From an uncultured bacterium (GTDB taxonomy: Bacteria; Planctomycetota; Phycisphaerae; Phycisphaerales; SM1A02), in the NCBI GenBank assembly GCA_903919715.1, contig CAIXJC010000001.1:1-64000 (forward strand): DNA of 64,000 bases, written 5' to 3'. The position numbers and the translations under genes are program-made. The notes under the pieces were generated by a model. It was not told where the DNA came from and did no database searches. It saw nothing but the letters and a program-made list of their open reading frames with translations. How positions within the stretch are numbered: the first letter of the stretch is position 1; every line of letters begins with the position of its first letter. This document shows, in pieces, positions 1-64,000 of this stretch.

Positions 1-45
1 AACGTCGGCGACTGCTATGGCTTCCGTGTCGTGAGGAATCCGTAA
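1..45 (+). CDS. 3' tail of an SUMF1/formylglycine-generating-enzyme-like protein (partial)
   Basis: Reading frame 1 is open from the window edge and gives NVGDCYGFRVVRNP followed by TAA at 43-45. A GFRVVR ending is typical of the C-terminus of SUMF1 (formylglycine-generating enzyme-like) domains, which often end a few residues after a Gly-Phe-Arg motif. Only 14 residues are visible, so the family call is an inference and could be chance. The rest of the gene would lie left of the window. Confidence 0.4.
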   Translation, partial: NVGDCYGFRVVRNP

Positions 46-83
46 CGAGTCTGCGGCATTCGCCAACCCCAATTCGTCATTAC

Positions 84-199
84 CCCTGTTTACGGGCAAA
101 GATGGCTCATTTCTAGATCATTTTTGCCCGTAAACAGGGCATACGCATTTCGCAAGGCGATATTTGCCCGTAAGCCTTGCCCGTAAACCTTGCCGTAAA
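84..199. repeat. 17-bp perfect inverted repeat plus direct copies of TTGCCCGTAA
   Basis: CCCTGTTTACGGGCAAA at 84-100 is repeated as its exact reverse complement at 123-139, separated by 22 bp. Further right the core TTGCCCGTAA recurs at 164-173 and 177-186 and, lacking one C, at about 190-198. The cluster sits between the end of the SUMF1-like tail and the 3' end of rlmN. The stem has no clear T-run, so it does not read as a simple intrinsic terminator. The rest of 200-402 is gene-free and A/T-rich, with nothing else recognised. Confidence 0.75.
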
Positions 200-402
200 T
201 CTCAACACAGATTCAATTTCAAAAGCAAAAGTTTGAAAGTAAAAACAGACGATCCTTATTGCAAAAAAACAAGAGTATGCAAGACGAGACAGTGGAGAAG
301 TTCGCTTCCTAGAACCACTCAATCGTTTCTTGGTGATGATTAGAAATTCTCTCCCCGCAATTCTTCAATCGAGCCGAATCGACTCCCGATCTGTCACAAG
401 CT

Positions 403-1518
403 TCATTCTCTCGCTGCTGGGGGATCAATCGCGAGGCTCACAAACTTTCGCTGCCTCACACGCTCGTTGCCAAGTTGACCGCACGCGGCCATCGCCGTTC
501 TGCCCTTGGTTCGTCGACGCTTTGTGAATTGCCCATTGGCGATTGCGCGATCGACAAATGCATCAACCGTCGCATCATCGGGCGCAGGCCACGGACTGTT
601 ACGACGAGGGTTGTATGGAATGACATTCAAAGAACAGCGGATTTCCCGCAGGAATTCGCACACAGCGTCGGCATGTTCCAGCTTGTCGTTCACGCCAGGA
701 ATGAGCACATATTCCACGCAGAGCGCACTCGTCGGCCTCTTTGGAAAGTCCGTCATCGCTTTGCGAAGCATCGCCATTGGTTCTGAACGATTGATCGGCA
801 TGATCGAACTTCGAATTTCATCATTGGGCGCATTGAGACTGATCGCAAGGCCGACGCGGCGAAGTCCGTGCTCTTGGATGAACTCGCCGAGTGTACGAAT
901 GCCAGCAGTGCGGCCAACCGTCGAAACTGTGACGCGAGAACATCCAATCGCGGGTCCGTTCATGTCACAGAAAATTCGAATCGATTGCAGAACGGCGGCA
1001 AGATTGTCCATTGGCTCACCCATTCCCATAAACACAATGTTGGCGATATCAAATCCGCCAGATGCGGCGCGCGTTTCATCTTCGAATGGGTGAGGGACTC
1101 CAAAGCGTGCGACATGCAATTGTTGAACGATCTCTCGCACGGAAAGACTTCGCATCAATCCCATTTGCCCGGTCTCGCAGAATTGGCAACCCATCGCACA
1201 ACCAACTTGACTGCTAATGCAGAGTGTTCGGCTGAATCGTCCTCCGCGGTGGGGCATCGGAATGATGACACTTTCAGTTTCGAGATCATCTCCAACGGGA
1301 AGCAGAAATTTCATCGTGCGCTCATCAACTGTGTGTTGAAGGGTTGCCGGTGGATCTTTCGCCATCCACGAGGTGCGCACACCTTGGCGGTGATACGCGC
1401 GGTACGCCCCGAGGGATTCATGCTTGGATTTTCCAAGCGTGGCAGCAGCGGCAATAAATTCCTGGCTCGTCAGCGCAAGCGGATCGGGTGGCATGTTTGG
1501 CATGGCGTTCAAGGTCAT
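403..1518 (-). CDS. rlmN: RlmN: 23S rRNA (adenine2503-C2)/tRNA methyltransferase
   Basis: 371-residue radical SAM protein. The cluster-binding CxxxCxxC is at about 107-114 (GCAMGCQFC), followed by the GMGEPMDN strand typical of RlmN/Cfr. The C-terminus carries RRTKGRTAMAACGQLGN, containing the methyl-carrying second cysteine. RlmN methylates C2 of A2503 in 23S rRNA and of A37 in some tRNAs, using two SAM and an intramolecular thiyl mechanism. The N-terminal accessory domain is short, and several Met codons lie near the start, so the exact start is uncertain. It is divergent from a [2Fe-2S] ferredoxin gene about 40-55 bp away. Confidence 0.93.
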   Translation of the reverse strand: MTLNAMPNMPPDPLALTSQEFIAAAATLGKSKHESLGAYRAYHRQGVRTSWMAKDPPATLQHTVDERTMKFLLPVGDDLETESVIIPMPHRGGRFSRTLCISSQVGCAMGCQFCETGQMGLMRSLSVREIVQQLHVARFGVPHPFEDETRAASGGFDIANIVFMGMGEPMDNLAAVLQSIRIFCDMNGPAIGCSRVTVSTVGRTAGIRTLGEFIQEHGLRRVGLAISLNAPNDEIRSSIMPINRSEPMAMLRKAMTDFPKRPTSALCVEYVLIPGVNDKLEHADAVCEFLREIRCSLNVIPYNPRRNSPWPAPDDATVDAFVDRAIANGQFTKRRRTKGRTAMAACGQLGNERVRQRKFVSLAIDPPAARE

Positions 1519-1556
1519 AACGAAGCGATCATCCTAACTGCTCAACCCTTCTGGAA

Positions 1557-1973
1557 GTGCCTACACTTGGCTCCATGCATCTCAAGCGCGACGGACATGA
1601 ACACGGCCCTCCCATTGTTCCTGTGAAATTTGTTTTGGAAGATTCCGCCGGCCTGACTGGCACCGACCGAACGGAGTGGGATTTGATGGGCGGCGAGGGC
1701 GAATCTTTGCTCGAAATCGCGATCGATCACGGCATCAATATCGAACATGCCTGTGGTGCGGTCTGCGCATGCTCGACTTGCCATGTGTATGTCGAGAAGG
1801 GGATGGACCAACTGACTGAATCGACAGAAGCGGAAGAAGATCGAGTTGAGGAAGCGCCTGGTATTCAGCGCAATAGTCGCCTTGCGTGCCAATGCGAAAT
1901 TAAGGGAACAGGTCCCATCGTCGTTCGGGTTCCAGCGTGGAACCGAAATGCGGTGAAGGAAATCCCGCACTAG
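1557..1973 (+). CDS. fdx: [2Fe-2S] ferredoxin, Isc/adrenodoxin type
   Basis: 138 residues from a GTG at 1557, or 132 from the ATG at 1575; neither has a convincing ribosome-binding site. Ligands fit the adrenodoxin/Isc pattern C-x5-C-x2-C (ACGAVCACSTCHVYV) with the fourth Cys in RLACQCEI. The segment MDQLTESTEAEEDRVEEAPG is the usual acidic interaction helix. It probably carries electrons for Fe-S cluster assembly or other redox enzymes. No isc genes are adjacent. A role as electron donor for the divergent radical-SAM RlmN is speculation from position. Confidence 0.9.
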   Translation: MPTLGSMHLKRDGHEHGPPIVPVKFVLEDSAGLTGTDRTEWDLMGGEGESLLEIAIDHGINIEHACGAVCACSTCHVYVEKGMDQLTESTEAEEDRVEEAPGIQRNSRLACQCEIKGTGPIVVRVPAWNRNAVKEIPH

Positions 1974-1978
1974 TTTTA

Positions 1979-2138
1979 GCGCCTGCTGGCGCACAGCCGA
2001 AGACCCGCATCGAGTTTAGATAGAGCGCGCCTGCTGGCGCACAGCCGAAGACCCGCATCGAGTTTAGATAGAGCGCGCCTGCTGGCGCACAGCCGAAGAC
2101 CCGCATCGAGTTTAGATAGAGCGCGCCTGCTGGCGCAC
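1979..2138. repeat. 48-bp tandem repeat, three full copies and one partial
   Basis: Identical 48-bp units start at 1979, 2027 and 2075, and the first 16 bp recur at 2123-2138. Each unit begins with the palindrome GCGCCTGCTGGCGC (5-bp stem, 4-nt loop) and contains CAGCCGAAGAC. Because 48 is divisible by 3, the minus strand reads through as a repeated CAPAGALYLNSMRVFG, but that frame has no sign of being a gene. The array begins 5 bp after the ferredoxin stop codon. Confidence 0.9.
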
Positions 2139-2244
2139 AATCAAGAATTGCTACAGCCGAAGACGGTTTTCGAGTCGCACAGGATTGGAAAGACACGGTC
2201 AATCAAGAATTGCTTCAGCTGAAGACCGTTTTCGAGTCAGACAG
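2139..2244. repeat. Imperfect 44-bp direct repeat, two copies
   Basis: 2139-2182 and 2201-2244 match at nearly all of 44 positions. Each starts AATCAAGAATTGCT and ends near CGAGTC-CAG. They share the CAGC(C/T)GAAGAC core with the adjoining 48-bp array, so the two repeat families are related. The second copy ends 27 bp before the nitrilase start. Confidence 0.8.
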
Positions 2245-2271
2245 AAAAAATACACCGTTGAAATTCCAGAC

Positions 2272-3279
2272 ATGAGATACCACGCCGCTGCAATTCAAAC
2301 CGCCTTTGATTGCCCGCGCGACCGCAGCGAGATCGGCGCTCGCGTCGATCGAATGTGCGAGATGGTCGAGCAGACCCACGCGGGATACGAGCCATTCTTC
2401 GATGTGCGACTTTTCGCTTTTCCCGAATTCGCGCACGCAGCACCTGTGTACGCCACGGTCGCCGAACTTCGAAAGCACCTCGCAGTTCCCGTACCGAACG
2501 AACACATCGACAAGTACCTGAAACTCTGTCAGAAGTTGGGCGTTTTTATCCAGACTGGAACATTCATCGAAGCGCCTGCCGACCGCGATGACGTTGTCTA
2601 TAACACGACCGTTCTCTGCGGTCCGGGCGGCGTTCGCAGCATCTATCGCAAAGTGAATCCGTGGATCCCGTGGGAAGTGCACGCTTCGCCGCATGATGTT
2701 GGTGCGGATCCAGCGACGATGTTCCCAGTCGCGCAGACTGAAATCGGAAACATTGGTTGTGCGACTTGTTACGACTGGCTTTTCCCAGAAGCGACTCGTC
2801 AACTTGCATTCAATGGTGCCGAAGTCGCAGTGCGCGTGAGTGCATACATGGATCCGTGGGGTGCAACACCACCGATGGATTGGTGGACGCTTTTCAATCG
2901 TGCACGCGCTGCAGAGAACACGATGTTTGTCGTCGCTGCGAATCAAGGTGCGCAGATGACGGGATATCCTCCGTTTTCATGGCCTGGTGGATCGATGATC
3001 GTCGACTTCGATGGACGCATTCTTGCGCAGGCTGATCCCGGCCCTGGCGAAAAAGTTGTTGTCGCCCCGATCGATATTGGTGCACTGCGTGCGGAGCGTG
3101 AACGCCGACGCGGTCACGACATGCGTGCGCATCTGCGAACCGAGGCATACACATATCTCAACGCGCCGATCTTTCCACCTGCGGGCAAGACCCTCATTGA
3201 TATTGACGGGAATAATCGGCGCATTCAAGAGGGTCGCCGTGCATCGAAGAATCTTCAAGCTGGGAGAAAAGGCGGGTGA
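2272..3279 (+). CDS. Carbon-nitrogen hydrolase (nitrilase superfamily)
   Basis: 335 residues from the ATG at 2272 (MRYHAAAIQ). An in-frame ATG farther left would translate the repeat region and is rejected. The Glu-Lys-Cys triad is visible: E52 in AFPEF, K127 in IYRKVNPW and C166 in CATCYDWLFPE. The family hydrolyses non-peptide C-N bonds (amides, nitriles, carbamoyl groups). The Trp-rich substrate region (PWIPWEVH, MDWWTLFNRARAAEN) resembles aliphatic amidase or N-carbamoyl hydrolase members, but the substrate cannot be read from sequence. Its stop overlaps the GTG start of the next gene. Confidence 0.85.
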   Translation: MRYHAAAIQTAFDCPRDRSEIGARVDRMCEMVEQTHAGYEPFFDVRLFAFPEFAHAAPVYATVAELRKHLAVPVPNEHIDKYLKLCQKLGVFIQTGTFIEAPADRDDVVYNTTVLCGPGGVRSIYRKVNPWIPWEVHASPHDVGADPATMFPVAQTEIGNIGCATCYDWLFPEATRQLAFNGAEVAVRVSAYMDPWGATPPMDWWTLFNRARAAENTMFVVAANQGAQMTGYPPFSWPGGSMIVDFDGRILAQADPGPGEKVVVAPIDIGALRAERERRRGHDMRAHLRTEAYTYLNAPIFPPAGKTLIDIDGNNRRIQEGRRASKNLQAGRKGG

Positions 3280-6200
3280 GCCATCGACGGTGGATGTCAA
3301 GCGCGCTTTGCTGTTGCGCGTTTTTCTTTGCGCTCGCGCGGTGCAATGACTCGCAGCCGACTCTGCCGCCGATGACGGCTCAATATCTTGACACCCTCAA
3401 CATCGGCGCTGGATTCATGGGGCAGTTCGAATTTACAAAGGCTCAAACAGCATTTGCACAAGCGGTCGCACTTTCTCCCGACAATCCATTTGGTCAACTT
3501 GATATTGCAATCGCCGTGCTCAATCAAACGAGTGATGATGCGCAGGAGCGTGCAATTGCGCTCTTTGCGCCGCTCTTGAAGAATTCGCTCGTCGGCATAC
3601 ATGCGAGTTATTGCACGGGGCTTGCGCAACTTTTTCTCGGCCGTCCAAGTGAGGCGCTTCCATATTTTCGTGCATGTGCTGAGTCGAATCCCACTGATGC
3701 GCATGCGGCGTATTACACCGCGCAGTCGCTCGAACTTCTTGGGCAGGTTGAGCAAGCGCTTCCGTGGTATGAAAGGTCGGAACAACTCGACCCATTTCTT
3801 CGCAGCGCGGTGCTTGGATTGCAGCGCGCCTCTGCGCGACTCGGACAAACCGAAAAATCTGCCGAGATGCTTGCACTTTTTGATCGTCTTGCGAACAATC
3901 CGCGTTCAACGCTTGCGGAGTTCAAGTACACGCGGATGGGAGCGCTTGGTGAAGTCATGTTGCCGACTCCCTCAGGAAGTGTCACTTCGCACGATGGGCA
4001 AACGCTTCCATCTGGTCCGCTCTTTGCTCCACCGACTCCGATGAAAATCGCCAATTGGGAGGGACAGCGAAGGTCAAGCGGTTTGCAGTCGACGATGGAT
4101 ATCAACGGTGACGGTCAGACAGATCTGATGTGGTGGACTCGTGATGCGAAGAATCACAGATCGCTTATGCCACTCATGCCAGTCATGAAGACCAATGCAC
4201 CCGAAGCATCCGAAGCATCCGAATTTTGGCGCGCAATTCCAGATCATCCTCTTGCGCGCATTCAAGATGTTCAGCAATTGAAGTGGGGGGATCTCAACAA
4301 TGATGGCCGCATGGATGCGGTCGTTACGTCCTCAGTTGACTCGAATAGTGATGGGGCAAAGCGTACGGCGAAGACATCGTGGTACGAACAAGGCGCCAAC
4401 GACCAGTGGACAGAGCGATCATTCGGTGATTCGCTTCCGGTAGACGCCACAGTGCTGGCACTTGCAGATCTCGATCACGATGGAGATGTCGATCTGCTTG
4501 TGGGGGACACAGCGGAAGATGGCGCGAACCATCTGCGCATTCTGTACAACCGGCTTGATGGCACGTGGCAGTCTGTCGAGTTGCCGCTTGATTCTAAAGT
4601 GCGCGTGTCGAATGCTGCAATCATCGACATCGACCGTGATGGAGATTTAGACATCATCACATCGATGGAGCAATTCGCGGCTTCGCGTGCCGCGGTCTTT
4701 GTCAACGATCGTCTCTGGTCATGGACTCGCGATAACAAACGATACGGTTTATTCGAATCGCACTCGATCATGGACGCAGTCGCCTATTCACGCAACGAAG
4801 ACGGCACACCAATGCTTGCAGCGATTGAATACAACTCGTATCACGATGGAGGTCCAGCTGGCAGCCTCGCAGTTTGGGCTTTCGAGCCACAAGGTCCACG
4901 GCAGATTTCGAGTTCGTACTTTGGATTCGCAAATTGGCTCGCTGTCGTTGATGCTTCGGGAATGGGGCATCAAAACATAATGGTTGGCGGCACATTTCTG
5001 AATCGTTCGTTCAGTTTTCTTCGCAGTTCGATGGCATCGATCATTCTGTATGACGCAGCTGGACAGCCAATCGAAGAACTGACGGAGCCAATGGGCAATC
5101 GATACGACCCGCCGAAGCCTGCGATTCTCAGCGGAATCGGCGCAGTCTTGTTCGGCGATGAATTTGAGATGCGAGGTCCGGGCGAAGGTCGCGCACCAGT
5201 TGCAACGATTTCATTTCGCGGTCGCATCGATCCAGCGCAGCAGATGCGGACCAATGCAAACGGCATCGGAACATCCGCTGTCGCCCGTATCGGCGGTGAG
5301 TGGGTCGCAGCGCGGCAATTGCCTTGGAACACATCAAGTGGACAGTCCACAGATCCGTGCGTGATCGGACTTGGACTTTCGCCCGTGATTGATTTTCTCG
5401 CTATTGATTGGCCCGACAATGTCACGCAAAGTGAAATGCAAATTCCAAGGGGAGCGCACACGATCGCCGAAACCCAGCGGCAAATTTCCAGTTGTCCTGT
5501 GGTCTTCGCTTGGGACGGAACCAAGATGGGATTCGTGACGGATTCGCTCGGTGTGGGTGGCGTTGGGTTTCTCGCTTCTGTGACGCAAGACGAAAAAGGT
5601 CGTCTCTCGCCGGCCTACGCACCGCCGCGGCCGTGGGAACGCATCGCGATTTCTTCTGCCGTCATCGCCCCTCGAGATGGCAAATACGAAATCGCGCTCA
5701 GCGAACCGATGGAGGAGTTCACTGCGATCGACAGTGCTGCACTGAAGGTGTATGACTTGCCGCCAGGATGGAATATGTCGTTCGACGAACGCATGGGAAT
5801 CAGTGATCCTCAGCCGACGGGCGCTGCAATCTTCTGGCGCGAATCCATGTTGCCAGTGCATGCAACCGTTGCACACGGTGCGCTCGCTGCGATCGACCAA
5901 ACGGATGCGGTGCGCACGCAAGACTTTGTTGCGGTCGATCCTGGGGAAATCGATTCCAGATTCATCGGACGCACTTCGCAGATGTTTGCGCTCTCTCTCG
6001 AATTTCCCAAAGAAATAGCGGCGGGCGCGGGGGACCCCGTTCTCTTGATGGATGGATGGATCGAATATCCGTATTGCTCTACGACTTTCGCAATGTGGCA
6101 GGCGCACGCTTCAACGTTGGCGCCGACATTCGAAGCGCTCGATCCTGCAACGGGTTTGTGGATGACGCTCGTGAAGGAATATGGATATCCCGCTGGTATG

Positions 6201-6773
6201 CCGCGCGAAGCAGCTTTCCCAATCTCTAGAAATTCACTTCCAAAAAATTGCACCACGCTGCGCATCGTGACGAATCAAGAGTTGTATGTTGATCGATGTC
6301 GCATTGTTTGGTCGCAGCCCTGCTCGCAGGCGATCGAGCGAACGCTGCCGCTTCAGTCCGCAGTCGTGCGCGCGAGTGGATACGCACGGCGAATTCCTGC
6401 ACCGCAGCGCCGACCGATTTATGACTATGAGGCGCGCGTGCCGCTGTGGGATTGTCGCAAGCAACCAGGTTGGTACACAGCAACGGGTGTGGATTGTTCG
6501 CCGCTCGTCACTGCGATCGATGATGCTGTTGCGATCTTCGCGGCGGGGGAGGAAGTGCGTCTGACATTTGACGCTGTCCAGCCGGCGCTCGCCGCGAATT
6601 GGACGCGCGCATTTGTTCTTGATCTCAATGGTTGGTGCAAGGACATGGATTTTCTTACGGGTGATGGCGCGACAGTCGCACCACTTCCAGTGCGAGATGG
6701 ATCAAGCGCACCTTCACCCGATCGCGCCGCACTTCACGAACGATTCAATACGCGTTATGAAGCAGGGCGCTGA
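3276..6773 (+). CDS. Large exported TPR / FG-GAP / UnbV (CRTAC1-like) protein
   Basis: 1165 residues from a GTG overlapping the nitrilase stop; an alternative ATG lies at 3294. The N-terminus is a signal peptide with a lipobox-like LARC. TPR-like helices follow (about 35-200). Next come FG-GAP/VCBS calcium-type loops (DINGDGQTD, DLNNDGRMDA, DLDHDGDVD, DIDRDGDLDI, about 270-480). An UnbV/ASPIC-like segment lies near 610-720. About 440 further C-terminal residues match nothing I recognise. Family members are exported; the function is unknown. It belongs to the same type as the proteins at 13856 and 21352 but is about twice as long. Confidence 0.8.
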   Translation: MSHRRWMSSALCCCAFFFALARCNDSQPTLPPMTAQYLDTLNIGAGFMGQFEFTKAQTAFAQAVALSPDNPFGQLDIAIAVLNQTSDDAQERAIALFAPLLKNSLVGIHASYCTGLAQLFLGRPSEALPYFRACAESNPTDAHAAYYTAQSLELLGQVEQALPWYERSEQLDPFLRSAVLGLQRASARLGQTEKSAEMLALFDRLANNPRSTLAEFKYTRMGALGEVMLPTPSGSVTSHDGQTLPSGPLFAPPTPMKIANWEGQRRSSGLQSTMDINGDGQTDLMWWTRDAKNHRSLMPLMPVMKTNAPEASEASEFWRAIPDHPLARIQDVQQLKWGDLNNDGRMDAVVTSSVDSNSDGAKRTAKTSWYEQGANDQWTERSFGDSLPVDATVLALADLDHDGDVDLLVGDTAEDGANHLRILYNRLDGTWQSVELPLDSKVRVSNAAIIDIDRDGDLDIITSMEQFAASRAAVFVNDRLWSWTRDNKRYGLFESHSIMDAVAYSRNEDGTPMLAAIEYNSYHDGGPAGSLAVWAFEPQGPRQISSSYFGFANWLAVVDASGMGHQNIMVGGTFLNRSFSFLRSSMASIILYDAAGQPIEELTEPMGNRYDPPKPAILSGIGAVLFGDEFEMRGPGEGRAPVATISFRGRIDPAQQMRTNANGIGTSAVARIGGEWVAARQLPWNTSSGQSTDPCVIGLGLSPVIDFLAIDWPDNVTQSEMQIPRGAHTIAETQRQISSCPVVFAWDGTKMGFVTDSLGVGGVGFLASVTQDEKGRLSPAYAPPRPWERIAISSAVIAPRDGKYEIALSEPMEEFTAIDSAALKVYDLPPGWNMSFDERMGISDPQPTGAAIFWRESMLPVHATVAHGALAAIDQTDAVRTQDFVAVDPGEIDSRFIGRTSQMFALSLEFPKEIAAGAGDPVLLMDGWIEYPYCSTTFAMWQAHASTLAPTFEALDPATGLWMTLVKEYGYPAGMPREAAFPISRNSLPKNCTTLRIVTNQELYVDRCRIVWSQPCSQAIERTLPLQSAVVRASGYARRIPAPQRRPIYDYEARVPLWDCRKQPGWYTATGVDCSPLVTAIDDAVAIFAAGEEVRLTFDAVQPALAANWTRAFVLDLNGWCKDMDFLTGDGATVAPLPVRDGSSAPSPDRAALHERFNTRYEAGR

Positions 6774-6815
6774 CGGGGAGGCGCACATCCTGCGCGGGAA
6801 GGGCTGGTTTTCTCT

Positions 6816-8483
6816 TCAGTTGCCTGCGTCTTTTTTAGGCAGTGCATTGACTCGCGCCTGCAACATTTCAAGCTTTGTATAAAAAGCATTCGACGAGTCA
6901 ATGTCTAAGTCCTTTTTGATGAGTTGAAAAAACTGAAAAATCTTTTCGGTTTTCTCTTTGAGGATCTTGTCGCTTTCAAGTTGCTCGAAGAACGATTTAT
7001 CCTCAGTCATGATGCGCCCATAGATCGAAGCTCGATCTTCGGTGGCCACGTTCATTCCATAGCGTTCAGCAAAGCCAGTTCGTTTTATGTTCTCTTTATA
7101 AAAAGCAGGTTGATCAAGTTCTTTCGGCTGTCCAAGTCTGTACGCAAATGATTCTTCATTCGAGCTATTCCAATTCGAACCAAAAATAGGACCTCCTTCC
7201 ACGGAGAATTGTTTGTCCATCAGATGAAAGAGTTCATGGTGAATCGTTCTGAGGAAAAATTCTTTCGAACTTGGCGTCTTTGGATCGAAACTACTCAGCC
7301 CATAGCCGAATGAAATGCGTGGGAGCCAACTGAACGCTTGTCCGGCAATCTTCGCGCCGCGAAAAGTGAATGTGTCGAGGACATAGATATTTTCTACGCC
7401 CATTTTGGTGGCGATCTGCTGGGGATATGAGCACAATTCCTCGCGGACGAGATGGATGAATTGTTTGAACTCGGACAACTTCTTGTCTGTCATGTACGAG
7501 TATTCCAGTCGCACCTTGACAGGCATGGGCGGTGCGGCGGAACCTGGTTCCCAAATCACTTTCAGGCCCCATCTCTTTTCAATGAAGCGAATGTCGTCTT
7601 GGATTTCAACATCGCCTTTGATTTGGTCGGCACTATGCAGGTCGGCAAGATCGTTGAGGCAAATGGTGCGTTGTGATTCTGGAATCGTTGCGAGTGTTTG
7701 CCAAAATGCGTCGTCGAATTGCGGATCGAGCGAATGAAAAAATGATTGGACAACTTCGACTCGTTGCTTCAGCAGGGGATCACTCTTTGCCAGAGCATTG
7801 ATCTGCGCAAAGTCAAAGGGCTCCCAAAATATTTTGAAGAGGCCGTCTCGTTGATTGCTCTGTTTAAAAATCCAATTGGAAGGTTCTTTTTCAGCAGCAG
7901 CTTCGTCAAACTGGATGGTTTTCCAATGTTCAAGTCCAATCAGCGAGTCTTTGGCAGGAAGGTCAGAAAGCAGATAAGCAAAGATTGCCTGATGAAGAGC
8001 ATTCCTTGCGAGAAATTCAGTTGATGGAGTGATCGTGCTTGGCACGGTGACAAGAATCGAGTCGCTGCTTTTTTCGTAAAGGAAAGCTGGGGAGTAAGGC
8101 TTTTCTGCCGCTTTCGATGACTTGTAGATGTACTCGTTTGCCAAGACAAGCTTCTTCGGTCCATACTTCTGTATGAATCCTGCGGGGTATCTCTTGAACT
8201 CAGCCTCGATCCAGCCGACAACTTGAATTGCATTTTCGATTTGTTCCGCCTCAAGCGGCTTCACGTTATAGCTTGCGGCGAGTTTGTCGTCGCCATTCTT
8301 CCACAATTGAATGGATCCCCCAAAGTCAGCATGAAACTTCTGATCAAGCGCGATGAACCTTTGATCTTCTTGAACGATATCTCCTGCAAATGCATGTTGC
8401 GATAATGTGGCAGCGCAAACCAACGCCATAAGCCAACACATAAGCGCACCCATTACCGATGCTTGTGTGGTTTTTCTTTTCAT
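6816..8483 (-). CDS. Secreted putative zinc metallopeptidase with duplicated domain
   Basis: 555 residues with a signal peptide (hydrophobic about 11-33, cleavage near AFAGD). A gluzincin-like HELFH lies at 416-420 (RTIHHELFHLMDKQ), with ESFAYR about 35 residues later as a possible third ligand. The segment at about 42-175 aligns by eye with about 288-428, including a matching position where HELFH is replaced by HQAIF (164-168). The first copy therefore looks catalytically dead. Its start is 11 bp after the ndh stop on the same strand. Base composition is visibly more A/T-rich than flanking genes. The substrate is unknown. Confidence 0.6.
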   Translation of the reverse strand: MKRKTTQASVMGALMCWLMALVCAATLSQHAFAGDIVQEDQRFIALDQKFHADFGGSIQLWKNGDDKLAASYNVKPLEAEQIENAIQVVGWIEAEFKRYPAGFIQKYGPKKLVLANEYIYKSSKAAEKPYSPAFLYEKSSDSILVTVPSTITPSTEFLARNALHQAIFAYLLSDLPAKDSLIGLEHWKTIQFDEAAAEKEPSNWIFKQSNQRDGLFKIFWEPFDFAQINALAKSDPLLKQRVEVVQSFFHSLDPQFDDAFWQTLATIPESQRTICLNDLADLHSADQIKGDVEIQDDIRFIEKRWGLKVIWEPGSAAPPMPVKVRLEYSYMTDKKLSEFKQFIHLVREELCSYPQQIATKMGVENIYVLDTFTFRGAKIAGQAFSWLPRISFGYGLSSFDPKTPSSKEFFLRTIHHELFHLMDKQFSVEGGPIFGSNWNSSNEESFAYRLGQPKELDQPAFYKENIKRTGFAERYGMNVATEDRASIYGRIMTEDKSFFEQLESDKILKEKTEKIFQFFQLIKKDLDIDSSNAFYTKLEMLQARVNALPKKDAGN

Positions 8484-8494
8484 CAGGTGGATTT

Positions 8495-9856
8495 TTACAT
8501 TCGTTTCAGCAGCTCTGCAACCACTTTACTCCGCTGAGTTGGAGAATCATTTGTGCCACCTCCAACTGGCGCCACGACACGTGACGGTGGGTTGCCGCTG
8601 ATAATGCGCGACCCCTTGCTGAAGGTGAGGTATGAAATTGCCCACGACATAAAAACAAGAATGCGGTTGTTGAAGCCCACTAATAAAATTAAATGCACAA
8701 AGAGCCATGCCAGCCACGCGAGTAGACCGTCAAATTTCAAGCCTGCCACTTCCGCCACGGCCTGAGCGCGGCCGATGGTTGCCATCGAACCCTTGTCAAA
8801 ATATTGAAACGCTCCGCGCACTGTCATTTTTGTTCCAGTCTTGACTTCACGGGCAATTATTTTTGCTACGAATTGCCCCATTTGCGTCGCTGCCGGTGCA
8901 ACTCCAGGAACCATGCGCCCAGTTTTGGCGCACTGTATGGACGCCATGTCGCCAATCACAAACACATTTGATGCGCCCTCGATGGAGCAATCTGGTTTCA
9001 CCAACACGCGGCCGCTGCGGTCAAGTTTTGCGCCAAGCGACTCGCCAAGCGAATTTGCCTTGACGCCTGCCGACCACACAACAGTATTCGCGTGAATTGT
9101 CTCGCCGTTCACCACCACACCCGTTTCATCGATATGTGTTACAGATTGATTCAGGCGAATTTCCACGCCAATTTTGTTCAGCGCCAGGAACGCGGCATGT
9201 GACGAACGTCCGCTCATGCTTGGCAGAAGTCGATTGCCAGCCTCGATTAAAATGACGCGCGCACTTTTTGAATTGAAGCGGCGATAGTCCTTTGAAAGAG
9301 AATCAACGCCGAGTTCTTTTATGGCGCCAGCAAGCTCGACACCTGTCGCCCCGCCGCCGACCACAATAAAAGTCAAATGTTCGCGCAATGCCACCTCGTT
9401 GGTCTCGGCCTCGGCGTCTTCAAATGCGCGCAGAATTTTGTTGCGAATAGTCAAGGCATCATCAAGCGTCTTCATGCCAGGCGCAAATCGCTCCCAGTGA
9501 TCGTTCCCAAAATAACTCGAGCGAGCACCAGCAGCCAGGATGAGATAGTCGAAGTGCGCGTTTCGATTGTTTGCAAATGTCAGCAGTCGCGCTGCGCAAT
9601 CAACGGAGACAACTTCTTCGTTGAACACATACGCGTTTGCTTGCTGGCGAAAGATTCGGCGAATGGGAAACGCAATATTGGAAGTAGGAAGCACTGAAGT
9701 TGCCACCTGATAAAGCAGTGGTTGAAAAAGATGATGATTTGCTTTGTCTATTAAAACGACATTCACAGGCGCCTTGGCCAGCGCCTGTACTGCGGCAATG
9801 CCGCCAAATCCGCCGCCAATGACAACAACAATCGGTGAATTTATATTTGGCTTCAT
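8495..9856 (-). CDS. ndh: Type II NADH dehydrogenase (NDH-2), FAD-dependent
   Basis: 453 residues. The N-terminal FAD-binding GGGFGGIAAVQAL is followed by the NDH-2 hallmark HHLFQPLLYQVATSVL. The second dinucleotide fold is VVGGGATGVELAGAI (about 165-180), and the second FAD contact is NVFVIGDMA. A hydrophobic stretch near 385-425 (LLAWLAWLFVHLILLVGF) is the typical membrane-attachment region. The enzyme oxidises NADH and reduces quinone without pumping protons. It is the first gene of a two-gene minus-strand unit with the metallopeptidase. Complex I genes (nuoDEF) are also present at 45.9-49.3 kb. Confidence 0.88.
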   Translation of the reverse strand: MKPNINSPIVVVIGGGFGGIAAVQALAKAPVNVVLIDKANHHLFQPLLYQVATSVLPTSNIAFPIRRIFRQQANAYVFNEEVVSVDCAARLLTFANNRNAHFDYLILAAGARSSYFGNDHWERFAPGMKTLDDALTIRNKILRAFEDAEAETNEVALREHLTFIVVGGGATGVELAGAIKELGVDSLSKDYRRFNSKSARVILIEAGNRLLPSMSGRSSHAAFLALNKIGVEIRLNQSVTHIDETGVVVNGETIHANTVVWSAGVKANSLGESLGAKLDRSGRVLVKPDCSIEGASNVFVIGDMASIQCAKTGRMVPGVAPAATQMGQFVAKIIAREVKTGTKMTVRGAFQYFDKGSMATIGRAQAVAEVAGLKFDGLLAWLAWLFVHLILLVGFNNRILVFMSWAISYLTFSKGSRIISGNPPSRVVAPVGGGTNDSPTQRSKVVAELLKRM

Positions 9857-9987
9857 AATCAGTAATGCTTTGAAAGTGTGATTTGTTTATCGATGAAAAG
9901 TCTTGGATACTAGGCACGATTGAGGCGGAATTGAATGGAAATCGCACTCAGAAAGCACCATCTCCTGCGTCAACCTAGTCTGTTGCA

Positions 9988-10977
9988 ATGAGCAATTCAT
10001 CCCGAATACTTGCTCAAAATTCGAAGTCAAGTGGGGAACCATCTCCGACCTGGAAAATCATTCTGTTCGCCGTGGTACTCGTCGCATTCAGTGGTCCTTG
10101 GTCACGAGCGGATGTAGCGTTGGTTGCTGGAATTGCACTTGCAATTTGCGGACTTTCTTCGTTCGCAAAGCAGAGCGAGACTGCGTCGAAATGGCTTATT
10201 CAAGCATGCGTCGTGGTGCTTGGACTTCGACTTGATCTTTCAGTGGTTATGCATTCTGCAATTGAAGGATTGGCTCTCGCCGCGGGAACGATCATCGGCG
10301 CAGTCGTCATCGGATTGTTCTTAGGAAAAATATTGAAGTGCGGACGCGAAGTTTCAACACTCGTGACTTCGGGCACGGCGATCTGCGGTGGATCTGCGAT
10401 CGTCGCAGTTGGTGCCGCGATCACCGCATCAACATCGGCAATGGCTGTCGCGACTGGCGCAATTTTCATCCTGAATGCAGTCGGCCTTTGGACGCTTCCG
10501 ATGATCGGCCACTTATTGGGTTTGACCGAGGTTCAGTTCGGTCAATGGGTAGGTGTTGCGCTCCACGACATTGCGTCGGTCGGTGGAGCATCAAGCAGCT
10601 ATGGGCCGGTCGCATTCGACACAGCGACCATTGTCAAACTCACACGAGTCGTCTGGATTTTTCCACTCGCACTCTTGGCAGGCCAGTGGATGCGCCATGG
10701 CGACGCGTCAGCGGCAAAGCCAGCATTTCCATGGTTCATCATCGCCTTTCTGGTTGCCAGCGGAGTGCGAACTTTATTCCCACAATTGAAGTTGATCGAG
10801 GCGGATGTGATTTCCGGTTCTGGACTTGGATTTCAACTTGCGCTTTTCCTTATTGGTTCTGGATTGTCGCGTGCAGCGATTAAGAAGGTTGGATGGCGGG
10901 CATTTGTCCAAGCGACTGTGCTTTGGATCATCGTCGCTGCTGCATCTTTAGGTGTTATTTATTGGGGAGTGGTCTAG
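9988..10977 (+). CDS. YeiH/UPF0324 family membrane protein (putative sulfate/sulfite exporter)
   Basis: 329 residues from ATG 9988 with about 9-10 hydrophobic segments. Diagnostic conserved stretches include GTAICGGSAIVAVGAAI and WVGVALHDIASVGGASSSYG, both typical of the YeiH family. The family is annotated as putative sulfate exporters; direct functional evidence is thin. The gene is followed after 12 bp by the multiheme cytochrome and then a CRTAC1-like protein on the same strand, suggesting one operon. That context would suit export of an oxidised sulfur product, which is an inference only. Confidence 0.8.
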   Translation: MSNSSRILAQNSKSSGEPSPTWKIILFAVVLVAFSGPWSRADVALVAGIALAICGLSSFAKQSETASKWLIQACVVVLGLRLDLSVVMHSAIEGLALAAGTIIGAVVIGLFLGKILKCGREVSTLVTSGTAICGGSAIVAVGAAITASTSAMAVATGAIFILNAVGLWTLPMIGHLLGLTEVQFGQWVGVALHDIASVGGASSSYGPVAFDTATIVKLTRVVWIFPLALLAGQWMRHGDASAAKPAFPWFIIAFLVASGVRTLFPQLKLIEADVISGSGLGFQLALFLIGSGLSRAAIKKVGWRAFVQATVLWIIVAAASLGVIYWGVV

Positions 10978-10989
10978 TATCAATGCTCA

Positions 10990-13845
10990 GTGATTGAGCC
11001 TGATATCACCAAACAGCGGCCAGTTCTCACGCCAGCGTTGCGTTGGCTTGTCCGTGGCTTGATGGTCGCCTTCGCACTTCTTGTTGTCAATTCTGTCTAT
11101 CTACTTTCGGTCTCGACGGCGGGATCGATCACTGGTTCGGATCATCAAACTGTCTTTTCAGTTTGGATGTTTCTCATTCATATCGTTGTGGGATTGACCG
11201 TCTCGTTGCCATTTCTTTGGTTCGGTATCGCGCACTTCTCAATCGCAGCAACTCGGCCCAATCGTGCTGCAGTGCGGCTCGGCATCGTCGCTTTTATCGC
11301 AGGAGTCCTGACCATCATCTCTGGCGTGTTGCTGATGCGCGTCGAATTCGGTTCGATTGCACTGTCTGTGCGCGGACTTGCGACGAGAGAAACTCTTTGG
11401 TGGTTTCACTTGGTTACGCCTGCAATCCTGATCTGGATGTTCCTTCTACATAGGCTTGCTGGTCCGCGCATTCGGTGGCGAATGGGCGGACTTCTCGCCG
11501 CGATTGCCATAGGAACTGGAGGCGCTGGATTTGTTTTGCACGATTCGCTCACTGGGAAATCAAAGGAAGCGAAACCGATCGCGGGGCAGTCGTATTTTCA
11601 ACCCTCGATGGCTCGGACCGATACAGGATCATTTATTCCTGCTTCAAGTCTGATGCAGAATGATGAGTGCTTGACGTGTCACGCAGATATTTATCAATCA
11701 TGGTCGCACTCGGTGCACGCGGCAAGTTCGTTTAATAATCCGCTCTACGCATTCAGCGTTCGTGAGACTCGCCAGCGTGCGTTCGCCCGCGAAGGGAGTG
11801 TGAAAGATGCGCGCTTCTGTGCCGGATGCCACGATCCCGTTCCCTTTTTCTCTGGGGCTTTCGAAGAACCTCGCTGGGACAATCCAAATTATGACGCCGC
11901 GCACGACCCGGTCGGTTCAGCGAGCATCACATGCAATTCATGTCACGCGATCTGCGAAGTTGGTGCGTCAAAGGGTTCGGTCAGCGGCAATGCGGATTAT
12001 GTCATCGCTCAACCTGCGGAATATCCCTTCGCGCAAGCGGACAACTCGTTCCTGCGCTGGATCAATCACCAACTGATTCGTGCGCGCCCAGAATTGCACA
12101 AGCGGACTTTTCTCAAGCCCGAGGTTCATCGCAGTACGGAGTTCTGTGGGACGTGCCATAAAGTTTTTCTTCCAGAAGAGGTCAACGATTATCGCTGGCT
12201 TCGAGGTCAGAATCATTACGACTCATTTCGATTGAGCGGTGTTTCTGGTTTCGGTGCGCAGAGTTGGTATTACCCGCCCAAGGCTGAGACGAATTGCAAC
12301 AGTTGTCACATGCATGCTTTTCCGAGTGGCGATCCCGCAGCGAAGCCGCGAGGTCCGCTTGGACAACTTGCAGTCCTTGATCACGGCTTTGTCAGTTCCA
12401 ATACGGCAACTCCCATGTTGTCCAATCTGCCAGATGCGCAGAAAGTGCTCGCAGAATGCAAAGATTTCAACGAAAAGGTGATGCGTGTTGATCTGGTTGG
12501 CATTCGAGATGGAGGGGAAATTGACGGCGTACTTACTGCGCCGCTTGGTCCATCGATTCCAACGCTCGTTCGAGGGCAGCGATATTTGTTCGAGACTGTT
12601 GTTCGTGCAGTCAAGATGGGGCACGAATTCACGCAAGGAACTGCCGACAGTAATGAAGTCTGGCTTGATGTCGATGTGCAGACCGCGGGACATTCGGTTG
12701 GTCGTTCAGGTGGGATGAACTCTGCGCGCGGTGTTGATCCGTGGAGCAAATTTATGAACGCATATGTGATCGATCGCGAAGGCAATCGAATTGAGCGCCG
12801 TAATCCACAGGATATTTTTGTCACGCTCTATAACAATCAAGTCCCTCCTGGCGCGGCGGATTTGACGCACTTCGTATTCACTGTTCCTTCTGACGCTGGT
12901 GACGAACTCAAAGTCAAAGTTTCGCTGCGATACCGAAAGTTCGACTTGGCATACTGGCGCGCAGTGATGGGGCCAGAGGCAATCAACGAACTTCCAGTGA
13001 TGACACTCGCCGAGGATGAGGTCGTTTTTCCAGTCGCCGCCGTGCGTGGCGAGGCGAAGATAGTTCCGCAAAGCGAAACCAAGCCAGAGCCGTGGATGCG
13101 TTGGTATGACTATGGCATCGGGCTCTTTCGCCAAGGTGAACGAGGTGGTGGCAAAGGAGATTTGCGACAATCCGATCTCGCCTTCACGCAGGTGGAGCGG
13201 CTTGGTCGAGCGGAAGGTTCGATTGGCCGTGCGCGCACAGCACTGAAGGAAGGTCGTCTCGATGATGCTGCGCAGCATCTCCGCAGTGCCGCGGCAAGCA
13301 CGCCGCCTGCATATCCATGGAGTATTCGGTGGTTCAGTGCTTTGGTGAATCGGCAAAATGGTGCGCTCGAAAATGCATCGGCCGATCTCGAAGCATTGAT
13401 CGCTTCGGAATTTCCAGAGGCGGTCAAGCGAGGCTTCGATTTTTCCAAGGACGATCGCATCCTTGTGGAGCTTGGAAATGTACTGCTTGAAGTCGCACGA
13501 GCTGCTGACAGAAATCCTGGCCAGGCGAGTGCGTCGAGCGGCGATCTCAATCCATCGGCGATGCGCATTCGTGCACGAGATCTCGCAAAGCGTGCGCTTG
13601 ATATGGATCCAGAGGGTGTTGCTGCGTGGTACCTGCTTGCACAGTCGCAGTCGGAACTTGGTGACGAACCCGCAGCGGCGGCAGCACTTGCACAGCATGC
13701 GAAATTTAAGCCAGATGAAAACGCCCGTGACCGCGCTGTCAATCTCGCTCGCATTCGGGATGCGGCAGCAAATCATGCCTCTGAAGCGATCGTGATTTAT
13801 GATCTCAATCGTCCCGAACGATTTGAAGGCGGTCTTGCGAAATGA
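10990..13845 (+). CDS. Membrane-anchored pentaheme c-type cytochrome with C-terminal TPRs
   Basis: 951 residues from GTG 10990. About five transmembrane helices occupy the first 190 residues. Five CXXCH heme sites follow: about residues 227 (CLTCH), 277 (CAGCH), 315 (CNSCH), 386 (CGTCH) and 436 (CNSCH). A beta-rich middle region (about 500-690) and TPR-like helices (about 730-930) complete it. Multiheme domains with HSVHA-type histidines resemble the cytochrome c554/octaheme reductase superfamily. It is probably a quinone-linked or periplasmic electron-transfer or reductase protein; the substrate is unknown. It sits between the YeiH-like exporter and a CRTAC1-like protein. Confidence 0.85.
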   Translation: MIEPDITKQRPVLTPALRWLVRGLMVAFALLVVNSVYLLSVSTAGSITGSDHQTVFSVWMFLIHIVVGLTVSLPFLWFGIAHFSIAATRPNRAAVRLGIVAFIAGVLTIISGVLLMRVEFGSIALSVRGLATRETLWWFHLVTPAILIWMFLLHRLAGPRIRWRMGGLLAAIAIGTGGAGFVLHDSLTGKSKEAKPIAGQSYFQPSMARTDTGSFIPASSLMQNDECLTCHADIYQSWSHSVHAASSFNNPLYAFSVRETRQRAFAREGSVKDARFCAGCHDPVPFFSGAFEEPRWDNPNYDAAHDPVGSASITCNSCHAICEVGASKGSVSGNADYVIAQPAEYPFAQADNSFLRWINHQLIRARPELHKRTFLKPEVHRSTEFCGTCHKVFLPEEVNDYRWLRGQNHYDSFRLSGVSGFGAQSWYYPPKAETNCNSCHMHAFPSGDPAAKPRGPLGQLAVLDHGFVSSNTATPMLSNLPDAQKVLAECKDFNEKVMRVDLVGIRDGGEIDGVLTAPLGPSIPTLVRGQRYLFETVVRAVKMGHEFTQGTADSNEVWLDVDVQTAGHSVGRSGGMNSARGVDPWSKFMNAYVIDREGNRIERRNPQDIFVTLYNNQVPPGAADLTHFVFTVPSDAGDELKVKVSLRYRKFDLAYWRAVMGPEAINELPVMTLAEDEVVFPVAAVRGEAKIVPQSETKPEPWMRWYDYGIGLFRQGERGGGKGDLRQSDLAFTQVERLGRAEGSIGRARTALKEGRLDDAAQHLRSAAASTPPAYPWSIRWFSALVNRQNGALENASADLEALIASEFPEAVKRGFDFSKDDRILVELGNVLLEVARAADRNPGQASASSGDLNPSAMRIRARDLAKRALDMDPEGVAAWYLLAQSQSELGDEPAAAAALAQHAKFKPDENARDRAVNLARIRDAAANHASEAIVIYDLNRPERFEGGLAK

Positions 13846-13855
13846 ACTGCACGCC

Positions 13856-15721
13856 ATGAAAAGTCCCGGCGAAGAAAAAATCAATCGTGCGTTTCGCCTC
13901 TCGGGCTCGGTCATCGCATTGACGGTGCTGATCGGCGGTGGCGCATACCTCATCAGTCGTATTCCAAAGACACGCAAGATCGATCTCACTCCAGCCCCAG
14001 GTGCGGCAGACATGAAAGACGCGCGGATCGACAAGGCGGCGCAGCAATCGCCTGTTCCATTCGTCGATGTCGCCACAGCAAGCGGACTTGTCTTTACTCA
14101 TAAAAATGGCGCAAATGGCGGCAAGTTATTGCCTGAAACGATGGTTGGAGGAGTCGCTGTCTTTGATGCTGATGGCGATGGGCGTCAAGACATTGCGTTT
14201 GCATGCGCAACTCCGTGGACTGGAGAGCCCTTCGCGTCTGCACCCGTCGCAGGCACATCAAGCGTTCAGCTTTTTCTCAATACGACGCCAAAGGTTCCCG
14301 GAGCCGCAATTTCGTTTGTCCAAGTGTTGGACTGCGGATTGGCGAGCACTCTCTTTGCGATGGGAATTGCAACGGGGGATTATGACGGCGATGGTCGCGT
14401 TGATCTGTACGTCGCTGGCGTCGGGGCGAACCAACTTTTCAGAAACGAGAGTTCGGCGAATGCGCCGAAGTTTGTCGATGTCACGCAGGCAGCGGGGGCT
14501 GATCCAAAGTGGAAACATTCACGCTGGGGAACATCAACGGGATTCTTCGATGCAGACGCTGACGGCGACCTTGACCTGATCGTTGCCAACTATGTTCAGT
14601 GGTCGCCAGAGATCGACAAGCGCGTGGACTTTCGATTAGCGGGTTTGGGCCGCGCATATGGTCCACCAACGGGGTTCGAGGGCGACGATCTTCTCTATCT
14701 TCGCAATCGTGGCGATAGCACTTTCGAAGACGCAACGCAGTCGGCGGGTTTCGCAGTTCGCAATTCTTTGGGAAACCCTGTGGGAAAAGCTCTTGGCGTG
14801 ATCTTCGTCGATCCCGATCAAGATGGGGACCTTGATGTAGTGGTCGCAAACGACACAGTTGCCAATGGATTCTTTCTCAATGATGGGAAGGGGCATTTCA
14901 CCGAACGCGCAGCGGCCAGCGGTTTAGCGTTCGATCGCAACGGCGCTGCGACTGGTGCGATGGGAATCGACAGCGGATATCTGCGATCCATCAATCAATC
15001 GGGTGGTACGGATCTCGCTATTGCAATTGGAAATTTCGCCAACGAGCCAGATTCGCTTTACATCTCCCGAGGTGCAACGTGCAACTTTTCCGATGACGCA
15101 ATTGTCGAAGGACTCGCCGCACCGTCGCGAGGGGTTCTGACATTCGGTTTGCTACTGACCGACATTGACCTCGATGGCGATCTTGATATTGCGCAAGCCA
15201 ACGGTCACATCGAAGACGCGATCAATCGGATCCAGCCGTCGCAGACTTATGCTCAGCGCGGTCAGTTGTTCATGAATAGCGGTCCTGCCGCTCCGTGTTT
15301 TATCGAGTTGCCAGCAAGTGCAATTGGGGATCTTGCGACGCCGCGCGTTGGTCGTGGACTTGCGGCTGGCGACTTTGACCTCGACGGAGATTGCGATCTC
15401 GTTTTAACGCAGGTAGGCGGTCCGGTTGCACTTCTTCGAAATGATCTGGTGAATCACAATCATTGGCTGCGGGTTGAATTGACCCCGCACGCAATCGGCG
15501 CGCAAATTGAGGTGGAGTCTGGTGGAACGCTCCAGCGCAGACTTGTTTCGCCGACCCGTGGATATCTCTCGCAGAGTGAACTGCCAGTCGTCTTTGGACT
15601 CGGCAAGTCGGACAAGATTGATCGATTGACGGTCCGGTGGCCAAACGGGCGGAGTCAGAGTGTTCCAGTTGATGGAGTCGACCGCGCGATCATTGTGACC
15701 GAGTCTCGCGCGATTCAATAA
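13856..15721 (+). CDS. CRTAC1-like FG-GAP/UnbV protein with N-terminal membrane anchor
   Basis: 621 residues from the ATG at 13856 (MKSPGEEK), 10 bp after the cytochrome stop; an earlier in-frame ATG at 13799 would overlap the cytochrome. One hydrophobic anchor lies at about 20-38 (VIALTVLIGGGAYLI). FG-GAP loops with DADGDGRQD, DYDGDGRVD, DADADGDLD, DPDQDGDLD, DIDLDGDLD and DFDLDGDCD give a beta-propeller. The UnbV/ASPIC C-terminal domain is evident in GYLSQSELPVVFGLG and VRWPNGRSQSV. It is probably a periplasmic or surface beta-propeller working with the upstream cytochrome; the role is unproven. Confidence 0.82.
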   Translation: MKSPGEEKINRAFRLSGSVIALTVLIGGGAYLISRIPKTRKIDLTPAPGAADMKDARIDKAAQQSPVPFVDVATASGLVFTHKNGANGGKLLPETMVGGVAVFDADGDGRQDIAFACATPWTGEPFASAPVAGTSSVQLFLNTTPKVPGAAISFVQVLDCGLASTLFAMGIATGDYDGDGRVDLYVAGVGANQLFRNESSANAPKFVDVTQAAGADPKWKHSRWGTSTGFFDADADGDLDLIVANYVQWSPEIDKRVDFRLAGLGRAYGPPTGFEGDDLLYLRNRGDSTFEDATQSAGFAVRNSLGNPVGKALGVIFVDPDQDGDLDVVVANDTVANGFFLNDGKGHFTERAAASGLAFDRNGAATGAMGIDSGYLRSINQSGGTDLAIAIGNFANEPDSLYISRGATCNFSDDAIVEGLAAPSRGVLTFGLLLTDIDLDGDLDIAQANGHIEDAINRIQPSQTYAQRGQLFMNSGPAAPCFIELPASAIGDLATPRVGRGLAAGDFDLDGDCDLVLTQVGGPVALLRNDLVNHNHWLRVELTPHAIGAQIEVESGGTLQRRLVSPTRGYLSQSELPVVFGLGKSDKIDRLTVRWPNGRSQSVPVDGVDRAIIVTESRAIQ

Positions 15722-15981
15722 TTTGCGCGACGGATACAGCCACGGAAATGCATAAGTGGTGAGCCGTGAAAAGTCCTTTCGGGGCTCAGACAGTCCTCGG
15801 CGACCGACACGATCTGTTTATTCGTCGCTCGATTACAAGTTCAGTCGGCCACCTGCGGAACTCGCCCGAGAGAACTTTCCATCGGCTGAGTACGGTTTGA
15901 GGATTGCATGTGCCTCCCGCGGCGCTGCCGTTAAACCCTCAGAGTTTCTGCTGCCGGCTGATTCGAGTCTTCGCTCACCAA
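15722..15981. other. Convergent intergenic region, nothing assigned
   Basis: Between the end of the CRTAC1-like gene and the terminator of the minus-strand FG-GAP/dockerin gene. There is a local hairpin near 15763-15789 (GAGCC...GGGCTC). A long open plus frame crosses the terminator and runs into the antisense of the dockerin gene, so I do not call it. No tRNA, known RNA or repeat was recognised. Confidence 0.5.
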
Positions 15982-16012
15982 TAAAAAACCGGCTGAAACA
16001 GTTCAGCCGGTT
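15982..16012 (-). terminator. Intrinsic terminator of the FG-GAP/dockerin gene
   Basis: AACCGGCTGAA (15987-15997) and TTCAGCCGGTT (16002-16012) form a perfect 11-bp stem with a 4-nt loop. On the minus strand the stem runs into a T-rich tract (15982-15988 region). It lies 40 bp beyond the stop of the minus-strand gene ending at 16052. Confidence 0.85.
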
Positions 16013-16051
16013 GAAAATCGTTCAAGCCAAAGTCGCAATCGCATTTACAAA

Positions 16052-18583
16052 TTACGGGCATGCTCCCCATCCGCCGAGGACTGTCGCCAGATCGGTTCCG
16101 TCCGTTGCTCCGTCTCCATTCACGTCTGAAGAGCCGCCAGTTCCCCATCCGCTCAAGAGGATTGTCAGGTCAACTCCGTCAACCAAGTGATCTCCAGAGA
16201 TATCTCCGGGGCAGGCTGGTGCAACAGTGCAATCATTACGAGTGATCAGAAGATCGTCGATTCCGCCTTCGAGTGTGCTTGCAGTCAGATTGTCCGACAT
16301 GGAAAATCGAATTCGGAATGTTTGGCCTGGGTTTACGGCATCAGAGAGCAGCTTGCTCTTGAACTGCCACGCATTCGTGTTCGCAGCATCTCGTTCGAGC
16401 AACGTCCACGCTCCACCATCAACGGAGACCTCTGTGTTAAACGGGTCCAATTGAGTTGTCGAAGAGCAGTAGTACCACTTCCAAAATGTAATAAGTGCAT
16501 CTGATCCACCGTTGGTGTACGACGGTGACGTCAAGTATGCATATCCGCCGTCAACATCATGTGCGCTTGCAGCTTGACCCGCAGTGCTGAGTTGGGTGAC
16601 GAAACAATTCACTCCAGTTGGAGTGTGGTCGTCTGTCGGTTCGGCTGGTGCTCCCGAGACGGATGACCCAATTGGATCGCCCAACTGCCACGCTCCACCA
16701 GTGAGAGCCGCATCAGCACTCGCAACCCATCCAGGTGCACCACCTTCGAAATTTTCATCGATGATGACCGTCACTCCAGTCGTTGTTGATGGCGCATAGA
16801 AAATGACGGGTGCGTTTGCAGGCGCATTGATCGTTGGAGTGCCAGCGGAAGTCGATGTCGCTGAAACGTAATAATTCAACTGCTGGCCGCAAGCCGTTGC
16901 GGGCAACCGAGCGATGTATGCACCGGCAGTTCCGCCGCTCAATGCTGTGGTCGACCATGTTCCGTTGTTGATTCGGTAATGGAGTAGTTCTGATCCAGGT
17001 TGAATCGATCCAAAGAGCGCCGTAATAGTCACGGCAACATCAAAGGTTGCGCCAGCAGGAATCGTTGCGGGGTTTCCAGATGGGAATGCAAATGTCAAAG
17101 GAATGGGTGGCAGATTGATCCAGACCTTGATTCCAGAGCATCCGCCGGTGACCATGTCGAGCCAGCCATCGCCATTGAGATCGAACACAGCGACATCGAA
17201 CAGCGAAGAGAGATCAGCAGTTGGCAAGACTGTTGTGTCTTCAGCCAGCAATCCTCCTGCGATTCCAGTGTTCTTATAGATCTTCGTTCGACGTCCAGAG
17301 CTTGGGCAGAATGGTCCTAAATCCGAATCAACGTCCGTGATGATCACATCCGTTCTGCCGTCACGATTCAAGTCTCCCACTGAAATAGTGTTTCCGAATT
17401 CGCTCGTCGATCCAGCAATGACCGTAAGCGCGTAATTCGGTTGTCCATCAGCTGCGTTGCCGGTGTTGAGCGCATATCGATCTTGGCCGTCGTCAGCAAT
17501 AACGAAGTCCAACTTGCCATCGCCATTCAAGTCGGCAACATTCTGTCCGTATGGAGCCAAACCTGGATAGACCGACTTCAGTGTCCAAGTTTGCCCAGGT
17601 CCAGTTGGTCCAGTTCGGTTCGTCAGAATCGCAGCGTCCTGTCCAGAAGTCAGCGTGCTGACACGCAGCACGTCAGGTAGACCGTCATTGTTGAAGTCAC
17701 CAGTGTTGCACATGTTTCCGAATGCAGAAGCCAACTGTGTTGCCGTCATCTTTGTCGTGGTCGTGTCGTAAAAATATCCAGGTCCAGGGCCGCCCGCCGT
17801 GTTTCCCCAGTTGTAGAGCAATTTGTTGTCGAAATCCTTGGTCGCAACTTCGGCGGGCGATTGCTGGCACTCGCCGGCATCTGCTGTGTCACCGTCGTTG
17901 TTCATGTCGATGCAGATCGTTCCGCTCGTCTCTGGCGTGTCGTAATCAACGTAATACAGATCGACGAAACCATCGCCGTTAAAGTCGGCAACTGCCAAAT
18001 CGCAGAGGCGTGGATTCGCAGCAGATCCATTCTTTGCGAAGAGTTCGGGTATGCGTGCGTCTTCAAATCGAAAGCCCTGCCACTGCCCAGACGCATTGTT
18101 GCCGAGATTGCGATAGACGCGCGGTTGACCGAGCATTGCGCTGACTGTGTCCGACATTGTTGTCGCAGTAATCAAATCGACCCAGCCGTCGTTGTCAACA
18201 TCGAAGGCTTCGACATCGCGGTCGTTGACTTCGTCGAACATTCCCAGTGAACCCGCAACATCGGCCGCTTGTCCGTAGGCGCTTGTTCGGTCGGTCAGGA
18301 CGCCGCCTTCGTTCATCAACAAGAGGTCTCGAAAGAATCCGCATCCTGTGCATGTCGATTGAATTGATCCTGGAAACTTTCGCATGACGATGAGATCAAG
18401 ATCGCCGTCATTATCAAAGTCTGCGTACGCAAAGTCTTTTTCAATATTGTCTTGGCCGATCATCGCTGCGCTGGCGACCAATCGACTCGATGTTTGGTTG
18501 GAGAAAGAAACCCATTGTCCTGACGCATTCGAAAGCGGCAGTGCGATGAGGGAGAGGAGGAATATCGAATTTTGGATTCGCAT
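16052..18583 (-). CDS. Secreted FG-GAP/VCBS repeat protein with dockerin-like C-terminal tag
   Basis: 843 residues with a signal peptide (ILLSLIALPLSNASG region). The N-terminal half carries FG-GAP/VCBS repeats with Ca-type loops (DFDNDGDLD, DVDNDGWVD, DFNGDGFVD, DFNNDGLPD, DLNGDGKLD, DLNRDGRTD). A fibronectin/jelly-roll-like region follows (about 490-780). The C-terminus is a two-repeat dockerin-like module (GDISGDHLVDGVDL and DVNGDGATDGTDL) ending in WGACP. Such tags in planctomycetes are thought to be sorting or anchoring signals. It lies 36 bp downstream of the di-heme oxidoreductase gene, probably in one operon. Confidence 0.82.
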   Translation of the reverse strand: MRIQNSIFLLSLIALPLSNASGQWVSFSNQTSSRLVASAAMIGQDNIEKDFAYADFDNDGDLDLIVMRKFPGSIQSTCTGCGFFRDLLLMNEGGVLTDRTSAYGQAADVAGSLGMFDEVNDRDVEAFDVDNDGWVDLITATTMSDTVSAMLGQPRVYRNLGNNASGQWQGFRFEDARIPELFAKNGSAANPRLCDLAVADFNGDGFVDLYYVDYDTPETSGTICIDMNNDGDTADAGECQQSPAEVATKDFDNKLLYNWGNTAGGPGPGYFYDTTTTKMTATQLASAFGNMCNTGDFNNDGLPDVLRVSTLTSGQDAAILTNRTGPTGPGQTWTLKSVYPGLAPYGQNVADLNGDGKLDFVIADDGQDRYALNTGNAADGQPNYALTVIAGSTSEFGNTISVGDLNRDGRTDVIITDVDSDLGPFCPSSGRRTKIYKNTGIAGGLLAEDTTVLPTADLSSLFDVAVFDLNGDGWLDMVTGGCSGIKVWINLPPIPLTFAFPSGNPATIPAGATFDVAVTITALFGSIQPGSELLHYRINNGTWSTTALSGGTAGAYIARLPATACGQQLNYYVSATSTSAGTPTINAPANAPVIFYAPSTTTGVTVIIDENFEGGAPGWVASADAALTGGAWQLGDPIGSSVSGAPAEPTDDHTPTGVNCFVTQLSTAGQAASAHDVDGGYAYLTSPSYTNGGSDALITFWKWYYCSSTTQLDPFNTEVSVDGGAWTLLERDAANTNAWQFKSKLLSDAVNPGQTFRIRFSMSDNLTASTLEGGIDDLLITRNDCTVAPACPGDISGDHLVDGVDLTILLSGWGTGGSSDVNGDGATDGTDLATVLGGWGACP

Positions 18584-18619
18584 AATTGTTGTTCTTAAAT
18601 TGAATGGGTCAAATCAAAT

Positions 18620-20284
18620 TCAGGGGCATGCGCCCCAGCCAGCTAAAACGATTGCTAGATCGATGCCGTCGGTCGCACCGTTATGGTCGAGGTCACTCGC
18701 GCCAGGTCCACCCCATCCGGCAAGGATGATCGCAAGGTCAACGCCGTTGACGATGTGGTCGCCACTCGCATCTGCGGCGCATGCTGAACATTCGTCTGGA
18801 ACTCCATCGTTGTTCGCATCTTGGCTCACGCCCAGTGCGATATCTCGAAGATCAGCAAAACCATTGCGATTGCAGTCCAAGATTTCGCCGTCGAATGCTT
18901 GGACGAAAAGGTCGACGTCGATGGAATTGACAACGCCGTTCTGGTCGATGTCAGCAATCGCACAATCGTCATTGGGATTGGTCGCGCCTTGGGCGATACA
19001 GGTGCGCAGTGCGAAGAAGTCCAAGATGTCGACGATGTTGTCGCCGTCGAAATCGAATTCAGCGCGACCGAGTGAATCGAGGAACTTGACGAGCTTGGTC
19101 TTGTTGACCGGCGAAAGTGCGGCAAATGCAGCAGCGCTACTCGCAGCCTCACCAAATGGGCCGTGTTCTGCGATGGCAGCGGTCACTCGAGTAGTGAATG
19201 ATCCGCCACCTGCCGCACCATTATGCAGCATCGGATCGCGGCGCCTGACGCCCCACAGAGTCGGCGTTCGCATTTCGGCTTCGCCCGCGTTGCCGTCGCT
19301 GATGCCGTCAGCAAGTAATCCCATGTCGTGAAGAAGGAAGTCGCAATATGGCCGAATGGTCTTGCTGCGGATCGAATCTTCGAGCGAAGGATTATTCGAT
19401 GTCGTGAACTGTGCAACATGGCATTTCGCACAGCCAACTTGATTGAAGAGCATTTCGCCATCCATGCCAGACTTGGGAGTCTGTGGCGGAGGCGCAAGGT
19501 AACGCTGGAAATCGGTGACGCGGTCAATGAATCCAATGCCATTGGAATCAACGACATCTTCTGGATCCGCAACTTCGTCGCAGATCGAAAGACGTGCGGA
19601 GTCTCCGTTTGGCGCGTTCTCAACGGGCAGTAGGCGATTCGTGAGTCCCATTTCGTTTCGAGATGCATCAGACGAGAAACTCAATACCGTTGCGATTTGC
19701 GCCTTCCATCCAAAGCGCCCAGCCCGCAGCGGGCTCCCCGATGGGGCTTCGAGCGGAGTCACCCAGTGAACGCGACCACTGACGCCGTCACCGTTTGTGT
19801 CGACATCATCTGCGTTGGCAGCAATTTGAGAATCGGGAATCGCTTCGACCAATCCGAATGCCATCGAACTGTTCGTCAAGCGCGTGCGAACGATGGTGGC
19901 ATCGGCAGGAACGATCTCCGCACAGAACGAACTGGTGGCAAGGGCTTGCGCAAGGGACTGCGTCTCGCCAGGGTAAAGCTCGAAAGCACCTTTGTTTTCC
20001 ATACCGAAGCGCGTCACGGAAATGGCGCCCCAGCCACCGAGAGGGTTTGCGTGGCATGAACCGCAGTTGCTTTTGTTACCTATCGGTCCCCATCCTTCCG
20101 CAATTGGGATCGGTCGACTGTAAAGAATCTTTCCTGTTTCAAATCGATCGATTTGTGCCGTCGTCAGCCCATCGAGCATTGCCCCCATTCGAGGTTGCAT
20201 GGTTGGCGCGTCCGCCAAAGCGCCGTGTGCGAAGGCGATCGCTGCCAAAGTTCCGCCAAATAGCTCGATCTTTGTTCGTTTCAT
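18620..20284 (-). CDS. Secreted di-heme oxidoreductase (DHOR/peroxidase-like) with dockerin-like tag
   Basis: 554 residues, signal peptide ending near HGALADA. Two CXXCH heme sites, CGSCH (about 78) and CAKCH (about 285), with the DHOR pattern of an N-terminal NCGSCHANPLGGWG and LWGVRRRDPMLHNG before a C-terminal helix. The family is annotated as di-heme or thiol oxidoreductase, related to di-heme peroxidases. A dockerin-like tail (ASGDHIVNGVDLA, DLDHNGATDGIDLA) ends in WGACP like the downstream neighbour. An extra Ca-loop module (DFDGDNIVDILDF, DIDQNGVVNSIDV) precedes it. It is divergent from the TPR lipoprotein gene. Confidence 0.82.
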   Translation of the reverse strand: MKRTKIELFGGTLAAIAFAHGALADAPTMQPRMGAMLDGLTTAQIDRFETGKILYSRPIPIAEGWGPIGNKSNCGSCHANPLGGWGAISVTRFGMENKGAFELYPGETQSLAQALATSSFCAEIVPADATIVRTRLTNSSMAFGLVEAIPDSQIAANADDVDTNGDGVSGRVHWVTPLEAPSGSPLRAGRFGWKAQIATVLSFSSDASRNEMGLTNRLLPVENAPNGDSARLSICDEVADPEDVVDSNGIGFIDRVTDFQRYLAPPPQTPKSGMDGEMLFNQVGCAKCHVAQFTTSNNPSLEDSIRSKTIRPYCDFLLHDMGLLADGISDGNAGEAEMRTPTLWGVRRRDPMLHNGAAGGGSFTTRVTAAIAEHGPFGEAASSAAAFAALSPVNKTKLVKFLDSLGRAEFDFDGDNIVDILDFFALRTCIAQGATNPNDDCAIADIDQNGVVNSIDVDLFVQAFDGEILDCNRNGFADLRDIALGVSQDANNDGVPDECSACAADASGDHIVNGVDLAIILAGWGGPGASDLDHNGATDGIDLAIVLAGWGACP

Positions 20285-20319
20285 GTCGTTGTCTTGCGCC
20301 TTTCAGTTGCCGAGCAGTC

Positions 20320-20352
20320 AAGTCACTGGGAAGTCATTGGGAAGTCATTGGG
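20320..20352. promoter_or_regulatory. Three tandem 11-bp direct repeats in a divergent promoter region
   Basis: AAGTCACTGGG (20320-20330), AAGTCATTGGG (20331-20341) and AAGTCATTGGG (20342-20352) follow one another with no gap. The 11-bp period places each copy on the same helical face. The array lies 36 bp upstream of the di-heme oxidoreductase start (20284) and about 70 bp upstream of the TPR lipoprotein start (20423), so it could control either. An operator role is inferred from position and period. Confidence 0.5.
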
Positions 20353-20422
20353 GCAAATTCGATCTCTCAAACCATAATGTAGCCCAATAATCAGCACTTG
20401 CCACTTTCATTCGCCGAATAGC

Positions 20423-21352
20423 ATGGGTTCGATGCAACTGGGTCAAAGTATTTCTAAGTTCTCGCTGTCAGCCCATGTCTCGGGTCTCAGATTGGGTCTC
20501 GGATTGATCCTCTTCGGCTCAATCTTGGGATGTAGCGATAATTCTGTGAAGACACAAACGAGCCAGTCCAACCAGAGCACGGCGGAACGGGCCCAGATAG
20601 ATCCATCGGTAACTACCGATTCGCCCACTGGGAAACGGATGGATCTTCCAACCAGTCCACCCTTGGCGCCCGCGATCCAGCATCAGAATCTTGCGGTCGG
20701 GGCTCAACTTCTCACTTCTGGGCAGTTTGCCGATGCGGAAATAGTGCTCCGAACGATTCTGAAAGAGCAACCAGATTGTGCGCGCGCGGAGTTTCTGCTC
20801 GGCGTGGCGCTGATGAAGCAGAAGCAGTACGCGAAGGCTCGTCCACTCCTCGAGGAGAGTTTGGCAAGGAATCAGGATTTTTCTGGACGGAAGCAGGTGG
20901 ATCACTTCCTTGGGTGGACCTGTTTTTATTTGGGAGATTTGGAATCAGCGAAGCGATATTTTCAGAGTCATGTTGGTGCGGTTCCGACGGCTGACGATTC
21001 GTATTACGGACTCGCTGTGATCGCAATCGACGAAGATCGGATTTCCGATGCACAAGTCGCTCTCGAGCGGGCGATGGATTTGATCGGTGCGAATCCCGCT
21101 CGAAAGCAGGATCGTGCCAAGGTGCTTGCGCGGCTTGGCGACATCGAACTTCGGCGCGACAAAGTTGATCAGGCGCTCTCACTCTATGAAGAGGCGTCTG
21201 AGATTTGGCCGGATCATTACGAAGTGTGGGGCAAATTATCGCGGGTCTATGACAGCCTCAATCGTCCACTCGATGCCGAACATGCACGAGCGCAGCAGAA
21301 GTCAGCAATGCAGCGAATAGGTCGTGCGCCACTTCAAGAGTCACTGCCGTGA
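20423..21352 (+). CDS. TPR lipoprotein
   Basis: 309 residues. The signal peptide ends in a lipobox, FGSILGC, with the acylated Cys near residue 38. A Ser/Thr-rich linker precedes about five TPR units (roughly 90-300), for example FADAEIVLRTILKEQPDCARAE. It overlaps the following CRTAC1-like gene at the stop codon (TGATG), so the two are almost certainly co-translated. It is probably an envelope scaffold partner of that beta-propeller protein. Its specific role is unknown. Confidence 0.8.
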   Translation: MGSMQLGQSISKFSLSAHVSGLRLGLGLILFGSILGCSDNSVKTQTSQSNQSTAERAQIDPSVTTDSPTGKRMDLPTSPPLAPAIQHQNLAVGAQLLTSGQFADAEIVLRTILKEQPDCARAEFLLGVALMKQKQYAKARPLLEESLARNQDFSGRKQVDHFLGWTCFYLGDLESAKRYFQSHVGAVPTADDSYYGLAVIAIDEDRISDAQVALERAMDLIGANPARKQDRAKVLARLGDIELRRDKVDQALSLYEEASEIWPDHYEVWGKLSRVYDSLNRPLDAEHARAQQKSAMQRIGRAPLQESLP

Positions 21353-23067
21353 TGTTGTTGGTCGCATGTCTCTCGATCTGGATTGCACAGGTCTCTAGCG
21401 CCCCAGTGCTCGATCATGTGCAGGAGCGTCCCTCGATTCAAATGGAGGATGTCACCGCTGCATCTGGGATCAATTTCGTGACGACCTCTGGCGCATCGCC
21501 GAGCACTCAAATTATCGAAGTGAAGGGTGGGGGAATCGCAATTATTGACATGGATAATGACGGGGATTTCGACCTTTTTTTCCCAAACGGTGCGCTGCTC
21601 GGTCAACCCTCTCAGGGACCAGGAGCACGGCTATATGAAAACGTGGGACGCATGCGATTTCGAGACGTCACTGCGGCGAGTGGAATCAATCATCATGCGT
21701 GGAGTTTCGGATGTGCAGTGGGGGACTATGACGCAGATGGGCTCGACGACATTTATATCGCATGCGCTGGACCAGATCGACTTCTTCGCAATCTTGGTGG
21801 AGGTCGGTTCGCAGATGTCACGGAGGCGGCTGGTCTGGGACACGAATCAATGTGGGGTACGTCTGCCGCATTCGCAGATCTCGACGGGGATAACGATTTA
21901 GATCTGTATGTCACAAACTATGTCGAGTGCGATCCTGCAACACCGATTCCACCTGCGCACTTCCGCGGGATGGAAGTGATCAATGGTCCGCGGGGATTGC
22001 GTGCACAGCCCGATTTGCTGTACGAAAATCTCGGGAACGGAACGTTTGAAGATCGCAGTGAAACCTCTGGCATTCGTATTCCTCCTGCGAGTTATGGTTT
22101 GAATGTTGCCGTGCTTGATCTAACGCAGGATGGGCTTCCAGACATTTATGTTGGCAACGACTCGAGGAGTAATTTTCTCTTTAAGAATCTGGGGCATTTA
22201 CGATTTGAAGAAGTCGGCGTTCGAACGGGAACGGCGACGAATATCGAAGGAGCGGAGCAGGCGACGATGGGCATCGCAATCGGCGATGTCAACGCCGATG
22301 GTCATCCAGATCTTCTGACGACGAACTTCAGTGACGATACAAACACCCTATTTGTCAGCAGAAATGACGGGTTTTTCGATGACCGAACATCGCAGTATGG
22401 AATCGGCATGCCGTCGCGAACACTCTGCGGTTGGGCAGCCGCATTCCTGGATCTCGACCACGATGGTGACGAGGACCTCTTCATCGTCAATGGCCATGTG
22501 TATCCCCAAGCGACGCGTGCCAGCATGAACAGTGACTACGCCCAGCCGCCGCTCGTGATGACTCGCGATGGCGAACGATTTGTCACTCTCAAAGATTCCT
22601 CGCAAGGATGGTTGAACAATCCGCGGCGCGATCGATCGGCTGTCTTCGCCGACTTTGACGGCGACGGCGACGAAGATGCGATTGTGACTGGAGTCAATGA
22701 GCCAGTGCAGGTTCTGGAGAATAAACATGATTGCAAGGATGACTGGGTGATCATCGCTCTTGACGATCCTGCGCACAAAGGCAATCGCCACGCAGTTGGC
22801 TCGCGCATCGAACTCTCGGTGGGCGGCAGAAAGCAGACTCGGTGGATTATTGGTGGCGGACCGTTTCAATCCAACACTCCACTCGAGGCGCACTTTGGGA
22901 TTGGTTCCTTGTCGAAGGCGACTGATCCGGCAGCACCAGTTGTGATCGCTGTGACGTGGCCAGACGGCGCACAATCCACATCAACCGTGGCGCGCGGTAT
23001 GCGAACCGTGTTGGTCAAGCCCGCAAAGGATTCGCTCCAAGAGAAAGCGCTGGCACCCGCTAAATGA
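21352..23067 (+). CDS. Secreted CRTAC1-like FG-GAP/UnbV protein
   Basis: 571 residues from the ATG at 21352, with a GTG one codon earlier; it overlaps the TPR lipoprotein stop. The signal peptide ends near VSSAP. FG-GAP loops DMDNDGDFD, DYDADGLDD, DLDGDNDLD, DVNADGHPD, DLDHDGDED and DFDGDGDED form a predicted beta-propeller. The UnbV/ASPIC domain is at the C-terminus (HAVGSRIELSVGGRKQTRWI, VTWPDGAQSTS). It has the same architecture as the protein at 13856 but carries a cleavable signal instead of an anchor. It overlaps the convergent cls gene by 8 bp. Confidence 0.82.
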   Translation: MLLVACLSIWIAQVSSAPVLDHVQERPSIQMEDVTAASGINFVTTSGASPSTQIIEVKGGGIAIIDMDNDGDFDLFFPNGALLGQPSQGPGARLYENVGRMRFRDVTAASGINHHAWSFGCAVGDYDADGLDDIYIACAGPDRLLRNLGGGRFADVTEAAGLGHESMWGTSAAFADLDGDNDLDLYVTNYVECDPATPIPPAHFRGMEVINGPRGLRAQPDLLYENLGNGTFEDRSETSGIRIPPASYGLNVAVLDLTQDGLPDIYVGNDSRSNFLFKNLGHLRFEEVGVRTGTATNIEGAEQATMGIAIGDVNADGHPDLLTTNFSDDTNTLFVSRNDGFFDDRTSQYGIGMPSRTLCGWAAAFLDLDHDGDEDLFIVNGHVYPQATRASMNSDYAQPPLVMTRDGERFVTLKDSSQGWLNNPRRDRSAVFADFDGDGDEDAIVTGVNEPVQVLENKHDCKDDWVIIALDDPAHKGNRHAVGSRIELSVGGRKQTRWIIGGGPFQSNTPLEAHFGIGSLSKATDPAAPVVIAVTWPDGAQSTSTVARGMRTVLVKPAKDSLQEKALAPAK

Positions 23068-24571
23068 GCGGGGAAACAAGGGCTGCAGTGTTCTGGACCA
23101 ACTGCCGTCGCAACGACTGAATTCCCCATGATTCCTGCGTGACACAGACGCTTTGACTCATATATGACTGCTGAAGCGCTCGGATCTCGCGTGCGAACGA
23201 ATCGTCATACATGATGGCGCTCACTTCAAAGTTGATTTCAAAACTACGCCGATCAAGATTGCTCGAGGTCACAATCGAGAAGAGTTGATCCACGCTGACC
23301 GTCTTTGCATGCAGAAGCCCCTTGGTGTATTCGTGGATTTCGATTCCCGCTGCAAGCATGGCGGAGTATCGAGCGCGACTCGCTTGTCCGACGAGCCAAC
23401 TGTTGTTGCGACGTGGGACCACGAGATGAACGGCAACACCGCGCTGCGCCGCAACGCATAGTGCGCTGAACATGTCTGAGTCCGGCACAAAGTACGGGGT
23501 GGTCAGAATGATTTCCTTGCGTGCAACCTGAATCGAAGCGATCAAGAGTGATCTCACTGCATCGTTGTCATAGTTGGGACCAGAAGCCATGATCTGGACT
23601 GCGCAACCGCCCGATTGGTACGGAGGCATGTGGTTGAGCAATGATTCGAGTGACTCGTTGGTGTCGAGATACCAATCTTCGGCGAAAATAAGTTGTAATT
23701 CGCGAACAACGGGTCCGTTGATGCGCATCATGCAATCGACCCATGGAGCAAACCGCGTTTGCACGCCAAACTCTGGCGCAGCAATGTTCATACTTCCCAT
23801 CCAGCCAATTTCGCCATCCACCACGATGATTTTGCGGTGATTTCGAACGTCGATTCTGTGAATGAGCGCACGAAAATAATGAGTCGGTAGGGCAGCGACC
23901 ACGAACACGCCACGATCTTTCATCTTGCGACAGAGAGCACTCTTGAGAAAACTGCGGGAACCCTGTCCATCGGCGATCACGCGGCAAGTCACTCCACGCT
24001 CACTCGCAGTGATCAGTGCTTCTGCGATCGCCTCACCGACGCGGTCATCGAGCCAAATGTATGTCGTGCTGTGAACGCTCTTTGTTGCTCGCCGGATGTC
24101 TGCGAGCATCTGCTCAACGCACTGCTGCGAATCGCCAAAGAGTTGGGTGTGATTCCCAGAGATCGCAGGCGAGTGACTGACCCGCTGGGCGATATGCGCA
24201 ATCTGCTCATCGATTGGATCGAGTCGGAACGTTCTCGCGCGCGGATCATCATGTTTGTGGAACTGCGATTTGTCGAAGTGTTCCAGGATGAGTTTGTGCG
24301 TCTTACATCGGCGGGATCCCAGTCGACTTTCGCCGACAAGCAGGTATGCCAGAATTCCAAAGATTGGAAATGCAATCACGACGAGAACCCACGCTGTCGC
24401 AACTGGCGGACGTGCTCCCTTGCGCACGATGACGATTGCCGCAAGAATGATCCGAAAGACGAGTTCTGCGGTGAGACCCAGAAGTGCCCATCGTGTCCCC
24501 GCAAAGACCACGTCGGTCATCAAGAAATCAGCATGAATTTCTGGCAGGTGAAGGAGCAGTGCGTGCAGCAT
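23060..24571 (-). CDS. cls: Cardiolipin synthase (phospholipase D family)
   Basis: 503 residues. Two N-terminal transmembrane helices (about 25-47 and 58-80, PLDc_N type) precede two HKD catalytic motifs: HRKIIVVDGEIGWMGSMN and HAKTVSVDQLFSIVTSSN. The family condenses two phosphatidylglycerols to cardiolipin and glycerol at the inner membrane. It is the last gene of the murC-cls minus-strand run, 13 bp after greA. Confidence 0.92.
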   Translation of the reverse strand: MLHALLLHLPEIHADFLMTDVVFAGTRWALLGLTAELVFRIILAAIVIVRKGARPPVATAWVLVVIAFPIFGILAYLLVGESRLGSRRCKTHKLILEHFDKSQFHKHDDPRARTFRLDPIDEQIAHIAQRVSHSPAISGNHTQLFGDSQQCVEQMLADIRRATKSVHSTTYIWLDDRVGEAIAEALITASERGVTCRVIADGQGSRSFLKSALCRKMKDRGVFVVAALPTHYFRALIHRIDVRNHRKIIVVDGEIGWMGSMNIAAPEFGVQTRFAPWVDCMMRINGPVVRELQLIFAEDWYLDTNESLESLLNHMPPYQSGGCAVQIMASGPNYDNDAVRSLLIASIQVARKEIILTTPYFVPDSDMFSALCVAAQRGVAVHLVVPRRNNSWLVGQASRARYSAMLAAGIEIHEYTKGLLHAKTVSVDQLFSIVTSSNLDRRSFEINFEVSAIMYDDSFAREIRALQQSYMSQSVCVTQESWGIQSLRRQLVQNTAALVSPLI

Positions 24572-24584
24572 CAGCCCATCGAAT

Positions 24585-25052
24585 TCAGGTCAGAATTTCG
24601 ACCACCGTCAGCCGTCGTTCGCCGCGCGGAAGATTGACCCGAACTGTTTCACCGATGCGCAGTTTCATGAGTGCTTCGCCGATTGGGCTCGTCGTCGTCA
24701 CCTCGCGATGTTCGCTTTCGCCATTTTCTCCCAGGCTGCTGACGATCTTGTAGATCTCGACCGTCCCTGAATTTTCATCGCGAATTCGAACGATCGCACC
24801 TAAGAAAACCATGTCACTGGGCATTTCCCCTTCGAGAATCACTTGGACGGATTCGAGGCGGACGCTCAGTTCGCGGATCCGTAAATTGTTCATGGACTTG
24901 TCTTCGCGAGCCGCGTGATAATCCGAATTCTCACGAAGGTCACCGTGACCTCGTGCTTCGGCAATTCGCTCAATCAGCACTTTGTCGAGCGCGTGATATT
25001 CGCTTAATTGCTTTTCAAGCTTCTCTTTATCTGCTTTGGTTACGAATTCCAT
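24585..25052 (-). CDS. greA: GreA/GreB-type transcription elongation factor
   Basis: 155 residues from the ATG at 25052 (MEFVTKADKEKLEKQ); a longer in-frame ATG upstream is rejected because it would extend into the preceding gene. The N-terminal coiled coil contains the acidic tip motif ENSDYHAAREDK. The C-terminal FKBP-like domain ends SPIGEALMKLRIGETVRVNLP. GreA inserts its coiled coil into the RNA polymerase secondary channel and stimulates cleavage of backtracked RNA. It lies between a hypothetical membrane protein and cls. Confidence 0.92.
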   Translation of the reverse strand: MEFVTKADKEKLEKQLSEYHALDKVLIERIAEARGHGDLRENSDYHAAREDKSMNNLRIRELSVRLESVQVILEGEMPSDMVFLGAIVRIRDENSGTVEIYKIVSSLGENGESEHREVTTTSPIGEALMKLRIGETVRVNLPRGERRLTVVEILT

Positions 25053-25068
25053 AGAAGTGGCTTCTACG

Positions 25069-25767
25069 CTATCCCACCCGTCGTCCGCTCGCAACCTGAT
25101 TTGATCGGGTTGGGGGACGATTTGAAGCCGCTGCGGCGAAGAGCAATCCGACAACGCAGAGTGCGCCAGAGACGACGGAAATGACCACAAGGTTTTCCCA
25201 GTCGATCTCGTTGGGAAGTGATCCTTCGGAATTCATTACCGTCAGCAGAGTTGGAATTCCGCCCATAAAAACAGCCGAAAACGGGCTCGGCTGAAATCCG
25301 AGTGCCGCAAGGGGCATTGAAATTCCCACTGCGACAAGAATGCAGGCTGCCATCGCAAGCGCTCGCAGGATCGAACTGCGCCAAGCTGATGCAGCCGCGA
25401 CCAGCCCAGCAACGCCGGCGAGCGAGGCAAGCGCTAAGAGGTCAATCAGTAGTGTTCGTTCCGTGGGCCACGGAGTCGCGAGTCGAAGCGGCCAGACCAG
25501 GAGTTGCCAGAGGCAGGCCAGCGTGAGCGCATCGATGACCGTCCGTGCAATTGTTCGGTCGCGTGGCGGTTGGCTGAGCCGCAGGAGTGGCCATGCGATC
25601 ATCATCCCCGACGCAGTTGTCAGCAAGATCAATTGGACAGTTGGTGCGAGAGTCGAAGGTGAAAGGTGGAGCGGCAGTCGTAATCCAAATGCAACCAGGA
25701 ACGACGCAATAATCCAGCAACCTGCGGCGATCACTAACCCCCGCGGCGGTTCAATGGCTTCCGACAT
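25069..25767 (-). CDS. Hypothetical six-helix membrane protein
   Basis: 232 residues from the ATG at 25767 (MSEAIEPPRG), overlapping the 3' end of the FtsQ-like gene; an earlier ATG at 25818 is possible. About six hydrophobic segments are visible, including VIAAGCWIIASFLVAFGL, LILLTTASGMMIAWPLL and LVVISVVSGALCVVGLLF. I do not recognise the family. Its place directly after ftsQ, where ftsA would normally lie, points to an envelope role by context only. Confidence 0.65.
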   Translation of the reverse strand: MSEAIEPPRGLVIAAGCWIIASFLVAFGLRLPLHLSPSTLAPTVQLILLTTASGMMIAWPLLRLSQPPRDRTIARTVIDALTLACLWQLLVWPLRLATPWPTERTLLIDLLALASLAGVAGLVAAASAWRSSILRALAMAACILVAVGISMPLAALGFQPSPFSAVFMGGIPTLLTVMNSEGSLPNEIDWENLVVISVVSGALCVVGLLFAAAASNRPPTRSNQVASGRRVG

Positions 25768-26554
25768 AATCCACGGAGAGATCGATGGATTGTGGTCCAG
25801 CACCGTCGATTCGACCATACTGATTCGTCAGCATGTCGAGATAGCGCAATTTTTGCGCGGCAGGAACTTCCGCCGACGCTTCGCTTCCTGGTGCTCGCCC
25901 CCAGATCAAACGGCACTGCTTGGTGGTGATGAGCGACAGCGTTTGCTTTGTATGGAAATCTGCGACGTCGACTGCAGAAACTTGAGCGCGCCAACGTTGC
26001 GCTGAGACAAGTTTCGCCATTTCGACGCCCGCAAGAAGATCAGCTCCGCCCCACACCTGGCCTGGTTGCTTTGGTCTCGGCAGCGAGGCCCCAAGAATTC
26101 TCGTCAAATGAGGCGCGGTTCCTGGTGCATATGTTCGCGGCAGAAGTCGAGAGTGAGTATCGAGCAGATGCTCACCGTCGGGATCAATCACGAGTGCAAT
26201 CGGATCAGCGAAAGTTGCGTCGACTTCTAATGCCGCCGATCCCACGCGTCGCACTTGCCGAACTTCATCGAACCAACCGCTGGCAAGAAGGGCAGTTTGG
26301 GCGCGCAGAAGTCCCTCTCGGTTGTAAGCAGATGTTCCTGCTTCGCGTGCGACAAGATCTTGAATTGGCGCGAGGTCAGTTGGTGTCATCCAAGAGGGCG
26401 AATCGAGAAAGGCAACTTCGATTCGCTCACCAGTCGCTGCCTGCGCATGGCGACGAAGATTGGGAACGGACCATCCCAATGTCACGGTCGCCAAAATCAC
26501 GAGTGTCGATCCAGCGCCAATCCACATCGCTGCGTCTTTCGTTCGGTCATTCAT
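25751..26554 (-). CDS. FtsQ-like cell division protein
   Basis: 267 residues with one N-terminal transmembrane helix (about 10-28). A POTRA/FtsQ-like segment follows (LLRAQTALLASGWFDEVRQV and VDATFADPIALV). It immediately follows ddl, which is the classical murC-murB-ddl-ftsQ order of the dcw cluster, and overlaps ddl by 8 bp. FtsQ scaffolds FtsB/FtsL in the divisome. Sequence conservation of FtsQ is low, so the call rests on architecture plus context. Confidence 0.65.
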   Translation of the reverse strand: MNDRTKDAAMWIGAGSTLVILATVTLGWSVPNLRRHAQAATGERIEVAFLDSPSWMTPTDLAPIQDLVAREAGTSAYNREGLLRAQTALLASGWFDEVRQVRRVGSAALEVDATFADPIALVIDPDGEHLLDTHSRLLPRTYAPGTAPHLTRILGASLPRPKQPGQVWGGADLLAGVEMAKLVSAQRWRAQVSAVDVADFHTKQTLSLITTKQCRLIWGRAPGSEASAEVPAAQKLRYLDMLTNQYGRIDGAGPQSIDLSVDYVGSH

Positions 26555-27602
26555 TCGTCTGATCCTGAGCAGTCGTTTGATCTTGAACCATCGTTCCAGT
26601 TGATCCTTCCGATGCTGTTTCGACCTCGGACGTCGACGACGATTGCGAGCCTTCCGAAGCTGGCTGACTTTGCGAAGTTGTTGATCGCCCCATTCGGTGG
26701 TTCCCCTTCATTCTTGACAGCGAGCGTTCAACCAATCGTCCGCACATTCTTGGAAATGAGATCCCAGCATGAGCTGCGGCCTTCGGCACAAGCGAATGAT
26801 CCGTCATGCCAGGCATCGAATTGATTTCCAAGAACCACGCTCCTGCTTCATCCACCATGAAATCAACACGTGCGACGTCGCGGCATCCGATTCGTTCATA
26901 GATTGTTCGCGCTGCGTGCGCAATTTCAGCTTGAATCTCAGGAGAGAGGACGGGATCCATGATGTACTGCGTATCTGCTCGCTCGTACTTGGCGCTGAAG
27001 TCGTAGAAGTCTTGGCTCGTGACGACTTCGATCATCGGGAGTAGATCTCTTTCAAGAATCCCCACCGTGATCTCGCGACCGATGATGAGTTTCTCTGCCA
27101 TCAAGCGCGGATGCTTTCCTTCAAGTTCAGCGCGTGCAGCTGCGAATTGTGCGAGGTCGAGACATCGGCGAACGCCGACACTCGAACCATCATCGACAGG
27201 CTTCACGACGACAGGCATTTCCAAATCGCATGGTTCACCTGGAACCAATATCCGCGCAGGTGGAGTGCGGATTCCAGCGGTTCGAGCGAAGAGTTTCGAA
27301 CCGATCTTGTCCATCGCAATGCGAGAGGCTCGAGGGCGACTGCCGACATAAGGGCGACCATCGGCTTCCATGATTTCTTGCAGAGGTCCGCCTTCGCCAA
27401 ATGGTCCGTGGAGGACAGGAAAAATGACGTCGCCAGGAAGTTCGCGCAGTTCGGCGCTCGTTGGCTTATCGATGATCTGTTCATGGACGATGAAGCCGCC
27501 AGCTTCGCGCAGCGCCGCTGCAATCATCGCGCCAGACTTCAGGCTGATTTCGCGTTCTGCATCCGGACCACCCATCAGAACAAGCACATTGATATCGCTC
27601 AT
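26547..27602 (-). CDS. ddl: D-alanine--D-alanine ligase with Ser/Thr/Gln-rich tail
   Basis: 351 residues. ATP-grasp ligase features: LHGPFGEGG near the N-terminus, VVVKPVDDGSSVGVRR, and the metal/ATP-binding FLEINSMPGMTDHSLVPKAA. It forms the D-Ala-D-Ala dipeptide for peptidoglycan. The last roughly 45 residues are low-complexity (Ser, Thr, Glu, Gln) and absent from typical Ddl. It overlaps murB by 4 bp and the FtsQ-like gene by 8 bp. Confidence 0.93.
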   Translation of the reverse strand: MSDINVLVLMGGPDAEREISLKSGAMIAAALREAGGFIVHEQIIDKPTSAELRELPGDVIFPVLHGPFGEGGPLQEIMEADGRPYVGSRPRASRIAMDKIGSKLFARTAGIRTPPARILVPGEPCDLEMPVVVKPVDDGSSVGVRRCLDLAQFAAARAELEGKHPRLMAEKLIIGREITVGILERDLLPMIEVVTSQDFYDFSAKYERADTQYIMDPVLSPEIQAEIAHAARTIYERIGCRDVARVDFMVDEAGAWFLEINSMPGMTDHSLVPKAAAHAGISFPRMCGRLVERSLSRMKGNHRMGRSTTSQSQPASEGSQSSSTSEVETASEGSTGTMVQDQTTAQDQTNE

Positions 27603-28534
27603 AAAACATCACCTCGTTGGGACCATATGACAACCTCGCGTTCAAGCTGAATGCCCGAATGATCGAGGACCCTCTGTTGTACATCAAATGCCAGTGCAAG
27701 CACGTCGTTTGCCCTTCCTCCAGCAAGAAGTCCAATGAAATTTCCGTGTCGCTCGCTGACGAATGCGCCACCAACACTCTTGCCTTTCATTCCCGCAAGG
27801 TCGATCAGACGGCCTGCGCTTTCGCGTTTGCCCGTGGACGGATCGATGGGATTCTTAAACATGCACCCAGCCGAGCGATCCGCCATTGGTTGGGTACGTT
27901 TCTTGTATTCAAAGACTTCTTTGACATGGGCTCGAATTTGAACTGCATCGTCAGCGCGAAGATTGAAGTGCGCGGCAATGACGATCCCATCGGGGAGTGC
28001 ACAGTGCCGATAGCCGAAATCAAGTTTAGCGGCATCCATCCTTCGAAGTTCTCCATTGGTCGTCAGCAATTCAATCGAATGGACGCTTTGAGCAGTGTCG
28101 CCATATGAACCGCCGGCATTCATGCGGATCGCTCCGCCAATCGTTGCTGGAATCCCAGCAAGTTGCGAAAGCCCAGACAATCCGCGGCGCGCTGACTCTT
28201 GAACGAGCGCCATCAAGTCGGTTCCTGCGCCAATGCGGGTGGGATGACCATGATCAAGTTCATGCCAGTGTGCTTCTTGAAAAATCGAGTGATTCAGGCG
28301 AACGACAGCACCATCCACACCATCGTCAGCGACGAGCAGATTTGCGCCCGAACCGAGCACTCGCATTGGGATATCGCTCTCATGAAATCGTTGGCAGAGT
28401 GTTTGCAGTGCCTCAACGCTTCGCGGAGAAATCAAAACCTCGGCATGACCGCCACTTTTGTACCACGTGAGTGCTCCGATGGGCGCATCGAGCGTCGCTT
28501 CGACGTCGAGGTCGTTCCATAGATTCTCATTCAT
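27599..28534 (-). CDS. murB: UDP-N-acetylenolpyruvoylglucosamine reductase
   Basis: 311 residues from the ATG at 28534 (MNENLWND), chosen because AGGG lies 8 nt upstream; longer starts at 28552 or 28606 lack a ribosome-binding site or run into murC. The FAD-binding GSGANLLVADDG and GIPATIGGAIRMNAG are present. The proton-donor motif reads SAGCMFKNP, with Cys where many MurBs have Ser. The catalytic Glu is in QLEREVVIW. It reduces UDP-GlcNAc-enolpyruvate to UDP-MurNAc with NADPH. Confidence 0.93.
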   Translation of the reverse strand: MNENLWNDLDVEATLDAPIGALTWYKSGGHAEVLISPRSVEALQTLCQRFHESDIPMRVLGSGANLLVADDGVDGAVVRLNHSIFQEAHWHELDHGHPTRIGAGTDLMALVQESARRGLSGLSQLAGIPATIGGAIRMNAGGSYGDTAQSVHSIELLTTNGELRRMDAAKLDFGYRHCALPDGIVIAAHFNLRADDAVQIRAHVKEVFEYKKRTQPMADRSAGCMFKNPIDPSTGKRESAGRLIDLAGMKGKSVGGAFVSERHGNFIGLLAGGRANDVLALAFDVQQRVLDHSGIQLEREVVIWSQRGDVL

Positions 28535-28559
28535 GGTGATCACCCTGCTCATCAGTTGT

Positions 28560-30065
28560 TCACTGGTTTGGACTTGCTGCAGCACGCGGAGGGAGTGATG
28601 CAGCACGATTTGATTGTTGCGTCAGGTCTTTCACGAAGTCGTGGCCAATCTTCCAGACTGGACCAGCGCCCATCACAACGATCAAGTCGCCGTCTTCAGC
28701 ATGTCGTTGAAGAAACTCGCCGATCTCTGCGAAGTCGTCGATCGCACGAGCATTCGTCCCCTTGGCGTTGAGCCGTGCGACGAGATCTGCAGATGAGACG
28801 AGGGTGCGTTCGATTTCGCTGTCCCGCACAAAATAAATCGGCGGCACAATCACCAAGTCGGCGCGCGCAAAGCTTTGGGCGAATTGTTCGAGCAAGAATC
28901 GGGTTCTGCTGTGTTGGTGCGGCTGGAAAACACAGATGATTCTGCGCGGATTTTCTGCATTTCTCAGTGCGGTCAGCGTCCGTTCGCACTCGGTCGGATG
29001 ATGCCCATAGTCGTCGAAGACTCGGACATTCGCTCCAGTGCGAGTAACGCATGCTCCAAGATATTGCATGCGCCGTTCAACGCCTGCAAAACTTTCCAGC
29101 GCTCTCGTGATCGATGCACTGTCCGCTCCAAGCCACGTCGCCAATATTGCGGCCGCTGCGGAGTTGAGAGCGTTGTGTTCTCCTGAAAGCCGTCCACGCC
29201 ACGAAAGCATCTCTTCGTTTCGGTGCCAGATGGTGGTGGCATTGGTCGATGGGTCGTATTCCACTCTGTAATCTGCCGTTGGCGACCAGCCAAATGTGCT
29301 GACGTCACACTCAAGTCCGCTTGCCACAGCTCGTCTGTGCGCACCATCGTGGCCGATTAAGAGTCTTCCGCCAACGTCCGCCGCAGGAAGATTTCCTGCA
29401 AACACTCGAAACGATTTCACAATTTCATCGAGTGAGCCATACACGTCAAGGTGATCCTCTTCAACATTATTAATGAGTGCCAGGGTCGGTTGATGCGAAT
29501 GAAACGAGCGATTGAACTCGCACGCCTCGGCGACGAAAATCCCAGGCGAACCCGCAAGTCGACCTTTGGGAATCGTCTCGCTTCCAGTCCGCGTTCCTCC
29601 ACCGTTGAGTTGCGGACAGTTGGCGCCGACGATCACGGACGGATCAAGTCCAGCTTCAATCAGGAGATGGGCCAGAAGGGCGGTCGTCGTGCTTTTGCCA
29701 TGCGTCCCTGCGATTGATACGCCAGTTCGACCAGACTGCGCCCACCCGAGGGCTTGGGCGTAGGTCATTGTCTCGATTCCCATTGCGTGGGCTTGAGCGA
29801 GTTCGGGGTGGTCGGCTGCGACCGCTGCCGAATAGACCACGAGGTCAATTTGGGGGCTGATTTGGGAGGGAGAGTCTCCGATTGAGATGGACATTCCAGC
29901 AGTGCGAAGCGCACTGGTTGTCTCACTTGCGGATTGGTCACTCCCGCTGACGGTTGCGCCGCGAGACTTCATCATCAGGGCAAGTCCGCTGGTTCCACAA
30001 CCTCCGATTCCAATAAAATGGACGCGGCGACCACCAAAGACTGCCGCATCCGTGCGTGCGTTCAT
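28560..30065 (-). CDS. murC: UDP-N-acetylmuramate--L-alanine ligase
   Basis: 501 residues from the ATG at 30065 (MNARTDAAVFGG); an upstream in-frame ATG at 30329 would read through the promoter region and into the divergent regulator and is rejected. The nucleotide fold HFIGIGGCGTSG is N-terminal. The P-loop is GTHGKSTTTALLAHLL. The Mur-ligase C-terminal domain contains VFDDYGHHPTE and FQPHQHSRT. It adds L-Ala to UDP-MurNAc. It is the first gene of the mur-dcw operon and divergent from an NtrC-type regulator. Confidence 0.94.
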   Translation of the reverse strand: MNARTDAAVFGGRRVHFIGIGGCGTSGLALMMKSRGATVSGSDQSASETTSALRTAGMSISIGDSPSQISPQIDLVVYSAAVAADHPELAQAHAMGIETMTYAQALGWAQSGRTGVSIAGTHGKSTTTALLAHLLIEAGLDPSVIVGANCPQLNGGGTRTGSETIPKGRLAGSPGIFVAEACEFNRSFHSHQPTLALINNVEEDHLDVYGSLDEIVKSFRVFAGNLPAADVGGRLLIGHDGAHRRAVASGLECDVSTFGWSPTADYRVEYDPSTNATTIWHRNEEMLSWRGRLSGEHNALNSAAAAILATWLGADSASITRALESFAGVERRMQYLGACVTRTGANVRVFDDYGHHPTECERTLTALRNAENPRRIICVFQPHQHSRTRFLLEQFAQSFARADLVIVPPIYFVRDSEIERTLVSSADLVARLNAKGTNARAIDDFAEIGEFLQRHAEDGDLIVVMGAGPVWKIGHDFVKDLTQQSNRAASLPPRAAASPNQ

Positions 30066-30176
30066 AGGTATTGGAGAGTATCGGCAGAAAGCCTCTTGCA
30101 CCTTGGAAATCCGCACCTCGGAAATCCGCCGCACGCTCTGCACCATTGGAGTTGATCCGTACACTCTTCCCCAATC

Positions 30177-31568
30177 ATGGCTGCCGCAAAAGATGTCGTC
30201 CGGGCGCAAGTACTCATCATCGATGACGAAAAGGATCATGCCGAAACCATGGCCGAGGCTCTTCACAAGCCTGGCCATATTTGCACCATTGTCCATGGAA
30301 AGGCTGAGGCGGAAGAGGAGCTGCGCCACGGAAACTTCGACGTCGTGATCACAGATCTTGTTATGGAAACGCCGCGGTCAGGGATGGAAGTCTTGGAACT
30401 TGTTCGACAGGTTCAGCCAGATGCCGCCACGATCATGGTGACCGCGCACGGTGACATTCCCACGGCGAAGGAGGCGCTGCGAGGCGGCGCGTACGACTTC
30501 ATCGTCAAGCCGCTCGACCTCGTTGTCTTTCGCAATTTAGTGCAGCGGGCAGCAGAGTCCGTGCTACTTCGTCATCAGAATGAGAAGCTGCGCGGACAAG
30601 TTGATGCCGCGTATGGATTCGAAGGAATCATCGGCGAATCCGCAGCGATTCGTCAGGTGATTACAGCTATTCGCCAGGTCGCTCCGACCAACATTCCTGT
30701 GCTGATCTGCGGTGAAAGTGGAACAGGCAAGGAGTTGGTAGCGCAGGCGATTCATCAGCACTCCAAGCGAAAGGAGCGGCGATTCGTTCCTTTCAATGCA
30801 GCGGGGCAAGCCGAAAGTTTGCTCGAGGACCAACTCTTCGGGCACGTTCGCGGCGCATACACCGGCGCGGACAAGGACCGCGAGGGGGTCTTTGAATATG
30901 GCGACCGAGGCAGCGTTTTCCTCGACGAAATTGGTGATACGCCGCTCTCGATGCAGCCCAAATTGCTTCGAGTACTTGAGAAGGGCGAGATCGTTCGCTT
31001 GGGTTCCAATGATGCCCGCACCGTTGATGTTCGGTTCATCAGTGCAACCAATCGCGACCTGCGAACCATGATCAAGCAGGGGCAATTCAGAGAGGATTTG
31101 TTTTATCGCCTCCGCGGGGTCGAAATCACTATTCCCCCTCTGCGAGAGCGACGCGAAGACATTCCACTCCTCGTGCGGCATGCGGCTGGTCGCTTCGCCC
31201 GCGAATTGGATCGACCGATTCCGACATTCAGTGAGCCAGCGATGTTGCGCTTGGTTGCATTTCAATGGCCTGGCAATGTGCGCGAACTGATGAATGTCGT
31301 TCACCGAATGATGGTGGGAACATCAGCGAACGTTCTGGATGTGCAAGACGTTCCAGCAGAAATCAACACCGCCGACAGCGAAGATGGGGCGATGGGCGCT
31401 TCCAATGGCTTGGGAGGTCTCGCTGGATGTGGCTTGGAAAGGCTTGAAAAGGAAGCAATTCGCCAGACGCTTGCCATGGCGGAAGGGAACCGCGAACGAG
31501 CCGCGCAAATGCTGGGCATCGGCGAGCGAACGCTGTACCGAAAACTCAAGGAGTACGGACTCCGCTAA
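30177..31568 (+). CDS. NtrC-family sigma-54-dependent response regulator
   Basis: 463 residues. The receiver domain (about 10-125) has the phosphoacceptor Asp in VVITDLVME and the conserved Lys in FIVKPLD. The AAA+ domain (about 145-370) has Walker A GESGTGKE, the sigma-54 contact loop GAYTGA (variant of GAFTGA) and Walker B SVFLDEIGD. The Fis-type HTH (about 420-463) is AAQMLGIGERTLYRKLKEYG. It should activate sigma-54 promoters on phosphorylation. No sensor kinase is adjacent. Its stop codon lies in a hairpin that contains the next gene's ribosome-binding site. Confidence 0.92.
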   Translation: MAAAKDVVRAQVLIIDDEKDHAETMAEALHKPGHICTIVHGKAEAEEELRHGNFDVVITDLVMETPRSGMEVLELVRQVQPDAATIMVTAHGDIPTAKEALRGGAYDFIVKPLDLVVFRNLVQRAAESVLLRHQNEKLRGQVDAAYGFEGIIGESAAIRQVITAIRQVAPTNIPVLICGESGTGKELVAQAIHQHSKRKERRFVPFNAAGQAESLLEDQLFGHVRGAYTGADKDREGVFEYGDRGSVFLDEIGDTPLSMQPKLLRVLEKGEIVRLGSNDARTVDVRFISATNRDLRTMIKQGQFREDLFYRLRGVEITIPPLRERREDIPLLVRHAAGRFARELDRPIPTFSEPAMLRLVAFQWPGNVRELMNVVHRMMVGTSANVLDVQDVPAEINTADSEDGAMGASNGLGGLAGCGLERLEKEAIRQTLAMAEGNRERAAQMLGIGERTLYRKLKEYGLR

Positions 31569-31578
31569 TCGCGGAGTC
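31558..31578 (+). promoter_or_regulatory. Hairpin enclosing the regulator stop codon and the downstream ribosome-binding site
   Basis: GACTCCGC (31558-31565) and GCGGAGTC (31571-31578) pair perfectly over 8 bp around a 5-nt loop that begins with the TAA stop. The right arm contains GGAG, 10 nt before the ATG at 31587. Translation of the regulator to its stop could open the stem and expose this site. No T-run follows, so it is not a good terminator. Confidence 0.45.
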
Positions 31579-31586
31579 TTTCCGAT

Positions 31587-33221
31587 ATGCCTTGGATTCT
31601 TTTCCGACACTTTCTTCTGGAACTGTCCAAGGTCCTATTGCTCACAACCACGGTGATCGTGGTGGTCATCGCATTTGGAGCTGTGATCAAGCCGCTGTCT
31701 GGAAATCTCCTGGGACCAGGTGGGATCCTGAAGTACATCGTGCTTGCGATGGTGCCAATGTTGCAATACGCGCTGCCATTTTCTGCAGGCTTCGCAGCAA
31801 CGATCGTCACGCATCGCTTCGCGTCGGACAACGAAATTCAAGCGATGTCGGTCAGTGGGATTTCATATTTCGTGATCCTGTTGCCGCAAATGGTCTTGGG
31901 AATTGTCCTAACGATCTTCATGTTCTTTCTGGTGCAGACTGCGATTCCAAGATTTCTGGGGCTGATGAGTGACGTCATCACTCATGATGCGGCGCAAGTT
32001 TTCGTTGGAACAATTCGATCAGGTGAAGCTTTTCGTGCTGGAAACTTCATGATTTATGCAGATCGAATTGAACTGGATGACAAACTTTCAGACCCATCAC
32101 TTCAGCGAATCCGGATGGAAGGGGTCGCTGCGATTGAAATCGACGGCGCTGGACACCTTGGAACCGAATTTGTTGCACGAAGCGGTTCAGCGGATTTGTA
32201 TTCAGCTGGAAGTGATCTCATTGTGAAGGTCGCATTTCGTGATGCGACTGTGTTACGCCCTGGTGAATCGACCGTGGCATTCATGGCGCTTGTAGAACCG
32301 ATGCCAACGCTGATTGACTGTGGATGGGAGCGAAGTCCCAAATATTTGCCGTGGTCCGAATTGGTCGACGTTGTGCGAGATCCGTCAAAGGGAGCGCTCG
32401 TCACCATTGAACGGAGTAATCATTGGGAAGCGATCGCGCCTGCTCTTTTGATCGAACAACTCGGATCCGAGCTCGCCCCATCAGGCAACGGTCGCCTCGT
32501 GGGAGAGGAAGCAGGCCGCGCCTATGAAATCCACGACGCAATGCTTGGAGGAAATGGTTTAATCCCTCGGCCGCCTGCGAAACGATTGACGGTGATCGAA
32601 CGGGAAGGGGACGTATCTCTCCGTGAAGCGTCGACCGTTTCTGCGGAGTTGATCGCAACGACCAATTCCAATGGAATGTCAGGTACAAGTCGTCTTGATT
32701 TGGTGTTGAACGATCCGCGCACGCGCAATCTTCGCGGTGGAGACGAGCGGACGGTCAGGTGGCCAGCGCGCGTCGTGGGTCTCGCTGTTGATAATTCACC
32801 TCCGCAACTTTCGGTGCAGGAAGAGGTCACCAAGGCGCAGTGGCTCGCGCAACAGACAACGCCGCCGCTCGCGGCATACGCACCCGCAGCGAAGCGTTTC
32901 GTCGGTGCTGTGGAGGAGGCGATTTCCGTGACTCTTTATGAAGCGATCTCGCACGTGTGGATGCGATTTGCTCAGCCGATCAGCGTCGTACTCATGCTGG
33001 TATTGGGCGGGATATTGGCAATTTGGCGGCGAGAAAGTTTGCCTTTGACGATCTTTCTTCTCGCATTTGTTCCAGCAATTGCAAATGTGCTCCTGATTGC
33101 ATCTGGACAGTCGATTCTGCGTTCGTCAAAGGTTGGATTTGGATTGACCGTGATGTGGATGGGGAACGCCATCCTGCTCGCGCTCATTCTGGGTATTGGT
33201 CGGAGAATGGCGCGGCGATGA
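31587..33221 (+). CDS. LptF/LptG-family LPS export permease, enlarged
   Basis: 544 residues. N-terminal helices about 15-37 and 55-75 and a C-terminal membrane block (about 455-540) follow the YjgP/YjgQ pattern: three helices, a periplasmic jellyroll, three helices. The usual length is about 360-390, and the extra residues lie in the periplasmic part (about 130-450). LptF and LptG pull LPS from the inner membrane to the periplasmic bridge, driven by LptB. A second member follows 7 bp downstream, and lptB is at 51.1 kb. Which of the two is F or G cannot be decided here. Confidence 0.82.
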   Translation: MPWILFRHFLLELSKVLLLTTTVIVVVIAFGAVIKPLSGNLLGPGGILKYIVLAMVPMLQYALPFSAGFAATIVTHRFASDNEIQAMSVSGISYFVILLPQMVLGIVLTIFMFFLVQTAIPRFLGLMSDVITHDAAQVFVGTIRSGEAFRAGNFMIYADRIELDDKLSDPSLQRIRMEGVAAIEIDGAGHLGTEFVARSGSADLYSAGSDLIVKVAFRDATVLRPGESTVAFMALVEPMPTLIDCGWERSPKYLPWSELVDVVRDPSKGALVTIERSNHWEAIAPALLIEQLGSELAPSGNGRLVGEEAGRAYEIHDAMLGGNGLIPRPPAKRLTVIEREGDVSLREASTVSAELIATTNSNGMSGTSRLDLVLNDPRTRNLRGGDERTVRWPARVVGLAVDNSPPQLSVQEEVTKAQWLAQQTTPPLAAYAPAAKRFVGAVEEAISVTLYEAISHVWMRFAQPISVVLMLVLGGILAIWRRESLPLTIFLLAFVPAIANVLLIASGQSILRSSKVGFGLTVMWMGNAILLALILGIGRRMARR

Positions 33222-33228
33222 CGCCTGA

Positions 33229-34380
33229 ATGAATTTCACCATGCGAATTCTGACTCGATTTATTCTCCTTCGATTTCTTGGAAATTTCTTCCTGCTTTTT
33301 TCCATTTTGTTTGTATTCGCAATTTCGATCGACATCATTATTCAATGGGAAACCTTTGTCAGCTCTGCGGCCAAGATTGAAAGTGCGAAGGCCGGCGTCG
33401 ATCATGGCGCGAGCATTTTGGCAGTCGCTCGATTGATCCTGTCATTTCACGGTCCTCGAATCTTCCAGTTCTATCAGTACATGATGCCCCTGGTTGCGCT
33501 CGCAGCAATGGGATTTACTGCATCAGCCATGCTGCGGAGTCGAGAGTTTGTGGCAATGATGGCGGTTGGGATTTCGATGCGCCGCGCAGTATTTCCAGTC
33601 GTCATTGGTATGGGGATCTTGTGTCTGCTTCAGGTTGGAAATCAGGAGTTGATTCTGCCTCGGTTAGCAGCGCGTCTCTTGCTTGAGCACGGCGACATGG
33701 TTCGCGGAGCGGTGAGCACATGGGAGATTGGGTTGGCGGCGGACTCCCAAGGGCGCCTGATTCATGCGGCGAGTTTCGATCCTGCGACTGCGACAATGAC
33801 TGGGCTGTATGCCGTGGAACGAAGTCCGGAGGGATCAGTGGTTCGAAGAATCGAAGCTCGTCGTGCAAAGTGGTCGACACAGAAACGATCATGGATGCTT
33901 GAGCAGGGAAGAGTTGGTGTGCCAACGAGGCCTTCCGATGTTCCAAGCGGGGATCGTCCACCGGTCTTCGTCGATCAACCAATCGAATTGTTTCAAACCG
34001 ACCTTGATCCAGACACGCTCACGCTCCGTCAAAACTTGCTGTATGCACACATGCTTTCGCTTGCGGAAATCGCTGATTTAGCGCGTAACTCGGCCTTCGA
34101 TCCGACTGCACTTCGCAGATTCGCAACGGGCAGATTCGCATCGCTCTTGGTCGGCCTCCTCGTGTTGGCGATCTCGATTCCATTCTTTGCCTTGCGCGAG
34201 CCAGCACCGATGCTTCGACAAGCCGTCAGTTGTGCGACGATTAGTCTTCCGATTCTCTTGACGGCAATGATCATGATTGCACTGCCGCTGCCGTCAATGC
34301 CACCAACGGTTGGCGTGATTCTTCCCGTTGTGTTGCTGCTGCCGATCGCTGTCTGGCGAATTGGCGCAATGAAAACCTGA
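33229..34380 (+). CDS. LptF/LptG-family LPS export permease
   Basis: 383 residues, the usual family length. The first helix is FLGNFFLLFSILFVFAISIDIIIQW-like (about 14-35). The helical segment QYMMPLVALAAMGFTASAMLRSREFVAMMAVGIS is the conserved region after helix 2. Three C-terminal helices lie at about 300-380. It is the partner of the upstream larger permease. The ATG at 33229 is used; a second ATG lies four codons later. Confidence 0.85.
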   Translation: MNFTMRILTRFILLRFLGNFFLLFSILFVFAISIDIIIQWETFVSSAAKIESAKAGVDHGASILAVARLILSFHGPRIFQFYQYMMPLVALAAMGFTASAMLRSREFVAMMAVGISMRRAVFPVVIGMGILCLLQVGNQELILPRLAARLLLEHGDMVRGAVSTWEIGLAADSQGRLIHAASFDPATATMTGLYAVERSPEGSVVRRIEARRAKWSTQKRSWMLEQGRVGVPTRPSDVPSGDRPPVFVDQPIELFQTDLDPDTLTLRQNLLYAHMLSLAEIADLARNSAFDPTALRRFATGRFASLLVGLLVLAISIPFFALREPAPMLRQAVSCATISLPILLTAMIMIALPLPSMPPTVGVILPVVLLLPIAVWRIGAMKT

Positions 34381-34407
34381 CGCACCCGTTCCGCACAATC
34401 GCGGCAA

Positions 34408-35451
34408 CTATTTATCGCCGCGTGGTCGTCGATTCCAAGAATCCGATAGCGAGTCGTCGAAGATCGTCGGCCGAGCTTTGCGCAGAAGAGTTCGTGCAAG
34501 TCGATCCATTTCGACGCGCTCTTGAGCACGTCGAGCAGCGCGCTCATCCTCAGCACGAGTTGTCGCTGGATTCGCGCCGTCTCCGGGGATTTCTTCGCGC
34601 AGTTGAACAATTGCATATCCGTTTTCCAAGAGGACCGCAGCTGAATTTTCCCCTGGCTTGATCGTGAACAAGACTTCTCGAAAGGCTGGGGGAAAAGAGG
34701 GGTCGAGTCGAGCAATCGGTGCCAAGAGTCCGCCTCGAGAGGCGCTTGAGTCGATCGACAGTTGTGCTGCGACTTCGGAGAATGGTTCCCCAGCATTCAG
34801 CCGTGTTCGCACTTTCTCTGCAGATGCAATGTCTGACACGACGATCAGTCGTCCCACGCGTCGTGGTCCGTGAGCTGTGTCATACGCCTGTCGAACCGTG
34901 TCTTCGGTCAGCGTGATTTCACGTTTTGCCAGAGCTCGAAGTGCTGCGTTTCTCCACAAGAGTGCCGCCCAACGTGCAGGACCAAGTGCCTGCGCATTTC
35001 GCAGCGCCTTGAGCAACTGGGCTGCCCGAGTCGGGTCAGTCGAAAGTGCTTCGACCGCAGCCTTTTCTTCGCGCGCGATAGCCGCTTCGTCGATGGTGAT
35101 CTTTGCGGCTTGCAATTCTTGACGAAGCAATCGTTCGAGGACGATCTCTTCGACCACCTGACCTCCAGAGACTTCGAGAAGCCGCGGTTGCATTTCATCC
35201 CATGAGATGACTTCGCCGTTGAAGATGGCAGGCGGTCGATCGCTGGGACGAATCGGTTTGACTGGGGAAACGACGCTCGTTGCAGGTTGCGGCGGTGTCG
35301 TGGGCTCGGCGTGAAATCCATCAAGTCCCGTTGATTGACTTGAGCACGCAACAAGGATCGTTGCGCAGAAAAACAGCGCGCAGCAATGAATCAAACGTGT
35401 CCATGGCTCGTGTGTCAAATTCACTCTCACGGTGTGAGCGTACTGCGTCAT
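34408..35451 (-). CDS. PpiC/SurA-like peptidyl-prolyl isomerase lipoprotein
   Basis: 347 residues from the ATG at 35451, 4 bp after the upstream gene's stop. The lipobox is ATILVAC (Cys near 38). A helical N-terminal chaperone-like region (about 80-190) precedes a parvulin domain (about 195-300: VGRLIVVSDIASAEKVRTRL, ASRGGLLAPI, FTIKPGENSAAVLLENGYAI). The C-terminus is charged. It is probably a periplasmic foldase for outer membrane proteins. It is the fourth gene of the rpmI-rplT-membrane protein run. Confidence 0.8.
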   Translation of the reverse strand: MTQYAHTVRVNLTHEPWTRLIHCCALFFCATILVACSSQSTGLDGFHAEPTTPPQPATSVVSPVKPIRPSDRPPAIFNGEVISWDEMQPRLLEVSGGQVVEEIVLERLLRQELQAAKITIDEAAIAREEKAAVEALSTDPTRAAQLLKALRNAQALGPARWAALLWRNAALRALAKREITLTEDTVRQAYDTAHGPRRVGRLIVVSDIASAEKVRTRLNAGEPFSEVAAQLSIDSSASRGGLLAPIARLDPSFPPAFREVLFTIKPGENSAAVLLENGYAIVQLREEIPGDGANPATTRAEDERAARRAQERVEMDRLARTLLRKARPTIFDDSLSDSWNRRPRGDK

Positions 35452-35455
35452 CTCA

Positions 35456-37684
35456 TCATCGTTCGATCGGTAGGGGATAGAGTGCGCCGCCGCCAGTCGC
35501 ACAAACGGGCTTCAATCGACCAGTGAATGCAGCGACGGCGGAGGGGGTGATCGCTGGATCAAGCCATCCCGATTTTCTCCAAACGCCGAGCATGGTTTCG
35601 TCGATCACAACATGGGTCCACCCGTCACGGCGCAGTTGCGCAATCGCAATTTCTGGATCGTTACCACACGACGCAATCGCTCGCGCAACTGGATTTTCGT
35701 TCCAAACAGTTGAGTATCCAGGAATCATCGGCCACCAGAAAACTGCCGAGCCACCGAGCGAGACAACGCGCGCACTTGGTGGCAGGCGATAGAGCGCTGC
35801 GGGCAAACCATCTCCGCCAATTTCGCCCGTAAAAAGTGGCTCGAGTCCGATCCCAGCTGCAGGAGTGCAGTGACCTTCGATCACAGGACCATCTGATGCA
35901 TATGCGAGCAGCGGCTGCATGCACCATGCCGCAAGAATGCTGCAAAGTGCGGCGCGTCCCAGCCATCCTGCACGTTCTAAGTTTGCCAAGACCAGAGCGA
36001 CAAGAACAGCCAACGGAATCGCGGTGGGAATCAAGAATCGTCCCTTTGCGTGGGTCAAGAGAAGCCAGAGAAGCACTTGCACGCTCGTGACGATCAACAG
36101 CGATGCTGCGATCGATCGTCTCTCTCGTCGAATGAGCAGGACGATGCCAGCAAGCACGCCCAACCAAGGCAAGATGGACCAGAACGGTCGCCAAGGTTCG
36201 GCATTTGGCGCAGTCAATTTCAACCCAGCAAAGAGATATTGATCGTGAAGCGCATTCCACCACTCGCTCACGGGTATCGATCCATGTGCCTGACGGAAGA
36301 TGTCCGCTTGGGCAGCAGTCAATCCACCATTTCCAATGATTGGAAAGAATGGGGAACTAGTTGTGATCATTCCGCGGAGCCACCAAGGTGAAAGGATGAC
36401 GACGCCAACGATCACAGCGGTCATCACGATGCGCACTGCGGATTTCGCAGGCAGCTGATTATTGCGAACCAAGTGAATGAGTTTCGCAATCGCTAAGAGT
36501 GCAACCGGCGCAGTCACGAATAGAGATGCAGTCAGTTTGGATCCCATCGCGGCGGCACAGAGCACTGCGAGTGCGGTGAACATTCCTCGTGATAGCCGAT
36601 CCGCAGTTTGCGCAAAGACCAGTGAGAGGGCAGCCGTCAACATCAGCAGCATCGGCATTTCGTCATACGCAAGTGATCCAGTCACAGTGATCCATGGCAG
36701 TCCAAGAAAAATCGCCGCTGCACACCAGCCGACAAGCGTGCGCACTCGTAGCGCCGTCGTAGGGGCGCGCCCATTTGCACCGCACATGTCAAAGCAGGTC
36801 CGTGCGAGGTCTGCGATCATCGCGGCAGTCACGAGCGTAAAGAGTCCGTGCAGGATTTGCGCATCCAAAGCGCCGGCATGGGCAGAACCGCGCATTGCCA
36901 TCACATGCAAATATGCGCACTCGACAAACGAAGGCAATGATGAATAAATATTGTGGGAAAGCGTTTGCACACGACCAAGCGCAAGCCACTCTCGTGGAAG
37001 TTGGAGGTGATACGAGAGCGCGTCATAGCCACCAAACTCGCTGGACCAGAGCCATCCCGGGGTCGTCACGGCGGCAAGAAGCAATGTGGCGATGGCCGGC
37101 GTAATCGTCCATGCCAGCCATAGTCCAGTTGTCGTTTTCTCACTCGCAGGTTGACTCGCCGATCTAAATTGGAAAGTTCGATTCGAATCGAAATTGCGTC
37201 CAAGTAGAAAAATCCCAGGCAACAGGAGAATCGCGGCAGGGATTTGGCCGCTACCGATTCCAAAGATCCCACTTCCAAAGAATCCAAGTGTTCCCGCAAC
37301 CGCATCAATGAAGAGCATCGCTGCACATCCAATGGAGAGCGAAACGGTGGAGCGCCGCTGGTCAAGTGCAAGAATTTTGACGAGCGCAAGTCCAAGTCCA
37401 AACGCCGACAGCATCCAAGCGATCGGTCCAGGAAGATGAATCAGAAAACGCAAGATCGCAGCAGTTGCGCGGGGCGATCCATCAATCGTCATCGAGCCGC
37501 CAATCCAAATCCAGAAGAGCAAGAGCGCTCCACCGACTATGGCGGCGATGCGTGTTGTCGTGCGCCTGCTCATGAATCCAGATGGAGGCAAGAAAAAATC
37601 CCGCATACTCGCACGAGGCGAATTGCGGGATAGGTTTCTCTTTGAGGCAAGGTCCTCAGGCTGACCCTGCGTTGGTCGGGTCAT
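35456..37684 (-). CDS. GT-C-type multi-pass membrane protein (ArnT/PMT-like)
   Basis: 742 residues from an ATG overlapping the rplT stop (ATGA); ATGs at 37606 and 37573 (MSRRTTTRIAAI) are plausible shorter starts. About 12 hydrophobic helices are visible. The first large loop contains GYDALSYHLQLPREWLALG, like the DxxxYHxP catalytic loop of PMT/ArnT-like glycosyltransferases. A soluble C-terminal region (about 640-742) lies outside the membrane. It probably transfers a sugar from a lipid carrier; donor and acceptor are unknown. Confidence 0.65.
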   Translation of the reverse strand: MTRPTQGQPEDLASKRNLSRNSPRASMRDFFLPPSGFMSRRTTTRIAAIVGGALLLFWIWIGGSMTIDGSPRATAAILRFLIHLPGPIAWMLSAFGLGLALVKILALDQRRSTVSLSIGCAAMLFIDAVAGTLGFFGSGIFGIGSGQIPAAILLLPGIFLLGRNFDSNRTFQFRSASQPASEKTTTGLWLAWTITPAIATLLLAAVTTPGWLWSSEFGGYDALSYHLQLPREWLALGRVQTLSHNIYSSLPSFVECAYLHVMAMRGSAHAGALDAQILHGLFTLVTAAMIADLARTCFDMCGANGRAPTTALRVRTLVGWCAAAIFLGLPWITVTGSLAYDEMPMLLMLTAALSLVFAQTADRLSRGMFTALAVLCAAAMGSKLTASLFVTAPVALLAIAKLIHLVRNNQLPAKSAVRIVMTAVIVGVVILSPWWLRGMITTSSPFFPIIGNGGLTAAQADIFRQAHGSIPVSEWWNALHDQYLFAGLKLTAPNAEPWRPFWSILPWLGVLAGIVLLIRRERRSIAASLLIVTSVQVLLWLLLTHAKGRFLIPTAIPLAVLVALVLANLERAGWLGRAALCSILAAWCMQPLLAYASDGPVIEGHCTPAAGIGLEPLFTGEIGGDGLPAALYRLPPSARVVSLGGSAVFWWPMIPGYSTVWNENPVARAIASCGNDPEIAIAQLRRDGWTHVVIDETMLGVWRKSGWLDPAITPSAVAAFTGRLKPVCATGGGALYPLPIER

Positions 37685-38061
37685 GCCGCCAAGACTTCAA
37701 CGTGTGGCTTGTGTGCTCCAGGCACATGAGCCGCAAGGCTGTCAAAGGTCATTGGGTCGTGAATCGCGATTTCGCTGAGCATCTTTCGATTCAACAGGAG
37801 TCCCGCATTGCTGAGGGCTGCGATGAATTGACTGTAACGAATGCCACGCATGCGGCACGCTGCAGTGATTCGGGTAATCCAGAGGCTTCGGAAGTCTCGG
37901 CGTCGAAGACGTCGATGAATCCACGCATTGCGTCCAGCGCGCATCAGCGCAACCTTGGCTTGTTGTTTTAGACGGCTCTTCGTTCCGAAATATCCACGCG
38001 CTTCGCGTAGTAATTTTCTTCGGGCTTGGGTGCGAGCTGCACCTTTACGTGCTCTTGGCAT
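37681..38061 (-). CDS. rplT: 50S ribosomal protein L20
   Basis: 126 residues starting MPRARKGAARTQARR, with the family core ARGYFGTKSRLKQQAKVALMRA-type segment and GIRYSQFIAALSNAGLLLNRKMLSEIAI. It binds 23S rRNA early in 50S assembly. It follows rpmI by 103 nt, which contain a GC-rich hairpin. Its stop overlaps the start of the GT-C membrane protein. Confidence 0.97.
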   Translation of the reverse strand: MPRARKGAARTQARRKLLREARGYFGTKSRLKQQAKVALMRAGRNAWIHRRLRRRDFRSLWITRITAACRMRGIRYSQFIAALSNAGLLLNRKMLSEIAIHDPMTFDSLAAHVPGAHKPHVEVLAA

Positions 38062-38118
38062 ACGAAACTCCCTGCAATGTCCGGAGTGTGCAGTCCTCTG
38101 GGTTTACGCTCGACGGGG

Positions 38119-38134
38119 CCGTCCACTTGGACGG
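38119..38134 (-). promoter_or_regulatory. Hairpin in the rpmI-rplT leader
   Basis: CCGTCC-ACTT-GGACGG forms a perfect 6-bp stem about 60 nt upstream of rplT in the rpmI-rplT spacer. L20 represses its own operon in several bacteria by binding leader RNA that mimics its rRNA site. Such a role here is a possibility only, because one short hairpin is not diagnostic. Confidence 0.3.
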
Positions 38135-38164
38135 GCTTTCGAACCCGGCGGGCAGTGCGAAAAA

Positions 38165-38428
38165 TCAAGCGCCTTCTGCGGCGGTGTCCTCACGTGCGAC
38201 TTTCGCCGCAGTGTGTTGTTGTTGAGATAGAAGCGAACGATTCAGCAGCTTGCCATACATCTTCGTATCGCCATTGCGCGCAAAGCGAGCTTTGCGATAC
38301 GTCTGCACGGTTGTCCCGCGCTTGTTGCTCTTGAGATGTCGACTGTTTGGACCGAAGAACCGAACCTTACCGGTCTTGGTTACTTTGATCCGCTTGGCTA
38401 AACCTTTGTGTGTCTTTTGCTTTGGCAT
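38165..38428 (-). CDS. rpmI: 50S ribosomal protein L35 with C-terminal extension
   Basis: 87 residues: MPKQKTHKGLAKRIKVTKTGK is the L35 N-terminus, followed by HLKSNKRGTTVQTYRKA. L35 is normally about 65 residues. The extra tail (about 66-87, QQQHTAAKVAREDTAAEGA) is Ala/Glu-rich. The usual upstream neighbour infC is not present. Confidence 0.95.
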   Translation of the reverse strand: MPKQKTHKGLAKRIKVTKTGKVRFFGPNSRHLKSNKRGTTVQTYRKARFARNGDTKMYGKLLNRSLLSQQQHTAAKVAREDTAAEGA

Positions 38429-38503
38429 ATGGAACCATTCGTTGGGTCGAGAAGAGTACAGGAGATGTTGGGATTCCGCAACAACCTATTCGGTAGAAAC
38501 AGG

Positions 38504-39439
38504 TCAGTTTGCGAGCAGGATCTCGAGCGCACTGCCAGAACGCGCCCTTACGTTGATGGATTCCCTGCCATTTTTCTCTCGAATGACCCAGAAATTATCC
38601 GGCAAACCCATTGGGCCGCCGAGTCGAATCGCGGAAATCATCCAGACCACGGAACCGTCTGAAAAAAGGATGTTTTGGCCACGTTGTCCGTGATTTTGCG
38701 AGACGATGTCAAATGAAGTTGGCATTATTCCGCGGCGGACAAGGGCCTGGACGGGATTCGAGTCCGCAGCGACCGGACTGCGCTGCATTGTCGAAAGGTT
38801 GGTTTGCGACTTGTGCAGTGGGATCCGATAAGACAAATTCCTTGATCCGTTGCACCGAGTGCACTTTGAATCGCAGTAGCCATTCTTGGACAGCATGTCC
38901 AGATGCCGAGCGTTGTCTGTGATGTCACTATCGTTGGATGACGGTTCACTCAAAAAGGACCCGAGCCCTGCGGTCATCGGCATGATTCCGCGGTTGTCCG
39001 CCGCATAAGCCGAGAGACCACTGCCAAGCGTTCGAAGTCCGTTGGCGCACATCACCTGAGACTGACTCTGTCGAACTTGATTCGACAGGGGAACGGCGAC
39101 TCCTGCGGCAATGATCAGCATTGCCGCAAGTGCGACAATATTTGGAATTCCCATTCGGCGTCGCATCGATGATGGTTGAGAATTGAAGAAACTCATCCGC
39201 TGTGATTGGCGTCGTTCGCTTTGTGCAATGCGAGCAAGCGTCGCATCGATCAGCGCATCACTCGGCGGTGTGACTGGATAGACATTGATTTCACGAAGCT
39301 CGCCAAGAATTCGCCGCGCGCTTGGTCGCAGACGCTCAGGCATTCGATTGATTGCAGAGGGATCAAATTCCGCTGCGATAAGGAAGTCGAGAGCGGCTGC
39401 CTCGACTGGATCGATATTTGTTTCTTCCGATTGGTTCAT
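38504..39439 (-). CDS. Anti-sigma-like membrane protein with pseudopilin-type periplasmic region
   Basis: 311 residues. A cytoplasmic helical N-terminus (about 1-95) is followed by one transmembrane helix (about 99-117). The part after it looks like a planctomycete pseudopilin: CANGLRTLGSGLSAYAADNR (131-150), then a variant H-X10-DG motif (H250, DG 261-262, HGQRGQNILFSDGSVVW). Three cysteines (189, 193, 196) form CDSKCTRC. It overlaps the ECF sigma gene by 4 bp, the usual layout for a sigma/anti-sigma pair. It probably holds or releases the sigma factor in response to an envelope signal; this is inferred from context. Confidence 0.6.
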   Translation of the reverse strand: MNQSEETNIDPVEAAALDFLIAAEFDPSAINRMPERLRPSARRILGELREINVYPVTPPSDALIDATLARIAQSERRQSQRMSFFNSQPSSMRRRMGIPNIVALAAMLIIAAGVAVPLSNQVRQSQSQVMCANGLRTLGSGLSAYAADNRGIMPMTAGLGSFLSEPSSNDSDITDNARHLDMLSKNGYCDSKCTRCNGSRNLSYRIPLHKSQTNLSTMQRSPVAADSNPVQALVRRGIMPTSFDIVSQNHGQRGQNILFSDGSVVWMISAIRLGGPMGLPDNFWVIREKNGRESINVRARSGSALEILLAN

Positions 39440-40062
39440 TCGTTCTCGCCTTCGCCCGTGTGATCTTTATTTGCTTTGCGCCAACGTGTCGAAAAGAGCG
39501 CAACAGCTGCGTGCAGTCTGCTCTTCACAGTTCCCAGCGGAATCCCGAGCACATCTGCAACTTGCTGATAGCTCATTCGCTGAAAATATCCGAGCAGGAT
39601 GACTTCTCGATGATGGTCTGGCAATCCGTCGAGCACGCGCTTCACCAGTGCTTGTTGGTCGGCAATTTCGCTCGGTTGGTCTGGTTTCGCCTGATCAGAT
39701 TCCAACATGTCCAACAAATTCGCACCATCTATATTTCTACCGATCGGCGCATCGAGACTTGCCATTGTGCGACGCTTACGCTTGCGATGAAAGTCTCGGG
39801 CCTTGTTTGCAGCGATGGTGTAGAGCCACGGCTTGAAGTTCCTCGTTTGGTCGAAGGTTGCTCCAGAGATGTGAATTTGAAGAAACGTGTCTTGAAAGAC
39901 ATCTTCAGCGGCCGTTGGAGATCCAAGAAATCTCGCGAGGAAGCCATGGAGTTCATTTCGATATCGCTGAAGCAGTGCTGGGAACGCATCAACATCGCCC
40001 TCCAGGTGGGACCGAAGAAGCGATTCATCACTGCGAACATCCTCCTGGCCAGTCGCCATCAT
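39436..40062 (-). CDS. ECF-type RNA polymerase sigma factor
   Basis: 208 residues from the tandem ATG at 40062/40059; a longer frame upstream has no support. Region 2 is AEDVFQDTFLQIH and FKPWLYTIAANKARDFHRKRKRR. Region 4 is GLPDHHREVILLGYFQRMSYQQVADVLGI followed by PLGTVKSRLHAA. It redirects RNA polymerase to a specific promoter set. It is co-translated with the downstream membrane protein (4-bp overlap), its likely regulator. A 229-bp spacer separates it from divergent hpnH. Confidence 0.9.
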   Translation of the reverse strand: MMATGQEDVRSDESLLRSHLEGDVDAFPALLQRYRNELHGFLARFLGSPTAAEDVFQDTFLQIHISGATFDQTRNFKPWLYTIAANKARDFHRKRKRRTMASLDAPIGRNIDGANLLDMLESDQAKPDQPSEIADQQALVKRVLDGLPDHHREVILLGYFQRMSYQQVADVLGIPLGTVKSRLHAAVALFSTRWRKANKDHTGEGENE

Positions 40063-40291
40063 GGTTGGGAAGGTACTCGACCAATCTGGACTAGTGATTG
40101 GATTTATCAGTCTCTTCTTTTGGCGTCGTTGGGAGATCGGGGCAGGTGTCGTCTCCAACGCATTCAAGAGGATCTCGACGAGAGTTTCAGGCAAGCTCTT
40201 CGTCAAGTCGCACTGAGCATTTGAAGTGACTCCACAAATCGTCATCCGCGTGCTACGATCAATATCTCGCATCAGTTCGGAGCTTTTTCAC

Positions 40292-41452
40292 ATGCCAGTA
40301 CCAATCAGTCAGATGTGGACAGTCGCAAGTTACGTCCTCGGGCAGAAGCTCCGAGGGCGTCGGAGATATCCACTGGTCTTGATGCTTGAACCGCTTTTGC
40401 GCTGCAATTTGGCGTGTGCGGGTTGTGGCAAGATCCAATATCCAGCTCATATTCTCAAGCGTGATCTTTCCGTTGCAGAATGCATGAAGGCCGTTGACGA
40501 ATGCGGAGCTCCGATGGTGTCGATCCCTGGAGGCGAACCGCTCCTTCATCCGCAGATTTCGGAAATCGTTCGTGAATTGGTCAGGCGACGGAAATACATC
40601 TATCTCTGCACAAATGCGCTTCTTTTGAAGGAAAAATTGGAGGCTGGTTGGTTCGAGCCAAGCAAGTATCTGACATTCAGCGTTCACATGGACGGCGTCG
40701 AAGAGCACCATGACTTTGCGGTCTGTCGCGAAGGAACATTTCAAAAGGCGATCGAAGGAATCCGCATGGCAGTCGACCGTGGATTCCGTGTCACCACGAA
40801 TACGACCCTCTTCGAAGGTGCCGATCCAAACGCCGTACGGGAATTCTTTGATCAGATGATGGATCTTGGTGTTGAGGGAATGATGGTGAGCCCGGGATAC
40901 GCATATGACAAGGCTCCCGACCAGAAGAGTTTTCTTAAGCGCCAGAAGACGCACGAGCTCTTTCAGATGGTTCTGTCGAATCGACGGGATGGTCGAAATC
41001 GCTGGCGGTTCAATCAATCAGCGCTGTTTTTAGAATTTCTTATGGGAAAGCGTTCCTTCGAATGCACCCCATGGGGAAACCCGACTTTCAACCTGTTTGG
41101 CTGGCAGAAACCGTGCTATCTATTGAATGAGGGGTACGTTGATACGTTCGCACAACTCATGGAAGAAACCGAATGGGAGCGTTACGGTCGCGCCTCGGGG
41201 AATTCCAAGTGTCAGAATTGCATGGTGCACTGCGGACACGAACCGACTGCTGTGGATTACACATTCTCTGGCGTTCCTGGTCTCTGGGCGACTGTCAAGG
41301 CAATGGTCTTTAGTACCTATGCGAATCCACAAGCCAAGCAAGCGCTGAAAGAAGAAGCAAAGACCTCCCACGGTCCTCGGGCGCATCTGGTGCAACTTGG
41401 TCTTGCGACTGATGTCGCTGTGGGTGCGGGTGCATCCTCCGACGCGCACTAA
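40292..41452 (+). CDS. hpnH: HpnH: adenosyl-hopene transferase (radical SAM)
   Basis: 386 residues from the ATG at 40292 (MPVPISQMWTVASYVL), with CGGAG about 9 nt upstream; an earlier ATG at 40226 lacks support. The radical SAM cluster motif is CNLACAGC (C38, C42, C45). PGGEPLLHPQI and TNALLLKEKL follow the HpnH pattern, and the C-terminus has a second cysteine group (CQNCMVHCGHEPTAVD). HpnH adds the 5'-deoxyadenosyl radical to diploptene, starting C35 hopanoid side-chain synthesis. No squalene-hopene cyclase or other hpn gene is in the window. Confidence 0.9.
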   Translation: MPVPISQMWTVASYVLGQKLRGRRRYPLVLMLEPLLRCNLACAGCGKIQYPAHILKRDLSVAECMKAVDECGAPMVSIPGGEPLLHPQISEIVRELVRRRKYIYLCTNALLLKEKLEAGWFEPSKYLTFSVHMDGVEEHHDFAVCREGTFQKAIEGIRMAVDRGFRVTTNTTLFEGADPNAVREFFDQMMDLGVEGMMVSPGYAYDKAPDQKSFLKRQKTHELFQMVLSNRRDGRNRWRFNQSALFLEFLMGKRSFECTPWGNPTFNLFGWQKPCYLLNEGYVDTFAQLMEETEWERYGRASGNSKCQNCMVHCGHEPTAVDYTFSGVPGLWATVKAMVFSTYANPQAKQALKEEAKTSHGPRAHLVQLGLATDVAVGAGASSDAH

Positions 41453-41455
41453 AAT

Positions 41456-42412
41456 TCAGCGAACTGCGGCTAGGTATTGCGGCGCTCGTCCGGCTGTGAC
41501 TTCTATGACATCTCGGACGACCCAGCTCATGTTGGTGATCGCTGTTTCTGTGCGGCTCGCCAAGTGAGGCGCAAGAAAAGCATTGGGCAAATTGATGAGC
41601 GGGTTGTCGGCCGTAAAGGGCTCAGGTTCATGGACATCTAAAATCGCACGCGCTTGTGGATGAGCCTGGAGAAAGAGTGCAAGTGCTGGAGTCTGCAGGA
41701 CCATGCCTCGACTTGTATTGATCAAGAGGACATCGGGTCGCATAAGTCCAATCAATGAAGCGCCGACGAAATCGCGGTTACTCGGTCGACCATCAATATG
41801 AATTGAAATGATGTCTGATTCGCCGAAGAGCGTGGCGACATCGACGCGTTTCGCGCGACCTGCGTTCGCTGGTGCAACATCGAGCAGGTCATTGAAAAGC
41901 ACGCGAAATCCAATCGCTTGCGCAACTTCAGCAAGTCGGCTTCCTACTCGGCCGCATCCAAGAATTCCCAAAGTCAGTTCACTCATTTGGCGACCCGCAA
42001 CGATGTCGCCGCGTGTGTGCTCCCATTGCTGAAGCGTTAACGCTCGGTCGAGAAAGACCCGAGGGCGCAGAGCATCCGCGAGGAGACAGATCACATACTC
42101 AATGACCGCCTGCGTATTCGCATCGGGGGTATGAACGACTTTCACTCCCCGCTGAGCACATGCGACAAGATCGATGTTGTCGACCCCGACTCCAGCTCGG
42201 CCAACAACCTTCAATTGTGGCAGGCGTTCCAAGAGCGCTCTGTCGACTCGGGTATAGGTTCGGACGACCATTCCCAGTGCCTCGGGAGCGTTGGCGGCGA
42301 AGGTCGGCGAGTCAGCGCTTGCCTCCACGACAGTTGCGATAGTTTTTATCCACGCTAAAGGGGCGGGTGCGAGTGGTTCGGCGACTAAAATGATTGGTTT
42401 TTTATCGCTCAT
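41456..42412 (-). CDS. D-3-phosphoglycerate dehydrogenase-like 2-hydroxyacid dehydrogenase
   Basis: 318 residues from the ATG at 42412 (AAAAGG 6 nt upstream); an ATG seven codons earlier is less likely. The NAD fold is LGILGCGRVGSRLAEVA. Catalytic residues are Arg in NTSRGMVL, Glu in DVHEPEPF and His in LAPHLASRT. The dehydrogenase core without an ACT domain fits short SerA-like or hydroxypyruvate reductase-like members. The substrate is undetermined. It is convergent with hpnH, 3 bp apart. Confidence 0.85.
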   Translation of the reverse strand: MSDKKPIILVAEPLAPAPLAWIKTIATVVEASADSPTFAANAPEALGMVVRTYTRVDRALLERLPQLKVVGRAGVGVDNIDLVACAQRGVKVVHTPDANTQAVIEYVICLLADALRPRVFLDRALTLQQWEHTRGDIVAGRQMSELTLGILGCGRVGSRLAEVAQAIGFRVLFNDLLDVAPANAGRAKRVDVATLFGESDIISIHIDGRPSNRDFVGASLIGLMRPDVLLINTSRGMVLQTPALALFLQAHPQARAILDVHEPEPFTADNPLINLPNAFLAPHLASRTETAITNMSWVVRDVIEVTAGRAPQYLAAVR

Positions 42413-42478
42413 TTTTGCCTTTTGGAAATGCAATGCTAGGGTAAGGGTGTGAGGAGTGACTGTTTAGGAAAATATCGA

Positions 42479-44032
42479 ATGAGTTTCCTGCGAATGTCCG
42501 TTGGGACGGCTGTTGTATTGGCTTTGGCAACAGGCGCCTTTGCCGATGAGATCGGCTATGACGCGCTCGTTGCGAGATTGAGCGGGCAGGCGATCCCAAA
42601 TGGTGCAGGGATTCGGATTGGTCAAGTTGAAGCGTCTGTTGATGGAACAAATCCGTTGGTGTACGGACCAGACCAATCAGCAAGCGAATTTTCAGGGAAG
42701 GCTTTCTTCGCGCAGAGCGGAGTGCCAGCGGTCAGTTGGCATGCGAATACGGTCGCGCAATACATGTATTCGAATGTTGGGAGTATCGCTCCTGGAGTGA
42801 ATCAACTTTATCTTTGGGAGGTCAATAGTTTCCTCACAGGAACGTTGAAGTATGGACAAGGTTCGACTGTGGCGCCAGCGCTACCAGTATCGACTGCGCT
42901 CAAAATTTATAATCACAGTTGGATCGGTGGATTCTCTGGCTCGACTCCAACAGCTGCCGACAATGAGGTCCTTCGACGCGCGGATTTCGCGATGAATCGT
43001 GACGACACGCTGTATGCGGTCGGTATGAATAATGGTGCGACTGCTCCGACATATCCAATGATGGCGATGGGATTTCATGGACTTTCCGTCGGGCGCATGG
43101 ATGGTGATCATTCGCACGGAGATGTCCCAGCTGGAGCGGATGGCGTCGGTCGAATGAAGCCTGACATCGTTGCGCCAGCAAACGCAACAAGTTGGTCGAC
43201 GGCAGTTGTCAGTTCCGTGGCGGCACTGCTGTTCCAGACGGCTGCGACCGATCCAAGTGTTTCGTTCAACACAAATTCGGATGAGACAACAGTGGTCAAG
43301 GCAGTGATGATGGCAGGCGCACGACACAGAACTGGTTGGACGAATAATCCTGCGACGAGTGGTCCAAGTCGTGGGCTCACTCTCAAGCCTCTCGACGCAA
43401 TTTACGGCGTGGATGTTGTGAATGTCGATCGAAGCCATCGCATCTTAACTGGCGGAGAGCACGACGGTTTCGCCACTGCCGCATCCGCACCCATTTCTCC
43501 ACCAGCAGCGTGGGACTTCGAGGCAATTCCATTTGGAGCGACGAGATATTGGCGAATTCGTTCGACGCAGGCAATCCCCGAACTCTCAGTGATTGCAACA
43601 TGGAATCGAACTGCAACCACGGCCGTCGCGCTCCCAGTGATGGCTGATATGAACCTCACTTTGTTCCGTATCGACAGTGCTGGCACACTGATTTCGCTCG
43701 AAGGCGACGCTGGCGCAGCATATTTTTCTGGCGGAAACGTTGCGAGCCGTTCGACCGTCGACAATGTTGAACACCTCTATGTGACGGGCCTTGCTGCAGG
43801 CGACTATGTGATTGAGGCAAAGCGCACCGGGATTGCAACGACTGCCGCACCATTTGCCGTGGCGTGGATCATGGCGCCAATGTCTGGTGATCTCAATCAA
43901 GATGGACGAGTGGACGGACTTGATTTAGCGGCTGTCCTCAGCGGTTGGGGCGGGAGCACGGTCGGCGACGTGAATGGTGATGGCGTTGTTGACGGTATTG
44001 ATCTCGCCGCACTTCTTTCCAACTGGGGATAA
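42479..44032 (+). CDS. Secreted divergent subtilisin-like (S8) protein with dockerin-like tag
   Basis: 517 residues from the ATG at 42479; signal peptide ends near TGAFADE. Subtilase-like segments: GAGIRIGQVEASVDG where the catalytic Asp would be (Glu here), SWHANTVAQYM for His, IYNHSWIGG for the oxyanion region, and MKPDIVAPANATSWSTAVVS for the Ser loop. A beta-rich region (about 330-465) precedes a dockerin-like module (GDLNQDGRVDGLDLAAVL, GDVNGDGVVDGIDLAALL) ending in NWG. Activity is uncertain because of the Asp-to-Glu change. It has the same tag family as the proteins at 16052 and 18620. Confidence 0.65.
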   Translation: MSFLRMSVGTAVVLALATGAFADEIGYDALVARLSGQAIPNGAGIRIGQVEASVDGTNPLVYGPDQSASEFSGKAFFAQSGVPAVSWHANTVAQYMYSNVGSIAPGVNQLYLWEVNSFLTGTLKYGQGSTVAPALPVSTALKIYNHSWIGGFSGSTPTAADNEVLRRADFAMNRDDTLYAVGMNNGATAPTYPMMAMGFHGLSVGRMDGDHSHGDVPAGADGVGRMKPDIVAPANATSWSTAVVSSVAALLFQTAATDPSVSFNTNSDETTVVKAVMMAGARHRTGWTNNPATSGPSRGLTLKPLDAIYGVDVVNVDRSHRILTGGEHDGFATAASAPISPPAAWDFEAIPFGATRYWRIRSTQAIPELSVIATWNRTATTAVALPVMADMNLTLFRIDSAGTLISLEGDAGAAYFSGGNVASRSTVDNVEHLYVTGLAAGDYVIEAKRTGIATTAAPFAVAWIMAPMSGDLNQDGRVDGLDLAAVLSGWGGSTVGDVNGDGVVDGIDLAALLSNWG

Positions 44033-44041
44033 GTTTTCGAG

Positions 44042-45859
44042 TTGACTTTTTGGGGTTACCCTTGCGTCACCGTGCGTACACGTCGTGCAGACTATTTCAT
44101 TCTTGCGGGACTCTTGTTCATCTTAGGGATGTTCTTGTTGGTCCCCATTTGGTATTCGGTGCACGGTGCGCTTCATGATGCAGGGGGATGGACTCTCTTT
44201 CATGTCATCGATGTCTTTCGAGATCCCCAACTTCGTCTGGGGATTTGGAATGCATTATCGATCGGTTTCCTGACGACAATTATTGCGGCAGCCTTGGCGA
44301 TCCCGATGGCGGTGGTCTCAGCGCGGTGCGCATTTCCAGGCAAGGGGTTTCTCAATGCATTGCTCCTAGCGCCATTGATTCTGCCACCGTTTGTCGGTGC
44401 AATCGGTATCGAGGCAATCATTGGGCGAACGGGAAGCATCAACGTAATCCTCGCGGATCTTGGGGTGATTTCTGCACCGATCGACTTTCTCCTCGACGGC
44501 GGATTCTTGTGCATCGTTGTGCTGCAGGGGCTTCACCTCTATCCCATTCTCTATCTGAACCTGCTTGCATCGCTCGCAAATATTGATCCTGGATTGGAAG
44601 AAGCAGCACGAAATGTTGGGGCTGGAACGTGGCGACGATTTGCACGGATCACGCTTCCGATGTTGCGTCCGGGATTCTTTGCGGGAGCGACGATTGTCTT
44701 TGTGTGGAGTTTCACTGAACTGGGAACGCCACTGATGTTTGGTTTCCGCACAGTGACGAGCGTGCAAATTTTCGACGGGTTGAAAGAAATCGAGACGTCT
44801 CGCCAACCCTATGCGTTGACTGTTGTGATGTTCGTTATCGCAACGAGCATTTACCTTCTCGGGCGATCCACACTTGGACGCTCTCGCGGAAGTGCATCGA
44901 CAAAGGCTTCGGTTCGCCGAGTAGAAACTCCGCTTGGATGGCGGGGTTCTGTCGGTGCATGGGCGTTACTGGGCGGCATCGCATTCATCGCTTGCCTGCC
45001 ACATATTGGCGTCGTCCTTTCCGCCTTCAGCGTGCCGGGGAGTTGGTACGAATCGATCTTCCCTCAGGCGTGGACATGGTCCAATTTCGCCAATGCTCTT
45101 CAGCATCCCCTCGCCGCAGGAGCAATTCGAAATTCGCTCTTTCTGGCAGGCTTTGCGGTTGTCTTGGATTTGATTCTTGGCGTGGCTGCCGCACGAATTC
45201 TGGTTCGAACGAAACTGCCGCTTCGCTGGCTGCTTGATGTGCTCGTGATGTTGCCGATCGCAGTGCCCGGTTTGGTGCTGGCGTTTGGCTATGTTTCGAT
45301 GAGCCTCGAGTGGCCGTTTGCGGCGACGGCTCCGTCGTGGCTCGGTTGGATGCAGGCGGTCATGCCAACGTCTTGGTGGGCATGGTTTTCGCAAGCGCCG
45401 CTTGCGTCATGGGGAAACATCGTTGGTGCCCAACCAAATCCGTTCCCATTTCTGATTGTGGCTTATGCCATTCGCAGACTGCCCTATGTCGTGAGGTCGA
45501 CCGTGGCTGGTCTGGAGCAGACGCCCATTGATTTGGAGGAGGCGGCGGCGAGCGTTGGGGCTAAGCCTGGCCGGATTATGCGAAAAATTGTCGTTCCATT
45601 GGTGGCCGCCAACATGATCGCAGGGGCACTCTTGGCTTTCAGCCTCTCGATGCTGGAGGTTTCGGATTCGCTCTTGCTGGCTCAGCGGGAGGCGGATTTC
45701 CCTGTCACGAAAGCGATCTACACCCTCTTTGATCGACTCGGGGATGGCCCTGCGATCGCCAGTGCCATGGGGACCTGGGCGATGCTCCTGTTGGCGGCAA
45801 CGCTGATGGCAGCCAGTTCCGTTTTGGGCAAGCGCTTGGGCGCCGTATTCCGTGGCTAG
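44042..45859 (+). CDS. FbpB/ThiP-like ABC transporter permease (fused two-domain)
   Basis: 605 residues from a TTG at 44042; a GTG at 44072 (MRTRRADYF) is an alternative. About 12 helices form two permease halves. Each has an EAA loop: LEEAARNVGAGTWRRFARIT and LEEAAASVGAKPGRIMRKIV. This layout is typical of iron(III), thiamine or phosphonate importers. No periplasmic binding protein or ATPase gene is adjacent, so the substrate is open. nuoD follows after 19 bp, so this gene may be co-transcribed with the nuo genes. Confidence 0.82.
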   Translation: MTFWGYPCVTVRTRRADYFILAGLLFILGMFLLVPIWYSVHGALHDAGGWTLFHVIDVFRDPQLRLGIWNALSIGFLTTIIAAALAIPMAVVSARCAFPGKGFLNALLLAPLILPPFVGAIGIEAIIGRTGSINVILADLGVISAPIDFLLDGGFLCIVVLQGLHLYPILYLNLLASLANIDPGLEEAARNVGAGTWRRFARITLPMLRPGFFAGATIVFVWSFTELGTPLMFGFRTVTSVQIFDGLKEIETSRQPYALTVVMFVIATSIYLLGRSTLGRSRGSASTKASVRRVETPLGWRGSVGAWALLGGIAFIACLPHIGVVLSAFSVPGSWYESIFPQAWTWSNFANALQHPLAAGAIRNSLFLAGFAVVLDLILGVAAARILVRTKLPLRWLLDVLVMLPIAVPGLVLAFGYVSMSLEWPFAATAPSWLGWMQAVMPTSWWAWFSQAPLASWGNIVGAQPNPFPFLIVAYAIRRLPYVVRSTVAGLEQTPIDLEEAAASVGAKPGRIMRKIVVPLVAANMIAGALLAFSLSMLEVSDSLLLAQREADFPVTKAIYTLFDRLGDGPAIASAMGTWAMLLLAATLMAASSVLGKRLGAVFRG

Positions 45860-45878
45860 TTCCTATACTCGACAGGCT

Positions 45879-47168
45879 ATGCCGTTCACCTTGCAGCCTG
45901 ATGAGGGTTACGGGCTCGATATCGAGACCACCGAATACCTGAAGGACCACTTCCAGTCACCCGACCGTTGGATTCTCAACTTCGGTCCTCAGCATCCAGC
46001 AACGCATACAACTTTGCGATTGGTGCTCGAGTTGGACGGCGAACGAATCGCACGTGCGACTCCGCACATTGGATATTTGCACTCGGGCTTCGAGAAACTC
46101 GGCGAGCATCACGATTACAACCAGTATGTATGCACGATCAGTCGAATGGATTATGCCTCGCCGATCTGCAACGATGTTGCATGGCACGGAGCAGTCGAGA
46201 CACTGTTCGATATTGATTTGACGCCGCGTTGCAAAGTGATTCGGACAATCATGGCTGAACTCGGTCGCATTCAGAACCACTTGCTCTGCGTGGGCGCAGC
46301 AGGATTGGATTTGGGCGCATTTACAGGCTTTTTGTATGGATTCAACGAGCGTGAATTCATCTACGACATTCTCGATTATGTTTCTGGTCAGCGCTTTCAT
46401 CCCGATTGGACTCGGGTCGGTGGTGCGTGGCGAGATCTTCCAGATGATGAAGTATTCATTCGGATGGTGAAGGAGTTCATCAATGTTCGCATGGCGAAGG
46501 CGATTGGCGACATCGAAACACTTCTGAATCGCAATCGAATTTTCGTGGATCGTCTCGATGGAGTCGGCGCTATTTCCGCTGCTGATGCAATTGCATGGGG
46601 AGCGACTGGTCCCATCGCACGCGCATCAGGAGTGCGACGTGATATGCGTAAAGATGATCCGTACCTTTGCTTCGCCAACAATTGGGACGGCGAGGGCGCA
46701 GACGCAGTGAAGTTTGTTGTTCCAGTGGCAACTACTGGCGATTGCTTGGCGAGATACCACGTTCGGCTCGAAGAATTGAAGCAATCAGTCGAGATCATTC
46801 GCCAGTTGATCGATCGCATTCCCAAGGGACCGATTGATTCTTCTGCGAACAACAAGGTGCGACTTCCAGACAAAGGTGACGTCTATGGTTCGATCGAAGG
46901 AACCATTCAGCAATTCGAACTGATGATGCATAATCGCGGATGGGATACCCCGATAGGTGAGGCGTACGGTGGCATCGAGGGTCCCAACGGCGAGCTGGGT
47001 TATCTCATCGTGGCGGATGGCGGACGATGCCCGTGGCGCGTTCGTGTTCGACCACCGATTTTCTACAACTTCCAATTGTTTCCGAAGTTGATCGAAGGAC
47101 ACCAACTCGCTGATGCGGTGGCGGTATTGGGTTCGCTGAACATCATCGCCGCGGAGCTTGATCGCTGA
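45879..47168 (+). CDS. nuoD: NADH-quinone oxidoreductase subunit D
   Basis: 429 residues from the ATG at 45879 (MPFTLQPDEGYG). It shows the 49-kDa family core: NFGPQHPATHTTLRLVLELDGE, PHIGYLHSGFEKLGEH, and the C-terminal PPIFYNFQLFPKLIEGHQLAD and LDR end. NuoD with NuoB forms the quinone site of the Q module. It is the first of nuoD-nuoE-small ORF-nuoF; the other subunits, including NuoG, are not in the window. Confidence 0.95.
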   Translation: MPFTLQPDEGYGLDIETTEYLKDHFQSPDRWILNFGPQHPATHTTLRLVLELDGERIARATPHIGYLHSGFEKLGEHHDYNQYVCTISRMDYASPICNDVAWHGAVETLFDIDLTPRCKVIRTIMAELGRIQNHLLCVGAAGLDLGAFTGFLYGFNEREFIYDILDYVSGQRFHPDWTRVGGAWRDLPDDEVFIRMVKEFINVRMAKAIGDIETLLNRNRIFVDRLDGVGAISAADAIAWGATGPIARASGVRRDMRKDDPYLCFANNWDGEGADAVKFVVPVATTGDCLARYHVRLEELKQSVEIIRQLIDRIPKGPIDSSANNKVRLPDKGDVYGSIEGTIQQFELMMHNRGWDTPIGEAYGGIEGPNGELGYLIVADGGRCPWRVRVRPPIFYNFQLFPKLIEGHQLADAVAVLGSLNIIAAELDR

Positions 47169-47192
47169 CCGCGGTCAATCTGGAGAACAAAA

Positions 47193-47747
47193 ATGTCTTG
47201 GAAGACCAAACCATCGGGCACTATGAAAGTGCCAATTCGAAGCGAGCCTTACTGCACGACAGCGATGTTGGAACGTTGGCAGAATGTGACGCTTCCAAAG
47301 TATGCCACACGCCACGGTGCATTGATGCCAATTCTGCACGATGTGCAGCATGCGTACCGGCACGTTCCATATCAGGCGATGATTGAAATCGCTCGTTTTC
47401 TCAAGATCGCACCATCAGAAGTGTTGGACACCGTCTCGTTCTATGAGGAATACACCACGCAACCTGTTGGGAAGTGCGTCATCGGAATCTGCCACACATT
47501 CGCATGTGAAATCTGTGGGCATCAAGCAATTCTTGACCGCGTTCGTCAGCGACTTGGAATTGAGCCGCATGAAACCACCGAAGATGGCATGTTTACTTTG
47601 CTCACGATGGAGTGCCTTGGTTCATGCGACACGGCACCCGTTGCTCTGTTCAATGATGTCTTGCATGAACGATTGACCGTGGAGCGGGTCGATCAACTCA
47701 TCGACGAAGCGAAGGCCCAAGCAACACGGACGGCGAATCACTCATGA
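47193..47747 (+). CDS. nuoE: NADH-quinone oxidoreductase subunit E
   Basis: 184 residues, GGAG 8 nt before the ATG. The thioredoxin-like fold has [2Fe-2S] ligands in ICHTFACEICG and MECLGSCDTAPVAL. The N-terminal helical part (LPILHDVQHAYRHVP-like) is typical. It is part of the NADH-oxidising N module with NuoF. Its stop overlaps the small ORF (ATGA). Confidence 0.94.
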   Translation: MSWKTKPSGTMKVPIRSEPYCTTAMLERWQNVTLPKYATRHGALMPILHDVQHAYRHVPYQAMIEIARFLKIAPSEVLDTVSFYEEYTTQPVGKCVIGICHTFACEICGHQAILDRVRQRLGIEPHETTEDGMFTLLTMECLGSCDTAPVALFNDVLHERLTVERVDQLIDEAKAQATRTANHS

Positions 47748-47977
47748 CGACATCGCCTCGATCCGATACTCCCAGCATCGCACGAAATTGCGGTGAATTC
47801 GTTGGGCATATCCTCAAGGCAATTCGAACGCCAGTCGTGCAGCCGAATGATCTTTCTCAGACAAATGTCCAGACGGTGCGCGCGGCGGTTCGTGAAGAAC
47901 AGGTTGGCGCAGTCGTCCATCGACGCATCGTGATCGATCAAGTTGTCCAACTCGATTCTTCAGCACTCCATCACTAG
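47744..47977 (+). CDS. Small conserved-position protein between nuoE and nuoF
   Basis: 77 residues. The ATG overlaps the nuoE stop by 4 bp (ATGA), and its stop is 9 bp before nuoF, so it is translated as part of the operon. It has no signal, membrane helix or cysteine pattern. Notable segments are FVGHILKAIRTPV and a C-terminal RRIVIDQVVQL beta-like stretch. I do not recognise a family. It may be an assembly or accessory factor of the N module, by position only. Confidence 0.6.
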   Translation: MTTSPRSDTPSIARNCGEFVGHILKAIRTPVVQPNDLSQTNVQTVRAAVREEQVGAVVHRRIVIDQVVQLDSSALHH

Positions 47978-47986
47978 GTCCAATTC

Positions 47987-49333
47987 ATGAAACTCGCCGA
48001 GCCCATCCTGACCAAGCGCATCCCGTCCTTTCCCCATGGAGATCAGAAGAATCGCCACATCGTCGGATACGACGAGTTTGTGAAGACGGAGGGGTATCAA
48101 GGCCTTGAGAAGGCACTCGATATGGAGTCGGCACAAGTTGTTGCACTCGTCAAGGATGCGATCCTGCGCGGACGCGGCGGCGCTGGTTTCCCTGCAGGTT
48201 TAAAGTGGTCCTTTCTCGCACCTGAAGATGGCAAAGGTTCGCGTTATCTCTGCATCAATTGCGATGAAGCGGAACCAGGGACTTTTAAGGATCGACTGTT
48301 GGTTGATTTCGATCCGCACCTCATTCTCGAAGGCATCGCGATCGCGTGTTGGGCATGCAAATTAGATATCGCATATTTCTTCATTCGTGGCGAATATCAC
48401 CATCAGGCTCGGGTGATGGAGCGCGCCATCGAAGAGGCATATGCGGCTGGAATCTTCGGCAAGCAGGGACTCATGCGCGGGAAATCAAAGCATGCGGTCG
48501 AGTGCTACGTTCACCGAAGTGCTGGCGCATACATCTGCGGCGAAGAGACAGGATTGCTCGAAGCGATCGAAGGCAAGCGAGGATGGCCACGTGTGAAGCC
48601 GCCATTCCCTGCGGTCAAGGGAGTCTTTGGCCGTCCGACGATCGTGAATAATGTTGAAACACTCGCAGCAGTTCCAGACATCGTTCGACGTGGCGTTGCG
48701 TGGTGGAAGTCAATTGGCGTCGAGAGTTCATTTGGTGGAATGCCTTCATACGGTCCAAAGTTGATGGGCGTATCTGGTCATGTCAATCGTCCAGGATGTT
48801 TCGAGGCACCACTTGGAATTCCCCTCAGCACTCTTGTGAATGAATATTGTGGTGGTATGCGGGGTGGCAAGAAATTTAAGGGGGCGATTGCAGGCGGAGT
48901 TTCGATGGGCGTACTCGGCACAGATCAGTTCGACGCCGCAATGGATTTCGAAATTGGTCGCCGCTGTGACGTGCTTGGATTAGGCACTGCATGCCCAACG
49001 ATCTTCGATGAGGACACGGACATGGTTGCGGTCGCCCGTAATTGTGCGCGTTTCTTTATGAACGAATCATGCGGTCAATGCACTCCATGCCGCGAAGGCT
49101 CGGGGTGGATCTATAAATTGTTGACACGTATTGAGCGTGGCGATGCGACCAGTGCCGACTTGGATCTGCTCCTTGAGTTGGGCGGATCAATGGGGCTCTC
49201 CGAAGGAACCACGATTTGCGGTCTTGCCGATGGAAACAACTGGTTGGTTCGTACGATCGTGAACAAGTTCCGTGGCGAATTCGAGCGGCGTGTAAAGCCG
49301 ACATTCATTCCAGTGCATCTCCTCGCCCGTTGA
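47987..49333 (+). CDS. nuoF: NADH-quinone oxidoreductase subunit F
   Basis: 448 residues. It shows the NADH/FMN site GRGGAGFPAGLKWSF, CINCDEAEPGTFKDR, CGEETGLLEAIEGKRG and the 4Fe-4S ligands ESCGQCTPCREGSGW. It oxidises NADH and passes electrons through FMN to the Fe-S chain of complex I. The ybeY start overlaps its stop (TTGA). Confidence 0.96.
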   Translation: MKLAEPILTKRIPSFPHGDQKNRHIVGYDEFVKTEGYQGLEKALDMESAQVVALVKDAILRGRGGAGFPAGLKWSFLAPEDGKGSRYLCINCDEAEPGTFKDRLLVDFDPHLILEGIAIACWACKLDIAYFFIRGEYHHQARVMERAIEEAYAAGIFGKQGLMRGKSKHAVECYVHRSAGAYICGEETGLLEAIEGKRGWPRVKPPFPAVKGVFGRPTIVNNVETLAAVPDIVRRGVAWWKSIGVESSFGGMPSYGPKLMGVSGHVNRPGCFEAPLGIPLSTLVNEYCGGMRGGKKFKGAIAGGVSMGVLGTDQFDAAMDFEIGRRCDVLGLGTACPTIFDEDTDMVAVARNCARFFMNESCGQCTPCREGSGWIYKLLTRIERGDATSADLDLLLELGGSMGLSEGTTICGLADGNNWLVRTIVNKFRGEFERRVKPTFIPVHLLAR

Positions 49334-49809
49334 GCAATTCCCATACATCGATCGAGTTGGTCTCCGCCGTGCCGCTAGCCGATGTGAAAATGATCGATTT
49401 GGTTCGAGGAATGACAGAATTTTTCTGGGTTGCAGGGAGTCGACGAAATCCGTTCACTCGAATCTCTATCCGAGTCGTTCAAGATGAAGAGATGTCGCGC
49501 CTTCATGCGAAGTATTCCAACGTCAGCACGACGACGGATGTCTTGACATTCGTTGACGGCGAATTGGAATCTGGCATCGAGGTCGATCTTGCACTCTGCG
49601 TGGACGAAGCCGAGCGGCGGTCTGCAGAATTTGGTCATTCAGTTGAGAATGAACTCGCGCTCTATGCGGTGCATGGGCTTCTCCATGCAATTGGATTCAA
49701 TGACCAAGACGAAGAAGATGCGCGTCAAATGCACGCTGAAGAAGATCGCATCCTGACGGCGATTGGCCTTGGTGCAGTCTTTTCACCTCGAGGGCATCAA
49801 CATGACTGA
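49330..49809 (+). CDS. ybeY: YbeY endoribonuclease / rRNA maturation factor
   Basis: 159 residues if the TTG at 49330 that overlaps the nuoF stop is used; GTGs at 49369/49384 or the ATG at 49390 are alternatives. Core: SRLHAKYSNVSTTTDVLTF, then VHGLLHAIGFNDQDEEDARQMH. The zinc-binding HxxxHxxxxxH pattern has its first two His, but the third ligand position is Asp in GFND. It functions in 16S 3' maturation and ribosome quality control. It overlaps the CorC-like gene by 8 bp, a common pairing. Confidence 0.85.
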   Translation: MSNSHTSIELVSAVPLADVKMIDLVRGMTEFFWVAGSRRNPFTRISIRVVQDEEMSRLHAKYSNVSTTTDVLTFVDGELESGIEVDLALCVDEAERRSAEFGHSVENELALYAVHGLLHAIGFNDQDEEDARQMHAEEDRILTAIGLGAVFSPRGHQHD

Positions 49810-51079
49810 TGCGATGAGCACGGGGCTGGTCCTTTCGCTCGCGGCGCTCTTGTTGGTTACAACGTTGTTGTCATCGCTCAATCTGGCTCTTGGCGCAGTG
49901 AGCAAGACCGCGATCGAACGGCGCTGCGCCGCATATGGACGGGTTCAGGCAGGAGCCTGGATTCTCGCCCATTCTGAAAAGCTCGAACACGCAGTCGCTT
50001 TTTTTAGAACGTTTGGGCGACTCTCGTGCCTTCTCGTGGTGCTTGAGATGTTTCATGGAAGTGACGCTGCGATGCCTCTCACGTGGGTGCAGATCTTGAT
50101 CGCACTGACGGTCGCCAGTCTCTTGGTGTGGGTCACCACAACCGTCATTGCGGTGGCGATCGCTCGGCACGGTGGCGTCGGCTTGGTGGTCGCAACCTAT
50201 CCAATTCTGCGACTCTTCTATTGGGTGACGCGTCCGCTTCTTTGGATCGGCGGATTTGTGGATGAAGCGGTGCGAAGATTGCTCGGTGCGCTCCCGAGTC
50301 ATAAGACGATCGAACAGGATTTGATTCACTCGATCACTGACACGGCACGAGCTGGTGGGATCGATGAACTTTCTGCGCGGATCATCCAGAATGCGGTCGA
50401 GTTTCGAGGCACGGTTGTTTCCGAGGTGATGACTCCTCGTACGCAAATCGAAGGGATTGCATATACCGATGATCTCGCAGTGATCCGAGCGTTCATCGAG
50501 ACGGCAGGGCATTCGCGTGTTCCGGTCTATCAAGACAACATGGATCACGTTGATGGCATCTTGTATTTCAAAGACCTCGTCCGCTTCCTTGGACAGGCGC
50601 CAGTTGACTTTAAATTGAGACCCATTTTGCGTCAGCCGCCACGAGTTCCTGAGACCAAGCCAGTCAGCGAACTGTTGGTGGAATTCCAGCGAACGGAAGT
50701 GCATCTCGCATTGGTGGTCGACGAATTCGGCGGAACGGCTGGTCTCATCACGATCGAAGATGTGCTGGAAGAAATTGTCGGCGAGATTTATGACGAGCAC
50801 GAACCGTCAACAGAAATCGAGCCTCAGATGAATGGATCGGCCGATGCTGGATGGGAAGTGGATGGTCGAATTCCGCTGGTCGACATCGCATCGACGACTG
50901 GGCTTGCTCTGCCGACGGATGGCGATTTCGATACGGTCGCGGGATTGGTGCTTCTGGAATTCGGCCGTATTCCGCTCGTCGGCGAAACATTTTCCCGTTA
51001 CGGCGCTCGTTTTACAGTTCTTTCGGCGACGCCTGTACGGGTTGTCAAGATTCGAATTGAATTGTTGAGGACCGCTTGA
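49802..51079 (+). CDS. CorC/HlyC-family (CNNM-like) membrane protein with CBS domains
   Basis: 425 residues from the ATG at 49802 (AGGG 8 nt upstream). The N-terminal DUF21/CNNM membrane domain has about four helices. A pair of CBS domains follows (about 200-330: VSEVMTPRTQIEGI, HSRVPVYQDNMDHVDGILYFKDL). The C-terminal CorC_HlyC domain ends about 345-425. Family members are linked to Mg/Co efflux. The stop codon lies in a four-fold 11-bp repeat. Confidence 0.87.
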   Translation: MTDAMSTGLVLSLAALLLVTTLLSSLNLALGAVSKTAIERRCAAYGRVQAGAWILAHSEKLEHAVAFFRTFGRLSCLLVVLEMFHGSDAAMPLTWVQILIALTVASLLVWVTTTVIAVAIARHGGVGLVVATYPILRLFYWVTRPLLWIGGFVDEAVRRLLGALPSHKTIEQDLIHSITDTARAGGIDELSARIIQNAVEFRGTVVSEVMTPRTQIEGIAYTDDLAVIRAFIETAGHSRVPVYQDNMDHVDGILYFKDLVRFLGQAPVDFKLRPILRQPPRVPETKPVSELLVEFQRTEVHLALVVDEFGGTAGLITIEDVLEEIVGEIYDEHEPSTEIEPQMNGSADAGWEVDGRIPLVDIASTTGLALPTDGDFDTVAGLVLLEFGRIPLVGETFSRYGARFTVLSATPVRVVKIRIELLRTA

Positions 51080-51114
51080 AGGCCGCCTGAAAGCCGCATG
51101 AAAGCCGCTTGGAA
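51071..51114. repeat. Four tandem 11-bp repeats over the CorC-like stop codon
   Basis: Units related to GCCGCNTGAAA start at 51071, 51082, 51093 and 51104. TGA triplets at 51077, 51088 and 51099 fall in three different reading frames, so all frames are closed. The first is the real stop codon. Confidence 0.7.
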
Positions 51115-51138
51115 ATCAAGTTCATCCGATACAAGTGA

Positions 51139-51873
51139 TCAACCGAATTCATCGCCCTTAAAGGTCGATGCGAGATAAGCCTCTCGTACGAGTGGATCAT
51201 TGATCACCGACTTCGGATCGCCATCGCGCAAATTCTTCCCCTCGTGAATGATGTATGCGCGTGTGCAGATTCGCAGAGTCTGTTGGACATTATGGTCAGT
51301 CACCAGAATGGCGATTCCTTGTTCGGCTAAGCGCCGAACTTCGGATTGCAGTTCTTCGACTGTGTGTGGATCGACTGCAGCGAACGGTTCATCGAGCAGG
51401 ATCAAACGTGGGCGCGTGATCAACGATCGAGCAATTTCGAGGCGCCGACGCTCACCGCCAGAACATGTTCGAGCCTGCTCCTTTCGCTTGTGCTCCAAGC
51501 CGAACTGTGCGAGGAGGCTCTGACATGTCGCGCGTTGATCTGCACGGCTGAGTGGTCGAGTCTGCAGAATCGCCATCAAATTGTCTTCGACTGAGAGCCG
51601 TTGAAAGACGCTCGGCTCTTGTGAGAGATATCCCATGCCAGCACGCGCATGTTGGTACATCGGGTCATTTGTCACATCCTTGCCGTCAAAAATTACTCGG
51701 CCAGCTTCGGGAGTGATCATGCCGATTGACATGCGAAAACTTGTAGTTTTTCCAGCGCCATTTCGTCCAAGTAGTCCAACGATTTCGCCAGCGTCCACTT
51801 TGAAGGAGACGTGATCAACAACTCGGCGGCCGTTGTAACTCTTCACGAGTCCATGTGTTTCAAGGAGTGCCAC
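51139..51873 (-). CDS. lptB: LPS export ABC transporter ATPase
   Basis: 244 residues. Walker A GRNGAGKTT, the LptB-typical YLSQEPSVFQRLSVEDNLMA, signature CSGGERRRLEIAR, Walker B LILLDEPFAAVDP, and H-loop LVTDHNV. It powers LPS extraction with LptF/LptG. The permease genes are 17 kb away at 31.6-34.4 kb. It is divergent from a PEGA lipoprotein. Confidence 0.93.
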   Translation of the reverse strand: MALLETHGLVKSYNGRRVVDHVSFKVDAGEIVGLLGRNGAGKTTSFRMSIGMITPEAGRVIFDGKDVTNDPMYQHARAGMGYLSQEPSVFQRLSVEDNLMAILQTRPLSRADQRATCQSLLAQFGLEHKRKEQARTCSGGERRRLEIARSLITRPRLILLDEPFAAVDPHTVEELQSEVRRLAEQGIAILVTDHNVQQTLRICTRAYIIHEGKNLRDGDPKSVINDPLVREAYLASTFKGDEFG

Positions 51874-51909
51874 GGGTGGAAGTGTAGAGGGACGATAGAA
51901 TCACCGCCC

Positions 51910-52503
51910 ATGAATGGAATCCGAATCTTCGCAGTCGCAATCGCTGGACTGGCGACCATGCTGAGCGCAGGTTGCGTGCGACGAACCATTGCGATCACCT
52001 CGACTCCTGCGGATGCAATGGTCTATGTCAACGATCGTGAAGTTGGTCGAACTCCATGCGAAGTCAGTTTTTTGTTCTACGGTGAATACGACGTCCGACT
52101 GAAGCATGACGGATACGAATCAATCGTCGGATCAGGAACAGCATCGGCACCAATCTGGGACTTTATCGGCGCAGATTTAGTCGCGGAAGTCGCGCCTGTT
52201 GAACTCGAAAGTCGCGTTGACTGGCACTTTGATTTCATTCCCGCCAAGAACGATCACTCGGAATTATTGGCTCGCGCGCGCCAATTGCAAACTTCTGCAC
52301 AGGTCGAGCCCGATCAAACCGCAGAAGAAGAAGCGGGTGCTGCAAAGCGTGCAGCGGAAATGACGGCGCCGCCAACTGCGCCAGTTCAAAGAGAGCAAGG
52401 AGCCATTCCACCAAAGGGCTCTTCGGCGATGCCCGTTCCTCCAACCGAATTGCCGAGCAATATTCCAGGTGTGAAGCCACCTGCTGCGCCTGCGAAACCT
52501 TAA
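51910..52503 (+). CDS. PEGA-domain lipoprotein
   Basis: 197 residues from the ATG at 51910; an earlier ATG at 51811 would run inside lptB. Lipobox LSAGC (Cys near 23). The PEGA domain is evident in ITSTPADAMVYVNDREVGRTPCEVSF-like sequence (about 28-70) and YDVRLKHDGYE. The C-terminal part is Pro/Ala-rich. PEGA domains are thought to bind surface or cell-wall structures. It overlaps the convergent NUDIX gene by 4 bp. Confidence 0.75.
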   Translation: MNGIRIFAVAIAGLATMLSAGCVRRTIAITSTPADAMVYVNDREVGRTPCEVSFLFYGEYDVRLKHDGYESIVGSGTASAPIWDFIGADLVAEVAPVELESRVDWHFDFIPAKNDHSELLARARQLQTSAQVEPDQTAEEEAGAAKRAAEMTAPPTAPVQREQGAIPPKGSSAMPVPPTELPSNIPGVKPPAAPAKP

Positions 52504-52991
52504 TCCTGCGCACCTTTGAGCGCAGTGAGAAGTGCGTCAATGATTTCCCCATTGGTCTGCGGCCAATTGATTTTGTGCAGTGCTTTCAGATCGACCCACG
52601 CAAGGGTGGCCGATGCCAATGCTCGGGGCACACTTCCTGACGGGAGTTCAACTGAAAAGAGGTGGAACCGTGGAAGTGGTCGATCGAGCGGAGCAGGGGG
52701 TTGAAGGATGCCCGCAAAGAGCCAGACGCACTGCGGATTCGTACAGTCGATTCCGGTCTCTTCCAAGAGTTCGCGCGCGGCTGCCGTTTGAGGCGCTTCG
52801 CCGAGTTCAATCTTGCCACCAGGAATCTCCCAAGCTCCAGGCAGGATGGGAGCATTGTGGTGGCGTTTGGCGATCAGGATTTGGACTCCATCCCCGTGCT
52901 TGCGGCGCCGGCGAAGTGCCGCAAGTGCCACTTCAACGGCAGAATGCCCTTTGGAGGCGTTTTGGTCGGTTTGGGCTGGGCTCTGGCTCAT
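52500..52991 (-). CDS. NUDIX hydrolase (MutT-like)
   Basis: 163 residues. The Nudix box is GGKIELGEAPQTAAARELLEETGI, matching GX5EX7REUXEEXGU. The N-terminal VEVALAALRRRRKHGDGVQILIAKR and the PGAWEIPGG core are those of MutT-type 8-oxo-dGTP pyrophosphatases. The short N-terminal extension (about 1-20) is Gln/Ser-rich. The substrate is inferred by similarity only. Confidence 0.85.
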   Translation of the reverse strand: MSQSPAQTDQNASKGHSAVEVALAALRRRRKHGDGVQILIAKRHHNAPILPGAWEIPGGKIELGEAPQTAAARELLEETGIDCTNPQCVWLFAGILQPPAPLDRPLPRFHLFSVELPSGSVPRALASATLAWVDLKALHKINWPQTNGEIIDALLTALKGAQD

Positions 52992-53045
52992 AAGTGTTTT
53001 GTAGAAAAAGGTTTATAAAACAAGAAAAAAGGTTGTTTTGAGCCA

Positions 53046-53073
53046 TTGACCGTTACAGACTGCAGAAGATACT
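53046..53073 (+). promoter_or_regulatory. Sigma-70-like promoter upstream of the PagL-like leader
   Basis: TTGACC (53046-53051) and GATACT (53068-53073) are separated by 16 bp. They match 5 of 6 and 4 of 6 bases of the consensus -35 and -10 boxes. Transcription would begin near 53080, running into two hairpins and an intrinsic terminator before the PagL-like start. Confidence 0.4.
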
Positions 53074-53079
53074 GTGCCT

Positions 53080-53166
53080 ATCCACCTTTGCCTTCTTTGC
53101 GGCTTCCCATGGAAGTCGCGATCAAAGCCGTTCGGTCGTGTCGGAGCGACCGAGCGGATTTTTTTT
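53080..53166 (+). ncRNA. Candidate leader/attenuator or small RNA before the PagL-like gene
   Basis: From the predicted start (~53080) about 20 C/U-rich nt are followed by a 9-bp hairpin (53099-53107 with 53111-53119, loop CAT). The terminator hairpin (53128-53138 with 53147-53157, one G-T pair) is followed by eight T (53159-53166). There is no open frame or plus-strand gene upstream to need this terminator. It could be a small RNA or an attenuated leader of the gene starting 19 nt later. The 5' CCACCTTT could pair with Shine-Dalgarno-like sequences. Confidence 0.4.
53128..53166 (+). terminator. Intrinsic terminator immediately upstream of the PagL-like CDS
   Basis: An 11-bp stem (CCGTTCGGTCG with CGACCGAGCGG), 8-nt loop and T8 tract. 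It reads in the same direction as the PagL-like gene that starts at 53186. Confidence 0.85.
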
Positions 53167-53185
53167 GTTCTAAACTGCAAATCAC

Positions 53186-53845
53186 ATGTCCGCAAAGAAT
53201 TTTATTCCAACACGCCTGATCGCAGTTGGCGTGTTGGTTTGTTGGTGTGCGGATGCGCATGCGACTGAGTTGCTTTTCGAACCAACGAGCGTCAATGCAG
53301 GGTTGCAGTTGACTGCGGCTGCACCAGAGACACCAACTCCTCCTGTGACGCCTGAGACGGCAACAACTCCGCCTGCGCGCTTCGGTGCAGAAGGATCTTG
53401 GCGTTGGCAGTTAATTGGCGCAGCGGCGTCCGATTTAGACGATGCCGAACAAGCAGAGTTCGGCGCAAGTCTGAGTTGGTTCTTCGTTGACGATTTGTCG
53501 ATCGATTTTCAGATTGAAGGTGATTACATCTCTCAGCCAGTGCAGAATGCATGGGGCGGCGGAGCAACGCTGCTGTTTCGTTGGCACTTCATCAACACGG
53601 ATACATGGTCGATCTACGGTGATATGGGAACAGGTGTAATTGGCACCACCGTCAACACGCCATCAGGCGGTACATCGTTCAATTTTACGCCGCAGGCTGG
53701 CGGTGGTTTTTCGTACGAGATTTCTCGAGATGTGCGGCTGATGGTGGGTGCACGTTGGTATCACATTTCCAACGCAAACACGGGCGAAACAAATCCAATT
53801 CGCAATAGCCTGATGGGCTATGTCATGATCAGTTTGCCGTTTTGA
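53186..53845 (+). CDS. Acyloxyacyl hydrolase / PagL-like outer membrane protein
   Basis: 219 residues with a signal peptide (about 1-28, ADAHATE). A Pro/Thr-rich segment precedes a predicted small beta-barrel (about 65-219). The PagL-type active-site motif HxSNA is visible in RWYHISNANTGE near the C-terminus. The protein ends in Phe (ISLPF), as many outer membrane proteins do. PagL removes the 3-O-acyl chain of lipid A. The start has no Shine-Dalgarno sequence. It lies 19 nt after an intrinsic terminator. Confidence 0.72.
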   Translation: MSAKNFIPTRLIAVGVLVCWCADAHATELLFEPTSVNAGLQLTAAAPETPTPPVTPETATTPPARFGAEGSWRWQLIGAAASDLDDAEQAEFGASLSWFFVDDLSIDFQIEGDYISQPVQNAWGGGATLLFRWHFINTDTWSIYGDMGTGVIGTTVNTPSGGTSFNFTPQAGGGFSYEISRDVRLMVGARWYHISNANTGETNPIRNSLMGYVMISLPF

Positions 53846-53846
53846 T

Positions 53847-54893
53847 TCAGCCGTAACCATTGGGATGTGCTGACATCCAGCGCCATGCGTTTGAGATCGA
53901 TTCATCTAATGTTGCAACGGCGGGGGACCAGTGCAATATTCGCTGAATTTGCGCTGGATTCGAAACGAGCTTTGGTGGATCACCAGCTCTTCTTGAACCG
54001 CGCACCGCCGGCACAGCATGGCCGCAGACTCGTTCGCATGCCTGAAGAACTTCGAGCACCGAATGGCCGCGCCCTGTGCCGACATTCAGCATGAGCGCTT
54101 CACGTGCGGTCAATGCGTGAAGTGCAGCAAGATGCGCCTCGCAGAGATCTCCAACATCGACGAAGTCGCGGACACACGTGCCATCGTTCGTTGGATAGTC
54201 GTCCCCCATGATGCAGAGTGAATCACGTCGACCAAGAATTGCCAAGAGGCACGATGGAACGAGATGCGACTCAGGTCGATGATCTTCGCCGATGCTCCCA
54301 CGTGGATCGCTTCCAATTACATTGAAGTATCGCAGGGCTGCATAGGCGAAATCGCCACCGCCGCGCAGAATTGAATTTTGGTGATCTGCGATCGCCCGTT
54401 CGGCCGCCAACTTCGCTGCACCATACGGATTGATCGGGTGTTGTGGACACGATTCTTCGATGGGAATTGCCGCCGCGTCTGGAATGCCATATGTCGCACA
54501 GGTTGAACTGAAAATCAGCCGGCGCACTCCCGCTGACTCCATTGCTGTCAGGAGAGAAAGCGTTCCACCCAGATTCGTCCGCCAATAATCCAGTGGGCGT
54601 TCAACGGACTCGCCGACATACGCAAGCGCTGCGAAATGAATGACTGCGTCGATTCGACCATCCCGCATGATCCGCGTGAGGTGATCTGTGTCGTTGACTG
54701 AAATGCGTTCGAAGGCGATTGCGGAATTTGGCGCAGCGGCACGCACCGCATCGACGGCGGCAGAGTGTCCGCGATAACAGTTGTCGACGATCGTCACCGA
54801 GTGCCCTGATTCGGCAAGGCGTAGAGCCATGTGGGAGCCGATATATCCAGCTCCCCCTGTGACAAGAATGCGATTTGGGCTCTGGAACGGCAT
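53847..54893 (-). CDS. galE: UDP-glucose 4-epimerase
   Basis: 348 residues of extended SDR fold. NAD-binding VTGGAGYIGSHMA, catalytic Ser/Thr in FSSTCATYG and the Tyr-Lys pair in INPYGAAKLAAE. VGESVERPLDYWRTN is the GalE family segment. It interconverts UDP-glucose and UDP-galactose (or the GlcNAc forms) for surface glycans. Convergent with the PagL-like gene, 1 bp apart. Confidence 0.93.
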   Translation of the reverse strand: MPFQSPNRILVTGGAGYIGSHMALRLAESGHSVTIVDNCYRGHSAAVDAVRAAAPNSAIAFERISVNDTDHLTRIMRDGRIDAVIHFAALAYVGESVERPLDYWRTNLGGTLSLLTAMESAGVRRLIFSSTCATYGIPDAAAIPIEESCPQHPINPYGAAKLAAERAIADHQNSILRGGGDFAYAALRYFNVIGSDPRGSIGEDHRPESHLVPSCLLAILGRRDSLCIMGDDYPTNDGTCVRDFVDVGDLCEAHLAALHALTAREALMLNVGTGRGHSVLEVLQACERVCGHAVPAVRGSRRAGDPPKLVSNPAQIQRILHWSPAVATLDESISNAWRWMSAHPNGYG

Positions 54894-54955
54894 CGCTGAA
54901 GCCTAGCGGAGGGTTGACCCTTGCGCCGCCTCCCTCGGCGTGCGAGAATGTCCGC

Positions 54956-55315
54956 ATGAATGATGTTAGGGGTTCCTTATCGATGATTGCGGCGCCCCAG
55001 AGCGCCTCACGAATGACTTCCGATCAAGGGAACGTGCGCAGAGACGGAATTTTCGCGGTGGCTGGTACGCCGACGAAGGCGTCCGGAGTTGAACTGCTCC
55101 AATCAGCGAGACTGACTCAGGACTTCTTGCGCAGCGCAGCCCGCGAGGTCTCGGAGTATGCGGAAGCTCAAGGTCGAGCCGATGCGCTCGAATCGGTCAC
55201 GGGCTCCAACAGCCTGACTCGTGGAGCCGCCGAAGTCGCCGAACTGATTCGTGTTATTGAAGTCAAACTCGCGGCCCAATTGAAAAACCAAGAACGAGTG
55301 GAGGATGGTCAATGA
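54956..55315 (+). CDS. Small hypothetical protein, upstream partner of a possible Sm-like protein
   Basis: 119 residues from the ATG at 54956. No signal or membrane segment. The C-terminal half is strongly helical and charged (VELLQSARLTQDFLRSAAREVSEYAEAQ and AAEVAELIRVIEVKLAAQLKN-like), possibly a coiled coil. Its stop overlaps the next gene's ATG by 4 bp. I do not recognise the family. Confidence 0.5.
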   Translation: MNDVRGSLSMIAAPQSASRMTSDQGNVRRDGIFAVAGTPTKASGVELLQSARLTQDFLRSAAREVSEYAEAQGRADALESVTGSNSLTRGAAEVAELIRVIEVKLAAQLKNQERVEDGQ

Positions 55316-55671
55316 GCAATTTCTCGCAAGGAAGCATCTTCACTGGTGCGGATATCGCATCCCTCCAAGCAGCGCTTGACGAAGCATTTGGATATCGGGG
55401 TGATGTGACAATTCACACGAAGGACGGTCGCCGTATTGAGGGCTACATCTTCGACATTCGCTCTGGCAAGTCGCTCGATGATTCCTTTGTGAGAATATTG
55501 ACGGGGACAAGCGATGAGCGGGTTGTGATTCGTTACGGCGAAATTGAATCGCTGGAGTTCTCAGGACGAGATACAGCCGCTGGGAAAAGTTGGGAGAATT
55601 GGATCCGCAAGTACGCTCAGAAGAAGAGCGCAGGCGAAGCTGCAAGCATCGAATCTGATGCCGGCGAGTGA
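55312..55671 (+). CDS. Small hypothetical protein with possible Sm-like/SH3-like barrel
   Basis: 119 residues. The stretch about 25-85 (YRGDVTIHTKDGRRIEGYIF ... FVRILTGTSDERVVIRYGEI) has the spacing of five beta strands with a DGR turn, as in small Sm-like or SH3-like barrels. The C-terminal tail is basic and helical (WENWIRKYAQKK). Co-translated with the preceding small gene (ATGA overlap). The fold idea is a visual impression only; the function is unknown. Confidence 0.5.
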   Translation: MSNFSQGSIFTGADIASLQAALDEAFGYRGDVTIHTKDGRRIEGYIFDIRSGKSLDDSFVRILTGTSDERVVIRYGEIESLEFSGRDTAAGKSWENWIRKYAQKKSAGEAASIESDAGE

Positions 55672-55744
55672 CGAGTGAGAGCAGAGAAGTTCGAGGACTT
55701 TCGACGCAAAGTTCGTTCGGACTCGTTTGGCTAGCCGCTTTCGA

Positions 55745-56920
55745 TCAGCCTCTTTCGATCAGCATCGTTACAGCATTGCCGCCGCCCAAGCAGAGACTGC
55801 AAATTCCTCGACGTCCATTCGTTCGAATGAGGTGATGAACAAGTGTGACGAGAATGCGTGCGCCGCTGGCGCCGATGGGATGGCCCATCGCAATTCCGCC
55901 GCCACCAATATTCAGTTTTTCTTCGCTGATTTTCAGGTGTTTTGTATTGCAAAGCACTTGTGCCGCGAAGGCTTCATTGATTTCAAAAAGATCGATGTCG
56001 TTCACGGAGAGTGAATGATCTTTCAGGATCTTTTCGATGCCAAGCGCAGGAGCGAAAAAGAGTTCCTTCGGTTCAACCCCGACGGTGTTCGATCCGACAA
56101 TGCGCGCAAGCACGGATGCGTTGAGTGACTTTGCCGCAGTTTCTGATGCCACGATGAGAGCTGCAGCTCCATCAGAAATCTGACTCGCATTTGCAGCAGT
56201 CACAGATCCATCTGGTTTGAATGCTGGCTTCAACTTTGCGAGCGCTTCGGTGGAACTGTCCGCGCGGAATCCCTCGTCTGCGTCAAGACCAACTTTTTGC
56301 TTGATCTGTTCTGCGGTGAGTGTCACGATTTCCTTGCGAAACCATCCTTGACTCGTGGCATGCGCGGTTCGCACGTGGCTTTGCACGCTGAAGCGGTCTT
56401 GATCAATACGAGAGATGCCGTGAGAAGCCGCAATATGTTCAGCGGCCAATCCCATTCCCCATCCCTCAAACGCACAGCGAAGGCCATCGTATTCCATGTG
56501 ATCGAGTGCTTCGAATTTCCCGTAACGCACTCCAGCGCGGACCGACGCCAAGTGTGGCGCTAGATCCATATTTTCCATTCCGCCTGCGACGACTACATGA
56601 TTGTCGCCTGCTCGGATGGATTGGGCGGCCATCATGACAGCATGCAGCCCAGATCCACAAACCTTATTGACGGTGACGGCGCTCAACGACGAAGGAAGTC
56701 CCCCTCGAAGTCCAGCTTGGCGGGCTGGATTCTGCCCGACTCCCGCTTGAAGGACGCATCCCATAATGCATTCATCGATCTTTGCGATACTTCCAGGAAC
56801 GTCGGCGAGCGCAGCTGCGATGGCGAACGCGCCCAGTTGCGGCGATGGAACTCGCGCGAGTGAGCCCTGAAATTTGCCAGTTGGAGTTCTGCGAGCGGCG
56901 AGGATGACGGGTTGCGACAT
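55745..56920 (-). CDS. Acetyl-CoA C-acetyltransferase (thiolase)
   Basis: 391 residues. Nucleophilic Cys in NKVCGSGLHAVMMA (about 89), His in MGHPIGASGARI and the second Cys in SLCLGGGNAVTM. Biosynthetic-type length. It condenses two acetyl-CoA to acetoacetyl-CoA or runs thiolysis in fatty acid breakdown. No other beta-oxidation or polyhydroxyalkanoate gene is adjacent. Confidence 0.92.
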   Translation of the reverse strand: MSQPVILAARRTPTGKFQGSLARVPSPQLGAFAIAAALADVPGSIAKIDECIMGCVLQAGVGQNPARQAGLRGGLPSSLSAVTVNKVCGSGLHAVMMAAQSIRAGDNHVVVAGGMENMDLAPHLASVRAGVRYGKFEALDHMEYDGLRCAFEGWGMGLAAEHIAASHGISRIDQDRFSVQSHVRTAHATSQGWFRKEIVTLTAEQIKQKVGLDADEGFRADSSTEALAKLKPAFKPDGSVTAANASQISDGAAALIVASETAAKSLNASVLARIVGSNTVGVEPKELFFAPALGIEKILKDHSLSVNDIDLFEINEAFAAQVLCNTKHLKISEEKLNIGGGGIAMGHPIGASGARILVTLVHHLIRTNGRRGICSLCLGGGNAVTMLIERG

Positions 56921-57393
56921 TTTGGAATCTCCTGAAAACGGTGGGTTTTTGGATTTATAGGACGTCTGAGATTTCTAGGTTGAGGAGCAACGGACTCCTG
57001 TTCATCGGGGGGCGAAGAGTACACCCATCCACTTCATTTCGTGAATTTGCCGAGTTTGGAAAATCTGTGAAACCCGCTGAACTCATCGAACTGCAACAGC
57101 GTCATGAGAGCATCGAGGAAGCAGTGTGCGACCTCAGGGTTCCAATAATTGGCCGTTCAACCCAACTCGGTTGCACGGCCTTTTTCTTTGAGTGAAATGG
57201 AATCCCGGGCATAACGGCATTCGATGCTTCGCCTCAAGACGGCGTTAGCAATGAATATAGAAATGAGGGATTTCGCCTTTTAGTGCGGAGGCGTTTCGCT
57301 TCATTTTCTCAAGTCAGATCGCCCGCCACGGTGATTCCCCATTGGACTTTGCGTCATGGAATTTATGGTTCAATGGCGATAGGAGATCCCGCA
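56921..57393. other. Divergent thiolase-fbp intergenic region with candidate structured RNA
   Basis: 473 bp with no convincing gene; an open plus frame (56941-57195) runs through the terminator and is not called. An intrinsic terminator lies at 57151-57190 on the plus strand. A further imperfect nested hairpin (57258-57310) lies upstream of the fructose-1,6-bisphosphatase start. The region could hold a small RNA of about 100-180 nt or a leader. Confidence 0.4.
57151..57190 (+). terminator. Intrinsic terminator in the thiolase-fbp spacer
   Basis: GGCCGT (57151-57156) pairs with ACGGCC (57175-57180), and an inner CAACC/GGTTG extends it. TTTTTC follows at 57181. It points the same way as the downstream fbp gene, 204 bp before its start, with no annotated plus-strand gene upstream. 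Confidence 0.75.
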
Positions 57394-58392
57394 ATGGACC
57401 AATCGACCTCAAGCACGAGCAATCTATTCTCGCTTCAGAGCCACATTTTGTCTGAAGAGACGCGTTACCCAGGCGCAAGCGGCGATTTCTCATGGATCGT
57501 CAGTGCGATTTCACTTGCGGGCAAGGCGATCGCTCACAGAGTCAGGCGCGCGCGGTTGGAGAATGCGCTCGGCGATGAGGGCTCGACCAATGTGCAAGGA
57601 GAGTCTCAGCAACGGATGGATGTCATTGCGAATGAAATCTTGATGCGTTGTCTGGGATCGCGGGCATCGATCGCAGTGCTGGCAAGCGAAGAACACGAGG
57701 AACCCACCATCCTGCGCCGTGGCGCTGAAGGCGGGAAGTACTGCGTGCTCTTTGATCCACTCGATGGTTCGAGCACGCTCGACACGAACGGCGCAGTTGG
57801 GACGATTTTTACAATCATGCGAAATGATCCGCTTGTTGAGTCAGCTGAACGGACAGTCTGTCAGCCAGGGCGAAAACAAATTGCAGCGGGATACATCCTG
57901 TACGGACCATCGACGGCATTCGTGATTACGACTGGTTCTGGAGTTGATCTCTTCGAACTTGATCCATTCATCGGTTCGTTCATCTTGGTGAAGCGAGGGA
58001 TGCGGATTCCTCCGGTCAAGCGCGTTTACTCGGTCAACGAGGCATATTCATCTTCTTTCCCTCGGGGATATCAGGAATACTTGAAGTGGGCGCATGCCAA
58101 CGATTATTCATCTCGGTACATCGGAAGTTTGTGTGCCGACGTACATCGCATCCTGATCAACGGTGGTGTTTTTCTCTATCCGCCGACAACGTCACATCCC
58201 GATGGGAAATTGCGCCTTCTGTATGAGGCCAATCCAATGGCGATGATCATGGAGCAGGCTGGGGGAATGAGCATGTGTGGGACAACGCCAACTTTAGATG
58301 TTCATCCAAAAAAACTTCACGAGCGAGTTCCGCTCGTGCTTGGGAGCAGTGAAGAAGTTAAGTCTGTCATGCGTCATATCAACTCGGCATGA
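57394..58392 (+). CDS. fbp: Class I fructose-1,6-bisphosphatase
   Basis: 332 residues from the ATG at 57394, chosen for AGGAG 8 nt upstream; starts at 57373 and 57283 are less likely. Metal and substrate site CVLFDPLDGSSTLDTN, SEEHEEPTI metal ligand region, and the C-terminal RLLYEANPMAMIMEQAGG. It hydrolyses fructose-1,6-bisphosphate in gluconeogenesis or pentose pathways. The 5' spacer contains a terminator and hairpins. Confidence 0.94.
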   Translation: MDQSTSSTSNLFSLQSHILSEETRYPGASGDFSWIVSAISLAGKAIAHRVRRARLENALGDEGSTNVQGESQQRMDVIANEILMRCLGSRASIAVLASEEHEEPTILRRGAEGGKYCVLFDPLDGSSTLDTNGAVGTIFTIMRNDPLVESAERTVCQPGRKQIAAGYILYGPSTAFVITTGSGVDLFELDPFIGSFILVKRGMRIPPVKRVYSVNEAYSSSFPRGYQEYLKWAHANDYSSRYIGSLCADVHRILINGGVFLYPPTTSHPDGKLRLLYEANPMAMIMEQAGGMSMCGTTPTLDVHPKKLHERVPLVLGSSEEVKSVMRHINSA

Positions 58393-58431
58393 TTTGGTGA
58401 TTTCGTTGGGGGCGACTTGGTCGCAGGTGGC

Positions 58432-58890
58432 TTAGTTTCCAAAGTCGTAGATTCGCATTGTCTGGAACTTTTCTTTCCATGCTTTGCCAAGTGCGACATG
58501 ATCTGGATGTGCGAGAAACGCTTTGTATCCCTCGATCGACGAGAATCCGACAACGACTGCTACGTCGTAGTCGCCATCGACATTGGTGCGTCCCGTGTCG
58601 ACAGGCCGTGCAATGGAAAATTCAACGACGCCTGGAATCGTGGAAAGTTTCGCATTGCAATCTTGTTCGAGTGCGGTTCGGTCGTTCTTGTCCGTGAGTT
58701 TGATAAGGACGATGTGCTGGACTGTTTGCGGTGAAGTTGCGGATGCATTGCCTTGGGAAACACCAGCGTTCGGCGGCAGCGTTCCGCTCGGCGGAAGGGC
58801 AGGCGCTCCACAGGCGACGAGAACGAATATGACCAATGAGATGATGAAGGCTCGAGATGTGCAGGCGCTCGGTTGGAAAAAGTAAGGCAT
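58432..58890 (-). CDS. Dabb (stress-responsive alpha/beta barrel) lipoprotein
   Basis: 152 residues. Lipobox VLVACGAP (Cys near 28). The Dabb domain occupies about 55-150 (VQHIVLIKLTDKNDRTALEQ, DYDVAVVVGFSSIEGYKAFL, HPDHVALGKAW). Dabb proteins form small dimeric ferredoxin-like barrels; a lipoprotein version is less common. The function is unknown. Confidence 0.8.
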   Translation of the reverse strand: MPYFFQPSACTSRAFIISLVIFVLVACGAPALPPSGTLPPNAGVSQGNASATSPQTVQHIVLIKLTDKNDRTALEQDCNAKLSTIPGVVEFSIARPVDTGRTNVDGDYDVAVVVGFSSIEGYKAFLAHPDHVALGKAWKEKFQTMRIYDFGN

Positions 58891-58935
58891 GATGCGAGTT
58901 TACTGCCGCAAATTACTTGGAGGGGCTGCAGGCGA

Positions 58936-60156
58936 TCACTTCGCCAAGTCGTTCCATTGACTCAGCAAATGTGGCAGTGCATCGCGTGGGGTGGTGACAG
59001 TCCAAACGCCGTCGGTGCATGATGCGATGCCAAGCCGCTTCAGTTTCGCAAGGGCGTCATCGACTTCGAAGTCGATTTCCACTTTAAATTGTTCTTGAAG
59101 CCATCGTTCAATCTTTGCGTCAAGCGCTTGTTCGGTCGACGCTCCGTCGAGGAGAAATCGATAGGCAAGAATGGACTCTTTCGCATCTTCTTCGCTTGCT
59201 TCATCCAAGATGCGAGTGGCCGCCCCCATGTCTCGGTCAAGCATTCTGTACAAAATCATGTCCGCAAGGATCTTGAGGTATCGCATGCGCATTTTCTGGT
59301 AGCGCCCAAATTGTGTATATCCCCAGACTGCCAGCGCAAGAAAACCGCCGCCGATGGCTGCGAGTGCGCCTCCAGGAATGTTCGGTGGCGTCTGATCGAT
59401 TCCGAGTTGCCAGCGTGCGCAGTCGTATAAGGCGAACCAACTTGAGCGAATAACCGCAGAAATCCCGACGATTGCAAAGATCGCTGGGCCAAACATGAGG
59501 CCTTTGTCGACCGTGCGCATTGCGACAGCGCAATTTGGGAAGAGCATTTCCATGTCTGCCACGGGAATATTTTCAAAGAGCCTGACGTAGAACGACGGCG
59601 GCCCCATTGTTGCGTTTGGTTTCTGTCGTGTGCGAATTTTTTGTTTGTGTTCCACATACAAAAAAAGTCGATCGAAGACTTCAATCCGAATGGTCTTCTT
59701 TCGAAAGCCGAACCAAGTGCGCACGACATCGGAATCAATATGCCGTCCGCGGGCAAAAATGATTGACCGATTCCAGAGTTTTCGATCAACTCGCAGACTG
59801 AGCTGAATCAATGATTGACGCGTGAACGCACTTTCGACATCAGCCTCGGCCAGTTCGACATAGTTTGCCCGAATGAGAATTGAGCGGATGTCAGTTGTTA
59901 AATCTTTGCTCGCTGCGTCGATTTGCTCGGCGGTGGCATCTTTGGAGGCGTGGAGAATTGTGTCGAGTTGCCTTCGGATCTGGATCGATTGCTGATCAAC
60001 TTCGACGCGAAGTAGAAGGCGAATCAGCCGAAGCACGTGGGCGAAATCCGGATCATGAGCGCGGCCGTTGCCGATCATGCCAAGAATGCGCTCTTGACTG
60101 ACCGTGATCACGTGATTCTTTGCGTGCGTACGAGCGTCGGGTTCGGCAGGTGGCAT
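58936..60156 (-). CDS. DUF3754 / TMEM143-like membrane protein
   Basis: 406 residues from the ATG at 60156 (MPPAEPDART); an ATG 23 codons earlier is unlikely because it starts inside the terminator hairpin. The core SFYVRLFENIPVADMEMLFP is the DUF3754 signature. Two transmembrane helices lie at about 230-260 and 280-305. A helical C-terminal region follows. Family members occur in bacteria and plant organelles; the function is unknown. Confidence 0.75.
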   Translation of the reverse strand: MPPAEPDARTHAKNHVITVSQERILGMIGNGRAHDPDFAHVLRLIRLLLRVEVDQQSIQIRRQLDTILHASKDATAEQIDAASKDLTTDIRSILIRANYVELAEADVESAFTRQSLIQLSLRVDRKLWNRSIIFARGRHIDSDVVRTWFGFRKKTIRIEVFDRLFLYVEHKQKIRTRQKPNATMGPPSFYVRLFENIPVADMEMLFPNCAVAMRTVDKGLMFGPAIFAIVGISAVIRSSWFALYDCARWQLGIDQTPPNIPGGALAAIGGGFLALAVWGYTQFGRYQKMRMRYLKILADMILYRMLDRDMGAATRILDEASEEDAKESILAYRFLLDGASTEQALDAKIERWLQEQFKVEIDFEVDDALAKLKRLGIASCTDGVWTVTTPRDALPHLLSQWNDLAK

Positions 60157-60183
60157 CGTGAAAGTGAGGATACTTGCGCCAAG

Positions 60184-60219
60184 AAAAAACCCGCCGCAGC
60201 GCACATGCGCGGCGGCGGG
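60184..60219 (-). terminator. Strong intrinsic terminator, minus strand
   Basis: Plus-strand CCCGCCGC (60190-60197) pairs with GCGGCGGG (60212-60219), and an inner GCGC/GCGC stem (60199-60202, 60207-60210) continues it. Read on the minus strand the hairpin is followed by six T (60184-60189). It ends minus-strand transcripts from the ribonucleotide reductase side before the DUF3754 gene. Confidence 0.85.
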
Positions 60220-60518
60220 GCACAAACGTCAAGGTCCGTCCTGGACCTCGATCAATAATCCGCAGTGGCCAAGGCTGAGAATCGGCCACCCTCAATCAGC
60301 TGGGTTCTCCCCGCCTTCTCAAGGGGGTTGGAGTCCACCGTTTCCGTGCGTATCCAACCAGTGCAAGAGAAGTTCCATTCGCTTGCCGACCGTTTCAAGA
60401 AACTCTGACCCGAGCCACTGCGAAAATTTTGGAAGTCAGACATCGTCGGAGTAGATCGATGCCCGACATCCACTTGATTTGTCAATATGTGAACTGTTGC
60501 AATTTGAACCGACATGAT
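60220..60518 (-). other. Gap between nrdJ stop and its terminator, with overlapping short ORFs
   Basis: 299 nt downstream of the reductase stop and before the terminator. Two minus-strand frames look plausible: one from an ATG at 60515 (87 codons), and a shorter stop-to-stop frame at 60435-60319 containing FSQWLGSEFLETVGKRMELL and HWLDTHGNGGLQPP. The second reads like a real short protein or a frameshifted fragment. No known RNA family was recognised. Confidence 0.35.
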
Positions 60519-63500
60519 TCAACTGCATCCCATGCTGTGGCCGCAATTCCAACAGCGGTAGCACGTTCCATTGCGAACTGTGATTGCTCCGCAGACATCA
60601 CACGCCGGCGCATCACCCATTAACTGGGCATTCGCTTGATCGGCGGCGGAACCTGCAGGGCTTCCCAATGTCCGCATCTCTCCGTGTTCGACGATGATCG
60701 GCTGGATTGGATTCATCGAAGATTCTCCGGCTCTCATCGAATCGTCCGAAAGCGGGATCGTCGTGATTCTCGCTGAAAGCGAGACATCGACGATCTTCTC
60801 CACGCCGGGCGAACGATTCGTCGATTGCCCCGAAGCGTCCGATTGCTTCGTTGATGAATCGAGATTTGTTGTGAATCGATTGCTTGACCATTGAGTTGGC
60901 TCCGGCGTTGGTGTTGTTGCTGACGGCGAATGAGGCGAAGCGTTCATCGGCTTTGATATGGACGAGTGATCTAATTGACTCGTGTCCAACTGCGAGAAAT
61001 CATCGCTTGAATGACTTCCTGCAGAGATTCGCCTTGGTGAGTTCGCATCACGATAGCCCTGAATGAACTGCATTCCAAACCAGCGGAAGATGTAATCCAC
61101 CAAGCTCTTTGCGAACGGAATGTCTGAATTTGTAGTGATTCCCATCGGCTCGAATCGCTGATGAGCGAACTTTGTGACGAGGCTCTCCACTGGAACACCG
61201 TACTGAAGAGCCACGCTAATAGCCGTACCAAGCGAGTCCATCAGTCCGCCGATTGTTGAACCTTCTTTCGCCATCGTGATGAACAATTCACCAGGTCGGC
61301 CATCTTCATACAGGCCGACGATGAGGTAACCCTCGTGACCTCCAACGTTGAACTTATGCGTGATGGAGTGTCGAGTATCGAGCAAGCGGCGTCGCATCGG
61401 TCTTTCAATGATTCGCTCAACAACTCGCTCGACGACGCGTTCGACGATGCGTTCGACTTCGATGATGCGTGGCTCGAGAGCCATCACAGCAATTTGACTT
61501 TCCTCGGCGGTTTCCAATCCTTCGAGATCTTCTTCTTCGGCATGGTCCGAAGCTTCGGATTTCGTCGAGAGTGGTTGGCTCAGTTTGCAACCGTCTCGAT
61601 AGAGCGCATTCGCCTTGATTCCGAGTTCCCAAGAAAGCTGGTAGCAGGCGCCGATTTCTTCGACGGTTGATTCATTGGGCAGATTGACTGTCTTTGAAAT
61701 TGCTCCTGAGATGAATGGTTGCGCAGCCGCCATCATGTGGATGTGGCCCGTTGGCTTGATGAATCGAGTTCCCAGTGAACCGCAGCGATTCGCGCAATCG
61801 AAGACTGGAAGATGTTCGGCGAGAAGATGCGGGGCACCTTCGACCGTCTGCGTTCCGCAGATCGTTCGATTGAGTGCGTCGATCTGTCGCCCATTCAATC
61901 CGAGCGCACGAAGCCCGTTGAATTTTTCGTCTGAACGCGCAGCTTCTTCAGCGATACCTAATGCAGCCAAGACGCGCGTTGGAATGGACCATGCAGTGAA
62001 GGCAAATGACAATTCAAAGACCGTTGGCAGTCCGTTCTCGACCTTCACAAGCTCTTCGCTGGTGAATCCTTTGGAAAGTAGGAAGTCACGCAGCGACCCA
62101 ATCGATGATCCTCCATCGGGTGCACAGATGTTCTCATCGAGCGTCAGTGTTCCCATCACATACTTCAGAATCGAATCTGTTTCCTTGGGGTCATAACCCA
62201 GTGCGCTCAGTGCAGGGCGCACTGACTGATTTGCAATCTTGAAATAGCCGCCACCTGCAAGCTTCTTGAATTTCGTGAGCGCAAAGTCTGGTTCAACTCC
62301 AGTCGTGTCACAATCCATCAAGAGCCCGATCGTTCCTGTTGGAGCGATGACGGTGACTTGCGCATTGCGATAACCAAATTGTTCGCCCAAAGCCAGGGCA
62401 TCATCCCAAGCGTTTGTTGCGTGAGCGAGAAGTTCGTCGGCGTTGGCAATAGCAATTTTGCTGTCGTGGAAAAGTTTGTGATTGATCGGTACTGGACGTG
62501 CGCGTAACGATTCATACTCATCACTCTCTCTCGCGACGCCGTTTGCGGCACGCTGATGATTTCGCATGACACGCAACATGTGCTCGCGGTTCTCGTCGAA
62601 TCCTTCAAACGCGCCATGTTCCGCCGCCAGAAGTGCACTTGATGCATACGAGCGACCAGTGAGGATTGCGGTGAGCACTCCGCAGATGGCTCGACCTTCT
62701 TCGCTGTCGTATGGCGTACCCGCCTGCATCAGCATCGCGCCGAGATTGGCATAACCCAAGCCCAGAGTTCGGTACTTCCAAGAGAGTTCGGCGATCTCTT
62801 TCGACGGGAAACAAGCCATTAAAACTGAAATTTCCAGCACCATCGTCCAGAGATGGATCGCATGTTCGTATCCCGCAATGTCGAAATTTCGAGTGCGTGA
62901 ATCATAGAACTTGAGGAGATTGATCGACGCCAAATTGCATGCCGTGTTGTCGAGGAACATGTACTCGCTGCATGGATTGCTCGCATTGATTCGGCCGCCT
63001 TCTGGGCATGTGTGCCACGCATTGATCGTCGAGTCGAATTGCACGCCTGGATCCGCACAGTGCCATGCTGCTTCGTTGATCTGCGCCCAGAGATCACGCG
63101 CATTGAGTGACTTCGCAGGCTGACCATCCGTTCGGCGAATGAGATTCCAAACGCCGTCTGTGTTCACCGAATCCATGAATTCGTCGCTGAGTCGAACGGA
63201 GTTGTTTGAATTTTGTCCACTGACGGTGTAGTACGACTCGCCGTTAAAGTCATAGTCCAACTTCAATCCGAGTCGGTCTGCAACGGCGCGCTGTGTTGCG
63301 TTCAATTTCTTCATGCCTTCAACCAACGCAGCAACTTTGATTTCTTCGCGAACTTTCCAGTTCACGAATGCTTCGATATCTGGATGATCGACATTCAGGC
63401 AGCACATCTTGGCTGCGCGTCGGGTTGTTCCTCCGGACTTAATCGCTCCTGCGGCTCGATCGCCGATTTTGAGGAAGCTCATCAAGCCCGAGCTCTTGCC

Positions 63501-64000
63501 GCCGCCAGAAAGTGATTCGCTGTCGCCTCGCAAACTGGAGAAATTCGTTCCAGTTCCAGATCCGTACTTGAAGAGACGCGCCTCACGGACCCAGAGATCC
63601 ATGATGCCGCCTTCATTGACGAGATCATCATTCACCGATTGAATGAAACAGGCGTGTGGTTGCGGGTGCGTGTACGAATCGGGAGCTAATTCAAGCGCCC
63701 CGGTGTGGTGATCGGCGATCCAGTGACCTTGAGAAGGACCGTTGATTCCATAGGCCCACGCTAAGCCAGTATTGAACCATTGTGGGCTGTTCGGTGCGGC
63801 CATTTGATGGAGAAGCATGTAGGCAATTTCGTCATAAAAAGCCTGTGAATCTTCGGATGTTTCAAAGTATCCATGTGTCTCGCCCCAGTGCTTCCAACAA
63901 CCAGCGAGTCGATGAACAACTTGTTTGACTGAACGTTCTGGACCAGTCGTTGCCGTTCCATCTGCTGCGACTTGCGGCACGCCTGCCTTGCGGAAATATT
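60519..64000 (-). CDS. nrdJ: Class II (adenosylcobalamin-dependent) ribonucleotide reductase, 5' end cut by window
   Basis: The frame is open to the right edge (visible sequence begins YFRKAGVPQVAADG), so the true start is outside. Class II motifs: NPCSEYMFLDNTACNLAS, APTGTIGLLMDCDTTGVEP. A Glu/Arg repeat (EVERIVERVVERVVERIIER) precedes a TSCPD domain (THKFNVGGHEGYLIVGL, FAHQRFEPMGITTNSDIPF). A roughly 130-residue Ser/Thr/Pro-rich linker leads to a C-terminal zinc-type CDVCG...CYRCWNCGHSMGCS. It makes deoxyribonucleotides independent of oxygen, using adenosyl-B12. Confidence 0.95.
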   Translation of the reverse strand, partial: YFRKAGVPQVAADGTATTGPERSVKQVVHRLAGCWKHWGETHGYFETSEDSQAFYDEIAYMLLHQMAAPNSPQWFNTGLAWAYGINGPSQGHWIADHHTGALELAPDSYTHPQPHACFIQSVNDDLVNEGGIMDLWVREARLFKYGSGTGTNFSSLRGDSESLSGGGKSSGLMSFLKIGDRAAGAIKSGGTTRRAAKMCCLNVDHPDIEAFVNWKVREEIKVAALVEGMKKLNATQRAVADRLGLKLDYDFNGESYYTVSGQNSNNSVRLSDEFMDSVNTDGVWNLIRRTDGQPAKSLNARDLWAQINEAAWHCADPGVQFDSTINAWHTCPEGGRINASNPCSEYMFLDNTACNLASINLLKFYDSRTRNFDIAGYEHAIHLWTMVLEISVLMACFPSKEIAELSWKYRTLGLGYANLGAMLMQAGTPYDSEEGRAICGVLTAILTGRSYASSALLAAEHGAFEGFDENREHMLRVMRNHQRAANGVARESDEYESLRARPVPINHKLFHDSKIAIANADELLAHATNAWDDALALGEQFGYRNAQVTVIAPTGTIGLLMDCDTTGVEPDFALTKFKKLAGGGYFKIANQSVRPALSALGYDPKETDSILKYVMGTLTLDENICAPDGGSSIGSLRDFLLSKGFTSEELVKVENGLPTVFELSFAFTAWSIPTRVLAALGIAEEAARSDEKFNGLRALGLNGRQIDALNRTICGTQTVEGAPHLLAEHLPVFDCANRCGSLGTRFIKPTGHIHMMAAAQPFISGAISKTVNLPNESTVEEIGACYQLSWELGIKANALYRDGCKLSQPLSTKSEASDHAEEEDLEGLETAEESQIAVMALEPRIIEVERIVERVVERVVERIIERPMRRRLLDTRHSITHKFNVGGHEGYLIVGLYEDGRPGELFITMAKEGSTIGGLMDSLGTAISVALQYGVPVESLVTKFAHQRFEPMGITTNSDIPFAKSLVDYIFRWFGMQFIQGYRDANSPRRISAGSHSSDDFSQLDTSQLDHSSISKPMNASPHSPSATTPTPEPTQWSSNRFTTNLDSSTKQSDASGQSTNRSPGVEKIVDVSLSARITTIPLSDDSMRAGESSMNPIQPIIVEHGEMRTLGSPAGSAADQANAQLMGDAPACDVCGAITVRNGTCYRCWNCGHSMGCS

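Follow-up and report, generated by a model that had tools for sequence, protein, structure and literature searches.

An ECF sigma factor gene in planctomycetes is paired with a candidate membrane anti-sigma factor whose outer half is a pseudopilin module

The window, meaning the whole 64,000-nucleotide stretch of DNA analysed here, contains an extracytoplasmic-function (ECF) sigma factor gene and, directly 3' of it, a gene for a membrane protein that we call its partner. The features of the locus are as follows.

39436..40062, minus strand: ECF sigma factor gene, 208 aa, with Sigma70_r2, Sigma70_r4_2 and TIGR02937 matches
38504..39439, minus strand: candidate membrane anti-sigma factor (the partner), 311 aa, named for its ECF linkage across homologues
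39191..39418, minus strand: four-helix N-domain on the cytoplasmic side (partner residues 8-83), presumed to bind sigma, from AlphaFold, conservation and duplication
38507..39154, minus strand: partner residues 96-311, pseudopilin module, from hhalign, type IV pilin fold and DUF1559/HX9DG matches
38996..39154, minus strand: partner residues 96-148, pilin alpha-1 helix, from the model and alignment
40251..40278, minus strand: predicted ECF-type promoter GAAC-N16-TCGTAGCA, with GAAC-N16-TCGTA kept across the genus
40292..41452, plus strand: hpnH, divergent neighbour in conserved context (TIGR03470, 536 bits)
37681..38428, minus strand: rpmI (38163-38428) and rplT (37681-38061), downstream in conserved context (TIGR01032, TIGR00001)

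The product of 39436-40062 is an ECF sigma factor. It is about 200 residues long, contains only sigma-70 regions 2 and 4, and exceeds the curated cut-offs of Sigma70_r2 (64.2 bits), Sigma70_r4_2 (47.2 bits) and TIGR02937 (97.3 bits); its start was set at MMATGQ, and longer in-frame starts are present. The partner gene shares 4 bp with it, and the original prediction of an ECF sigma factor with a membrane partner is confirmed. Such adjacency to the cognate ECF gene, usually with overlap, is also the arrangement of class I anti-sigma factor genes. On either side of the pair, about 13 nt separate the end of the predicted ECF promoter from the start of hpnH, and 75 nt the partner stop codon from the start of rpmI on the same strand. 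Further along the window, 42449-44032 encodes a subtilase-like secreted protein with two dockerin-like repeats at its C-terminus (GDLNQDGRVDGLDLAAVLSGWG).

Of 181 genomes in the family, 171 yielded a homologue of the partner, and among the good-quality ones 103 of 104 did; the window's genome has a single copy. The family profile matches all 400 of the 400 genomes sampled from the order, where weak matches may be other pilins, and in a phylum-wide search the long form beside an ECF gene was confined to the class. Surveying ECF neighbours for the same fusion, as had been proposed, we found that 184 of the 190 homologues read have an ECF gene immediately upstream in the same orientation; at least four of the remaining six lie at contig ends. 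Positions 37681-41452 of the window show the order hpnH (divergent), ECF, partner, rpmI, rplT, which recurs in most loci read. Wherever hpnH was found it is divergent (117 loci, of 167 with some flank), and wherever rplT was found it lies downstream in the same orientation as the pair (141 loci, of 166 with some flank). Judged by sequence comparison, the hpnH / ECF / partner / rpmI-rplT locus is ancestral and vertically inherited.

The sequence GAACTGATGCGAGATATTGATCGTAGCA lies on the minus strand at 40251-40278, some 190 nt before the ECF start. ECF promoters usually take the form of GAAC and CGTA at such spacing. GAAC-N16-TCGTA occurs upstream of the pair, with exact -35/-10 spacing, in 19 of 19 genomes of the genus; the exact form GAAC-N16-TCGTAGCA is present once in the window's genome and stands at the pair in 18 genomes, the nineteenth having TCGTATCA. 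A conserved ECF-type promoter ahead of the operon implies that the ECF/partner operon is autoregulated via this predicted promoter. Outside the genus the -35 element varies, often giving GATCC-N15-TCGTAGCA forms, and many loci match none of the patterns used. A regulon search of the window's genome, allowing two mismatches, showed no enrichment (105 motif sites versus 123 for the reversed control), and the two other GAAC-N16-TCGTA sites in that genome have no clear target gene. Genome G000 contains GAAC-N16-TCGTA three times versus 18 for the reversed control, a control that differs in dinucleotides; the low count perhaps reflects avoidance of stray ECF promoters. Separately, many genomes in the genus strongly conserve a short element, GTAC(C/T)TT, right before the ECF start codon (40063-40078); it may be the -10 box of a leaderless transcript.

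The partner is a single-pass membrane protein in which a cytoplasmic N-domain is followed by a complete type IV pilin or pseudopilin module (residues ~96-311), comprising a membrane-spanning alpha-1, Cys131, Cys189/193/196, D226xNP, H250-X10-D261G and D281NxW. The string CANGLRTLGSGLSAYAADNR and the HX10DG motif, which had first suggested a pseudopilin, were both located, at residues 131-150 and at H250-X10-D261-G262, and they are not chance resemblances because P117 (47/48), H250 (46/48), D261 (46/48) and W284 (42/48) are kept across 48 diverse members of the family. The proposed division into residues 1-95 inside, ~97-118 in the membrane and 118-311 outside agrees with the model in all but one point: the pilin module begins at ~96, because the membrane helix is the pilin's own alpha-1 helix.

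We found that a family profile built from the 48 members retrieves free prepilins of ~225 aa in other families of the phylum (profile positions 83-290, E ~1e-26). These begin with a classic prepilin leader, GFTLIELLVVIAIIGILAGILLP (GFTLIE type), exceed the DUF1559 and N_methyl cut-offs, and also match GspG-type models. Aligned to the free pseudopilins of the phylum with hhalign, the outer domain gave a probability of 99.8% and an E of 2.4e-27 over 170 columns, in register from alpha-1 to HX10DG and DNIW and spanning CxxNL, the CP motif and NHxxxGQNVLFxDG; the N-domain gave no hhalign match to the same free pilins. A single-sequence Pfam search with the window partner matched no family, DUF1559 being seen only at family level: taken singly, 14 of the 48 members match PF07596, and the TIGR04294 (HX9DG) cut-off is exceeded by two class-level relatives. 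The AlphaFold model of the partner (pLDDT 87) shows a helix of 50 residues leading into a beta domain. In a fold search with this model, the best six solved structures were all type IV pilins, headed by PilA4 (6xxd; Z 6.3, rmsd 3.1, 115 aligned), which aligned over its residues 1-125, from pilin residue 1. A profile search of solved sequences yielded seven chains, every one a pilin or GspG, with most alignments beginning at residue 5 of the chain, in the corresponding column. The module therefore shows the pilin fold, in which an alpha-beta loop and a beta domain come after a long alpha-1, as well as homology to known prepilins. These profile and structure searches demonstrate the originally suggested kinship of the outer half with planctomycete pseudopilins, and the homology extends along its entire length. 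When 63 fused and 15 free domains were placed in one tree, a single branch (support 100/97) separated the fused from the free, consistent with one fusion event having given rise to the partner family, although this falls short of proving a single origin. Genome G000 (C56:14543-24372, loci L146-L150) also carries a cluster of five DUF1559-like prepilin genes, four of which are consecutive.

Compared with a prepilin, the module is altered exactly where processing would occur. If the near-invariant P117 is equated with residue 22 of a pilin, residue 1 falls on M96 and the Glu5 position on N100; across the 48 members, position 5 is Asp in 32, Asn in 14 and Glu in two. The residue before position 1 is Arg in 34/48 and Gly in 4/48, the Gly cases being without a prepilin leader, and neither a GFxxxE leader nor a GF motif was present in the 48 aligned members. 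Pilins carry a leader ending in Gly(-1) ahead of residue 1, and the partner has none; with position -1 also altered, the module is without a normal prepilin peptidase site. The N-domain occupies the place of the leader, and topology is as in a prepilin, with the leader side in and the globular side out. Because the leader has been lost, the partner cannot be a normally processed subunit, and its absence argues against simple incorporation of the partner into a fibre.

Residues 8-83 of the partner are modelled as four helices with a loop ahead of the fourth (AlphaFold pLDDT 91.5). This layout is the general plan of class I anti-sigma domains, in which helix 1 contacts sigma-4 and helix 4 contacts sigma-2 (PMC7406223). 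D18, L20, P55, T67 and A69 are near-invariant, D18 in helix 1 being kept in 47/48 members. The N-domain occurs twice in homologue L047, clearly, and apparently also in L138, as a second profile match, and therefore behaves as a discrete module. The expectation that profile and structure searches of the N-terminal part would recover a known sigma-binding fold was not borne out: a profile search of the sequences of solved structures recovered no anti-sigma domain, fold searches of solved structures with the N-domain alone gave none among the matches listed, and a Pfam search of the family for anti-sigma domains had no match. The anti-sigma model NF052375 weakly matches the window partner (residues 55-129) and 21/48 members (best E 2.5e-6), scoring below its curated 100-bit cut-off and overlapping the membrane helix. 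We also compared couplings in 184 ECF/partner pairs with those in shuffled pairings. With 20 letters, 14 of the top 30 couplings fell in the expected blocks versus 8.2 (maximum 14) in shuffles, and with a reduced alphabet 7 of the top 30 did so versus 6.9. The couplings were not clearly above those of shuffled pairings, and we place no weight on them, since shuffles equal the value of the top pair (I51-L144, z 8.8) and the block pattern disappears with the reduced alphabet.

With no solved anti-sigma domain recovered, NF052375 below its cut-off and coevolution not clearly above shuffles, it is gene order, topology and regulation that carry the case for an anti-sigma role. The claim that the partner is an anti-sigma factor is accordingly supported by its position, topology and promoter logic but not by the N-domain searches for a known sigma-binding fold; taken together, the genomic evidence strongly implies that the partner, as a candidate, acts as an anti-sigma factor.

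We consider it probable that the locus encodes an autoregulated pair of ECF sigma factor and membrane anti-sigma factor with a domesticated pseudopilin as its sensor half; a subunit of surface fibres seems to have been taken into service as the sensor in a transcription switch. The cytoplasmic four-helix domain would hold the sigma factor at the membrane until a change in the outer domain, be it a ligand, damage, a shift in the redox or metal state of the cysteine cluster, or an encounter with other pilins, triggered release. The anti-sigma factor would then be cleaved or conformationally released, most simply by regulated intramembrane proteolysis, and the freed sigma factor would transcribe its own operon and a target set that is probably small. 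With an M50 site-2-type protease, several secretion/pilus ATPases and a prepilin peptidase in the window's genome, which also has DUF1559-type pilins, proteolytic release and pilus-linked sensing are both possible. The partner's own neighbours, hpnH and the ribosomal protein genes, do not point to pili.

What the outer domain detects can be read in more than one way. It could be a redox or metal sensor in which C131, C189, C193 (or His) and C196 build a metal site or disulphide bonds, the state of these governs sigma release, and the pilin fold is no more than a scaffold. C131, C189 and C196 occur together in 39/48 members, position 193 being Cys or another residue, mostly His, while 5/48 members have none of the four; the cysteines are thus gained or lost jointly, and free pilins have only the C131 and C196 equivalents. 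However, the set could consist purely of structural disulphides, and cysteines are missing from some relatives, so we hold this reading to be tentative and on the doubtful side. We are similarly hesitant about a second reading, in which the uncleaved module would report on the dynamics of a pseudopilus or type IV pilus: it would pack against mature pilins in the membrane via alpha-1, and the size of the pilin pool or fibre growth would alter its hold on the sigma factor. Position 5 is Asp, Asn or Glu in 48/48 aligned members and position 22 is proline in 47/48, several deeper relatives, inspected by eye, retain Glu at position 5, and the genome has the pilus machinery named above; however, a module with no cleavage site has no free N-terminus, Asp or Asn at a helix start is also a common helix cap, and the gene adjoins hpnH and rpmI-rplT rather than pilus genes. 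An unprocessed pilin fused to an anti-sigma domain might even serve as a stationary probe of the membrane pool that passes assembly state to transcription through an autoregulated, order-wide ECF factor. We judge this unlikely; if true, (pseudo)pilus assembly state would be read directly into transcription.

The partner might instead be no anti-sigma factor but a pilin-like membrane protein that is not cleaved, has an unrelated N-domain and is merely co-operonic with the sigma gene. The N-domain's failure to match solved anti-sigma domains and a coupling signal not clearly above shuffles favour this, but near-universal ECF linkage, correct topology, the NF052375 matches and the ECF-type promoter ahead of the pair make it improbable. 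That the pilin resemblance is chance, a matter of one membrane helix and two short motifs, fits the absence of a Pfam pilin match for the window protein alone and is ruled out by the full-length hhalign match, the pilin fold, the solved-sequence matches to type IV pilins and conservation in 48 members.

Anti-sigma sensor domains set what a bacterium can perceive. The signal of the proposed sigma/anti-sigma pair is likely core for these bacteria because the pair is single-copy in the window's genome, near-universal in the family, old and, as far as sequence comparison indicates, vertically inherited. The literature searched contains no description of a pilin fused as an anti-sigma sensor, many subscription papers and two planctomycete surveys lying outside that scope. 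The pair would represent a case of a secreted-fibre subunit turned regulator, and it offers a testable way into the many planctomycete DUF1559 proteins.

Among the closest known systems are the planctomycete DUF1559 / H-X9-DG pseudopilins (PF07596, TIGR04294, PF07963 leader), with which the outer half shares the long alpha-1 with P22 and CxxNL and the globular motifs CPxx, SY, AD, NHxxxGQNVLFxDGxVxW and DNIW. Unlike them, the partner is without a GFTLIE leader or cleavage site and carries a cytoplasmic, presumably regulatory, domain in the leader's place, has X10 rather than X9 ahead of DG, and bears additional cysteines. Type IV pilins and GspG (PilA4 6xxd, geopilin, PilE1) have the same fold in the same register from pilin residue 1, whereas the partner is not processable as a normal prepilin and is fused to a presumed anti-sigma domain. 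Compared with membrane-bound class I anti-sigma factors of the RseA, RskA and RsiW type, the partner has an N-domain in which the searches recognised no solved anti-sigma domain, with no zinc motif, and a pseudopilin as its outer domain. In common with them, it has a gene directly 3' of the ECF gene, a small helical cytoplasmic N-domain with the fourth helix past a linker (predicted for the partner), one membrane helix with an exoplasmic C-terminal domain, and an ECF-type promoter before the operon.
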